DNA of 38,924 bases, from NCBI GenBank assembly GCA_944387625.1, contig CALXFQ010000012.1, positions 1-38,924 on the forward strand, read 5' to 3'. Shown here piece after piece: positions 1 through 38,924 of the stretch; position 1 is the first letter of the stretch; the number at the start of each line of letters is the position of its first letter. Made by a program: the position numbers and the translations under genes. Source of the stretch: an uncultured Oscillospiraceae bacterium (GTDB taxonomy: Bacteria; Bacillota; Clostridia; Oscillospirales; Oscillospiraceae). The notes beneath the pieces were generated by a model. It ran no database searches. It worked only from the letters and a program-made list of their open reading frames with translations, and was not told where the DNA came from.

Positions 1-442
1 CGGTGATGGTCCTGTCCTCCCCGGCCTCCAGCAGATCCCCGCCGGTGGCGGCTGCGCTGCCGGTCCCCCAGGCGGCGATCACCGTCAGCCGGGTCTGGGC
101 GGCGGTGCAGTCGATGGTGAAGGTCATCGTCTGTCCCGGGGCCAGCTGGGCGGTGCGATATTCCTTCTCCCCCACCAGGATCTTACAGTAGCCGGTGGAG
201 GCGTCGCCCCCGGCGGTGAGGGCCACCGTATAGACCTGGTCCCGGGCCAGGAGGAAGGTGCCATCTTCTTCCGGCGTCAAAGGCCCCGCTTGGGAGGACA
301 CCGCCGTCTTCACCTGGAACCGGGCGCTTTGGACCTGGTTGCCGGTTTTGACCACGGAGCCGGTGAGCCAGGCCCAGGTCGTCCCGACCAGACAGAGGAC
401 GCACGCCCCGATCCCCAGCAGGGACAGAAGCAGCCCACCCAT
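1..442 (-). CDS. SipW-dependent-type secreted protein (partial, runs off left edge)
   Basis: The N-terminus has a long hydrophobic stretch followed by TTWAWLTGSVVKTGNQVQSA, the pattern of SipW-dependent (TasA/camelysin-like) signal peptides in which FTD or LTG follows the core. The rest looks like a small beta-sandwich surface protein rich in Thr, Ala and Gly. The frame stays open to base 1, so the C-terminus is outside the window. The ATG at 442 has only a weak ribosome site. A strong AAGGAGGAGG lies at about 489-498, just before an in-frame CTG at 484, which would add a basic n-region (KRIVKWTVRK). That non-standard start is therefore possible. The gene follows another SipW-type protein and a broken SipW peptidase, which would have been its processing enzyme. 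Function beyond export is unknown. Confidence 0.6.
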   Translation of the reverse strand, partial: MGGLLLSLLGIGACVLCLVGTTWAWLTGSVVKTGNQVQSARFQVKTAVSSQAGPLTPEEDGTFLLARDQVYTVALTAGGDASTGYCKILVGEKEYRTAQLAPGQTMTFTIDCTAAQTRLTVIAAWGTGSAAATGGDLLEAGEDRTIT

Positions 443-953
443 GGGACCGCCTTTCCTGACGGTCCATTTGACGATCCGTTTCAGTCAGACCTCCTCCTTC
501 CAGCGGCCCCGCCGTACATACGATCCTTTGGCCGATGCCCATATCGTCGTTGGCCTGGCAGATCAGGGCGTCCGGCTCCAGATAGTCGGAGAGCAGGAAC
601 TCCTCCCCGTAGACGTTGATACCGGCTTTCTCCGCCAGGATGTTCACGTCCAGCTTGTAGCGCGCCGCCAGCGTGCCGGTATTGCTGATCCGGAAGGCCG
701 CCACCTTGGTGTAGCCCGGCTCATACAGGCCGCCCCCGAACACGTTGGTATCCAGTTCCAGAGGTGCCCAGGTCTGCCCATCCACGGAATACTCCACTTC
801 GATGTCCAGGTCACCGGCCTGGATCCGATTGCCGGTGTTCACCACGCTGTCGGTGAACCATGCGAAGGTGGTGCCGATCAGCATCACCAGGCACAGCAGC
901 ATGGCGACGACGCTGGTAAACAGCGCCCCCTTGGTAGTCTTCTTTTCGCTCAT
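183..953 (-). CDS. SipW-dependent-type surface protein (TasA-like); 3' part of frame doubtful
   Basis: Residues 1-35 form a basic start, a hydrophobic core and TTFAWFTDSVVNTGNRIQAG, a textbook SipW-dependent signal. About 110 residues of TasA/camelysin-like beta-sandwich follow (AGDLDIEVEYSVDG, YEPGYTKVAAFRISNTGTLA, KLDVNILAEKAGINVYGEEF). The start at 953 has a good AAAGGAGG. After about residue 150 the translation turns into low-complexity Arg/Gly/Pro text that overlaps the next gene by 260 bases, so it is unlikely to be real protein. In another frame a short natural-looking end (SYVRRGRWKEEV, TGA at 485-487) stops right at the ribosome site of the next gene. I infer a frameshift or small deletion near 500-570. 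The protein is probably an exported fibre-type or surface protein, now truncated. Confidence 0.6.
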   Translation of the reverse strand: MSEKKTTKGALFTSVVAMLLCLVMLIGTTFAWFTDSVVNTGNRIQAGDLDIEVEYSVDGQTWAPLELDTNVFGGGLYEPGYTKVAAFRISNTGTLAARYKLDVNILAEKAGINVYGEEFLLSDYLEPDALICQANDDMGIGQRIVCTAGPLEGGGLTETDRQMDRQERRSHGWAASVPAGDRGVRPLSGRDDLGLAHRLRGQNRQPGPKRPVPGEDGGVLPSGAFDAGRRWHLPPGPGPGLYGGPHRRGRRLHRLL

Positions 954-995
954 TGTGTGTTTCCTCCTTTTTGAATATTGGGTCGATGTATGCGA

Positions 996-1588
996 TCAGC
1001 TATCGCTGTCCACATCCTGTTGGGCCGTCTGGGCGGCCAGTTGGGCCTGGAGGGCCTGGATCTGGGCCAGCATCTGCTGGCTCTTGGCCTGCTCCTCCTG
1101 GAGCTGGGCCAGCTGCTCCCGCCGGTACTGGCGGAACAGCTTCACGCAGTTGATCCCCTGGAAGACGATCAGTGCGAAAAAGGGGATGAAGACGCACAGG
1201 ATATAGTCAGGCGCGGTCTTCAGGAACTGAAAAAACCGCCCACCTTGGGGATCCGGCCCTGATATTTGCCCAGCACATTGGGATAGGTCACCACCGTATC
1301 ATCGTTGATGTCGGTGGTGGTGCCGTAGGTGATGAAGCCCGGCGCGCCATAGGCATCGGTGGTCCGCTGCCGGATCTTATGGGTCACGGTCTTGCCATTA
1401 TTTTGAGGATCCCGGGAAATATAAGAGATGATGTCCCCTGGCTTTAACGTGTCCGGGTCCACTTCTTTCACCAGCACCAGATCTCCCGCGGCGAAGTCGG
1501 TCTTGGCCATAGAGTCGGTGAGCACGATGAATGCCTTATAGCCAAACAGGCTTCGGTCCGCCCGGTCGAAGGTGTTCACCGAGATCAC
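996..1588 (-). pseudogene. sipW: SipW-type signal peptidase I, 5'-truncated and frameshifted
   Basis: The text GYKAFIVLTDSMAKTDFAAG, then LVKEVDPDTLKPGDIISYIS and VTHKI, is the core of a SipW-type (S26B) signal peptidase. The Ser of TDSM and the His of THKI are the expected catalytic dyad. The first frame stops at 1220. Inserting one base in the A6 run at 1230-1235 opens the rest of the protein (FLKTAPDYILCVFIPFFALIVFQGINCVKL) down to a TGA at 996: a C-terminal membrane segment and a Gln-rich coiled tail. The N-terminal membrane segment is missing, and the frame enters directly from integrase sequence at about 1587 with only a GTG as start. Two independent lesions argue for a dead gene, although the homopolymer shift could be a sequencing error. 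Confidence 0.75.
1230..1235 (+). other. A6 homopolymer at the sipW frameshift
   Basis: Six A residues on the plus strand (T6 in the gene) mark the exact point where the SipW reading frame breaks. With seven bases the protein continues through its C-terminal membrane helix to 996. With six it stops eleven bases later. Confidence 0.6.
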
Positions 1589-2172
1589 AAGGCCAGGAGC
1601 ACCCCGAATTTTGCCGGATTCGGATCTGCCAGCAGATAGCTCATGAGCCTGGTCTGTTCCTCCATGGAAAGGACCCGCATCTCTTTCTTTCGCTCCCGGG
1701 GATAAACGATCTGGATCTCCGGCAGCGCGGGACCCAGCTGGCAGCGGCAGTATCTCAAGATCGACCGCAGCACCGTCAGGATGTCCCGGACGGTCTTGAC
1801 GGACAGCCCCGCCGATAGAAGACTGTGGCTCAGATCCTCTACCACCAGGACGTTCAGCTCCTGGGGCAGAAGCGTGCCAAGCCGGGGCAGGATGCGCTTT
1901 TCCACGATCGTGTGATACTTTACATAGCTCGACTCTTTAACCCGGTCCCGGGAGAGGACCAGCCATTCCTCGCAAAAGGTGCCAAAGGTCCGCTTGTCCC
2001 GGGCGGGCGGAGGCTTGTGCTTGCAGGCGTTGAGCTTTTCCCGGACCTCCCGATAGGTCCTGGCGTAGACGTAGCCGTAGCGGGCCTTTCCTGTGGGGTC
2101 GAGGCTCTTGATATAGCGGCCTTCCCAGCGGGCGTCCTTGCGCTTGTAGATGTTTTCTCCACGTTTTGGCAT
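1585..2172 (-). pseudogene. Tyrosine recombinase/integrase, truncated in the catalytic domain
   Basis: The start MPKRGENIYKRKDARWEGRY is typical of Tn916-like clostridial integrases. It is an AP2-like arm-binding domain (about 1-60), followed by a SAM-like core-binding domain (about 65-165) and the beginning of the catalytic domain (MSYLLADPNPAKFGVLLAL). It ends at residue 195, exactly where family members continue with the YTGLRIGE motif and its catalytic Arg, so all catalytic residues are lost. The start at 2172 has a strong AAAGGAGGT. The downstream sequence switches at about 1587 to the middle of a sipW gene. I read this as a deletion or recombination junction left by a lost mobile element. 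No other element genes or clear attachment site are visible. Confidence 0.8.
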
Positions 2173-2435
2173 ATCTGTACCTCCTTTTCTTTCGGTAGGA
2201 CCGAAGGGTCGGGCATATATATGGTAGCGCCGGATCTGGACGGAAGATCGGACGGTTCAAAACCGCCGCAGTGGTCCCGATATTTGTCAAAATCAACAGA
2301 TCTGCATAGACCTGAGCTGAAAGTTTGTTTGACCTATTGATTTCTCCCGGATCATTCGTTACAACATATACACATTTTCAAAGTGGCGCGTCCCTCTCGG
2401 ATGGTGTAACTCTGCGAAAAAACGGCAAAGCGCAA

Positions 2436-2486
2436 GCCCCCGGCCCCGGGTCGTTCCTCATTGGGAAACGACCCGGGGCCGGGGGC
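2436..2486. terminator. 20-bp perfect inverted repeat
   Basis: Two perfectly complementary 20-base GC-rich arms (2436-2455 and 2467-2486) surround an 11-base loop. It lies 80 bases downstream of the flavin reductase gene and could stop transcription in either direction, but there is no long T tract. The rest of 2173-2566 shows no gene, only scattered AT-rich patches. Confidence 0.5.
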
Positions 2487-2493
2487 ATATGGA

Positions 2494-2521
2494 TGCCGGA
2501 GCCGTGGACGTGGCTCCGGCA
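2494..2521 (-). terminator. Hairpin downstream of flavin reductase
   Basis: A 10-bp stem, TGCCGGAGCC / GGCTCCGGCA, sits just after the stop of the flavin reductase read on the minus strand. No clear T tract follows on that strand, while GTTTTTTG follows on the plus strand. Terminator-like, direction uncertain. Confidence 0.4.
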
Positions 2522-2566
2522 CGATCTTGTTTTTTGCGCTCCGCGGGGCTTTGGCGGGCAGGGCTT

Positions 2567-3106
2567 TTATCCCTTTTCCAGCACCTGGACCACTTCGCCG
2601 ATATACATCTGGTGGTAGTCCCGGTGGGGATAGCACTCTTCAATGATCGACTTGTCCACGAAGCCCTCCTCCACCAGCGGCGCCTGGTAGAGCTTCCGGC
2701 ACACCAGCACCAGGCTGGCCTCTTCAAACCAGGTACACCCTTCCCCGAACACCGGGGTCAGCCCGGCGGCGGCCACCTTGTCCCCGTCCCGGCCGGAGTG
2801 ACTGCCCAGGTAGCCCAGGGCCTTTTTGTATTCCGCCGGGAAAAAGCTCAGGGTATACAGCCCCGCCCGGTCCAGGAACTCCTTGGTATAGCGCTGGGGC
2901 CGGACATAGGCGATCGCCGTAGGCAGTCCGCCGCCGTGGCCCCACAAAGAGCCGATGTGGCCCCAACTGGCGGTCATGGTGTTATAGCCCGCCCCGTCCC
3001 CGGCGGTAAGGAGCATCCACTCGCCCCCGATCTTCCGCCAGGGAGCAAGCATCTGCGCCTCCTCCGGCCGGACCGTCCGCCACCGGATCTGTTCGTTGTG
3101 TTCCAT
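2567..3106 (-). CDS. Flavin reductase family protein (flavoredoxin-like)
   Basis: A 179-residue protein of the FMN-binding split-barrel family. Characteristic text includes EWMLLTAGDGAGYNTMTASW, YVRPQRYTKEFLDRAGLYTL, GYLGSHSGRDGDKVAAAGL and DYHQMYIGEVVQVLEKG. Such proteins bind FMN without a signal peptide and reduce flavin or pass electrons in the cytoplasm; the actual partner is not visible here. I chose ATG 3106 because GGAGGAAGATCT precedes it, and the upstream extension of the frame is low-complexity. The gene is monocistronic, with hairpins on its downstream side. Family assignment is secure, the physiological role is not. Confidence 0.85.
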   Translation of the reverse strand: MEHNEQIRWRTVRPEEAQMLAPWRKIGGEWMLLTAGDGAGYNTMTASWGHIGSLWGHGGGLPTAIAYVRPQRYTKEFLDRAGLYTLSFFPAEYKKALGYLGSHSGRDGDKVAAAGLTPVFGEGCTWFEEASLVLVCRKLYQAPLVEEGFVDKSIIEECYPHRDYHQMYIGEVVQVLEKG

Positions 3107-3195
3107 AGATCTTCCTCCATCCATCAAGCGCTGGCCCATCCCAGGCCATGGCTCTATTTTACCACCACCGGCGCGGCCGGTCAATACGTTCCCCC

Positions 3196-3224
3196 TTTAC
3201 ATCCCGTGTCCGTTTATGTATAAT
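3196..3224 (+). promoter_or_regulatory. Sigma-70-type promoter for 3275-3550
   Basis: TTTACA at 3196-3201 and a perfect TATAAT at 3219-3224 are separated by 17 bases, about 50 bases before the start codon of the small membrane protein. Confidence 0.8.
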
Positions 3225-3274
3225 GGACCTGCGGCAGGCGCCTGGGCCTGCCGGACCAGAAAGGAGATGGAAAT

Positions 3275-3550
3275 ATGAAGGACCGCAAACTTTGGATCAT
3301 TTTGGCGGCTATTTTGGCCCTGATCTTGATCTTCCTCCTATGGCCCAAGGACCAGCTCCAGTCCCCGGACCCCAGCGATACCCAGCAGGGATCTGCCTCC
3401 GGGCAGGAGGACCCCCTGCCGGAGCCTTCTGACCATACCCTGCCCAGCCAGTCCACCCCTTCTTTGCCGGTGCATACCCTCCCGGACGACCCGCCGGAAC
3501 CGACGATCCCCATCCCCCCCCAGCCTTCCGGGGAGACCGACGTGATGTGA
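3275..3550 (+). CDS. Small membrane-anchored Pro/Ser-rich protein, unknown function
   Basis: 91 residues: a short basic start (MKDRK), one membrane segment (about 6-24, WIILAAILALILIFLLW) and then a hydrophilic tail very rich in Pro, Ser, Asp and Glu, probably disordered. The topology suggests a single-pass protein or uncleaved signal anchor with the tail outside. GAAAGGAG precedes the ATG and a strong promoter lies upstream, so expression is likely. It stands alone, facing the acetyl-CoA synthase operon tail by tail. I recognise no family. Confidence 0.65.
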   Translation: MKDRKLWIILAAILALILIFLLWPKDQLQSPDPSDTQQGSASGQEDPLPEPSDHTLPSQSTPSLPVHTLPDDPPEPTIPIPPQPSGETDVM

Positions 3551-3558
3551 TCAAAAAA

Positions 3559-3590
3559 CCTGCCGGAGCCGCATCCGCGGCCCCGGCAGG
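3559..3590 (+). terminator. Terminator-like hairpin, copy 1 of a duplicated hairpin
   Basis: A 14-bp stem with one A-C mismatch and an ATCC loop, just after the stop of 3275-3550. Bases 3560-3589 recur with one mismatch at 3797-3826, on the other side of the structured repeat. Confidence 0.6.
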
Positions 3591-3595
3591 AAAAC

Positions 3596-3783
3596 TGTCG
3601 AAAACCCCCTTCGGGGCTTTTCGACAAAGGAATTGCAGTCTGCCGCGCGCATGATCTGTACGCCTTTGGCGTACAGATCCCACACTTGCAGACTGTGGAG
3701 TATTTTCCGTCAGGTACACGCCCTGACGGAAAATGAAAATAATTTTTTTGCCGTCTGCGGACGGCAAACTCTGCGAGGCTTTT
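3596..3783 (+). repeat. Structured intergenic repeat, family 1, copy A
   Basis: A 188-base element built of successive hairpins: TGTCGAAAACCCC with its complement (3596-3626); an outer GCAGTCTGC stem enclosing GATCTGTACGCC-TTT-GGCGTACAGATC (about 3634-3695); ATTTTCCGTCAGG with its complement (3701-3733); TTGCCGTC-TGCG-GACGGCAA (3748-3767); and a CTCTGCGAGGCTTTT tail. A second full copy lies inverted at 27034-27220 and a partial one at 6487-6570. Stem bases differ between copies in compensating pairs, which suggests selection on a folded RNA or single-stranded DNA. Confidence 0.8.
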
Positions 3784-3794
3784 GGGCCACGCTA

Positions 3795-3828
3795 AACTGC
3801 CGGAGCCGCATCCGCGGCTCCGGCAGTT
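3795..3828 (-). terminator. Terminator of the acsV-DUF3786 unit; copy 2 of the duplicated hairpin
   Basis: A 15-bp perfect stem (AACTGCCGGAGCCGC and its complement, ATCC loop) begins three bases beyond the stop of the DUF3786 gene on the minus strand and is followed by TTAGCG. It is nearly identical to the hairpin at 3559-3590. Confidence 0.65.
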
Positions 3829-3830
3829 CG

Positions 3831-4451
3831 TTACATATGGGCTTTGATGATGCCGATCAGGATGTCCCCTGCCACCACCCGGTCTTCCGCGGCGAAGCCC
3901 TCGGCGAAATTGTCGGAGTAGAGGACCTGGGCGCTGGGTGGGAACTCCTCGTCCCCTTCCCACACCAGGATCTGCATCCGATAGCCGTCCAGCAGGTCGA
4001 ACTGGTAGCCCGCGTCCCCGTGCGGCACCGGCTGGCCTCCCAGCTTCTCCCCGGCGGCCCGGAAAGCGTCGATCCGGGTGCCGAAGGTGAAGGCCGCCCG
4101 GGTGAGCACCCGGCCGGTGTAGGGCTTGATATACATCTCCCCCCAGGGCATCTCCCGGAAGGTCTTCCACTGGCCCTGCCAGGGGACCTGCTTGCTCTCC
4201 AGCAGATAGCGCAGGAGGAAGGTCTGGGTGGGCAAAGGCGGCACCGGGCCGCCGTCCATGGGCCGGAGGGCGTAAGCCGGGTGGGCAATGGCGAACCGGC
4301 GGCCGAGAAGGTTTACATAAAACTCCTTGCCGTCCCATTCCGTCCCGGTACGGGCCTGGACCTGGGCCGGATCGAGCTCCTGGAACCGCTCCAGGTAATG
4401 CTCAAAAGGGACTTCTTCTTTATTATTTTCAATGATCTTATGTTTCTCCAC
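3831..4451 (-). CDS. DUF3786 domain protein linked to AcsV
   Basis: 206 residues, cytoplasmic, no signal or membrane segment. The C-terminal part (GGQPVPHGDAGYQFDLLDGY, LVWEGDEEFPPSAQVLYSDN) matches what I know of DUF3786, a family frequent in anaerobes with corrinoid/acetyl-CoA synthase systems, and resembles the protein at 9061-9675. The function is unknown; a role in maturation or corrinoid handling is inference from context only. It begins with GTG at 4451, three bases after the acsV stop. The AGGAGG lies inside the end of acsV, so translation is probably coupled. It is the last gene of this unit, followed by a strong hairpin. Confidence 0.7.
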   Translation of the reverse strand: MEKHKIIENNKEEVPFEHYLERFQELDPAQVQARTGTEWDGKEFYVNLLGRRFAIAHPAYALRPMDGGPVPPLPTQTFLLRYLLESKQVPWQGQWKTFREMPWGEMYIKPYTGRVLTRAAFTFGTRIDAFRAAGEKLGGQPVPHGDAGYQFDLLDGYRMQILVWEGDEEFPPSAQVLYSDNFAEGFAAEDRVVAGDILIGIIKAHM

Positions 4452-4454
4452 TGA

Positions 4455-6383
4455 TCAGACCTCCTGTTGGGAATGAGGGAAGAGCCGGGCATCGGTGTGG
4501 GGCAGGAAGCAGGCGGCTACGAAGGCGTCCATATACCCGGGGTAGGTGGACAGCTCCAGATAGGTCATGTTGGCGGCCACTTCCGCCACCTTTTCGGCGG
4601 CCTGCTGGCTCATGACCATGGCGTAGGCCCCGGCCAGGGAGGAGTTGCCGATGTAGTGGAACTTTTCCAGGTCCAGGTCCGGGAACATCCCGATGTTCAC
4701 CGCGTTCTTCATATTGATCCCGGATCCGATGCCGCCGGCCACGTACACCTGGTCGATCATCTCCACGGTCATGTCCACACTGCCCAGCAGTGTGTCGATG
4801 GCGGAAAAGATCGCGCCTTTGGCCCGGATGAAGTTGTCGATGTCCACCTCGTTGATGGAGATCTCCCGGCCGGTGTCCGTTTCCTGCTGGAATGCCACCA
4901 CATACCGGCCCATGCCGTAGTGGTCCCGAAGCACCCGGCGGCCCTCCCGGACGAAAAGGCCCTTGGCGTTGACGATCCCGCATCGGAACAGCTCGGATAT
5001 CAGATCGATGATGCCGGATCCGCAGATGCCCACCGGCCGCTGGTCCGGATCGCCCACCACCGTGATCGAAGGCTCCATGGTGTCTTTATCGATGGTACAC
5101 GCCTCGATGGCCCCGTCGGTGGCCCGCATACCGCAGGAGATGTCACCGCCTTCAAAGGCCGGACCGGCGGAACAGGCACAGCTCATCAGGAAATCCCGGT
5201 TGCCGAAGACCAGCTCGCCGTTGGTGCCCAGGTCGATGAACAGGCTCATCTCGTCCCTGTCCCAGATCCCGGAAGCCAGGGTCCCGGCGGTGATGTCCCC
5301 GCCTACATACGAGCCGATGTTGGGGGCGATCGCCACCTGGGCCAGCGGGTTGGCCGGGAGCTTCAGGTCCCCGGCCAGCAGACCGTCCCAGCCGAAGAAG
5401 CTGGGGATGTAGGGATCCATCCGGATCGGGTCCGCGTCCACCCCTACGAACAGGTGGTTCATAGTGGTGTTGGCCCCCACCGCCAGGTGGAGGATGCTCC
5501 CTGCGGCGATCCCCGCCTCCCGGCACAGCCGGGCCATGATCGGGGCCAGGGTCTCTTTGATCAGGGCGTCCTGGAGCTTCTTCTTCCCGCCGGGACGGCT
5601 CTGCTGGATGATCCGGTTGATCACGTCGGCGCCGTAGCGGATCTGGCCGTTGCCGGAGGACCCCTTAGCCAGCAAAGCGCCGCTTTCCAGGTCCGCCAGG
5701 ACCATGGTCACGGTGGTGGTGCCGATGTCGATGGCACAGCCCGCGATGGTCCTATCCTCCGCCGGGCAGACCTCCATACAGTGGAAGGTGTCCCCCTCCC
5801 GCCGGCCTTTGGCCCGGATATGGAACCCGTTCTCCCGGAGGACGGCGGCCAGCTTCTTCATCACATGGAAGGGGACCCGGACCCGCTCCGCCCCGGTGTG
5901 CTGGCGGACGGCCCGGATCAGCCGCTCCACGTCGGGCATGGTGTCCTCGGCGGAGGGAGCGTCCATGGTCAGCTCCAGGCTCTGGTAGGGGTTCTCGAAA
6001 TGGATCCCGCTGTGCCGGAGCATCTCCTGGCAGGTCTGGAAGATGGCGACCTCGTCGGGAGAGCTAAGGTCCGCGGTCTTCATCCGGGACTGGTAGGCCG
6101 AGGCGATGTCCGGCACGAACACGGTCACGTCCCCTGCCACCTTGCAGTTACAGCTCAGCCGCCAGCCGGCCTCGAACTCCTCCTGGGGCAGATGATGGTT
6201 GGGGATCGTGTCCAGCGCCCCTTCCATCAGCTTCACCCGGCACTTGCCGCAGGAGCCGTTGCCGGAGCAGGGGGCGTCGATCGCCACGTTGGCCCGCCGG
6301 GCCAGCTCCAGCAGATTGTCGCCTGCGTTGCACTCCACCGTTACCGGCTCGCCGCCTTCGATCTGAAATGTCACCTTGCTCAT
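4455..6383 (-). CDS. acsV: Corrinoid activation/regeneration protein AcsV (RACo)
   Basis: A 642-residue reductive activator of the corrinoid iron-sulfur protein. The N-terminal 2Fe-2S ferredoxin domain (1-95) carries C39, C45, C48 and C78. A linker (about 100-210) leads to an ASKHA-type ATPase domain that begins at CAIDIGTTTVTMVLADLESG and includes SLFIDLGTNGELVFGN and VYVAGGIGSGI. The family uses ATP to drive an electron to Co(II)-corrinoid that has fallen out of the catalytic cycle, restoring Co(I). Length is close to that of known RACo proteins. ATG 6383 has GAAAGGAACG upstream. It lies downstream of acsB but is separated by 530 bases of repeats, and a possible promoter sits just before it. 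Confidence 0.93.
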   Translation of the reverse strand: MSKVTFQIEGGEPVTVECNAGDNLLELARRANVAIDAPCSGNGSCGKCRVKLMEGALDTIPNHHLPQEEFEAGWRLSCNCKVAGDVTVFVPDIASAYQSRMKTADLSSPDEVAIFQTCQEMLRHSGIHFENPYQSLELTMDAPSAEDTMPDVERLIRAVRQHTGAERVRVPFHVMKKLAAVLRENGFHIRAKGRREGDTFHCMEVCPAEDRTIAGCAIDIGTTTVTMVLADLESGALLAKGSSGNGQIRYGADVINRIIQQSRPGGKKKLQDALIKETLAPIMARLCREAGIAAGSILHLAVGANTTMNHLFVGVDADPIRMDPYIPSFFGWDGLLAGDLKLPANPLAQVAIAPNIGSYVGGDITAGTLASGIWDRDEMSLFIDLGTNGELVFGNRDFLMSCACSAGPAFEGGDISCGMRATDGAIEACTIDKDTMEPSITVVGDPDQRPVGICGSGIIDLISELFRCGIVNAKGLFVREGRRVLRDHYGMGRYVVAFQQETDTGREISINEVDIDNFIRAKGAIFSAIDTLLGSVDMTVEMIDQVYVAGGIGSGINMKNAVNIGMFPDLDLEKFHYIGNSSLAGAYAMVMSQQAAEKVAEVAANMTYLELSTYPGYMDAFVAACFLPHTDARLFPHSQQEV

Positions 6384-6418
6384 GTGATCGTTCCTTTCAC
6401 AGATATTTATAAAATGAT

Positions 6419-6424
6419 ATCATA
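6419..6424 (-). promoter_or_regulatory. Possible extended -10 promoter element of acsV
   Basis: On the minus strand TGATATGAT gives an extended -10 (TATGAT at 6419-6424). The -35 region is weak. The 12-mer GATATCATATCA (plus strand) here is shared with the promoter in front of cooC. Confidence 0.4.
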
Positions 6425-6452
6425 TCATCGGCTGTTTTGCAACAAATAAAGA

Positions 6453-6477
6453 AGCACGGCAGATCGCTCTGCCGTGC
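6453..6477. repeat. Duplicated hairpin, copy 1
   Basis: A 25-base unit, AGCACGGCAGATCGCTC followed by TGCCGTGC, folds into a stem. An identical copy lies at 6873-6897, exactly 420 bases away, and the space between is filled with family 1 and family 2 repeat sequence. Confidence 0.7.
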
Positions 6478-6486
6478 CAGCGTATC

Positions 6487-6570
6487 AAAAAAGCCTCGCA
6501 GAGTTTGCCCTCCGCAGACGGCAAAGAGGTCCATATCATTTTCTGCCAGGACGTGATCTGGCAGAAAACA
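6487..6570 (-). repeat. Structured intergenic repeat, family 1, partial copy C
   Basis: On the minus strand this holds only the last two hairpins (TTTTCTGCCAG...CTGGCAGAAAA, then TTGCCGTC-TGCG-GAGGGCAA) and the CTCTGCGAGGCTTTT tail. The first hairpin differs from copies A and B at positions that compensate in the stem. It joins directly to a family 2 repeat. Confidence 0.75.
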
Positions 6571-6848
6571 CCTCCCCGACCCCCTTGGCTCTCCCTTTGG
6601 GGGTGAGCGAAGCGAAGTCGCGGTAGTGAATGACGGTCCGGCGGACCGCCAGAGCCGCGACCGGGCGCGCCGCAGCGCGCTGGCACAGGGCTGAAAGCCC
6701 TGTGCCTGAGAGGGTGGCGGCATTCCGTATTTAGGAAACGCTATACAAGAAACAACGCTGGCACCCTCTCCGTCACGGCGTTCGCCGTGCCACCTCCCCC
6801 AAAGGGGGAGGCAAGTGGGTGGGCAGAATGTTGGGGCTTGGCACAAAA
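6571..6848 (-). repeat. Structured intergenic repeat, family 2, copy 1
   Basis: A 278-base element full of inverted repeats: CTCCCCCTTTGGGGGAG, CACGGCGAACGCCGTG, GGCACAGGGC and its complement, CAGCGCGCTGCGGCGCGC, CGGTCCGCCGGACCG. It is the inverted counterpart of 38638-38915. It contains no credible gene. Together with its neighbours it accounts for the gene-free stretch 6384-6913. Confidence 0.75.
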
Positions 6849-6872
6849 AACCGAAGAGTGTCCCAGCAGTTT

Positions 6873-6897
6873 AGCACGGCAGATCGCTCTGCCGTGC
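6873..6897 (-). terminator. Hairpin after acsB; copy 2 of the duplicated hairpin
   Basis: A 10-bp stem (GCACGGCAGA with TCTGCCGTGC, four-base loop), 17 bases after the acsB stop; no T tract on the minus strand. Identical to 6453-6477. Confidence 0.5.
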
Positions 6898-6913
6898 TTT
6901 GGGGGAAAACAGA

Positions 6914-9040
6914 TCACATCAGCGGCTCCATAGCCAGCACCGGGTGGCCCTTTTCGGTGAGCCAGTTCAGCAGTTCCTCGCAGTCGGTGGTGATGGTTTC
7001 ATCGGCCACATAGTCGGTGAAGTTCTCGATGCCGTAAAGCGCCTGGGCGGTGGCGTTCAGGCGCTCGCCCACATCGTCTTTCAGCTCCTTGGGCATCCAC
7101 ACGATCCGCTCGATGCCGCCCTCGGCGGCGATGAACTTCTTAGAGGAGATGAAGTGACGGCCGTGGCCCATGTAGCCGGGGGTCTGGACACCGCCGCCGG
7201 TACAGCTTGCCAGCTCGCCGAAGGTCATGCCCGCCGGGGTCATGCCCTTGTACTCCCGGTTCACCACGATGAAGCCGTTGCTCATCGGCTCGATGCCGCA
7301 GATGCACTCGAAACAGCCGCAGGAGGTCATGGGGTCTTCCAGGATGGAGTACAGGGTCACCTTCTCCACCGCCCCGTGGGTGGCCTCCTTGACCATCTTA
7401 TCCACGCTCTCGAACCGGCCGGTCCGCTCATCGATACAGCCCTCCTTAAAGATCGGCTGGCAGGGACCGTTGGGGTCCAGCTCATTGGTGGCCTTGGCAT
7501 CCAGCCAGCTCACCGCGCCGCACAGGCCCAGCCGCTCAGGAGTGACCACACAGCAGTGGGCCGGGGCGAAGGACTGACAGAGGATGCAGGTATAGTAGCG
7601 ATCTACGGACTCGTCGGTCATGGAGGCCAGCCGGTCGTCCCGCTGGGTGTAGCGGGGCATCGCCATCTGGTCCCGGAAGGTCTCCGCCTGGGCCGGGTCG
7701 GTGATGATCGTCACCTGGCACTTATCCACCACGGCGTCGAATTCGTTCTTCACCATGACATAGAGGACCTCGGCAAAGTCCCGGATCCGCAGACCGGCGT
7801 CAAAGGCGGCGTTGGACACCCGCACCCGGACCTGGTTGCGCTGGCCGGTGTGCATCACGCCTTCCATGTAGTTGAACCAGGCGTGGAACTTCCGCTCGAT
7901 CACCGACTCGAAGTCCACCTGCATCTTCTTACCGGCCACCTCCACGAAGGTCACCAGGGCCAGGTCCTTGGCCTGGTCCAGGTCCGGCCCGATGATGGTG
8001 ATCTTGTGGTCCTCCACTTCGCTCAGTTCCCGCATGACCACCAGCTCGGCGGTGGGGTTCTTGGAGGACCAGCACTCGTTGTGCATATCCGCCTTGCGGA
8101 TGATCTCGCCCTCGAAGGCGGCGGCGAAGGCCACCGGGATCGGCAGTTCCGTGACCTTGATCTTGATCTCCCGCAGTTCCAGGGACTTGGCAACGGTCTG
8201 GCTGTGGTCGCAGACGGACTCCAAAGCGCCGGGGACCTGCTCGCTTCCCAGGTCGATGTCCACCACCACCGGGAAGCCCAGGGCGATGGCGCCGGCACCG
8301 GCGGAGACCACCACCGCGTCGATCGGGCCGAAGGTGTTGACGAAGGCAGGGACCCGCTTCTTGGTGTATTCCAGCAGTCCTGCCAGGTCGCCGGGCTGGA
8401 CGTTGCCGAAGATCAGGGCGGCCCGGATCGCCACGGTGACCACATGGATCACCGAAGTCACATCATGGCCCAGAGGCACCACCCGGTATTCCAGGCCCGC
8501 CTTCACGCCGCCTTCCAAACACTGCTCGATCACGTCCCCTACCAGGAAGGTCAGCAGGCCCTTGGACTGGTAATCCTTGACCACCTTCACCACGTCCGCC
8601 GGGTCTTCCGCCTTGCCCAGGACCACCGCCACGCCGGGGATGTCCCCGGTGACCAGCGGCACGCCCAGGGACCGGATCACCGGGTCCGGCACGAAGCCGA
8701 TGCCGCTGTCCTGGGCATAGGGGTCGCCCCCCGCCGCCCATTTCAGGCCCTCGATGATCTCCGCCCCAACGGCGGTGGCCAGGCCCGCGTTCAGCGCCTG
8801 GCCCAGGTCCTCCTGGCCGGTGATCAGGCTCTTGAGCACCTCCACGCAGGCAGGCAGGTCCCCCAGGGTCTTGACCTTCACGCCGGTGGCGGCGTAGATG
8901 GTGGGGAAATAGTACGCCGTGTCTGGGAAGGCCACAGGATGGTCCGGGCCGTACTTGGCGATGGCATCCTTCACGGCCCCTTCGGTGAGGCCGGCGACGG
9001 CATTGCTGCCGCCATAGATCAGATCGGTCAAAACGCTCAT
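6914..9040 (-). CDS. acsB: Acetyl-CoA synthase subunit (CO dehydrogenase/ACS beta)
   Basis: 708 residues; collinear with the Moorella acetyl-CoA synthase (about 729) as I remember it. It condenses the corrinoid methyl group, CO and CoA to acetyl-CoA at the nickel A-cluster. The cluster ligands are visible: C485 and C488 (TCILCQSFAPAH), C497 and C507 (CVVTPERLGLC), and the CGC motif at 574-576 (MTSCGCFE). Other family text: YGPDHPVAFPDTAYYFPTI, AFEGEIIRKADMH, GRKFHAW-type region and GGGVQTPGYMGHGR. The N-terminus is about 20 residues shorter than the Moorella protein. The start has TTTAGGAGGAT. It follows a DUF3786 gene by 20 bases in the cooC-acsD-acsCE operon. No CO dehydrogenase subunit is in the window, so CO must come from a partner encoded elsewhere. 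Confidence 0.96.
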   Translation of the reverse strand: MSVLTDLIYGGSNAVAGLTEGAVKDAIAKYGPDHPVAFPDTAYYFPTIYAATGVKVKTLGDLPACVEVLKSLITGQEDLGQALNAGLATAVGAEIIEGLKWAAGGDPYAQDSGIGFVPDPVIRSLGVPLVTGDIPGVAVVLGKAEDPADVVKVVKDYQSKGLLTFLVGDVIEQCLEGGVKAGLEYRVVPLGHDVTSVIHVVTVAIRAALIFGNVQPGDLAGLLEYTKKRVPAFVNTFGPIDAVVVSAGAGAIALGFPVVVDIDLGSEQVPGALESVCDHSQTVAKSLELREIKIKVTELPIPVAFAAAFEGEIIRKADMHNECWSSKNPTAELVVMRELSEVEDHKITIIGPDLDQAKDLALVTFVEVAGKKMQVDFESVIERKFHAWFNYMEGVMHTGQRNQVRVRVSNAAFDAGLRIRDFAEVLYVMVKNEFDAVVDKCQVTIITDPAQAETFRDQMAMPRYTQRDDRLASMTDESVDRYYTCILCQSFAPAHCCVVTPERLGLCGAVSWLDAKATNELDPNGPCQPIFKEGCIDERTGRFESVDKMVKEATHGAVEKVTLYSILEDPMTSCGCFECICGIEPMSNGFIVVNREYKGMTPAGMTFGELASCTGGGVQTPGYMGHGRHFISSKKFIAAEGGIERIVWMPKELKDDVGERLNATAQALYGIENFTDYVADETITTDCEELLNWLTEKGHPVLAMEPLM

Positions 9041-9060
9041 ATCATATCCTCCTAAACTCT

Positions 9061-9675
9061 TTAAAGATCCGGACCCCGGATCAGTTGCAGCAAATACTTT
9101 TGCAGGCAGGAGGCGATGTAGTACACCGTCTCATAGCGCAGGAAGGCGAGGGTGTTCTTATCCCACAGCAGCGTCAGCGTCGGGGGGAACTCGTCGTCTT
9201 CGTGGTAAAATTTCAGACACATGGAAAGGCCGGGGAAGATGGGGATCTTTGCCCCCAGGTCCCCCAGGGGGATCGGGCGGCCTCCCAGGGCCTCCACCGC
9301 TTTGAAAAATCCGTCGGCCCGGTCCTCGATCGCCTGGGCCAGGGCCGTGCCGCCGATCGTCAGGCCGCCGCCGCCCACATACACCCCAGGCAGGCTGGTC
9401 ACCGGGCAGTATTCTCCGGCGGCCCGGGCATCCGGGGGGCTGTCGCAAAGCCAGTCGTAGATGGACAGGGCCTCGGCGTAGTCCGCCGGCCGGTCCGCCG
9501 GGGGAAGGAAGACCTCCCCGGTGGTCAGCGACACCGCGGCCGGCCGGCCTAAAAAGGTGGTGGTCAGCCGGTCCCCTGCCACCGTCACCCCGGCCCGGCT
9601 GGTCCAACAGCTTTCAGGATAGCCCAGGAACCGCCGCCGGGCGGCTTGCAGGGCAAGTGCGTAGTTATCCATCAT
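9061..9675 (-). CDS. DUF3786 domain protein within the acs operon
   Basis: 204 residues, no signal peptide. GGRPIPLGDLGAKIPIFPGL and FYHEDDEFPPTLTLLWDKN correspond to the C-terminal signature seen in the other DUF3786 protein at 3831-4451, and a putative substrate or metal pocket is suggested by the conserved HEDDEFPP. It lies between acsCE and acsB on the same strand. Function unknown; context suggests help with assembly, corrinoid or A-cluster maturation. The start is odd: ATG ATG at 9675/9672 lies right after a 13-bp hairpin (9686-9715), and no Shine-Dalgarno sequence sits at normal spacing, only a GGGAGGGAG inside the hairpin arm. Confidence 0.7.
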   Translation of the reverse strand: MMDNYALALQAARRRFLGYPESCWTSRAGVTVAGDRLTTTFLGRPAAVSLTTGEVFLPPADRPADYAEALSIYDWLCDSPPDARAAGEYCPVTSLPGVYVGGGGLTIGGTALAQAIEDRADGFFKAVEALGGRPIPLGDLGAKIPIFPGLSMCLKFYHEDDEFPPTLTLLWDKNTLAFLRYETVYYIASCLQKYLLQLIRGPDL

Positions 9676-9685
9676 AAAAACATAT

Positions 9686-9715
9686 AGCCGGGAGGGAGGC
9701 TTCTCCCTCCCGGCT
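9686..9715 (-). terminator. 13-bp hairpin between acsCE and DUF3786 gene
   Basis: AGCCGGGAGGGAG and its exact complement flank a four-base loop. On the minus strand it is followed by ATATGTTTTTATG. It may attenuate read-through or protect the acsCE message, and its arm is the only candidate ribosome site for the next gene. Confidence 0.6.
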
Positions 9716-9741
9716 GTTGAAGCGGGGATCGATATCCTGTA

Positions 9742-12012
9742 TTACAGCTCCAGGTAGGAGTCGGAGTACAGGGTATGGTTCTTGAAGATGTCGCAGGACT
9801 TGATGGTCTCCATCAGCCGCAGGTCGTTGGGGTTGACGATGGCGGAAGTCAGGCCCTGCATCATGGCCATAGCCACCAGGGCGGAGTCCATGATCGGACG
9901 GACGTGCTTGGGCGCGCCGTTGGAGTTATTGGACAGACCGCCGGTGGACTTCAGGCCCTCGTTGGAGAACATCTTGATGGCCTCCAGGACCTCCATCTGC
10001 TTGTCCTGCATGCCCTTGACCACCAGGAACAGCGGGTCGAACCACAGGTCGTCAGAGCTCATGCCCAGGCTCAGGCCGCGCTCGAGCATATTGTGGCAGT
10101 GCTTCATCCGCTCCTCGTTGTCCTTGGCGATGCCGTCGGCAGAGCACAGGGCGATACAGATGGCGTCGTTGGCGGCGGCCAGATCGATGTTGGAGATCCG
10201 GGAGCCGGCGTCGGCGGAGTTGACGATGGGCTTGCCGTTGGTACGGTCATAGACCTTGATACCGGCCTCGATGGCCTTCTTGTTGGCGGTATCCAGGGCC
10301 AGCGGCACGTTGTTGAAGTTCTCCTGCAGGAGCTTGACTGCCCACATCATCCGCTCGGGACCGTCCTTCTCGGCAGGTCCGATGTTCACGTCCAGATAGG
10401 TGGCGCCGGCGGCGATCTGCTGGGCGGCACGCTCCAGGATGGGCTTGGGATCGCGCTCGTCCATGGCCTTCCGGATCACCGGGGCGATGCAGTGGATCCG
10501 CTCGCCGATGGTGACGAAGGTCTTGGACTCGGGGTTGTGGCCCTTGTACTTCACGCCCATATCCACCACTTCGATCTTGGGCACCCGGGTCTCCAGCAAT
10601 TCCTCGAAGGACAGCTCCTTGACCACCTCCACGGTGGCGGCCTTGGCGGCGTTCTCCGCGGCGGCGGCCTTGGCGGCGGCCTCATACTCCTTGTCCTTCA
10701 TGTACTTGGGCAGCTGAGCGGCCTCCAGGGGACCGACCACCACGTTCCAGCCGGGCAGCTTCTCCTGGATCTCGCCCTTCATCACGGCCACCTTGCCGGG
10801 GATGATCAGGGTGCGGTTCTTGATCTTGTTCTCGATGTCCAGCTCCTCGAAGGTCTTCTTCACGGTGGAGGAGGAGAACTTACCAGCGGCCCAGGCGGTC
10901 AGCACGGACATGCCGGAAGCGTCGGTGATGATCAGGTTCACCGGCTGGTTGGACCGCTCCAGCTCGCCGGAGACCAGGAAGTAGGTCAGGGCGAAGTCCA
11001 CGGTCAGGGCGCAGGGGCTGTTCTCGTCGGCGCCGTTCAGGGGGTAGATCTTGGCCTCCACCTTCATGGGCTTCTGAGGATCGGTGAAGATGTTCTGCCG
11101 CAGGCCGTACAGGGGCAGGGCCTGGGCGTAGTCCATCTGCTCCATGACGATGATGGAGCCGTACTTCTCGGTGAACATGGAAGCGTAGGCGGTCTGCAGG
11201 TGCGCGTCGCCCTTGGCCAGCTTGCCCACGTTGACGATGGAGGGATAGCCGAAGGAACGGTCGCCGTCCTTGATGGCGGTGCGGCGGACCAGCACGGCGT
11301 TGGCCAGGGTCTGCTTGGCGGTCTTGCCGGTGACGTCCAGCACCAGGTTCTTGTTGCCCTTGCCTTCCAGCTTCTTGACCGTGTCATACAGGTCGGAGAT
11401 GTTCTCGGCGTACACGCCCAGCACCACACCGGCGGCGGTAGCCACCTCGTTCATGGCCTCCCAGTTGTCGGGGGTGGCGCCGTCCAGGATCACGTCCTTG
11501 CCGGCCACGGCCAGCGCGGCCTTGGCGCACTCCACGTCCCAGCAGGCCAGGACCAGGCTGCGGCCGGTGGCGGCGGCCTTCTGGACCAGGGCGGCGTAGG
11601 CGGCAGGATCGGTGCCGTTGTTGGCAACGTAGACGAACTCCACATACATCCGCTCGCCGATCCGCTCGTAGTCCACCTTCTGCAGGTCAGCCAGCTTCTT
11701 GTCCACTTCCTCGTCGCTCATGCAGGTGCACACGGACACGGCGAACAGGTTCTTGTTCACCAGGGTCTTCTCATGGCGGAACAGCACGGTCTCGCCGCCC
11801 AGCTTGTGCTCACCTACGGTGATGGTCTTCATGGGAGGCGCGGTCTGCTCGTTGAGCATGGCCTTCGCCTCGTCGGAGAAATAGGGGCACTTGTCGATGG
11901 ACACCGCGCCCTGGGCCACCTTCATGCAGAACGCCATGCAGGTGGGGCTGCCGCACTCCTTGCAGTTCTTCTTAGGCGACAGCTTAAAAATGTCAAGACC
12001 TTTCAAAGCCAT
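9742..12012 (-). CDS. acsC-acsE: Fused corrinoid iron-sulfur protein large subunit and methyl-THF methyltransferase (AcsC-AcsE)
   Basis: 756 residues, far longer than AcsC alone (about 446). Residues 1-60 hold the 4Fe-4S domain with C17, C20, C25 and C42. About 90-315 form the TIM barrel and about 320-445 the B12-binding domain (ITDASGMSVLTAWAAGKF). An Ala/Lys/Glu-rich linker (445-495) leads to a second complete domain (500-756) that matches methyltetrahydrofolate:corrinoid methyltransferase: TIGERIHCIAPVIRKAMDER, ATYLDVNIGPAEKD (pterin site), LALDTANKKAIEAGIKV, GGLSNNSNGAPKHVRP. The donor enzyme and the methyl carrier are thus one chain, with acsD next door as the small subunit. ATG 12012 has AGAAGGAGGAT. 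The frame runs unbroken through the linker, and codon use is uniform. Confidence 0.93.
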   Translation of the reverse strand: MALKGLDIFKLSPKKNCKECGSPTCMAFCMKVAQGAVSIDKCPYFSDEAKAMLNEQTAPPMKTITVGEHKLGGETVLFRHEKTLVNKNLFAVSVCTCMSDEEVDKKLADLQKVDYERIGERMYVEFVYVANNGTDPAAYAALVQKAAATGRSLVLACWDVECAKAALAVAGKDVILDGATPDNWEAMNEVATAAGVVLGVYAENISDLYDTVKKLEGKGNKNLVLDVTGKTAKQTLANAVLVRRTAIKDGDRSFGYPSIVNVGKLAKGDAHLQTAYASMFTEKYGSIIVMEQMDYAQALPLYGLRQNIFTDPQKPMKVEAKIYPLNGADENSPCALTVDFALTYFLVSGELERSNQPVNLIITDASGMSVLTAWAAGKFSSSTVKKTFEELDIENKIKNRTLIIPGKVAVMKGEIQEKLPGWNVVVGPLEAAQLPKYMKDKEYEAAAKAAAAENAAKAATVEVVKELSFEELLETRVPKIEVVDMGVKYKGHNPESKTFVTIGERIHCIAPVIRKAMDERDPKPILERAAQQIAAGATYLDVNIGPAEKDGPERMMWAVKLLQENFNNVPLALDTANKKAIEAGIKVYDRTNGKPIVNSADAGSRISNIDLAAANDAICIALCSADGIAKDNEERMKHCHNMLERGLSLGMSSDDLWFDPLFLVVKGMQDKQMEVLEAIKMFSNEGLKSTGGLSNNSNGAPKHVRPIMDSALVAMAMMQGLTSAIVNPNDLRLMETIKSCDIFKNHTLYSDSYLEL

Positions 12013-12029
12013 TGTATGTATCCTCCTTC

Positions 12030-12971
12030 TTACACCAGCTCAGAGATGAACTTTTTGATCGTGGCGATGGCAGCGGGATGGCGCATGATCACCGCGTCGG
12101 CGCCGCCGGTCAGGTTGGCGGCAGCGGTGGAAACTTCCATGCTGATGGCACGCTGCTCCCGGCTGCCCCAGGCGGGCTCATCTTCCTCGCTGGCGGAGGA
12201 CTCCTTCACGCCCCAGGTGTCGGTGGACACAGGCGCGATGATGGGCATCTGCAGGTCCGCGTCGGACTGGGCCAGGGCGGCCAGGCGGATACGGTCCAGG
12301 GTGGAGGCCACATACTCAAAGCCATAGCCCACGGCGGCGGTGCCGATGTTCATGACGATGCTCTCCGGCGCGATGGACAGGCCCTTGAGCATGATGTTCA
12401 GCTGCTTGGCCAGGTTGATGTCGTCGGCGGTCTCAGCGCCCACCTTCTGGCCATAGGCCAGGGCCACGGAAGCGCCTACGGTCTTGTAGTCCTCGCTGCG
12501 GGCGGACAGCACGGCGATGTTCTTGCCCTGGAGGGCCTCAGCGATCTTGCTGAACAGCTCTCCGTCCTTCTCCAGGTTCTTGCAGCCCATGATCACGATG
12601 GGCAGCGACACGGCCTCGGCCACCGCCTTGGCATCGGCCACGCAGTCGGCAACGGACCGGTCGGCGCCGTTGGGATCGGCGGACTCGAAGTGCAGGCAGA
12701 TAAAGTCTGCCCCTTCCATGGTCTCGGCACGCTTGGCGTAGTCGGCCATGGTGGCGCAGCCCTCGTAGAAGGCGCGCAGCTCAGGCGCGTCCCACTCGCC
12801 GGCCAGATCGGAGATCTCCACGCCGATCTTAGGCGCGTGCTCGATGGGCGCGTCGAAGGTGTAGAAGGGCAGCACGTTCTGGCCGCCGATGACGATGGCC
12901 TTGTCACCGGTGCCCAGGGTCACAGCGTTGATCTTGCCGCTGTAGGCCGCCGTCTTGGGAACGAAAGACAT
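12030..12971 (-). CDS. acsD: Corrinoid iron-sulfur protein small subunit
   Basis: 313 residues, a TIM-barrel protein that pairs with AcsC to form the corrinoid iron-sulfur protein carrying the methyl group to acetyl-CoA synthase. Recognisable text: AVTLGTGDKAIVIGGQNVLP, KIGVEISDLAGEWDAPELRA, GADFICLHFESADPNG, AVGYGFEYVASTLDRIRLAA, MPIIAPVSTDTWGVKESSAS. I chose ATG 12971 (MSFVPKTAAY) rather than the first in-frame ATG because AAGGGGGA lies at the right distance and family members start here. It is 17 bases ahead of acsCE and 81 bases after cooC, clearly co-transcribed. Confidence 0.95.
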   Translation of the reverse strand: MSFVPKTAAYSGKINAVTLGTGDKAIVIGGQNVLPFYTFDAPIEHAPKIGVEISDLAGEWDAPELRAFYEGCATMADYAKRAETMEGADFICLHFESADPNGADRSVADCVADAKAVAEAVSLPIVIMGCKNLEKDGELFSKIAEALQGKNIAVLSARSEDYKTVGASVALAYGQKVGAETADDINLAKQLNIMLKGLSIAPESIVMNIGTAAVGYGFEYVASTLDRIRLAALAQSDADLQMPIIAPVSTDTWGVKESSASEEDEPAWGSREQRAISMEVSTAAANLTGGADAVIMRHPAAIATIKKFISELV

Positions 12972-13052
12972 TTTGATTTCCCCCTTAAAAATGTTGGTGA
13001 TGGATATAGGACAGATCCCCGGCGATATGCCGGACATCATGTTCTACGGTTT

Positions 13053-13823
13053 TTACAGGCCCAGGGCCTCCATGATCGGCTTCAGCGCCGCCTTCATGGG
13101 ATCGGACTCCGGCAGTCTGGCCGAAGGCTCGCCCTGGCAGTCACAGCGGTAGACCTGCTCATCCTGGGGCAGGACCCCCAGCAGCTTCAGGCCGTGCTTG
13201 TCGATCTCCTCCCGGATGCCGGGGTCCAATCCCCCGCCAGGCGCCCGGTTCACGATCAGGCCCATCTGACCGGGGCGAAGATCCATCTCGTCGATCATCT
13301 CCGCCAGCCGGGCCACCGCCTGGATGCCTCGCCGGGAGCAATCGGAGATCAGGAGCATGGTGTCCACATGGGGCAAGGTGCCCCGGGCCACATGCTCCAG
13401 GCCGGCCTCATTGTCCATGACGATATAGGAATAATTCCGGGCGTACTTGTCCACCTGGGATTTGAGCACCCCATTGACATAACAGTAGCAGCCCTTGCCC
13501 TGAGTGCGGCCCATGACCAGCATATCGAAGTCATCTTCCTCGATCAGGGCGGAATTGAATTTGAACTCCGCGTAGTCGGCCTTGGTCATCCCCTTGGGGA
13601 TGGTGCCTTTCAGCTCGGCCTGGGCCATCTCCTCCCGGATCTGCCCCAGAGAGGTCTCCACCTCCACCCCCAGCACTTCGTTGAGGTTGGAATTGGCATC
13701 GGCATCCACCACCAGCACCGGGCCGTTGCCCTTTTTGCACAGGTAGTCGATGATCATGCCGCAGGTGGTGGTCTTCCCCACGCCGCCCTTGCCGGCCACT
13801 GCGATGGTATGCGGTGTCGCCAT
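13053..13823 (-). CDS. cooC: CooC/AcsF-type nickel-inserting ATPase
   Basis: 256 residues of the MinD/CooC ATPase family. A deviant Walker A (AGKGGVGKTTT, 10-20) and the Cys-x-Cys pair C112/C114 in GKGCYCYVNG, which binds metal in CooC dimers, are both present. The DADANSNLNEVLGVE and MDNEAGLEHVARGTL stretches are also typical. The protein helps load nickel into CO dehydrogenase or acetyl-CoA synthase at the cost of ATP. ATG 13823 has AAAGGAG. It is the first gene of the acs operon, directly behind a strong promoter, so maturation is co-expressed with the synthase. Confidence 0.92.
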   Translation of the reverse strand: MATPHTIAVAGKGGVGKTTTCGMIIDYLCKKGNGPVLVVDADANSNLNEVLGVEVETSLGQIREEMAQAELKGTIPKGMTKADYAEFKFNSALIEEDDFDMLVMGRTQGKGCYCYVNGVLKSQVDKYARNYSYIVMDNEAGLEHVARGTLPHVDTMLLISDCSRRGIQAVARLAEMIDEMDLRPGQMGLIVNRAPGGGLDPGIREEIDKHGLKLLGVLPQDEQVYRCDCQGEPSARLPESDPMKAALKPIMEALGL

Positions 13824-13882
13824 AAAATGAAACTCCTTTCGGCCGTAAAATGGGCGCAATACACCCATTCCGATACAACGAT

Positions 13883-13911
13883 ATCATATCACACCGCTTT
13901 CGTGATTGCAA
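13883..13911 (-). promoter_or_regulatory. Promoter of the cooC-acsD-acsCE-acsB operon
   Basis: On the minus strand TTGCAA (13906-13911) and TATGAT (13883-13888) are 17 bases apart, with an extended -10 TGA directly upstream. The GATATCATATCA 12-mer (plus strand) recurs before acsV. Confidence 0.75.
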
Positions 13912-13941
13912 GGCTCTTTTTTACAAAAAGGGGGCTTCTCC

Positions 13942-14379
13942 TCACTTCTCCGATGGCACATAGAAAAAGGTGGCGCTGGCGCTGACGCAGAGCTTTTCCG
14001 GGGCGTCCTCGTGGTACAGCCGGGCGGTGCCACGGATCAGGGACCGGGTGGCGGACAGGATCTGGACCTGCACCAGCACGTTTTTATCCGGCAGCAGCGG
14101 CCGGTGGAACTCCATATGCAGGTCGATGGTGGGGCAGGTCCCCTCCTGGGGCTTGCAGCAGGCCACCACCGTGCCGATGGACTGGTCGGCGATGGTGGTG
14201 CACAGCCCGCCGTGGACCACCCCGTGGCCGTTGCGCATCCACTGGGCGGTGCGGCACCGAAGGGTGACCACCCCGGTCCGCTCATCATAGGCCAGGGCCT
14301 CCATCCCCAGGTCCTGGGCCACGGAACCGGCCATGTGCTCGTCCACCCAGGCGATGCGCTGTTTGACTTTCTCCAACAT
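13942..14379 (-). CDS. PaaI-type hotdog-fold acyl-CoA thioesterase
   Basis: 145 residues with the PaaI/4HBT hotdog signature GHGVVHGGLCTTIADQSIGT (HGG at 56-58 and the catalytic-type acidic residue in TIAD). The family hydrolyses acyl-CoA thioesters in the cytoplasm; the substrate cannot be told from sequence. ATG 14379 has AAAAGGAG; the longer upstream frame is GC-driven noise. It lies upstream of the acs promoter on the same strand. A link to acetyl-CoA metabolism is possible but only by position. Confidence 0.85.
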   Translation of the reverse strand: MLEKVKQRIAWVDEHMAGSVAQDLGMEALAYDERTGVVTLRCRTAQWMRNGHGVVHGGLCTTIADQSIGTVVACCKPQEGTCPTIDLHMEFHRPLLPDKNVLVQVQILSATRSLIRGTARLYHEDAPEKLCVSASATFFYVPSEK

Positions 14380-14481
14380 TCGATCAACTCCTTTTCCGTC
14401 TATCATACCCCATCTCCGGGAAAATAGCAACCTAAGATCTGAGCCGACAGCTTCGGCGGGACTACGCCCCGGCCCGAAGGG

Positions 14482-14487
14482 TATAAT
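14482..14487 (+). promoter_or_regulatory. Possible -10 element for 14518-15462
   Basis: A perfect TATAAT lies 30 bases before the start codon on the plus strand, but no good -35 is visible at normal spacing. Confidence 0.4.
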
Positions 14488-14517
14488 GGCCCGGTGAATA
14501 AAGGGGAGGCATGATCT

Positions 14518-15462
14518 ATGTACTATCTTTACGCCCCGGGCAGCTGTGCCGACCACGCTCTGGAGGACCGGCTCCGGGGGACCCTCCGGCTCCTGTCCGG
14601 CCCGGCCACGTTGGTGACCTCCGCCCCGGCGGCGGCGGTGGGCTACGGGCTCACCGGCTGTCCGGCGATCGAGAGCCAACTGCCCCGCCTCCGGCGGGAG
14701 GACCGATGCCTCTCCCCGATCCCCCGGCGGGGACAGGCGCTGTGGGGCTATATGGGACCGCCCCACCGGGCCTTGGGCCGGGCGGACCGGATCTGGGCCT
14801 GGGACCGAATGACCCTGGAAGCCCTCCGGCAGGCGGGCCTGGGCCGGAAGGCCCGGCTGGCCCCGGACCCGGTCTTTCTGGTCCGGCGGCAGCTGCGGCC
14901 CCTGGCCGGGGCCTTCCGCCGGGACACGGTGGCCCTGTCCCTGGCCCCCGGCGCGTTCCGCTATGAGGCAAGGCCGGGACTGCTGTGGGAGAATCTCCAG
15001 GCGCTGGTCCGATACATCCTGGAGAAGACCCCCTTTCAGATCGCCCTGGTACCATACTGCGCCGCCCGGCACCGCAACGAAGCGCTGGTCCACCAGGCCC
15101 TTGTCCGCGCCTTCCCGGACAGGGAGCGGTTCTTCCTCCGCCCTGACGGCCCCAGCCCCCAGCTTCGGGGGGACCTTTCCCTGTGCCGGATGGGGGTGGG
15201 GATGGCCGGGGCGGCGGTGGCCTGGACCTGCGGGGTCCCGGCGCTGTGCCTGGGGGCGGACCTGCACGCCATGGGCCTGGCCCAGTCCCTTTTCGGGGAC
15301 TGGCGGGAGGTGGTGGTGCCGATCCGGAGCCTGTACAGCGGCCAGGACCTGACTGCCCGGTTCCGCCGGTTCCTTGACCGGGAAGACCTGCTTCGGAAGG
15401 CTTTGGAAAAAAATATCCCACTCTGCCGGCAGTACGCCGAAGAGTGGGATATGGAGCTGTGA
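14518..15462 (+). CDS. Polysaccharide pyruvyl transferase-like protein
   Basis: 314 residues. The C-terminal third, with LCRMGVGMAGAAVAWTCGVP followed by ALCLGADLHAMGLAQSLFGD, and the central LAPDPVFLV and VALSLAPG, fit the polysaccharide pyruvyl transferase (CsaB/WcaK-like) fold, a GT-B-like enzyme that adds pyruvate ketals to cell-surface sugars. The normal HxR-type motif is not obvious, so activity is uncertain. GGGGAGG precedes ATG 14518 by seven bases; a second ATG six bases earlier is out of frame. The gene is strongly Arg/Gly/Pro-biased like the surrounding GC-rich DNA. It is a single gene, divergent from the thioesterase and convergent with the XRE regulator. Confidence 0.6.
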   Translation: MYYLYAPGSCADHALEDRLRGTLRLLSGPATLVTSAPAAAVGYGLTGCPAIESQLPRLRREDRCLSPIPRRGQALWGYMGPPHRALGRADRIWAWDRMTLEALRQAGLGRKARLAPDPVFLVRRQLRPLAGAFRRDTVALSLAPGAFRYEARPGLLWENLQALVRYILEKTPFQIALVPYCAARHRNEALVHQALVRAFPDRERFFLRPDGPSPQLRGDLSLCRMGVGMAGAAVAWTCGVPALCLGADLHAMGLAQSLFGDWREVVVPIRSLYSGQDLTARFRRFLDREDLLRKALEKNIPLCRQYAEEWDMEL

Positions 15463-15468
15463 TCTTCC

Positions 15469-16056
15469 TTATCCTGCCCCGAACCGGGACCAGAGCCAGA
15501 TGCTGATCTGCCCCGGGATCCCCAGCAGAAGCACCTGCCAGGCCCGGATGCCCAGGGCGTCCAATGTCAGCACCACACAGATCAAGGCCGACCAGGTCAG
15601 CAAGGACACGATCAGATAGTTCCGCCGCTTCCTGCCCCAGATCGAGTTGAACACCAGCCACACGATCATGGACACCGGCACGGCATAGAAAAAGGCAAGA
15701 TAGTGGAAGCGGCAGTCCGGGAGGACCACATCCACCACCACATAGGCCAGGGTGGCTACGAACCACACCAGCAGCACGCTCAAGGTGGTGATCACCCGGT
15801 GGTCCCGGTCCTTGTCCCGAGCCGGGCGCTCCGGGACCTTCTCGTGATCTTCCCGGATCAGGTAGTCCAGCGGCACGCCGAACAGCTCGGCGATGGCCGC
15901 CAGCACCGTCACATCCGGCACCGACTCCCCCCGCTCCCATTTGGAGATCGCTTTATCCGAATAATTCAGCCGCTGGGCCAGGTCGCTTTGGGTCATCCTG
16001 GCTTTTTGCCGCAGCTGGATGATGTTTTTCGCGATGATGGGCTTGATGTCTTCCAC
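15469..16056 (-). CDS. XRE-family regulator with four membrane segments
   Basis: 195 residues. An N-terminal helix-turn-helix of Cro/XRE type (about 9-63: NIIQLRQKARMTQSDLAQRL, SDKAISKWERGESVPDVTVL) is followed by a charged linker and four hydrophobic segments in the C-terminal half (LLVWFVATLAYVVVDVVL, FFYAVPVSMIVWLVF, YLIVSLLTWSALICVVLTL, VLLLGIPGQISIWLW). This membrane-tethered architecture is common in Firmicutes; targets are unknown. I chose GTG 16056 because AAGGGGG precedes it at good spacing. The nearby ATG is out of frame. It ends seven bases from the convergent pyruvyl transferase-like gene. Confidence 0.8.
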   Translation of the reverse strand: MEDIKPIIAKNIIQLRQKARMTQSDLAQRLNYSDKAISKWERGESVPDVTVLAAIAELFGVPLDYLIREDHEKVPERPARDKDRDHRVITTLSVLLVWFVATLAYVVVDVVLPDCRFHYLAFFYAVPVSMIVWLVFNSIWGRKRRNYLIVSLLTWSALICVVLTLDALGIRAWQVLLLGIPGQISIWLWSRFGAG

Positions 16057-16114
16057 CGCGCATCCCCCTTGTGCTTTTGATATACCATACCACATCCCCG
16101 GGAAAAATTCAAGT

Positions 16115-17701
16115 TCACATCAGCGGCGCCGCCAGCTTCATCACATAGCCCAGGAGCTTGGTGCGCCAGCTCAGGCGGCGGACGGTGTCATCCGTCACGG
16201 TCCGGCACTTGGTCAGGGTGTCCTGGAGATCCTTCTCGATATCCGGGATGCAGGCCACATCATACAGATAGGCGGCGCACTCGAAATGGTGGTAAAGGCT
16301 TCGGTAGTCCAGGTTGATCGTGCCTACCACCGCCTCCCGGTCGTCCACCACGAAGACCTTGGCGTGGACGAAGCCGGGGACATACTCGAAGATCTTCACC
16401 CCCGCGTCCAGGAGCCGCCGGTAGTGGCTCTTGGCCATGGCGTAGGGGATCTTTTTGTCCGGGATCCCAGGCAGCATCAGCGCCACCTCCACCCCCCGGC
16501 GGGCGGCGTAGCACAGGGCGTTCTCCATCTCCGCGTCCAAGATCAGGTAGGGGGTCATGATGTGGACATACCGCCTGGCCCGGGCCAGCAGGTCGATGTA
16601 GACCTGACGGCCCACCATCTCCTGGTCCAGAGGATCGTCCCCGTAGGGCATGACGAAGCCCTGCCCCGCAACTTCTGCCGGCGGCGTGTCCGGCAGCCGG
16701 GAGGGCTGGCGCTCAGACAGGTCCCACAGCTGCAGGAACATCAGGGCGAAGCTCCTGGCGGCCTGGCCCCGGATCATCACCGCCGTGTCCTTCCAGTGGC
16801 CGTGCTTGGGGTAGGCGTTGATATACTCGTCGGCCAGGTTGATCCCGCCGGTGAAGGCGGTGTGGCCGTCGATCACCAGGATCTTCCGATGGTCCCGGTA
16901 GTTGTAGTGGGTGGATACCAGCGGCGTCACCGGGGAGAAAGCCTTGCATCGGATGCCCAGCTGTGCCAGCTTTTTCGGATAGCTGTGGGGCAGGAGCTGG
17001 AACTCGCAGGTGCCGTCGTACATCAGCCGCACGTCCACCCCCTGGGCGGCCTTCCGGGCCAGGATCTGCAGGGTCTTGCCCCACATCCGGCCCTCCTCCA
17101 CGATGAAGTATTCCAGGTAGATATACCGCTGGGCCTTCTCCAGCTCCTCCAGCATGGCCCGGAACTTGTCCTCCCCCAGCGGGAAATAGGTCACGTCGCA
17201 TCGGTCGAACACCGGGTAGCAGCCGTTGCCCGCCACATACCGGGCCAGTCCCGCCGCGCCGGGGTCCGCCTGCTCCAGCTTTGCCAGGACCGCCGGATCG
17301 GGGCGCAGCTGCTCCCGGGTCCGTGCCCGGGCCTTACGCAGCTGGGCCTTCATGGTCCTTTGGCCCAGCTCGCTCTGGATGAACAGGTACAGCAGCGACC
17401 CGAACAGCGGCAGCACGAACATGATCGTGAGCCAGGTGATCTTGGCGGTAGGGTCCAGCCGGGAATTCAAAAGGTAGAGCACCATCACCACGGTGATCAG
17501 GGACGAGCCGCCGAACACATGGGGCAGATACTCGGAGAACCACAGCATAGCCACCAGCAAGATCAGCGCGTTCATCACCAGCAGCAGCGTCACCAGCGCG
17601 GTCCGGCCGAAGATCCCGTGGAAGAGCCGGCGGAACATGGTCTTCTTCCCTTTCAGCAGCCGCAGGCCGTCGTCGTCGGGGATCGGGTCATTCCTTTTCA
17701 T
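16115..17701 (-). CDS. cls: Cardiolipin synthase (phospholipase D family)
   Basis: 528 residues. Two or three N-terminal membrane segments (about 32-55, 67-82, 90-112) precede two HKD phospholipase D motifs: DHRKILVIDGHTAFTGGINL and HAKVFVVDDREAVVGTINLD. The enzyme condenses two phosphatidylglycerol molecules to cardiolipin and glycerol at the membrane. Length is normal. Its ATG at 17701 overlaps the end of the upstream exporter-family gene by 14 bases, so the two form a translationally coupled pair. Confidence 0.93.
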   Translation of the reverse strand: MKRNDPIPDDDGLRLLKGKKTMFRRLFHGIFGRTALVTLLLVMNALILLVAMLWFSEYLPHVFGGSSLITVVMVLYLLNSRLDPTAKITWLTIMFVLPLFGSLLYLFIQSELGQRTMKAQLRKARARTREQLRPDPAVLAKLEQADPGAAGLARYVAGNGCYPVFDRCDVTYFPLGEDKFRAMLEELEKAQRYIYLEYFIVEEGRMWGKTLQILARKAAQGVDVRLMYDGTCEFQLLPHSYPKKLAQLGIRCKAFSPVTPLVSTHYNYRDHRKILVIDGHTAFTGGINLADEYINAYPKHGHWKDTAVMIRGQAARSFALMFLQLWDLSERQPSRLPDTPPAEVAGQGFVMPYGDDPLDQEMVGRQVYIDLLARARRYVHIMTPYLILDAEMENALCYAARRGVEVALMLPGIPDKKIPYAMAKSHYRRLLDAGVKIFEYVPGFVHAKVFVVDDREAVVGTINLDYRSLYHHFECAAYLYDVACIPDIEKDLQDTLTKCRTVTDDTVRRLSWRTKLLGYVMKLAAPLM

Positions 17702-18602
17702 TCTCCAGCACCTCCATCAGGGTCTGCCGCAGTTTCAAGATCTGGCGGACATGGTAGTTGGTCACGATGTCCCGCTCCCGGGGGTCTTCCAAAGGCCGTT
17801 CATCCCGGATCTTGGCCCCTGCCTCCTCCAACGATCGGCGGTTCTCCGGGTCCAGCCGGCCCGGGCCTTCCATATGGCTGAGGATCTCCATCCGGGCCAC
17901 CAGTTCCCGGGCCTTCTGCTCGCACAGCCGGAACCGCTCCAGCTGCCGGCGCTGCCGCCGCAGCCGCAGGATCAGCCGCTGGTCCGAGAAGATCTTCAGC
18001 TGCCGCTCCAATTGGCGGATGGTCCCGGACATCCGATCCGCCCGGGGCAGGATCTCGTCCCCATCGAACATCTCCTCCAGGAAAACGATCACCTCTTTGT
18101 CCAGGCTTTGCAGGCTGCCTCGGATCTGCCGGCTGTTGTCATAGGGCATGACCAGGGTGTTGATCGTCATGCCCACCCCCAGGCCGATCGCCGTGTCCCA
18201 GACCCGGCCCAGGGCGTAGGCCAGGGGCTGGATGTCCGGGGTGGTCACGATCGTCACCACCACCAGGCAGGGCAGGCTGGGCGAGAAGCGGATGTGCAGG
18301 GCGTTGTACCCGGCGATCACCAGCACGATCCCCAGCCCCACCCCGATCAGGTGGTGGACCGGCAGCGCCCGCAGCGCCACCCCCATCAGCGCCCCGAACA
18401 GCACCCCCACGATCTGGGTCATGGAGGAGGCCACCGATTCGGTGAAGGTGGGCTGGACCGCCGCCATGGCCCCCAGCATGGCAAACACCATCCGGGAGGT
18501 GGTGGCGCCGTAAAGCTCCACCACCGCCAGAGAAACGATCACCGCCAGGGCGGTCTTCCAGGTCCGCGGCCCTACATAGAGCCGGGAAGGCCGATGGATC
18601 AT
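17688..18602 (-). CDS. Aromatic acid exporter family membrane protein (FUSC-like)
   Basis: 304 residues. Five or six membrane segments in the first 165 residues (TWKTALAVIVSLAVVELYGA, MVFAMLGAMAAVQPTFTESV, IVGVLFGALMGVAL and so on) followed by a long, charged helical C-terminal domain. This is the ArAE_1/FUSC organisation. Transport of aromatic acids is known for distant relatives only; here the substrate is open. I start at ATG 18602 (MIHRPSRLYV), which has GAAAGGAG, rather than at the ATG 18 bases earlier that overlaps that ribosome site. It is coupled to cls. Confidence 0.8.
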   Translation of the reverse strand: MIHRPSRLYVGPRTWKTALAVIVSLAVVELYGATTSRMVFAMLGAMAAVQPTFTESVASSMTQIVGVLFGALMGVALRALPVHHLIGVGLGIVLVIAGYNALHIRFSPSLPCLVVVTIVTTPDIQPLAYALGRVWDTAIGLGVGMTINTLVMPYDNSRQIRGSLQSLDKEVIVFLEEMFDGDEILPRADRMSGTIRQLERQLKIFSDQRLILRLRRQRRQLERFRLCEQKARELVARMEILSHMEGPGRLDPENRRSLEEAGAKIRDERPLEDPRERDIVTNYHVRQILKLRQTLMEVLENEKE

Positions 18603-18717
18603 CGTCAGGCTCCTTTCCATGTCACGCTGTCACTATCATTTATAATATACTATCATACATCCGGCCGCCGGTCAAACCGCCCCATAAAAAAAGGACCGTC
18701 CCCCCGACAAAAAACTA

Positions 18718-18746
18718 TTGAAATTTCCCGCCGATCGTGTTATGAT
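18718..18746 (+). promoter_or_regulatory. Promoter of tRNA-Gly
   Basis: TTGAAA (18718-18723) and TATGAT (18741-18746) with a 17-base spacer, ten bases before the mature tRNA 5' end. Confidence 0.8.
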
Positions 18747-18756
18747 ACATCCGTTC

Positions 18757-18830
18757 GCAGGGTTAGTTCATCGGTAGAACGGTCGCTTCCCAAGCCACAG
18801 AGGCGGGTTCGATTCCCGTACCCTGCTCCA
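18757..18830 (+). tRNA. tRNA-Gly (anticodon CCC)
   Basis: A complete cloverleaf: 7-bp acceptor stem (GCAGGGT/ACCCTGC), 4-bp D stem (GTTC/GAAC), anticodon loop TTCCCAA giving CCC, T arm with TTCGATT, and an encoded CCA end at 18828-18830. The anticodon stem GTCGC/GCCAC has a C-C mismatch in the middle, which is unusual for this tRNA. It reads GGG codons. It has its own promoter and terminator. Confidence 0.93.
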
Positions 18831-18833
18831 ACT

Positions 18834-18867
18834 GCCCGGCAAGGCTCCGCCTTGCCGGGCCTTTTCT
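18834..18867 (+). terminator. Rho-independent terminator of tRNA-Gly
   Basis: A 12-bp perfect stem (GCCCGGCAAGGC) with a TCC loop followed by CTTTTCT, four bases after the CCA end. Confidence 0.9.
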
Positions 18868-18915
18868 ATCCACTTTCCACGAAAACCTTCCCAAAACTTC
18901 GTGAAGTATCGCAGG

Positions 18916-18944
18916 TTGACGAACCGGCTGGGATAGGTTATGCT
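18916..18944 (+). promoter_or_regulatory. Promoter of galT
   Basis: TTGACG (18916-18921), 17-base spacer, TATGCT (18939-18944). The start codon is 37 bases downstream. Confidence 0.8.
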
Positions 18945-18980
18945 AAAAGGTAGAAATCGCACCAACAGGAGGTACATATC

Positions 18981-20471
18981 ATGATCTCGAAGGAAATCGC
19001 CGCCCTGGTGGGCTACGCCCGGGAAAAGGGCCTGATCGATCCGGCGGATACCACTTGGGCCGTCAATTCCCTGCTGGCCGCCCTGAAGCTGGACAGCTAC
19101 GATCCCCAGCCGATCCCGGAGGGGGACATCGACCTGCCCGGGGTGCTGAAGGCCCTGCTGGACGACGCCGCCGCCCGGGGCGTGCTGGAAAACGATTCCG
19201 TGGTGTACCGGGACCTGCTGGACACCGAGCTGATGGGCCGGCTCACCCCCCGCCCCTCTCAGGTGGCGGAGAAGTTCTGGAGCCTGTACGCCGGCGATCC
19301 CAAGGCCGCCACGGACTGGTTCTACCGCTTCAGCCAGGATACCAACTACATCCGCCGGGACCGGATCGCCAAGGACATCCAGTGGAAGGCCCAGACCGAG
19401 TACGGCACCCTGGACATCACCATCAACCTGTCTAAGCCGGAGAAGGACCCCAAGGCCATCGCCGCCGCCCGGAATATGCCTGCCGCCGGTTATCCCAAGT
19501 GCCTGCTGTGCTACGAGAACGAGGGCTACGCCGGCCGGGTGAACCACCCCGCCCGGCAGAACCACCGGCCGATCCCCCTGCAGATCTGCGGGGCGGACTG
19601 GGCGCTGCAGTACTCCCCCTACGTTTACTATAATGAGCACTGCATCCTGTTCAACCGCGCTCACATCCCCATGAAGATCCATAAGGAGTGCTTCGATAAG
19701 CTCCTGTCCTTCGTGGAGCAGTTCCCCCACTACTTCATCGGCTCCAACGCGGACCTGCCGATCGTAGGCGGCTCGATCCTGGCCCATGAGCATTTCCAGG
19801 GCGGCTGCTACACCTTCGCCATGGCCACCGCCCCAGTGGAGCGGAACTTTACCTTCCCGGGCTTCGAGGATGTCCAGGCAGGCATCGTCAAGTGGCCCAT
19901 GTCCGTGATCCGGCTCACCTGTGCCGACCCGGCCCGGCTCTCCGCCCTTGCCGACCGGATCTTGGGGTCCTGGCGGAGCTATACCGACCAGGCATCCTTC
20001 ATCTTCGCCTACACCGGCGATGAGCCGCACAATACCATCACCCCCATCGCCCGGCGGTGCGGCACCGACTTCCAGCTGGACCTGGTGCTGCGCAACAACA
20101 TCACCACCGAGGAGTATCCCCTGGGCGTGTACCACCCCCATCAGGAGCTGCACCACATCAAGAAGGAGAACATCGGCCTGATAGAGGTCATGGGCCTGGC
20201 GGTGCTCCCCGCCCGGCTGAAAGACGAGCTGGCCCGGCTGGCGGAGCTCCTGGTCACCGGCGGGGACGTGGACGCCGACCCCGACCTTTCCAAGCACGGC
20301 CCCTGGGTGGCGGAGCTGAAACAGCGCTATACCTTCACCGCTGAAAACGTTCAGCAGATCTTACAACAGGAAGTGGGCAAAGTCTTCTCCCAGGTACTGG
20401 AACACGCAGGCGTATACAAGCGCACCCCGGAAGGCCAGGCCGCCTTCCTGCGGTTCCTGGAGCAGGTGTGA
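18981..20471 (+). CDS. galT: UDP-glucose--hexose-1-phosphate uridylyltransferase (class II GalT)
   Basis: 496 residues, the length of the long Firmicutes-type GalT. It exchanges galactose-1-phosphate and UDP-glucose to UDP-galactose and glucose-1-phosphate in the Leloir pathway. Family text: DTNYIRRDRIAKDIQWK, YPKCLLCYENEGYAGRVNHP, YNEHCILFNRAHIPMKIH, and LAHEHFQGGCYTF, where the His-x-His region supplies the uridylylated His. AACAGGAGGT precedes ATG 18981. It is monocistronic (own promoter, strong terminator), upstream of the galactose transporter. galK and galE are not in the window. Confidence 0.96.
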   Translation: MISKEIAALVGYAREKGLIDPADTTWAVNSLLAALKLDSYDPQPIPEGDIDLPGVLKALLDDAAARGVLENDSVVYRDLLDTELMGRLTPRPSQVAEKFWSLYAGDPKAATDWFYRFSQDTNYIRRDRIAKDIQWKAQTEYGTLDITINLSKPEKDPKAIAAARNMPAAGYPKCLLCYENEGYAGRVNHPARQNHRPIPLQICGADWALQYSPYVYYNEHCILFNRAHIPMKIHKECFDKLLSFVEQFPHYFIGSNADLPIVGGSILAHEHFQGGCYTFAMATAPVERNFTFPGFEDVQAGIVKWPMSVIRLTCADPARLSALADRILGSWRSYTDQASFIFAYTGDEPHNTITPIARRCGTDFQLDLVLRNNITTEEYPLGVYHPHQELHHIKKENIGLIEVMGLAVLPARLKDELARLAELLVTGGDVDADPDLSKHGPWVAELKQRYTFTAENVQQILQQEVGKVFSQVLEHAGVYKRTPEGQAAFLRFLEQV

Positions 20472-20495
20472 CCCCCTCCCCTTCGTTCCCCTCCC

Positions 20496-20528
20496 ATAGC
20501 AGCCGTAGAAATACGGCTGCTATTTTTG
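20496..20528 (+). terminator. Rho-independent terminator of galT
   Basis: Stem ATAGCAGCCGTA with its exact complement, GAAA loop, then TTTTTG; begins 25 bases after the galT stop. Confidence 0.92.
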
Positions 20529-20593
20529 TGCACTTTGCCGAAAAGTGATCACAATTGGTGGACTGGCGTCCGTGAGCGGGCGATTTTTTGAAA

Positions 20594-20608
20594 ATGAAAC
20601 GTTTCCAC
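20594..20608 (+). promoter_or_regulatory. cre/LacI-type operator upstream of mglB
   Basis: The perfect 10-base palindrome GAAAC-GTTTC (20596-20605) within ATGAAACGTTTCCA resembles CcpA cre sites and LacI/GalR-family operators. It lies about 35 bases upstream of the -35 box of the mgl promoter. No LacI-type gene is nearby, so CcpA or a distant GalR-like protein is the likely reader. Confidence 0.5.
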
Positions 20609-20639
20609 ATAAAAATTCATGAAATCAAAAAAAATCCTG

Positions 20640-20668
20640 TTGACTTTTGGCCGGTGTTTTGGTATGCT
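20640..20668 (+). promoter_or_regulatory. Promoter of the mgl operon
   Basis: TTGACT (20640-20645), 17-base spacer, TATGCT (20663-20668), giving a leader of about 80 bases before mglB. Confidence 0.82.
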
Positions 20669-20753
20669 GTTTGTGAAAAAGTTACCAGTCCGTCTGCAAG
20701 TGTACATATCGGGCTGGGCATTTTCAACAAATTTTTTAGGAGGAAAAACAAGT

Positions 20754-21848
20754 ATGAAAAAGCTCTTTGCTGTGCTGCTGGCTCTGGCTATGGTGCTGGG
20801 CATGGCCGCCTGCGCCGGTGGTGGCGACGACGTCACCAACGTTTCCGTGTTCTGGTATGATGAGTCCGACGTGTATCTCGGCTCCGTCCGTGCCGCTCTG
20901 AACGCTGAGCTGGACAAGCTGGAGAACGTGGAGTACGACAACCAGTTCGCCGCCAACAACCAGACCACGCAGCTCGACCAGATCACCACCGCCATCGCCA
21001 ACGGCGCTGACATCCTGGTGGTCAACGTGGTCACCTCCGGCGCCGTGGACATTGCCCAGCAGGTCCTGGACAAGGCCGGCGATATCCCCGTGATCTTCTT
21101 CAACCGTGCCATCGGCGCTGACGACTCCGAGGTCAGCTTCCTGAAGGACAACGAGAACGTCTGCTTCATCGGCACCGACGCTCCCGAGGCCGGCCACATC
21201 CAGGGCAAGATGATCGGTGAGTACCTGGTCGCCAACTTCGACACCGTGGACCTCAACGGCGACGGTAAGATCTCCTACGCCATGATGAAGGGCCAGGAGG
21301 GCAACGTGGAAGCCGAGTACCGCACCCAGTACGGTGTGGAAGATGCCAACGCGGTCCTGACCGAGGCTGGCAAGTCCGAGCTGGTCTACTTCGACGCCAG
21401 CAACACCGATAAGTATCAGGTCGACCCCGACGGCGCTTGGTCCTCCAAGGCCGGTAAGGAGTACATGGACACCAACCTGGTCTCCTACAACGAAGCCAAC
21501 GACAACATGATCGAGCTGGTCATCTGCAACAACGACGGCATGGCCGAAGGCGTTGTGGCCGCTCTGCAGGAGAAGGGCTACAACAAGGAAGGCGGCCACC
21601 ACATCCCCGTGTTCGGCGTGGACGCTACCGATAACGCCAAGGCCCTGATCGCTGCAGGCGCCATGACCGGCACCGTGAAGCAGGACGCTGAAGGCATGGC
21701 CTCCGCCATTGCCGGCACCGTGAACGCCATCATCGGTGGCTCCTCCTGCACCGCCGCTCCCGCCACCCTGAAGGACGATCGGTTCACCATCGACTCCACC
21801 AACTCCAACAAGCTGTACGTTGCTTACGCTGCCTACACCGGCGAATAA
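20754..21848 (+). CDS. mglB: Galactose/glucose-binding lipoprotein of the Mgl ABC transporter
   Basis: 364 residues. A lipoprotein signal peptide ends in LGMAAC (lipid-modified C20). The mature protein is a periplasmic-binding-protein type 1 fold close to E. coli MglB. It includes the EF-hand-like calcium loop DLNGDGKISY (about 166-175) followed by MMKGQEGNVEAEYRTQYG, and VICNNDGMAEGVVAALQ and VFGVDATDNAKALI in the second lobe. It captures galactose or glucose outside the membrane for MglAC. ATG 20754 has TTTAGGAGGAAAA. It is first in mglBAC, with a hairpin after it that may raise its message level over the membrane genes. Confidence 0.95.
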   Translation: MKKLFAVLLALAMVLGMAACAGGGDDVTNVSVFWYDESDVYLGSVRAALNAELDKLENVEYDNQFAANNQTTQLDQITTAIANGADILVVNVVTSGAVDIAQQVLDKAGDIPVIFFNRAIGADDSEVSFLKDNENVCFIGTDAPEAGHIQGKMIGEYLVANFDTVDLNGDGKISYAMMKGQEGNVEAEYRTQYGVEDANAVLTEAGKSELVYFDASNTDKYQVDPDGAWSSKAGKEYMDTNLVSYNEANDNMIELVICNNDGMAEGVVAALQEKGYNKEGGHHIPVFGVDATDNAKALIAAGAMTGTVKQDAEGMASAIAGTVNAIIGGSSCTAAPATLKDDRFTIDSTNSNKLYVAYAAYTGE

Positions 21849-21870
21849 GTTTCTGAAATAGCATCGATCC

Positions 21871-21900
21871 GGGCAGCTGTCGTTCCGGCGGCAGCTGCCC
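21871..21900 (+). terminator. Intercistronic hairpin mglB-mglA
   Basis: GGGCAGCTG and CAGCTGCCC flank a 12-base centre, followed by CTCCTTAATT. It probably acts as a partial terminator or 3' stabiliser, giving excess binding protein. The 172-base mglB-mglA gap contains no gene. Confidence 0.55.
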
Positions 21901-22020
21901 CTCCTTAATTGGATCTCCGATGGGAGCGGACAGGGGCCGATCGGGCCTGTATGGGCCCTTGTCCCTTCCTATCGGCGAAAGCCGGGAAGCGCATTCTAAA
22001 TAAGCAAGGGAGGAACGCTT

Positions 22021-23520
22021 ATGCAGCAGGATATTCTGCTGAAAATGGTGGACATTTCCAAGACCTTCCCAGGTGTCAAGGCCCTGGACGGGGTCCATCT
22101 GGACGTTCAAAAGGGCACGGTCCATGCCCTGATGGGCGAAAACGGTGCGGGGAAGTCCACCCTGATGAAATGCCTTTTCGGCATTTACAGTAAGGACGAG
22201 GGCCACATCTACTTAGAAGGCCGGGAGGTCAACTTCAAAAGCTCCAAGGAAGCCCTGGAAAACGGCGTGGCCATGGTGCACCAGGAGCTGAACCAGGCCC
22301 TCAAGCGCAACGTCATGGACAACATTTGGCTGGGCCGGTACCCCACCATCGCCGGCATCGCGGTGGATGAGAAAAAGATGTACCGGGACACCATGGCGGT
22401 GTTCAAGGAGCTGGAGATCAATGTCGATCCCCATCGGCTCATGAGCACCATGCCCGTTTCCCAGCGGCAGATGGTGGAGATCGCCAAGGCCGTGTCCTAC
22501 AACTCCAAGGTGATCGTATTCGACGAACCCACCTCCTCCCTGACGGAAGAAGAAGTGGAGCACCTGTTCAAGATCATCAATATGCTCCGGGACCGGGGCG
22601 TGGGCATCATCTACATCTCCCACAAGATGGCGGAGATCAAGCGCATCTCCGACTACATCACCATCATGCGGGACGGCAAATGGATCGCCACCGAGCGCGC
22701 CGACGATCTGGAGATGAAGGACATCATCCGGCTGATGGTGGGCCGGGAGCTGACCAACCAGTTCCCCCCCAAGACCAATAAGCCCGGGGAGGTCTACCTG
22801 AAGGTAGAGGGCATCACCGGCATGTACAACCAGCTCAAGGACGTGTCCTTCGAGGCCCGCCGGGGCGAGGTGCTGGGTCTGGCCGGTCTGGACAGCTCCG
22901 GCCGTACGGAAACGTTGGAGAGCATCTTCGGCGTCCGCACCCGGAAGGAAGGCAAGATCTACCTGGACGGCAAGGAGGTCCGCAACCGAAATGCCCAGGA
23001 GTCGATCAAGAACGGGTTCGCCCTGCTCACCGAGGAGCGCCGGGCCACCGGCATCTTCGCCATCCTGAACATCCGGGACAATACGGTGATCTCCAGCCTG
23101 AAGCGGCACAAGAAGTTCGGCATCTACCTGAGCGAAAAGTCCCAGCGGGAGGATACCCAGCGCTACATCGACGCCATGCACACCAAGACGCCCTCCCAGG
23201 AGACCAAGATCCGCGCCCTGTCCGGCGGCAACCAGCAGAAGGTGATCATCGGCCGGTGGCTGCTCACCGAGCCGGAGGTATTGCTGCTGGACGAGCCTAC
23301 CCGCGGTATCGACGTGGGCGCCAAATACGAGATCTATCAGCTGATCCTGGATCTGGCCAACAACGGCAAGACCGTGCTGATGGTGTCCTCGGAAATGCCC
23401 GAGCTGCTGGGCGTGTGTGACCGGATCTTGGTCATGTCCGGCGGCCGTGTGGCCGGCGAGGTAGACGCCAAGAACACCACCCAGGAAGAGATCATGACCC
23501 TGGCTGCCAAATATGTCTGA
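22021..23520 (+). CDS. mglA: Galactose ABC transporter ATP-binding protein
   Basis: 499 residues with two ABC domains in tandem, as in sugar transporters of the Mgl/Rbs/Xyl class. Domain 1 has [16 protein letters not shown] and [12 protein letters not shown]. Domain 2 has the degenerate P-loop [31 protein letters not shown] and [12 protein letters not shown]. It hydrolyses ATP to drive import through MglC. Start ATG 22021 follows AAGGGAGGAACG. The mglC start is 20 bases after its stop. Confidence 0.96.
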
Positions 23521-23540
23521 TGAGGAGGAACTAAAACACT

Positions 23541-24623
23541 ATGGCCAATCCCGTGACAAAGCTCCGCAATACCGCGGAGGAATTCAAGATCAAAAGCCCC
23601 AAGGATAAGAAGCGCTTCATCGTTGACTCCATCCTGAACAACGCCCTGTACATCCTGATGCTGATCTTCGTGATCTACACCGCGATCATGAAGCCCAACT
23701 TCCTGTCCCTGGGCTCCCTGGCCAACCTGATCACCCAGGTAGCCGCCTACCTGCCCATGGCCCTGGGCATCGGCGGCTGCATCGTGCTGACCGGTACCGA
23801 CCTGTCCGCCGGCCGTGTGATGGGCTTGACCGCCGCCGTTTCCGCGGTGTTCATGCAGAAGCTGGACATCCCCAACCGGATGTTCGCCGCCATGCCCGAG
23901 CCCTCCGTGCCCTGGCTGCTGGTGACGTTGCTGGTGGTCCTGGCCATCGGCGCGCTGATCGGTCTGGTCAACGGCTTCTTCGTGGCCAAGTTCAGCCTGC
24001 ACCCCTTCATCGTCACCCTTTCCACCCAGCTGATCACCTACGGCATCATCCTGTGGTTCTTCAACCTGAACGACAACAACGGCACCCCCTTCGGCGGCCT
24101 GAGCGATGTGTATATGGATAGCGTAGGCGGCACCATGTTCCGCCTGGACAACATCGGCGTGCCGGTGTATGTGCTCTACGCCGTGATCCTCACCGCCCTC
24201 ATGTGGTTCATCTGGAACAAGACCACCTTCGGTAAGAATATGTTCGCCGTTGGCTCCAACGCGGAAGCCGCCAAGGTCTCCGGCGTCAACGTGTTCTGGA
24301 CCACCGTGCTGGTCCACACCCTGGCAGGCGCCTGCTACGGCTACGCCGGCTTCATCGAGGGCGTGCGCTCCGGCTCCGTCCAGGCCGGCACCGGCATGAA
24401 CGCCGAGTGTGACGCGATCGCGGCCTGTGTCATCGGCGGCGTCAGCTTCGTCGGTGGTACCGGTAAGATCAGCGGCATCATCCTGGGCGTGGTGATCCTG
24501 CGTCTGATCTTCGTGGCCCTGACCATGCTGGGCGTGGGCTCCTCCAGCCTGTACATCATCAAGGGCGCCATCATCCTGTGCGCCTGCGCCCTGGATATGC
24601 GGAAGTACCTGGTGAAGAAGTAA
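23541..24623 (+). CDS. mglC: Galactose ABC transporter permease
   Basis: 360 residues, polytopic, of the RbsC/MglC permease family. Typical stretches are NALYILMLIFVIYTAIMKPN, GGCIVLTGTDLSAGRVMGL, GVRSGSVQAGTGMNAECDAI and AACVIGGVSFVGGTGKISG, the cytoplasmic coupling region facing MglA. Like E. coli MglC it is somewhat longer at the N-terminus than RbsC. GATGAGGAGG precedes ATG 23541. Its stop is directly followed by the next gene, which starts two bases later. Confidence 0.95.
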   Translation: MANPVTKLRNTAEEFKIKSPKDKKRFIVDSILNNALYILMLIFVIYTAIMKPNFLSLGSLANLITQVAAYLPMALGIGGCIVLTGTDLSAGRVMGLTAAVSAVFMQKLDIPNRMFAAMPEPSVPWLLVTLLVVLAIGALIGLVNGFFVAKFSLHPFIVTLSTQLITYGIILWFFNLNDNNGTPFGGLSDVYMDSVGGTMFRLDNIGVPVYVLYAVILTALMWFIWNKTTFGKNMFAVGSNAEAAKVSGVNVFWTTVLVHTLAGACYGYAGFIEGVRSGSVQAGTGMNAECDAIAACVIGGVSFVGGTGKISGIILGVVILRLIFVALTMLGVGSSSLYIIKGAIILCACALDMRKYLVKK

Positions 24624-24624
24624 T

Positions 24625-25017
24625 ATGGCGCAGATCCCTCCCTACCCCAGCCAGGACAGTCAGGACCAGGAGCCGGAGACTCCTAAGTTCCGGGGCCTTT
24701 ACAGGTATGTGAAGGTATCGGTCCGCACCTTGGACATCATCATCGCGGCCTGCGTCATCGTGATCATCGTGGCCACGATCGCAGGCATGAACGGCGGACC
24801 CACAGTGACCTTCGACAGCCGGGGCGGCACGGATGTAGCCGCCGTGGACTGTGAGCCAGGTGAAAAGCTGGTGGCTCCCGAACCGCCCACCCGGGAAGGC
24901 TACACCTTCACCGGCTGGTACCGGGACCCCAACTGCACGGATATGTGGGATATGTCCGAGGATCTGGTATCCGAAGACATCACCCTCTACGCCGGCTGGT
25001 CCAAAAACGATCCATAA
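24625..25017 (+). CDS. Membrane-anchored protein with one InlB B-repeat, end of the mgl operon
   Basis: 130 residues: a Pro/Gln/Asp-rich cytoplasmic start, one membrane segment (about 37-54, IIIAACVIVIIVATIAGM) and an extracellular InlB B-repeat-type domain, VTFDSRGGTDVAAVDCEPGE to GYTFTGWYRDP and ITLYAGW. Such repeats fold as small ubiquitin-like beta domains in surface proteins. It begins one base after the mglC TAA, so it is translationally coupled to the sugar permease, and it ends before a strong terminator. Its job in galactose uptake is unknown. Confidence 0.8.
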   Translation: MAQIPPYPSQDSQDQEPETPKFRGLYRYVKVSVRTLDIIIAACVIVIIVATIAGMNGGPTVTFDSRGGTDVAAVDCEPGEKLVAPEPPTREGYTFTGWYRDPNCTDMWDMSEDLVSEDITLYAGWSKNDP

Positions 25018-25022
25018 GATCG

Positions 25023-25060
25023 CGTCCCCCTTCGGAAATTTCCGAAGGGGGACGTTTTTT
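25023..25060 (+). terminator. Rho-independent terminator of the mgl operon
   Basis: A 16-bp perfect stem (CGTCCCCCTTCGGAAA and its complement) followed by T6, seven bases after the last gene of the operon. Confidence 0.93.
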
Positions 25061-25127
25061 CATGGGAACGGCCCTCGTCAAGGCCATAGGCCAGACCCCT
25101 GCCCGCCGGGCAGGGGCCATTCATTCA

Positions 25128-25832
25128 TTATTGCTTGTTCCCGTTCATTCGGTAGCCCACGCCGATCTCGTTGATGATGTAGTTGTCCTCCCCGGGGCAG
25201 GCGCCGATCTTTTTGCGGATGTTTGCCATGTTCACCTGGAGCTTTTTCACGCTGCCGTCGTCGGTGTAGCCCCAGATGGCGTGGATGATCGTCCGATAGG
25301 ACATCATCTTACCGCAGTTCTCCGAGAGCAGGGCCAGGATGTTGTACTCCGTCTGGGTCAGCCGGATCTCCCGGTCTCCCAGGAAGACCTGCCGGGCGGC
25401 GTAGTCGATGGTCAGGTCCTGCAACGTGAACCGCTGGTCCCGCCACTGGTCCGGCTCGCCCCGGCGGGCGCTTCGCAGAGCGGACCGCACCCGGGCCAGA
25501 AGCTCCGCCGAGCCAAAGGGCTTGGTCACATAGTCGTTGGCCCCGGCGTCCAGGGCCGCCACCTTGTCCTCCTCATCGGTCCGGGCGGACAGGACGATGA
25601 TCGGCATAAGGAAATTCTCCCGGACGGCGTGGATAAAATCCATGCCGTCCCGGTCCGGCAGGCCCAGGTCCAGGATCACCAGGTCCGGCATATGGGAGGT
25701 GACCATCAAGATCCCCTGCTCGCAGGTCCCTGCCTGGATGGACTGATACCCGGCGGTCTCCAGCATGGTGGATACCAGGGTGCGGATGTTGGCCTCGTCT
25801 TCTACCAATAAGATCTTATATTTATTGCTCAT
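25128..25832 (-). CDS. KdpE-like response regulator
   Basis: 234 residues: receiver domain with E11/D12, phosphoacceptor D55 in LVILDLGLPD and the Lys of VTKPF, then an OmpR-type winged helix (IRLTQTEYNILALLSENCGK, NIRKKIG, GVGYRM). Closest in pattern to KdpE. In relatives it activates high-affinity potassium uptake, but no kdpFABC genes are within the window, so the target is inferred. ATG 25832 overlaps the end of the kinase gene by 11 bases. A GC-rich hairpin (about 25095-25119) lies downstream. Confidence 0.85.
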   Translation of the reverse strand: MSNKYKILLVEDEANIRTLVSTMLETAGYQSIQAGTCEQGILMVTSHMPDLVILDLGLPDRDGMDFIHAVRENFLMPIIVLSARTDEEDKVAALDAGANDYVTKPFGSAELLARVRSALRSARRGEPDQWRDQRFTLQDLTIDYAARQVFLGDREIRLTQTEYNILALLSENCGKMMSYRTIIHAIWGYTDDGSVKKLQVNMANIRKKIGACPGEDNYIINEIGVGYRMNGNKQ

Positions 25833-26883
25833 GGCTCTGCTCCTCCAAGCCCAGGGTGAAGCAGAACCTGGCCCCGCCGCCCTTCGGCGTTTCGGCCCAG
25901 ATCCTGCCCTGATGGGCGGCGATGATGGTGGCGCATACGGACAAGCCGATGCCGAAATTCCGCTTCCTGCCGTCGGCGGTAGGCTCCTGACGGTGGTGCT
26001 GTCCTGTAAAGATCCGCTCCAGGTCCTCCGGGGGGATCCCGCAGCCGTCGTCGGTGACCTGAAACAACGCCTCATCCCCCGCCACCCGGGCCTCCAGGGA
26101 CAGCCGGGTCATGCCCCGGGCGTGCTGGACCCCATTTTCCAGCAGGTTGATGATCACCTGACAGATCAGTATGGGATCCATGGGGATCAGCACCAGCTCC
26201 TCGGGAAGCCGCAGTTCCAGCTCCTGGTCCGGGTAGCGGCTTTTGAATTTCCGCACGCTCTCGTCGATCAGCTCCTCCAGCACCGTAGGCACCTTCTGGA
26301 TCTGGAGCTGGCCGGCATCGATCCGGGTGACGGAGAGCAGGTTCTCCACCATCCGGGTCAGCCACTCCGCGTCGGCCTTGATGCCCTTAAGGATCGTCCG
26401 GCGCTGATCGTCGGTCATGTTCTCCCCTTCGTCCAGCAACGCGGTGGCGGAGCCGTAGATCGTGGTCAGCGGGGTCCTCAGGTCGTGGGACACCGCCCGC
26501 ATCAGGTTGGCCCGCATCCGCTCCAGCCTGCTCTCGGCCTTCACCGCCTCCTGGTGCTTGACCTTGGTGGTCAGGGTGCTGGTGAGCACGGAGATCACGA
26601 TCATCACGATGGCCGAGTACAAATTGGTGGGGATGATAAAATCCAGCTGAAAATACGGGAAGGTGAAGGCATAGTTGATCATCAGGGTGCCGATGAACGC
26701 GGCGGCCACCCCCCAGAAATACCCCTGGGTCACCATGGAGATCAGGAACACCCCGAAGACCACGGTGGTATTCACCTGCTCGTCCAGCGCCATGTGCTGG
26801 AGCCACAGCCCCGCCAGGAACGACAGCCCTAAGATCGCCGCCGTCAGCCCCAGGTCCCGCCATATGGAAGCGGCCTTTCTCAT
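25822..26883 (-). CDS. KdpD-like sensor histidine kinase lacking the N-terminal KdpD/Usp domains
   Basis: 353 residues, against about 900 for full KdpD. Four membrane segments of DUF4118 type (about 10-105) are followed by a HisKA domain with H133 (AVSHDLRTPLTTIYG) and an HATPase domain (NLLENGVQHA, DDGCGIPPEDLERIF, FGIGLSVCATIIAAHQG). The sugar-nucleotide/Usp sensing half is missing, a short form known from other clostridia. It would phosphorylate the overlapping KdpE-like regulator. I start at ATG 26883 with AGGAGGG rather than the ATG 21 bases upstream. Confidence 0.85.
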   Translation of the reverse strand: MRKAASIWRDLGLTAAILGLSFLAGLWLQHMALDEQVNTTVVFGVFLISMVTQGYFWGVAAAFIGTLMINYAFTFPYFQLDFIIPTNLYSAIVMIVISVLTSTLTTKVKHQEAVKAESRLERMRANLMRAVSHDLRTPLTTIYGSATALLDEGENMTDDQRRTILKGIKADAEWLTRMVENLLSVTRIDAGQLQIQKVPTVLEELIDESVRKFKSRYPDQELELRLPEELVLIPMDPILICQVIINLLENGVQHARGMTRLSLEARVAGDEALFQVTDDGCGIPPEDLERIFTGQHHRQEPTADGRKRNFGIGLSVCATIIAAHQGRIWAETPKGGGARFCFTLGLEEQSHEQ

Positions 26884-26918
26884 CCGTATCCCTCCTGTCC
26901 GCACCGATCTGAGATGAC

Positions 26919-26947
26919 ATTATACCACATATTCAGAAATTTTCCAC
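26919..26947 (-). promoter_or_regulatory. Promoter of the KdpDE-like pair
   Basis: Minus-strand TATAAT at 26919-26924, with TGGAAA 16 bases or GTGGAA 17 bases upstream as the -35. Confidence 0.6.
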
Positions 26948-27033
26948 CTGAATATGACGTTCATTCATTCTTTACCGCAAATTATCCGCCAAAGACCAAG
27001 CCCACAGCCTGACTCTTTCATACCAGCGAGTAT

Positions 27034-27220
27034 AAAGCCTCGCAGAGTTTGCCGTCCGCAGACGGCAAAGAAATTTTGATCATTTTCGGGCAGGGCGTGT
27101 ACCTGGCCGAAAATACCTTACAGGCTGCAAGTGTGGAATTTGTGCGCCAAAGGCGCACAAATTATGCGCGCGGCAGACTGCATCTCTTTTGTCGAAAAGC
27201 CCCGAAGGGGGTTTTCGACA
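27034..27220 (-). repeat. Structured intergenic repeat, family 1, copy B
   Basis: An inverted, full-length (187-base) counterpart of 3596-3783 with all four hairpins in the same order. Relative to copy A, the second hairpin reads TTTGTGCGCC-TTT-GGCGCACAAA (two compensated base pairs) and the third TTTTCGGCCAGG/CCTGCCCGAAAA (one compensated pair, one mismatch). It sits 7 bases beyond the terminator hairpin of the uracil permease remnant. Apart from it the stretch 26884-27259 holds only the kdpD-like promoter. Confidence 0.8.
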
Positions 27221-27227
27221 GTCTAAA

Positions 27228-27250
27228 GCCCCAGAGCCAGGCTCTGGGGC
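27228..27250 (-). terminator. Terminator of the former uracil permease gene
   Basis: Stem GCCCCAGAGC/GCTCTGGGGC followed on the minus strand by TTTAGAC, nine bases after the uraA-like stop codon. Confidence 0.6.
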
Positions 27251-27259
27251 ATGAAGCAT

Positions 27260-27451
27260 TTACTTTGTACGGGTGCCGAAGTTCACGGAGGTGTCCCCCT
27301 GCTGGTTGGTGCCGAACTGATAGTCCTTGCCGGGGAGCACCGCGTTCATGGCGATGCCCACCAGGGCCGCCACCGCCAGGCCGGACAGGCTGATGGTCAC
27401 GCCGCCCACCGGGATCTCGATGGCCCCGCTGTAGGTCACGCCCACCGCAAA
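27260..27451 (-). pseudogene. uraA: 3' remnant of a uracil permease gene
   Basis: The 60-odd residues FAVGVTYSGAIEIPVGG, VTISLSGLAVAALVGI and MNAVLPGKDYQFGTNQQGDT are the C-terminal end (last helix and tail) of UraA-type uracil/xanthine permeases, which normally have about 430 residues. All upstream coding sequence is gone. The match breaks at about 27451, exactly at the arm of the hairpin 27449-27487. The original stop and terminator remain. It is therefore the relic of a deletion or insertion, not a small gene; the GTG at 27445 has no proper ribosome site. Confidence 0.85.
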
Positions 27452-27489
27452 ACAGGGGGACTTATGCCGTGAAAGTCCCCCTGTTTTTT
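27449..27489 (+). terminator. Strong hairpin at the uraA break
   Basis: AAAACAGGGGGACTT (27449-27463) pairs perfectly with 27473-27487, followed by further T residues on the plus strand. No plus-strand gene precedes it, so it may be the end of a lost insertion or a bidirectional terminator. Confidence 0.65.
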
Positions 27490-27605
27490 ATCCCGTCCAG
27501 TATACCCCAGCCTGCCGCCGTTGGCAAGGCCCTTTCTCACAGGCCGCCGCCAAAGATCTGCCTGGGATCTGCCCCGGATCTGGCGATCTCGTCGGATCTT
27601 GTCAG

Positions 27606-27638
27606 AAACGGCAGCGCCCAGGCCAGGCGCTGCCGTTT
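27606..27638 (-). terminator. Terminator of the LicD/glycan operon
   Basis: AAACGGCAGCGCC and its complement surround a 7-base loop right at the stop codon of the Wzy-like gene. The minus-strand 3' side reads GCCGTTTCTG. Confidence 0.7.
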
Positions 27639-28881
27639 AATGGTCTTTTGGCGGAGGATCCTCCGCGGGGGCTTGTTCCAGCCGCTGGGGGGCAAATACC
27701 GCCAGCCCCATGGCGATCCAGAAGGTGTTGTAGTGGAGGGCGAAGGACAGATCGTCCAGGATGCAGTGGGCCGCCACCGCCGCGCTGATCAGCAAGATCA
27801 GATAGTGCCGCTTCTTCCAAAGCCGGTACATGGCCCAGGTGAGCACCACCATCAGCACCACCGTGAACACGATGCCGTAGCGCTGGAGGATCTTCACATA
27901 CAAACTGTCCACATAGTCGTAGGGCGCCTGCACCGAGTTGCCGGCGGAGTCCAGGCCGTTGCCGACCCACTCCACCTCCTGGCCGAACCAGGGGACCCCA
28001 TACTTTTCCAGGGAGGCCTTGCCCAGGCTCAGCCGGCTGGACAGGCCGGAATTGAGCCGGCGCATCCAGGTCACCGAGGCATCGTAAAACCAGGTCAGCG
28101 CCAGGGACGCGCCACCGGCCAGCACAAAGGCAGGGACGCACAGCGCCCAAAGGGGCCGCAGCTTCTCCACCAGCTTGGGCAGCCACCGCATCACCAGCCC
28201 CAACACCAGGAGCGCCTCCGCCATGACGAAGGAGAACCGGGAGTCGGTCATGTAGTAGACATACCAGTTGGCCAGCCCCCAGCAGATCACGCCGAAGATG
28301 GGCATGGTCTTCCGCCGGAGGTAGACCCACAGCAGTGTCAGGTTCAGCAAGATCCCCGGCAGGTACAGGGCGTACCGAAAGCCCAGAAACTGCCGGACCC
28401 GGTGGCTCTTGTACATCACCACATTGTCGATGATCCCCAGATAGGCGCTGAAGACCACCACCGCCACGGTGACCAGGGACCATTTCAAGGTGAACCGGGC
28501 CAGCCGTTCAAAGTCGATCCGCCGGGCGCAGTAGATGTAGACGAACATCATCGGCACCAGCCGGGTAATCGAGCCAAGGCTCACCCGCAGGGACAGCAGC
28601 GTCAGCGCCGCCAGGACCACACCGGCAGGCCAGTTCCGGGCCTTCAAAAAGCCGTTGCGGAGCTCATAGGCCCCCAGCAGCCCCAGGCAGAAGATCTGGA
28701 GCCACATACACATCTTGCCCTCAAAATACCCATAGTAAAACGAGGTCATGAGGATGGACATGACCGTAAAAAGACCGTAGGAGCAGAAAAAGAGCCGGTC
28801 CCCGGTGGTGGCCCGGTCCAGCCGTCCTCCGACGGCCTCCTTTCCGCTCATGATCCGTTGCCTCAGTCCCACGTCGATCAA
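27637..28881 (-). CDS. Wzy-like O-antigen/teichuronic polymer polymerase or ligase-type membrane protein
   Basis: About 414 residues with ten or more hydrophobic segments and a large loop between later helices (about 275-335, with SGLSSRLSLGKASLEKYG and the following FGQEVEWVGNG), the layout of O-antigen polymerase/ligase (Wzy/WaaL) proteins. The family joins oligosaccharide units on lipid carriers at the outer face of the membrane. The start is uncertain: TTG 28881 is close to AGAAAGG, ATG 28851 (MSGKEAVGG) is an alternative with a weak site. It is the last gene of the operon, ten bases after the glycosyltransferase. Sequence identity in this family is low, so the call rests on topology. Confidence 0.7.
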   Translation of the reverse strand: MIDVGLRQRIMSGKEAVGGRLDRATTGDRLFFCSYGLFTVMSILMTSFYYGYFEGKMCMWLQIFCLGLLGAYELRNGFLKARNWPAGVVLAALTLLSLRVSLGSITRLVPMMFVYIYCARRIDFERLARFTLKWSLVTVAVVVFSAYLGIIDNVVMYKSHRVRQFLGFRYALYLPGILLNLTLLWVYLRRKTMPIFGVICWGLANWYVYYMTDSRFSFVMAEALLVLGLVMRWLPKLVEKLRPLWALCVPAFVLAGGASLALTWFYDASVTWMRRLNSGLSSRLSLGKASLEKYGVPWFGQEVEWVGNGLDSAGNSVQAPYDYVDSLYVKILQRYGIVFTVVLMVVLTWAMYRLWKKRHYLILLISAAVAAHCILDDLSFALHYNTFWIAMGLAVFAPQRLEQAPAEDPPPKDH

Positions 28882-28890
28882 AAACCTTTC

Positions 28891-29865
28891 TTACATCACT
28901 CGGCTGGCCAGGTGATAGGCCCGATAGCCGGTAGCCTTCATGACCCTGACGAACCGGCTGTATCCCGCCGCCGCCTCCAGGATCTCAGGACATTCCCGGC
29001 CCAGCCGGCAGGCAAACGCCTTCAGCTCCTCATAAGGCCCCTTCCCCGGATCCAGATAGCAAAAATACTTCATCTGGGCGGCGGTCTCCTTCACCAGCCG
29101 ACGGCGAAGGAACGCGCGCTTGGCCTGCTGGTCCTGGGGCAGGCTCCGGTAGATCCCGATCAGGTTCCAGAACACCCGCTCATGCTCTTTGTAGTGTTTG
29201 CGGATGCCGGTCTTGCTCACGCTCTGGCCCTCCCGGCCCACCCGGTAGACATACACCGGGCAGTGGAGGATATGGATCGTATCCAGATAAGGCACAGGCC
29301 GGTTCACCAGCTCCACATCGGTATAGAAGCAGCCCTCGGTGATGGCGATCTGATGCTTTTGCAGCAGTTCCGTGCGAAAAGCGGCGCAGTGCATAGGCAG
29401 GATCTGCCGGAAGTCCATCTGGTCGAAGGGATAGGTCCCCTCCGCCCGGTCCTGGAAGTAGTCCCGGTCCACCCGGCTGCCGTCGGCCTCGTTGAACATC
29501 TCCATAGGGGTGACCACCAGGTCCGCCTCCGTTTCCCGAAGCCCCTGGAGAAACGCCGCCAAATTCTCGGTGACGAACCAGTCGTCCCCGTCGAGCTGCT
29601 TAAAGTACTTGCCCCGGGCCAGGCGTATGCTGGTGTTGATCACCGAGCCGTAGCCCCCGTTTTCCTTGTGGACGGCGAACACGCTGTCCGGGTACTTTTC
29701 TTCATACTCCCTGGCGATCGCCAGGGTGCCGTCGGTCCCTCCATCGTCCACCACCAGGATCTGCAGGCTGTGGATGGTATCCGGGTGGATGATCGAGTCC
29801 AGGGTCTGGCGGATATAGCGCTCCACATTATAAGCGGCGACAGAGATGGTCAAGATCTTTTCCAT
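28891..29865 (-). CDS. Family 2 glycosyltransferase
   Basis: 324 residues, GT-A fold. The start ILTISVAAYNVERYIRQTLD, the metal/nucleotide segment VVDDGGTDGT, ENGGYGSVINTSIRLARGKY and the DDD-like DGDDW motif identify a GT2 enzyme that transfers a sugar from a nucleotide donor to a growing glycan on the cytoplasmic side. The donor sugar cannot be told. GAAAGGAACG precedes ATG 29865. It lies between the epimerase/dehydratase and the Wzy-like gene. Confidence 0.9.
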   Translation of the reverse strand: MEKILTISVAAYNVERYIRQTLDSIIHPDTIHSLQILVVDDGGTDGTLAIAREYEEKYPDSVFAVHKENGGYGSVINTSIRLARGKYFKQLDGDDWFVTENLAAFLQGLRETEADLVVTPMEMFNEADGSRVDRDYFQDRAEGTYPFDQMDFRQILPMHCAAFRTELLQKHQIAITEGCFYTDVELVNRPVPYLDTIHILHCPVYVYRVGREGQSVSKTGIRKHYKEHERVFWNLIGIYRSLPQDQQAKRAFLRRRLVKETAAQMKYFCYLDPGKGPYEELKAFACRLGRECPEILEAAAGYSRFVRVMKATGYRAYHLASRVM

Positions 29866-29877
29866 AGCTCGTTCCTT

Positions 29878-30900
29878 TCACATGGCGTCCAGGGTGGCCG
29901 CCACCCCTTGGCCCAGGTCGAACAGCCCCCGCCAGCCCAGGGCCTCCAAAGCGGCGGCGTCCAGCGCGGAGCAGTCCATGGGATTGAATACCGCGGCCTC
30001 GGCGGCGGTAGGATCGGCAAAGCGCACCTGCCGGCCGGCGGCCTGGGCGAAAGCCTCCGCCATCTGGCGGATCGTCACCACGCTGTCTTTGTTGGAGATA
30101 TTATACGCGTGGCCGGAGGCCCCGGCCAGCAACACGGTGACCAGCGCGCTGGCACAGTCCAGCACATAGCAGTACGACCGCAGCTGGGTCCCCGGACTTT
30201 TCATCACGATGTCCCGGCCTGCCAGCACCTCCCGGGGGAAGGCGGAGGACACCCGTCCGTCACAGGCGGTGGCGGTGGGGCCGTAGATATGCCCCGGCCG
30301 GACGATCACCGCGTCCACGCCGTATTCCTTTCCATAGGCGGCGCAAAGGGTCTCCGTCGCCCGCTTGGCAACGGGATAGCAGGACCGGGGGTCCAGCAGG
30401 TCCACGAAGCCGTAGTCCTCTTCCCGGTACGGCCCAGACCCTTCCTTCCTGCCGTAGACCTCGCTGGAGGACACATACAGCACCCGCCGGGCTTTGGTGT
30501 CCCGGGCGAAGCGCAGGATCTGGTCCAGACCGTGGAAATTGGCCAGCATGGTCTCCACCGGGGCGGCGCCGTAGGCCGCCGGGGCGGCGGGGCTGGCGGC
30601 ATGGATCAGATAGTCGAAAGCGACCGGGCTTTCAAAGGGCCGGGTAGCGTCGTAGGCTTGCAGGCACAGCCCCGGATGGTCCGCCCAGTGGCGAAACCGC
30701 GCCGCCAGCCGCTCTACGCTGCGTCCGGCGGCGTATACCTGGATATCCAGATCCAGGCTCAGAAGGAAGTCCACCAGCGCCGAACCGATCAGTCCGCCGG
30801 CGCCGGTGATCAGGACACGGCACCGGTCCAGCCCCTCCAGGCCGGGAACGGCCTGCCGGACCCGTGCCAGGTCCGATAGATAGCGGTCCGTATAGCGCAT
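29878..30900 (-). CDS. NAD-dependent epimerase/dehydratase (extended SDR)
   Basis: 340 residues. The Rossmann motif GAGGLIGS (about 33-40), YVSSSEVYG and the catalytic YPVAK (Tyr-x3-Lys) are intact, followed by RPGHIYGP and a substrate domain. The pattern recalls UDP-glucuronate decarboxylase or dTDP/UDP-sugar epimerases. It presumably makes the sugar nucleotide used by the neighbouring glycosyltransferase, but the substrate is open. Residues 1-28 before the Rossmann fold are an extra N-terminal stretch. AAAGGAGG precedes ATG 30900. Confidence 0.85.
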   Translation of the reverse strand: MRYTDRYLSDLARVRQAVPGLEGLDRCRVLITGAGGLIGSALVDFLLSLDLDIQVYAAGRSVERLAARFRHWADHPGLCLQAYDATRPFESPVAFDYLIHAASPAAPAAYGAAPVETMLANFHGLDQILRFARDTKARRVLYVSSSEVYGRKEGSGPYREEDYGFVDLLDPRSCYPVAKRATETLCAAYGKEYGVDAVIVRPGHIYGPTATACDGRVSSAFPREVLAGRDIVMKSPGTQLRSYCYVLDCASALVTVLLAGASGHAYNISNKDSVVTIRQMAEAFAQAAGRQVRFADPTAAEAAVFNPMDCSALDAAALEALGWRGLFDLGQGVAATLDAM

Positions 30901-30917
30901 AGGGGCCTCCTTTGCTC

Positions 30918-31631
30918 TTATCTTTTGATCCAGCTGTCCTGGCCCATGTGGAGCAGGGCCTTGAAGATCTTCAGGTCGTCCAGGGTGGTGATCTTCAGGT
31001 TCTCCTCAGAGCCTTTGGAGAAGTAGGTCATCCGCCCCAGCTCCTTCATGAGCATACAGGAGGCGGCGGTATTGGTGATGCCCCGGCGCAGCGCCTCCTC
31101 ATGGGCCGCATACAGCTCCCCCAGCCGGTAGGTGTGGGGGGTCTGGGTCCGGCGGAGCCGCTCCCGGGGAGTGGATACCATGGAGCTCAGGCCGTCGTCG
31201 GTCTCGAAGACCACCTCGGTGCAGGGGATCGCCGCCACGGCAGATCCGTACCGGGAGAAGGTGGCCAGACTGTCGGAGATGATCTCGCTGGACACCAGCG
31301 GCCGGTTGCCGTCGTGGATCATCACCACATCCTCATCGGACAGTTCGCTTTTGAGCAGGTCCAGGCCCTTCTTGATCGACTCCTGGCCGGTCTGGCCGCC
31401 GGGGACCACCCACTTGAGCTTGGTGATGTTGAACTGCTTGGCATAGGCCCACAGCACGGCGCTCCAGGACTCCAACGTCACCACCACGATCGCGTCGATG
31501 CTGGGGTGGGCCTGGAATGCCTCCAGGGTATAGATGATCACCGGCTTGTTGTCCACATGGATGAACTGCTTGGGGATGTCCTGATGCATCCGGGTGCCGC
31601 TGCCGGCGGCGGTGAGCAACGCGACGTTCAT
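30918..31631 (-). CDS. IspD/TarI-like cytidylyltransferase
   Basis: 237 residues with the IspD-type nucleotidyltransferase signature LLTAAGSGTRMHQDIPKQFI, then VVPGGQTGQESIKKGLDLL, MIHDGNRPLVSSEII and RTQTPHTYRLGELYAAHEEA. Enzymes of this group make CDP-methylerythritol (IspD) or CDP-ribitol (TarI/Bcs1). In this LicD operon a role in making a CDP-linked polyol or similar donor for the surface polymer is more likely than isoprenoid synthesis, but this is inference. GAAAGGAG precedes ATG 31631. No TarJ-like reductase is next to it. Confidence 0.82.
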   Translation of the reverse strand: MNVALLTAAGSGTRMHQDIPKQFIHVDNKPVIIYTLEAFQAHPSIDAIVVVTLESWSAVLWAYAKQFNITKLKWVVPGGQTGQESIKKGLDLLKSELSDEDVVMIHDGNRPLVSSEIISDSLATFSRYGSAVAAIPCTEVVFETDDGLSSMVSTPRERLRRTQTPHTYRLGELYAAHEEALRRGITNTAASCMLMKELGRMTYFSKGSEENLKITTLDDLKIFKALLHMGQDSWIKR

Positions 31632-31644
31632 ATTCTTTCTCCTT

Positions 31645-32466
31645 TCACACCCGGTACCCATCGTCACAATGGGGGACCTGCTGGTCCTTCGGGGGAAGCT
31701 GCATATAGTCACCGTAAAGATTGGTCAGATAGATGTGGTAGTTGGCGTAGCCCCAGGCCTGGATATCCTGGAAGGGCAGCCGGGCCTGGGGAAGCATATC
31801 TTCCTTCCGCCAGCGCTCCTTCCGGCCGTACATCCCGCTGATCGCGCCCACATACGCGGCGGTGTCATAATCCACCCGGCTGCACACCTTGTCCAGCCAC
31901 CGGGCCAGGCGGTAAGGCCCGATCCACCGCAGGATCGGGCGGTACAGGTCCTTGACCGCGGCGGCCGCGCCGCCCCGGCGGCTGGTGCCTGGCTTTTCCA
32001 CGCTGGTGAGCAGGAATCGGCGCAGCTGGCGGACCTGGAAGCACTGGCGGCGGAAGGCCCGGTCGCCGGAGGGCAGACCGTCCACCGGGAAGATGTCCAT
32101 GCCGATGTAGGGACAGTCCCACTCCTCCGCCATGTCCACCACCCGCATCACGTCTTTACGGATGTACCGGGCGAAGTGCCGGGGCAGGGTCCGGTCCCGG
32201 TCCGAGATCACCTCCCGGCCTTCCGGCAGAGGGAGCTTTCCCTCCGCTTTCAGCGCCAGCAGCCGCTCATAGTCCGGCCGGGGCATACAGATATCGATGT
32301 CGTTGTCCCAGGGGATGAAGCCGCCGTGGCGGACCGCGCCCAGCAGGGACCCGCCGGCCAGGTCATAGCGCAGGCCGCATTTTTCACACAGCGCTTCAAG
32401 CTCCTTCAGCAGCTCCAGATAGACCTGCTGCATCTGCTCCAAGGTCAACAGCGGACGCTCTTCCAT
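31645..32466 (-). CDS. LicD family phosphotransferase (1)
   Basis: 273 residues. LAGGSLLGAVRHGGFIPWDN and DIDICMPRPDYERLLALK form the LicD nucleotidyltransferase-like core with its Asp pair, and the C-terminus has the usual LYGDYMQLPPKDQQ. LicD proteins transfer phosphocholine or related phospho-alcohols from CDP-donors to sugars of teichoic acids or capsules. It is one of three in this operon, different enough in sequence to act on different acceptors or donors. AAAGGAG precedes ATG 32466. Confidence 0.9.
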   Translation of the reverse strand: MEERPLLTLEQMQQVYLELLKELEALCEKCGLRYDLAGGSLLGAVRHGGFIPWDNDIDICMPRPDYERLLALKAEGKLPLPEGREVISDRDRTLPRHFARYIRKDVMRVVDMAEEWDCPYIGMDIFPVDGLPSGDRAFRRQCFQVRQLRRFLLTSVEKPGTSRRGGAAAAVKDLYRPILRWIGPYRLARWLDKVCSRVDYDTAAYVGAISGMYGRKERWRKEDMLPQARLPFQDIQAWGYANYHIYLTNLYGDYMQLPPKDQQVPHCDDGYRV

Positions 32467-32481
32467 GACCGGCTCCTTTCC

Positions 32482-33828
32482 TCAGCCCAGCTCCACCAGG
32501 GTACACTCGCCCTTGTGGAACCGCTCCAGCAGCGCCGTGGCCCGGAGCACGTCCTGCCGGGTGTGCTGGATGGTGTAGCGCTCCGGGTTGTTGATCCGAT
32601 AGAGGAAGTTGTAGATCATGTATCGGAACCCGTCGCCTTCGTAGCTGTAATAGTATTTCTTCACGTTCCGCAGGTCCTCGGTGCGGACCTCGAAGTAGTC
32701 CGTCCGCCACCAGGGGGCGGGGACGTAGAGATAGCCTTTGGTGCCGGTGATCACCAGCTCCCCTTCCACCTTCATGCCCTTGCCCACCCGGATCGAGGCG
32801 GTGCCGTTGGGATAGTGGAGGAAGCCCCGGGTAAAGTAGCTGAACCCCTCCTTCTGGAAGCTGGTCAGGTCACAGCCGGTACACTCGCTCTCATAGATCT
32901 TGATGATCGGCATCAAGGCGGTGGAGCCCCAGTCGTAGAGGCTGCCCAGGTATTTGTTTTTGGCGATCTGCTCCATCTGCTCCGGCACCTGGCTGCAGGA
33001 CACGTCGATGTCCTTCACCGCGCCGATCACGCCACTTTTCACCAGCAGGAGCATATGCTCGAAGGCCGGGAAGTACAGGGTCTTCATGGCCTCGAAAAGG
33101 ATCAGCCCCTTTTCGTCCGCCCGGCGGTAGCACTCCTGGGCCATCTCCAAGGTCAGGAACATGGGCGGCGTGCAGATCACATGGCACCCGGCGTCCAGGG
33201 CCGACAGGATGTGCTCATAATGCTTGTCCGGATCGGAGTTGATCAGCACCGCGCCGCAGTCCGCCAGCAGCGCCTCCACAGACTCATACCGCTCCAGGGT
33301 GCTCTTGCCCCGGCAGAACTTGGTCATCTTCTGGGGATCGGGATCGTACACCGCGGTGATCTCCATGCCGGACACGGTCTTGCCCGCCACGAAAAACCGC
33401 TCCGCCACATGGTCCACGCCGATGATCCCCAGCCGCAGCGTGGGCTTGGCGTTGGCCCGCAGGGAGGTGGAGCTGATGCCCCTGGTCCGGGGCAGGTACA
33501 CCACCTGGCAGTATTCGCTGAGGTAGTCGAATTTTCCCACCCAGTCCGAGCCTATGGTGAAGATGTCCACCCCGTACTTCTGGATGTCGGAGATCTTCTG
33601 GCCCTCGTACTCCTCCACGATGATCTGGTCGGCGATGCCGGTCTGGCGGACGTTCTCGATCCGCTCCGCCAGGGACTGGCTCACGTTGAGCTTGCCCCGC
33701 TCCTTGTCGAAGCCGTCGGCGGTGACGCCGACGATCAGATAATCGCCCAGGGCCTTGGCCCGCTTCAGCAATGCCACATGGCCATGGTGGAGCAGGTCGT
33801 AGGTACCATACGTGATGACTTTTTTCAT
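32482..33828 (-). CDS. TagD-like cytidylyltransferase fused to a degenerate Gfo/Idh/MocA domain
   Basis: 448 residues, two domains. Residues 1-127 are a glycerol-3-phosphate cytidylyltransferase-type domain with TYGTYDLLHHGHVALL (HxGH at 14-17) and the RTRGISSTSLR signature near 115-124. Residues 131-448 look like a Gfo/Idh/MocA oxidoreductase (LRLGIIGVDHVAERF, AGCHVICTPPMFLTLEMAQE). In the second domain the usual EKP motif with its catalytic Lys is TPP (220-222), and the nucleotide-binding GxG reads GVD, so reductase activity is doubtful. The first domain probably makes a CDP-alcohol for the LicD proteins. AGAGGAAAAGAG precedes ATG 33828. Confidence 0.85.
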   Translation of the reverse strand: MKKVITYGTYDLLHHGHVALLKRAKALGDYLIVGVTADGFDKERGKLNVSQSLAERIENVRQTGIADQIIVEEYEGQKISDIQKYGVDIFTIGSDWVGKFDYLSEYCQVVYLPRTRGISSTSLRANAKPTLRLGIIGVDHVAERFFVAGKTVSGMEITAVYDPDPQKMTKFCRGKSTLERYESVEALLADCGAVLINSDPDKHYEHILSALDAGCHVICTPPMFLTLEMAQECYRRADEKGLILFEAMKTLYFPAFEHMLLLVKSGVIGAVKDIDVSCSQVPEQMEQIAKNKYLGSLYDWGSTALMPIIKIYESECTGCDLTSFQKEGFSYFTRGFLHYPNGTASIRVGKGMKVEGELVITGTKGYLYVPAPWWRTDYFEVRTEDLRNVKKYYYSYEGDGFRYMIYNFLYRINNPERYTIQHTRQDVLRATALLERFHKGECTLVELG

Positions 33829-33879
33829 TCTCTTTTCCTCTTCTGGCAGCCGCGCTGCCCCGGTCAGTTGATCTGTGCC

Positions 33880-34956
33880 TTACTTCAGGATGCCTCGCCT
33901 CACCAGGTCACGGAGGGCGTCCAGCAGCACCTGGTAGTCCTGCTGGGTCAGTGCGCCGATATGGCCCACACGGAAGATCTTGTGCTGATATTCGCCGCCG
34001 TTGGGGCAGACCCAAATGCCGTACTGGTCTTTCAGGGTGGTGAACACGTCATAGGCGGAACAATTTCTGGTCATCAGCGGCGTGACCGCGTTGGACATGG
34101 CCTCCGAACAGATGTCCAGGGGGAGATCGTGGATCACGCTTCGGAACCAGGCGGCCAGCGCCCCGATCTTGGCGGTCTCCGCCTCCGCGCCCCCGTCCCG
34201 GTCGATCTGGGCCAGGCGCTCATGGATCTGCAGCAGGGTCCCCACCGCCGGGGTGAAGGGGGTCTGGCCCCGCTCCCCGTTTTTCAGGGCGCTCTTCAGA
34301 TCCAGGTACATACACCGGGCCTGGCTCTTCTCCACCCGGGCCAACGCCTTGGGGGAGAGCACGATCACAGACACGCCGGGGGGACACGCCAGGGCCTTCT
34401 GGGACCCGGTGATCATCACATCCACCCCCCAGTCGGCCATTCGGAACTCGTCTGCCAGGAAGGAGCTGATCGCGTCCACCAGCAAAAACAGGCCGTTCCG
34501 GCGGCAGAACTCCGAGATGAGCGCCGGATCGTAACGGACGCCGGTGGAAGTTTCGTGGATGTTCACCACGAAAGCGGTAAAGCCCCGGCCCTCGTAAGGC
34601 GCCAGGTGCTCCGCCCGCAGGGCCTGACCGGTGGAGAGCCGGATCTGCTCAAAGGGGATCTGGTGCAGGGCCAGCAGCTCATGGAACCGCTGGCCGAAGC
34701 TGCCGCCGTTGATCAGCAGTACCTTGTCCCGGTGGGTCAGGGCGTTCATCACCGCCGCTTCCATGGAGGCGGTGCCGGAGCCGGTGATAAAGACGCACCG
34801 GCTGCCTGCCGGGGCCTTGGCAAAGCGGCACATCCGCTCCTCGTTTTCCAGCATCACCTGGGAAAACTCCGGGGTCCGAAAATAGGGGACCTGCTGGGCA
34901 CCGATCGCCCGGACCTCCTCTCCGGCCTGGACCGGCCCCACGGTAAAGTTCAGCAT
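33880..34956 (-). CDS. Class V aminotransferase, 2-aminoethylphosphonate-pyruvate transaminase-like
   Basis: 358 residues, PLP fold type I, class V. NFTVGPVQ at the start, GSGTASMEAAVMNAL, VNIHETSTGVRYDP, VDAISSF (D161) and MITGSQKALACPPG (Schiff-base K187) fit PhnW/AEPT and alanine-glyoxylate aminotransferases. Next to LicD and cytidylyltransferases, conversion between phosphonoacetaldehyde and 2-aminoethylphosphonate, or another amino-alcohol precursor, is the attractive role. No pepM or ppd gene (phosphonate synthesis) is in the window, so this is inference. It starts two bases after the LicD (2) stop. Confidence 0.82.
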   Translation of the reverse strand: MLNFTVGPVQAGEEVRAIGAQQVPYFRTPEFSQVMLENEERMCRFAKAPAGSRCVFITGSGTASMEAAVMNALTHRDKVLLINGGSFGQRFHELLALHQIPFEQIRLSTGQALRAEHLAPYEGRGFTAFVVNIHETSTGVRYDPALISEFCRRNGLFLLVDAISSFLADEFRMADWGVDVMITGSQKALACPPGVSVIVLSPKALARVEKSQARCMYLDLKSALKNGERGQTPFTPAVGTLLQIHERLAQIDRDGGAEAETAKIGALAAWFRSVIHDLPLDICSEAMSNAVTPLMTRNCSAYDVFTTLKDQYGIWVCPNGGEYQHKIFRVGHIGALTQQDYQVLLDALRDLVRRGILK

Positions 34957-34958
34957 AT

Positions 34959-35867
34959 TTATTCGCCTCTTTCTCCCGGGGCTTTATCCCCCAGGTCGTA
35001 GACAAGATAACAGTTCCGCTCCTGCTTTTCCACGGGAGGGATCTGCATATAGTCGCCGTAGATCTCCCGCAGATAGCCGTCGGCCTCCTTGGGAACATAG
35101 CACCGGCGGCCGTCCAGGTCCACCGGCATGGTATCCAACAGCCGCCGCCGGGGCTGGATCTCCCCGAAAAAGTGGCGGCAGTCCGCCGGGATGGACACAT
35201 CCCGGGAGTTTTCATTTTTGCACCGGCTGTGCCAGTGGTCCGTCCACCTGGCCCAGGTCTGATAGCCGGCAAAGCTCAGGCACGCGCCGATGGCGCATTT
35301 GATCCGGAAGGATGCCCCGCCGGTGAGCCGGCCATACCATTTCCGGCCTTTCCACAGTCGGCGGCAGGACAGGCAGAAGCCCAGGCCCATGGCCATCAGG
35401 CCCTGGAAGAGCCGGGCCAGGCCGTTGTCCGGCACGTTTTCGATGGTATAGATGTCGATGAACACCCCGCACTGGTCCAGATCCTGCTCCAGGATCGTCC
35501 GATACTCGGTGCCTTTGAGCCGGATCTTCGGGATCACCCGGCCGAAATTGTCCCGGTCCTGGGGGTGGAGCATGGCGTACTTCTCCGGCCAGCGGTCCCG
35601 GACCGCCTGGCAGAATACTTCAAAGTCCCCCCGGGGCATGGCGATGTCCACATCGTCGTCCCAGGGGATGATCGTGCCGGTACGCAAGGCCCCGATGGCG
35701 CTGCCCCCGATCAGGATGAAGCGCAGGTCCCGCTCCCGGCAGACGGCGATGATGTCATCCAGGATGCCCAGCAGTACCTGGTGCAGGTCCCGGAGCTGTT
35801 CATCCGTCAGCACGTTCAGACCGGCGTCCCGGTCACCGCCGCCTTTGGCGATGTCCTGCAAACGCAT
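34959..35867 (-). CDS. LicD family phosphotransferase (2)
   Basis: 302 residues. LIGGSAIGALRTGTIIPWDD and VDIAMPRGDFEVF carry the LicD active-site Asp residues; VFIDIYTIENVPDN and the C-terminal EIYGDYMQIPPVEKQE complete the family pattern. A Cys/Arg-rich middle segment (about 170-210) differs from the two other copies. It would transfer a phospho-group from a CDP-donor to a surface sugar. Its ATG at 35867 lies two bases after the stop of LicD (3), within GAGGGGGTGG context, so the genes are coupled. Confidence 0.9.
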   Translation of the reverse strand: MRLQDIAKGGGDRDAGLNVLTDEQLRDLHQVLLGILDDIIAVCRERDLRFILIGGSAIGALRTGTIIPWDDDVDIAMPRGDFEVFCQAVRDRWPEKYAMLHPQDRDNFGRVIPKIRLKGTEYRTILEQDLDQCGVFIDIYTIENVPDNGLARLFQGLMAMGLGFCLSCRRLWKGRKWYGRLTGGASFRIKCAIGACLSFAGYQTWARWTDHWHSRCKNENSRDVSIPADCRHFFGEIQPRRRLLDTMPVDLDGRRCYVPKEADGYLREIYGDYMQIPPVEKQERNCYLVYDLGDKAPGERGE

Positions 35868-35869
35868 GG

Positions 35870-36718
35870 TCAGGCCACCCCCTCTTCCCCACTCCCCACC
35901 AGCCGGGAAACGTGGGCGTTCCGATCGGCCTCCTTGGGGGGCGTCATATAGTCGCCGTAGAGGCTTTTCAGGTATTCGTCATACCTCTCCGGCCCTACCA
36001 GGGAAAAGTCTTCAAAGGGATACCAGGTCTTCCGGCCGTAGACCTCCTTTTTGAACAGCTCGTTGAACTTGTAAGAGGTCTGGCCCATGAAGTTTACATA
36101 ATAATCCGAGCGCTCCGGGGGATACTTTTTCAGCAGCCGGTCCAGCTTGTCCAGCTGCTTGCGGGTGTCGAACCACTTGCCCACCCGGGTGATCATGGCC
36201 ACACGAATGACGATCCGCTCCACCAGGGGGCGGCCGGGGCGCTTGATATTCACCTTCTCAAAGCAGGACAGGTGATATTTCAGCCGGGTGGCCAGCAGCC
36301 GGGCCTTGTGCCACTGCCGGGGCAGCCAACTGTTGGGCATCCCGTCCAGCGGGAACAGGTCCACCCAGATGTTCTCCAGCCGGTGCTCCAGCGAGCCCAT
36401 CCGCAGGATCTGATAGCGCTTGTCCACGATCCGGGCGAAGTAGTAGTGGTGGTCCGTCTGATCCTGGTAGGTCCGCAGCTCCAGATGCTCCGGGAGCTTT
36501 TCGGCCACCTGCCGCAGCATCCGCTCATACGCCTCCCGGGGGATCCCCAGGTCCACATCGTCGTCCCAGGGGATGAAGCCCTTATGCCGGATGGCCCCCA
36601 GCATGGTGCCGCCCTGCATATAATATGGCACGTCCAGCTCCTCCAGGATGCGGACCACCTGTCGGAGCACGCCCAGGATATATTTTTGAGTATCGTTGAG
36701 ATGCTCTGTGTCAGACAT
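35870..36718 (-). CDS. LicD family phosphotransferase (3)
   Basis: 282 residues. MQGGTMLGAIRHKGFIPWDD and VDLGIPREAYERML are the LicD core, IWVDLFPLDGMPNSW and SLYGDYMTPPKEADR the later conserved parts. It is the first of the three LicD genes in the operon. I chose ATG 36718, but the GTG directly before it (36721) is slightly better spaced from AAAGGA, so the N-terminus is uncertain by one residue. Confidence 0.9.
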   Translation of the reverse strand: MSDTEHLNDTQKYILGVLRQVVRILEELDVPYYMQGGTMLGAIRHKGFIPWDDDVDLGIPREAYERMLRQVAEKLPEHLELRTYQDQTDHHYYFARIVDKRYQILRMGSLEHRLENIWVDLFPLDGMPNSWLPRQWHKARLLATRLKYHLSCFEKVNIKRPGRPLVERIVIRVAMITRVGKWFDTRKQLDKLDRLLKKYPPERSDYYVNFMGQTSYKFNELFKKEVYGRKTWYPFEDFSLVGPERYDEYLKSLYGDYMTPPKEADRNAHVSRLVGSGEEGVA

Positions 36719-36736
36719 CACTTGCCGATCCTTTCC

Positions 36737-38344
36737 TTACGCCCCCGCCACGGCGGTCCACAGGGCGTCGCCCTGGGCCGGGTCCGCGATGGAGCTGAAA
36801 TAGTACAAATTGCCGTCGATCTGGACACAGCCGTTGGCGGTGGTGCCGTCGCTGTAGTAGTACAGACACACCCCCCGGTCCTGCCAGGCCTCTTCCAGCT
36901 CTTCCCGGGCGATCCAATGGGCGCAAAGGGTCATGTCCTGGGACACCGGAGCATCCGGATCCACCGCCGCCCCGTCTTCCGTATACCAGCCCTGGAACAC
37001 ATACCCCTCCAGCGTGGGTACGGGCAGGGTGCCTACCGGCTCTCCCAGGATCACCGCGGTCTGGTCCAGCTCCATGGCGCCGCCCTGGGGGTCGAAGGTG
37101 ACGATCGCCGTATCACCGGGCTGATCGACCACCTGGAACTCCGAGGACCACAGCGTCACCGTTTCATAGCCGGTCTGGAGCCGGCCGCCCTGGATATAGT
37201 TGTTGGCCACGATCGCCGCCAGGTCGTAGCGGTATTGGCCGGTGGTCAGCTTTCGGAAGGCCAGCGCCTCTGCCAAGGCACTGCCGTCCAGGTCGAAAGC
37301 GGTCCCGTCCACCGTTCCCGTCTGGCTGAGGGCCTGGGTCTGCCCGTCCTCCTCCAGCCGGTACACCTGGGCGCGGACGGTATAGAGCGCCGTGTGCCCG
37401 GCCTGGACCCGGCCGGTGACCTGATATCCCCTGCCCTGGTGGAGCATGGTGGGGGCGGAGGCCTCGGTGACCTGGACATCGTTGTAAAGGACCTGTTCCA
37501 GCTGGGTCCGGCCCACGCTCACATAGCCCTCGTCCCCGATCTGATACCAGTATTCCCCCTGGGTGTTCTGATATAGCCCGGTGACTTCCAGCCGCTCTCC
37601 GGCGGTCAGGCCCCGGACCTGGGCGGAGCTTTCGTCCACCCCGGCGGTGCAGGGCTGGCTCCACAGGGTGCCGCCCAAGGCGCTGACCTCCAAATGGGAG
37701 GGATAGTACTGACACTCATCGGCATAAGTCGGCTCCCGGAAGACGATCACGCCGTCAAACTCCACGGTGGAGCGGTCATAATAGGCGGCGAACTCCTCGA
37801 TCGTACAGCTCATAGGCGCGCCCTCCGGGTAGTACCGGCCGTTGAGGGTCATGTCATAGCTTTCCGAGAAATATACCCGGCCGTCCACGATGCCGTAGAT
37901 CAGCATGGAGTGGCCGAACACACTGCCTTCGGTGGTCCGGGTCTTTTGGAAGCCCACCAGCACATACCCCACGTCCTTGGTGCCATGGTCGGTGATCTCC
38001 TCCAGCGCCTCCAGCAGGGTGTACTGGGCGGCAGGATAGGCATCGATCTGGTACCCGCCGCTGGTGGTGGACAGGTACCGGAAATAGTCAAATTGTTCAT
38101 TGCCATTGCCGGGGGTGGTGGTGGCGCAGATCCCCAGCAGGAGCATCTGGATGCTGACGAAGGTGGCACAGTAGCCGTGGAAGGTGCTTCTGCCGAAGTA
38201 AGACAGCGCCTTCTGGTATGTACGGATGATCTGCTGTTCCATCTGCTGGGTCTGGGATGCCGCCTGGCCCGGTGTGCCCAGCAGGGCCACCGCCAGCACC
38301 AGCACCAGCATCAGCGAAACGATCCGCCGTGTTTTTCTTCCCAT
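36737..38344 (-). CDS. Secreted cysteine-peptidase-like protein with InlB repeat and choline-binding-like end
   Basis: 535 residues. A signal peptide (MGRKTRRIVSLMLVLVLAVA, cleavage near GQAAS) is followed by a catalytic-looking domain with C59 in FHGYCATFVS and H145 in VFGHSMLIYGIVDGRVYF, the Cys-His arrangement of NlpC/CHAP/papain-like enzymes. An SH3-like segment lies at about 240-283 and an InlB B-repeat at 414-478 (VTFDPQGG to GYVFQGWYTEDG and MTLCAHW). The end (about 492-520, LYYYSDGTTANGCVQIDG then NLYYFSS) resembles choline-binding repeats. I infer a cell-wall-acting or wall-attached enzyme, first gene of the LicD operon. ATG 38344 has GGAAGG. Confidence 0.75.
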   Translation of the reverse strand: MGRKTRRIVSLMLVLVLAVALLGTPGQAASQTQQMEQQIIRTYQKALSYFGRSTFHGYCATFVSIQMLLLGICATTTPGNGNEQFDYFRYLSTTSGGYQIDAYPAAQYTLLEALEEITDHGTKDVGYVLVGFQKTRTTEGSVFGHSMLIYGIVDGRVYFSESYDMTLNGRYYPEGAPMSCTIEEFAAYYDRSTVEFDGVIVFREPTYADECQYYPSHLEVSALGGTLWSQPCTAGVDESSAQVRGLTAGERLEVTGLYQNTQGEYWYQIGDEGYVSVGRTQLEQVLYNDVQVTEASAPTMLHQGRGYQVTGRVQAGHTALYTVRAQVYRLEEDGQTQALSQTGTVDGTAFDLDGSALAEALAFRKLTTGQYRYDLAAIVANNYIQGGRLQTGYETVTLWSSEFQVVDQPGDTAIVTFDPQGGAMELDQTAVILGEPVGTLPVPTLEGYVFQGWYTEDGAAVDPDAPVSQDMTLCAHWIAREELEEAWQDRGVCLYYYSDGTTANGCVQIDGNLYYFSSIADPAQGDALWTAVAGA

Positions 38345-38442
38345 GGGCCGTCCTTCCTTTCCCGCCTGGGACCATTTCCCAGGCTCCTTTCTATCCTTTC
38401 GGCGGCGCGGACCAAATGCCCACACACCCGCAGTTTACGCCT

Positions 38443-38471
38443 ATCATACCACAGATGCGACCAATAATCAA
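38443..38471 (-). promoter_or_regulatory. Promoter of the LicD/glycan operon
   Basis: On the minus strand TTGATT (38466-38471) and TATGAT (38443-38448) are 17 bases apart, about 100 bases before the first start codon. All ten genes down to 27637 are on this strand with gaps of at most about 50 bases. Confidence 0.75.
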
Positions 38472-38551
38472 GGTTTGCCCCTGGCCGGAGCCGCCAATTC
38501 CTTGAAAAATTCACCAATTGGACACGATCTGCCCGGCCTTTTCCCCGAAAA

Positions 38552-38600
38552 ACGGCGGCAAAGCTCTGCAAAGCATTTTTGATATGCTGAGCGCGCTCCC
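38552..38600 (+). repeat. Degenerate family 1 tail fragment
   Basis: GGCGGCAAAGCTCTGC followed by AAAGCATTTTTGATATGCTG resembles the last part of family 1 (GACGGCAAACTCTGCGAGGC then TTTTTTGATACGCTGG in copy C). It is followed by what looks like the worn end of a family 2 element (38594-38630). Confidence 0.5.
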
Positions 38601-38637
38601 AAAGGCAACGCCAAGGGGGCCGGTGGAAGGTCGGGGC

Positions 38638-38915
38638 TTTTGTACCAATTCCCAACATCGTACCACCCACTTGCCTCTCCCTATGGGAGAGGTGGCAGGC
38701 CGAACGGCCTGACGGAGAGGGTGACCACGTTATTTCTTTATGGATAGCGTTTCCCAAATGCGGAAGGCCGCTACCCTCTCAGTCACAGGGCTGAAAGCCC
38801 TGTGACAGCGCGCTGCGGCGCGCCCGGTCGCGGCTCTGACGGTCCATCGGACCGTCATTCACTACCGCGACTTCGCTTCGCTCACCCCCAAAGGGAGCGC
38901 CAAGGGCGTGGGCGG
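38638..38915 (+). repeat. Structured intergenic repeat, family 2, copy 2
   Basis: 278 bases, same length as 6571-6848 and in opposite orientation. Hairpins in order: CTCTCCCTATGGGAGAG, CAGGCCGAACGGCCTG, GTCACAGGGC and its complement, CAGCGCGCTGCGGCGCGC, CGGTCCATCGGACCG. Several stems differ from copy 1 by compensating changes. The 580 bases from 38345 to the right edge hold only this repeat, the fragment before it and the operon promoter; no gene is credible. Confidence 0.75.
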
Positions 38916-38924
38916 AAAGCCGGA

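Follow-up and report, generated by a model that had tools for sequence, protein, structure and literature searches.

In Moorella thermoacetica, the corrinoid iron-sulfur protein (CFeSP; AcsC and AcsD) works with a methyltransferase (MeTr, AcsE; PDB 4djd), and AcsC and AcsE are separate chains. AcsC is also a separate chain, of 450 residues, in the CFeSP of a CODH/ACS complex (PDB 9fzy). MetH carries a CH3-THF barrel and a B12 domain in one flexible chain and transfers the methyl group within that chain; its pterin domain precedes the B12 domain, and homocysteine and reactivation domains are present in addition. The HgcAB-like fusion (NF043039) is also a natural fusion with a CFeSP-type corrinoid domain, its partner being a ferredoxin domain and not a methyltransferase.

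Here we describe a locus of an uncultured Oscillospiraceae bacterium at which AcsC and AcsE are joined. It lies within a stretch of 38,924 nucleotides (assembly GCA_944387625.1, contig CALXFQ010000012.1), hereafter called the window. The protein, designated AcsCE, has both components of the Moorella system, with the same folds, pterin-site residues and Fe-S cysteines, but forms a single chain with a 58-residue linker. In contrast to MetH, the pterin domain follows the B12 domain, which is of the CFeSP type, and AcsD and the activator AcsV are proteins of their own. A sequence-only reading of this DNA knew of no earlier description of the architecture, and in the open-access literature, which leaves out most subscription papers, we found neither a described AcsC-AcsE fusion nor any sign that it is a common known form. 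AcsCE is a real and clade-wide form of two well-known enzymes, and one that apparently has not been described before.

One reading frame for AcsC and AcsE

The acsCE gene (9742..12012, minus strand) is a frame of 756 amino acids with an ATG start and no internal stops, and an AAGGAGG ribosome-binding site lies 5' of the start. The calculated mass of the chain is 82.3 kDa, close to the 80 kDa anticipated earlier. Pfam matches to FeS (residues 13-44), CdhD (70-436) and Pterin_bind (520-727) all fall on this one chain, as do the NCBIfam matches to AcsC (NF003195, 516 bits, cut-off 306) and AcsE (NF040758, 463 bits, cut-off 370). The uninterrupted frame and the domain order given in the sequence-only reading were thus borne out by the open reading frame, Pfam and NCBIfam; with the phmmer matches below, it is near certain that 9742-12012 is a real single reading frame fusing a complete AcsC to a complete AcsE.

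The AcsC part comprises residues 1-440 (10693..12012, minus strand), with an N-terminal 4Fe-4S motif, a TIM barrel and a C-terminal B12 domain. The four cluster cysteines that had been proposed are indeed present (C17, C20, C25 and C42) and are invariant in all AcsC rows aligned. The closest solved relative is the 9fzy AcsC (52% identity; phmmer 1.2e-143 to 9fzy_F). The AcsE part, a MeTHF:corrinoid methyltransferase barrel, corresponds to residues 499-756 (9745..10518, minus strand) and so departs from the usual stand-alone chain of about 262 residues. Its pterin site, which the same reading had recognized, was located by residue mapping with a protein matching Moorella MeTr as reference: D574, N598, D659 and N695 are equivalent to D75, N96, D160 and N199, which we take, as established knowledge, to bind pterin or the methyl donor. 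Across 17 fused sequences neither these four positions nor the four Fe-S cysteines vary. The AcsE part belongs to another subfamily (NF040758) than Moorella MeTr, with which it shares 35% identity (2.7e-38 to 1f6y). Against the Moorella-type model NF005719 it reached 178 bits, below the cut-off of 259; two unfused Oscillospiraceae AcsE proteins also stayed below it (187 and 197 bits). The full-length MetH model TIGR02082 gave 90 bits against a cut-off of 1011 and covered the pterin part only, and an assignment of AcsCE as MetH was rejected. Residues 315-446 matched NF043039 weakly, far under its cut-off.

An AlphaFold model of AcsCE from a 40-row alignment, used in place of an earlier, poor run on 14 sequences (pLDDT 68), had a mean pLDDT of 87.9 and a pTM of 0.47. 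Foldseek aligned its AcsC part to 9fzy_F (TMt 0.85) and 4djd_C (TMt 0.80) and its AcsE part to 1f6y_A (TMt 0.90). Between the two parts, a helix at residues 442-459 is followed by a low-confidence break at 461-463. The model suggests two well-folded parts without fixed relative placement, as would be expected of a tether; the low pTM may instead reflect the shallow alignment and not true flexibility.

The source assembly is fragmented (125 contigs), and a chimeric contig or a sequencing frameshift could in principle have created the fusion. However, within the genus the full fusion is present, at 80-91% identity, in most relatives with a contig spanning the locus, the remaining copies being broken off at contig ends. 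Altogether 100 fused frames were read, 88 of them full length, from GTDB species genomes and 60 fetched loci, some species being in both so that not all frames are independent. The 88 full-length frames, which stem from projects and hosts independent of one another, have the identical architecture and show no stop or frameshift. One fused frame belongs to Pseudoflavonifractor sp. MSJ-30 (L047), whose RefSeq record carries no MAG label. The occurrence in genus relatives and in 100 frames excludes chance or assembly error, and we give an assembly or binning artefact practically no credence.

Distribution and origin of the fusion

In a sample of 301 genomes of the family, 86 were AcsC-positive, and 29 of these, in 13 genera, were fused (called from the open frame or from the locus as read; count tallied from the table). 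Outside the family, no AcsC frame of fusion length was found, a few truncated copies aside, in 20 other AcsC genomes of the class sample or in 117 of the phylum sample, nor was one found in relatives of the Moorella-type genome G614. A fusion widespread in Bacillota was rejected on these grounds. The fusion is a clade-wide trait, extending beyond a single genome and confined to one Oscillospiraceae clade.

In unfused Oscillospiraceae, acsE mostly lies directly downstream of acsC. In Moorella-type genomes the two genes are kilobases apart; at L149, which matches the M. thermoacetica proteins, the distance is about 4 kb. The side-by-side arrangement in unfused relatives indicates that adjacency preceded fusion. 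On the tree, the fused state needs two changes. Enforcing a single fused clade gave a slightly better fit than the free quick tree and was not rejected (AU p 0.52). In the free tree, an unfused acsC/acsE pair (L127, genome G129) groups with or beside fused genera that have an Ala/Pro-rich linker, and it is possibly a fission product or possibly the nearest unfused sister. From these sequence comparisons, the simplest reading would be one fusion event, after acsC and acsE had become neighbours; two fusions, or one fission, are possible instead.

At two further loci, L129 (G156) and L145 (G847, contig C6), a single stop was called by the frame search within the AcsC match region (TAG and TAA, respectively). 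Both loci nonetheless read as intact AcsC frames of 448-460 amino acids, and these stops probably sit right at the gene end.

The linker and possible sources of free AcsE

The linker has 58 residues (441-498; 10519..10692, minus strand). The sequence-only reading had described an Ala/Lys-rich linker of about 50 residues; the composition held, being Ala/Lys/Glu-rich, and the length did not. The linker is two-part: residues 441-475 are variable and Ala/Lys/Glu-rich, and the pre-barrel segment (approximately 476-498), ending ...VDMGVKYKGHNPESKT, is more uniform. In fused chains generally, the usual AcsC end is followed by a stretch rich in Ala/Lys/Glu or in Ala/Pro and then by the pre-barrel segment (...V.YK....SK-FV.IGER), which is absent from the starts of unfused AcsE. 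Pairwise dN/dS from 46 close sequences was 0.20 for AcsC, 0.26 for the Ala-rich linker, 0.29 for the pre-barrel segment and 0.12 for AcsE, the pairs being non-independent and the values hence descriptive. Values of 0.26-0.29 imply that the linker is translated and under constraint.

The fusion could nevertheless be a neutral operon accident, in which two ordinary proteins dock as usual and the tether gives only a 1:1 stoichiometry or simpler expression. The prior adjacency of acsC and acsE in unfused relatives is in keeping with this, and so is the drift of linker sequence and composition, Ala/Lys-rich in the genus of the window and Ala/Pro-rich in genera g53 and g109. However, the fusion has been retained in the 13 genera of the family sample with no clear reversal, the linker is 41-65 residues long and always in frame in full-length fused copies and is under purifying selection, and the pre-barrel segment has no counterpart at unfused AcsE starts. 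We consider a neutral accident a serious but rather unlikely explanation.

Alternatively, the chain could be cleaved, or a start within the linker could yield free AcsE, so that the working enzymes would be separate after all. An in-frame ATG occurs within the linker in 78 of the 100 fused genes, and in 21 the AcsE part is preceded by a start that has a strong Shine-Dalgarno (SD) motif; from these 21% some free AcsE may be made. In comparison, such a start precedes 23 of 26 unfused acsE genes. The linker in the window has an ATG at residue 485, but it lacks a strong SD motif and is not kept in the Ala/Pro-linker clade. Since just 21 of the 100 fused genes have an SD start, an internal start was judged weak as a source of free AcsE, and we regard separate working enzymes as improbable.

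A second gene does not appear to supply AcsE either. The stand-alone acsE that had been named as a possible objection was looked for in the source genome (99.9% complete) and not found, the fused gene being the sole NF040758 match, and in 26 fused genomes checked the fused chain was the only match above the cut-off. Weaker AcsE matches in fused relatives (84-136 bits, far below 370), many of them in frames of MetH size (780-840 amino acids), were rejected. We are fairly confident that AcsCE acts as an intact tethered enzyme, a CFeSP large subunit that carries its own methyl-loading enzyme.

Gene neighbourhood, the acsE gap and a proposed role

The acsCE gene is part of an operon-like run on the minus strand, comprising an acsF/cooC-like gene, acsD, acsCE, a DUF3786 gene and acsB, with acsV further on. 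The first encodes a CooC/AcsF-like maturation ATPase (13053..13868), named by neighbourhood and by CbiA/AAA_31 matches; it matched no NCBIfam equivalog above cut-off. The CFeSP small subunit and partner of AcsC, AcsD, is encoded at 12030..13040 (NF040759, 471 bits, cut-off 430), acetyl-CoA synthase at 6914..9040 (acsB; NF040764, 994 bits) and the corrinoid reductive activator RACo at 4455..6383 (acsV; NF040756, 924 bits). The DUF3786 protein (9061..9675; PF12654, 111 bits) lies between acsCE and acsB, and a similar gene is found 3' of acsCE in two other genus members (L094, L100). The CODH gene cooS is on a separate contig (C90), adjoining cooC and a second acsB (L154, 102-2234) with 58% identity to that of the window. 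Six other family genomes likewise have a diverged second acsB, next to a cooC-like gene, at their cooS loci. The carbonyl branch lacks only the separate AcsE chain of other bacteria. For the methyl branch the check covered fhs only; formyl-THF synthetase is present, divided between two contig ends.

In a gut survey, Katayama et al. (2024; PMC11338639) did not detect acsE in 78% of the CODH/ACS genomes of Oscillospirales, 7 of 9 genera being concerned; the available part of that paper states no reason. Its main Oscillospirales genus is Faecousia, of which five records are fused here (L016, L030, L044, L059 and L063). Judged from the same part of the paper, the fusion probably accounts for the gap. 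The KO method of the survey, as described there, let one gene take several KOs, so the miss may stem from sequence divergence instead. Whether by fusion or by divergence, the acsE gene is present in the fused genomes. For 7 of 8 genera of Oscillospirales, the survey also placed acsCDE away from the cooS context, and the separate cooS-cooC-acsB locus fits this finding as reported there. Since acsE is among the genes required to call a genome a ruminant acetogen in another study (PMC12449052), automatic annotation could drop fused genomes. The fusion would fill an apparent hole in the Wood-Ljungdahl pathway of abundant gut bacteria.

The B12 domain is the moving part in CFeSP structures, and in AcsCE the AcsE part is attached to this C-terminal domain. 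By analogy with MetH, the most likely function of AcsCE would be a tethered, intramolecular methyl hand-over. We propose that the fusion arose in one Oscillospiraceae clade from neighbouring acsC and acsE and that a semi-flexible linker joins AcsE to AcsC. AcsC would pair with AcsD and the AcsE part would presumably still dimerize, giving about (AcsCE)2(AcsD)2, provided that the chain stays uncut. The B12 domain already has to move from a capped position to one facing MeTr and one facing ACS, and the tether would hold it near the pterin site, so that transfer from CH3-THF to Co(I) would become partly intramolecular. The methyl group would then pass to AcsB by docking, the tether leaving room for visits to AcsB. 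A kinetic benefit from a higher local concentration is plausible, as is a fixed AcsC:AcsE stoichiometry, and both fit the linker features. A more specific version, in which the intramolecular shuttle serves a second, clade-specific acetyl-CoA synthase (one acsB by acsCE, the 58%-identical one by cooS-cooC), is put forward very tentatively, and we doubt it. Since one bacterial family has these enzymes both fused and unfused, its genomes offer a natural tethering experiment.

Elsewhere in the window, a gene at 32482-33828 joins a cytidylyltransferase-like domain to a GFO/IDH/MocA oxidoreductase; its neighbours encode LicD and a class V aminotransferase (31645-32466 and 33880-34956). The genes at 31645-34956 look like a surface-glycan decoration cluster, of a choline- or aminoethylphosphonate-like kind.
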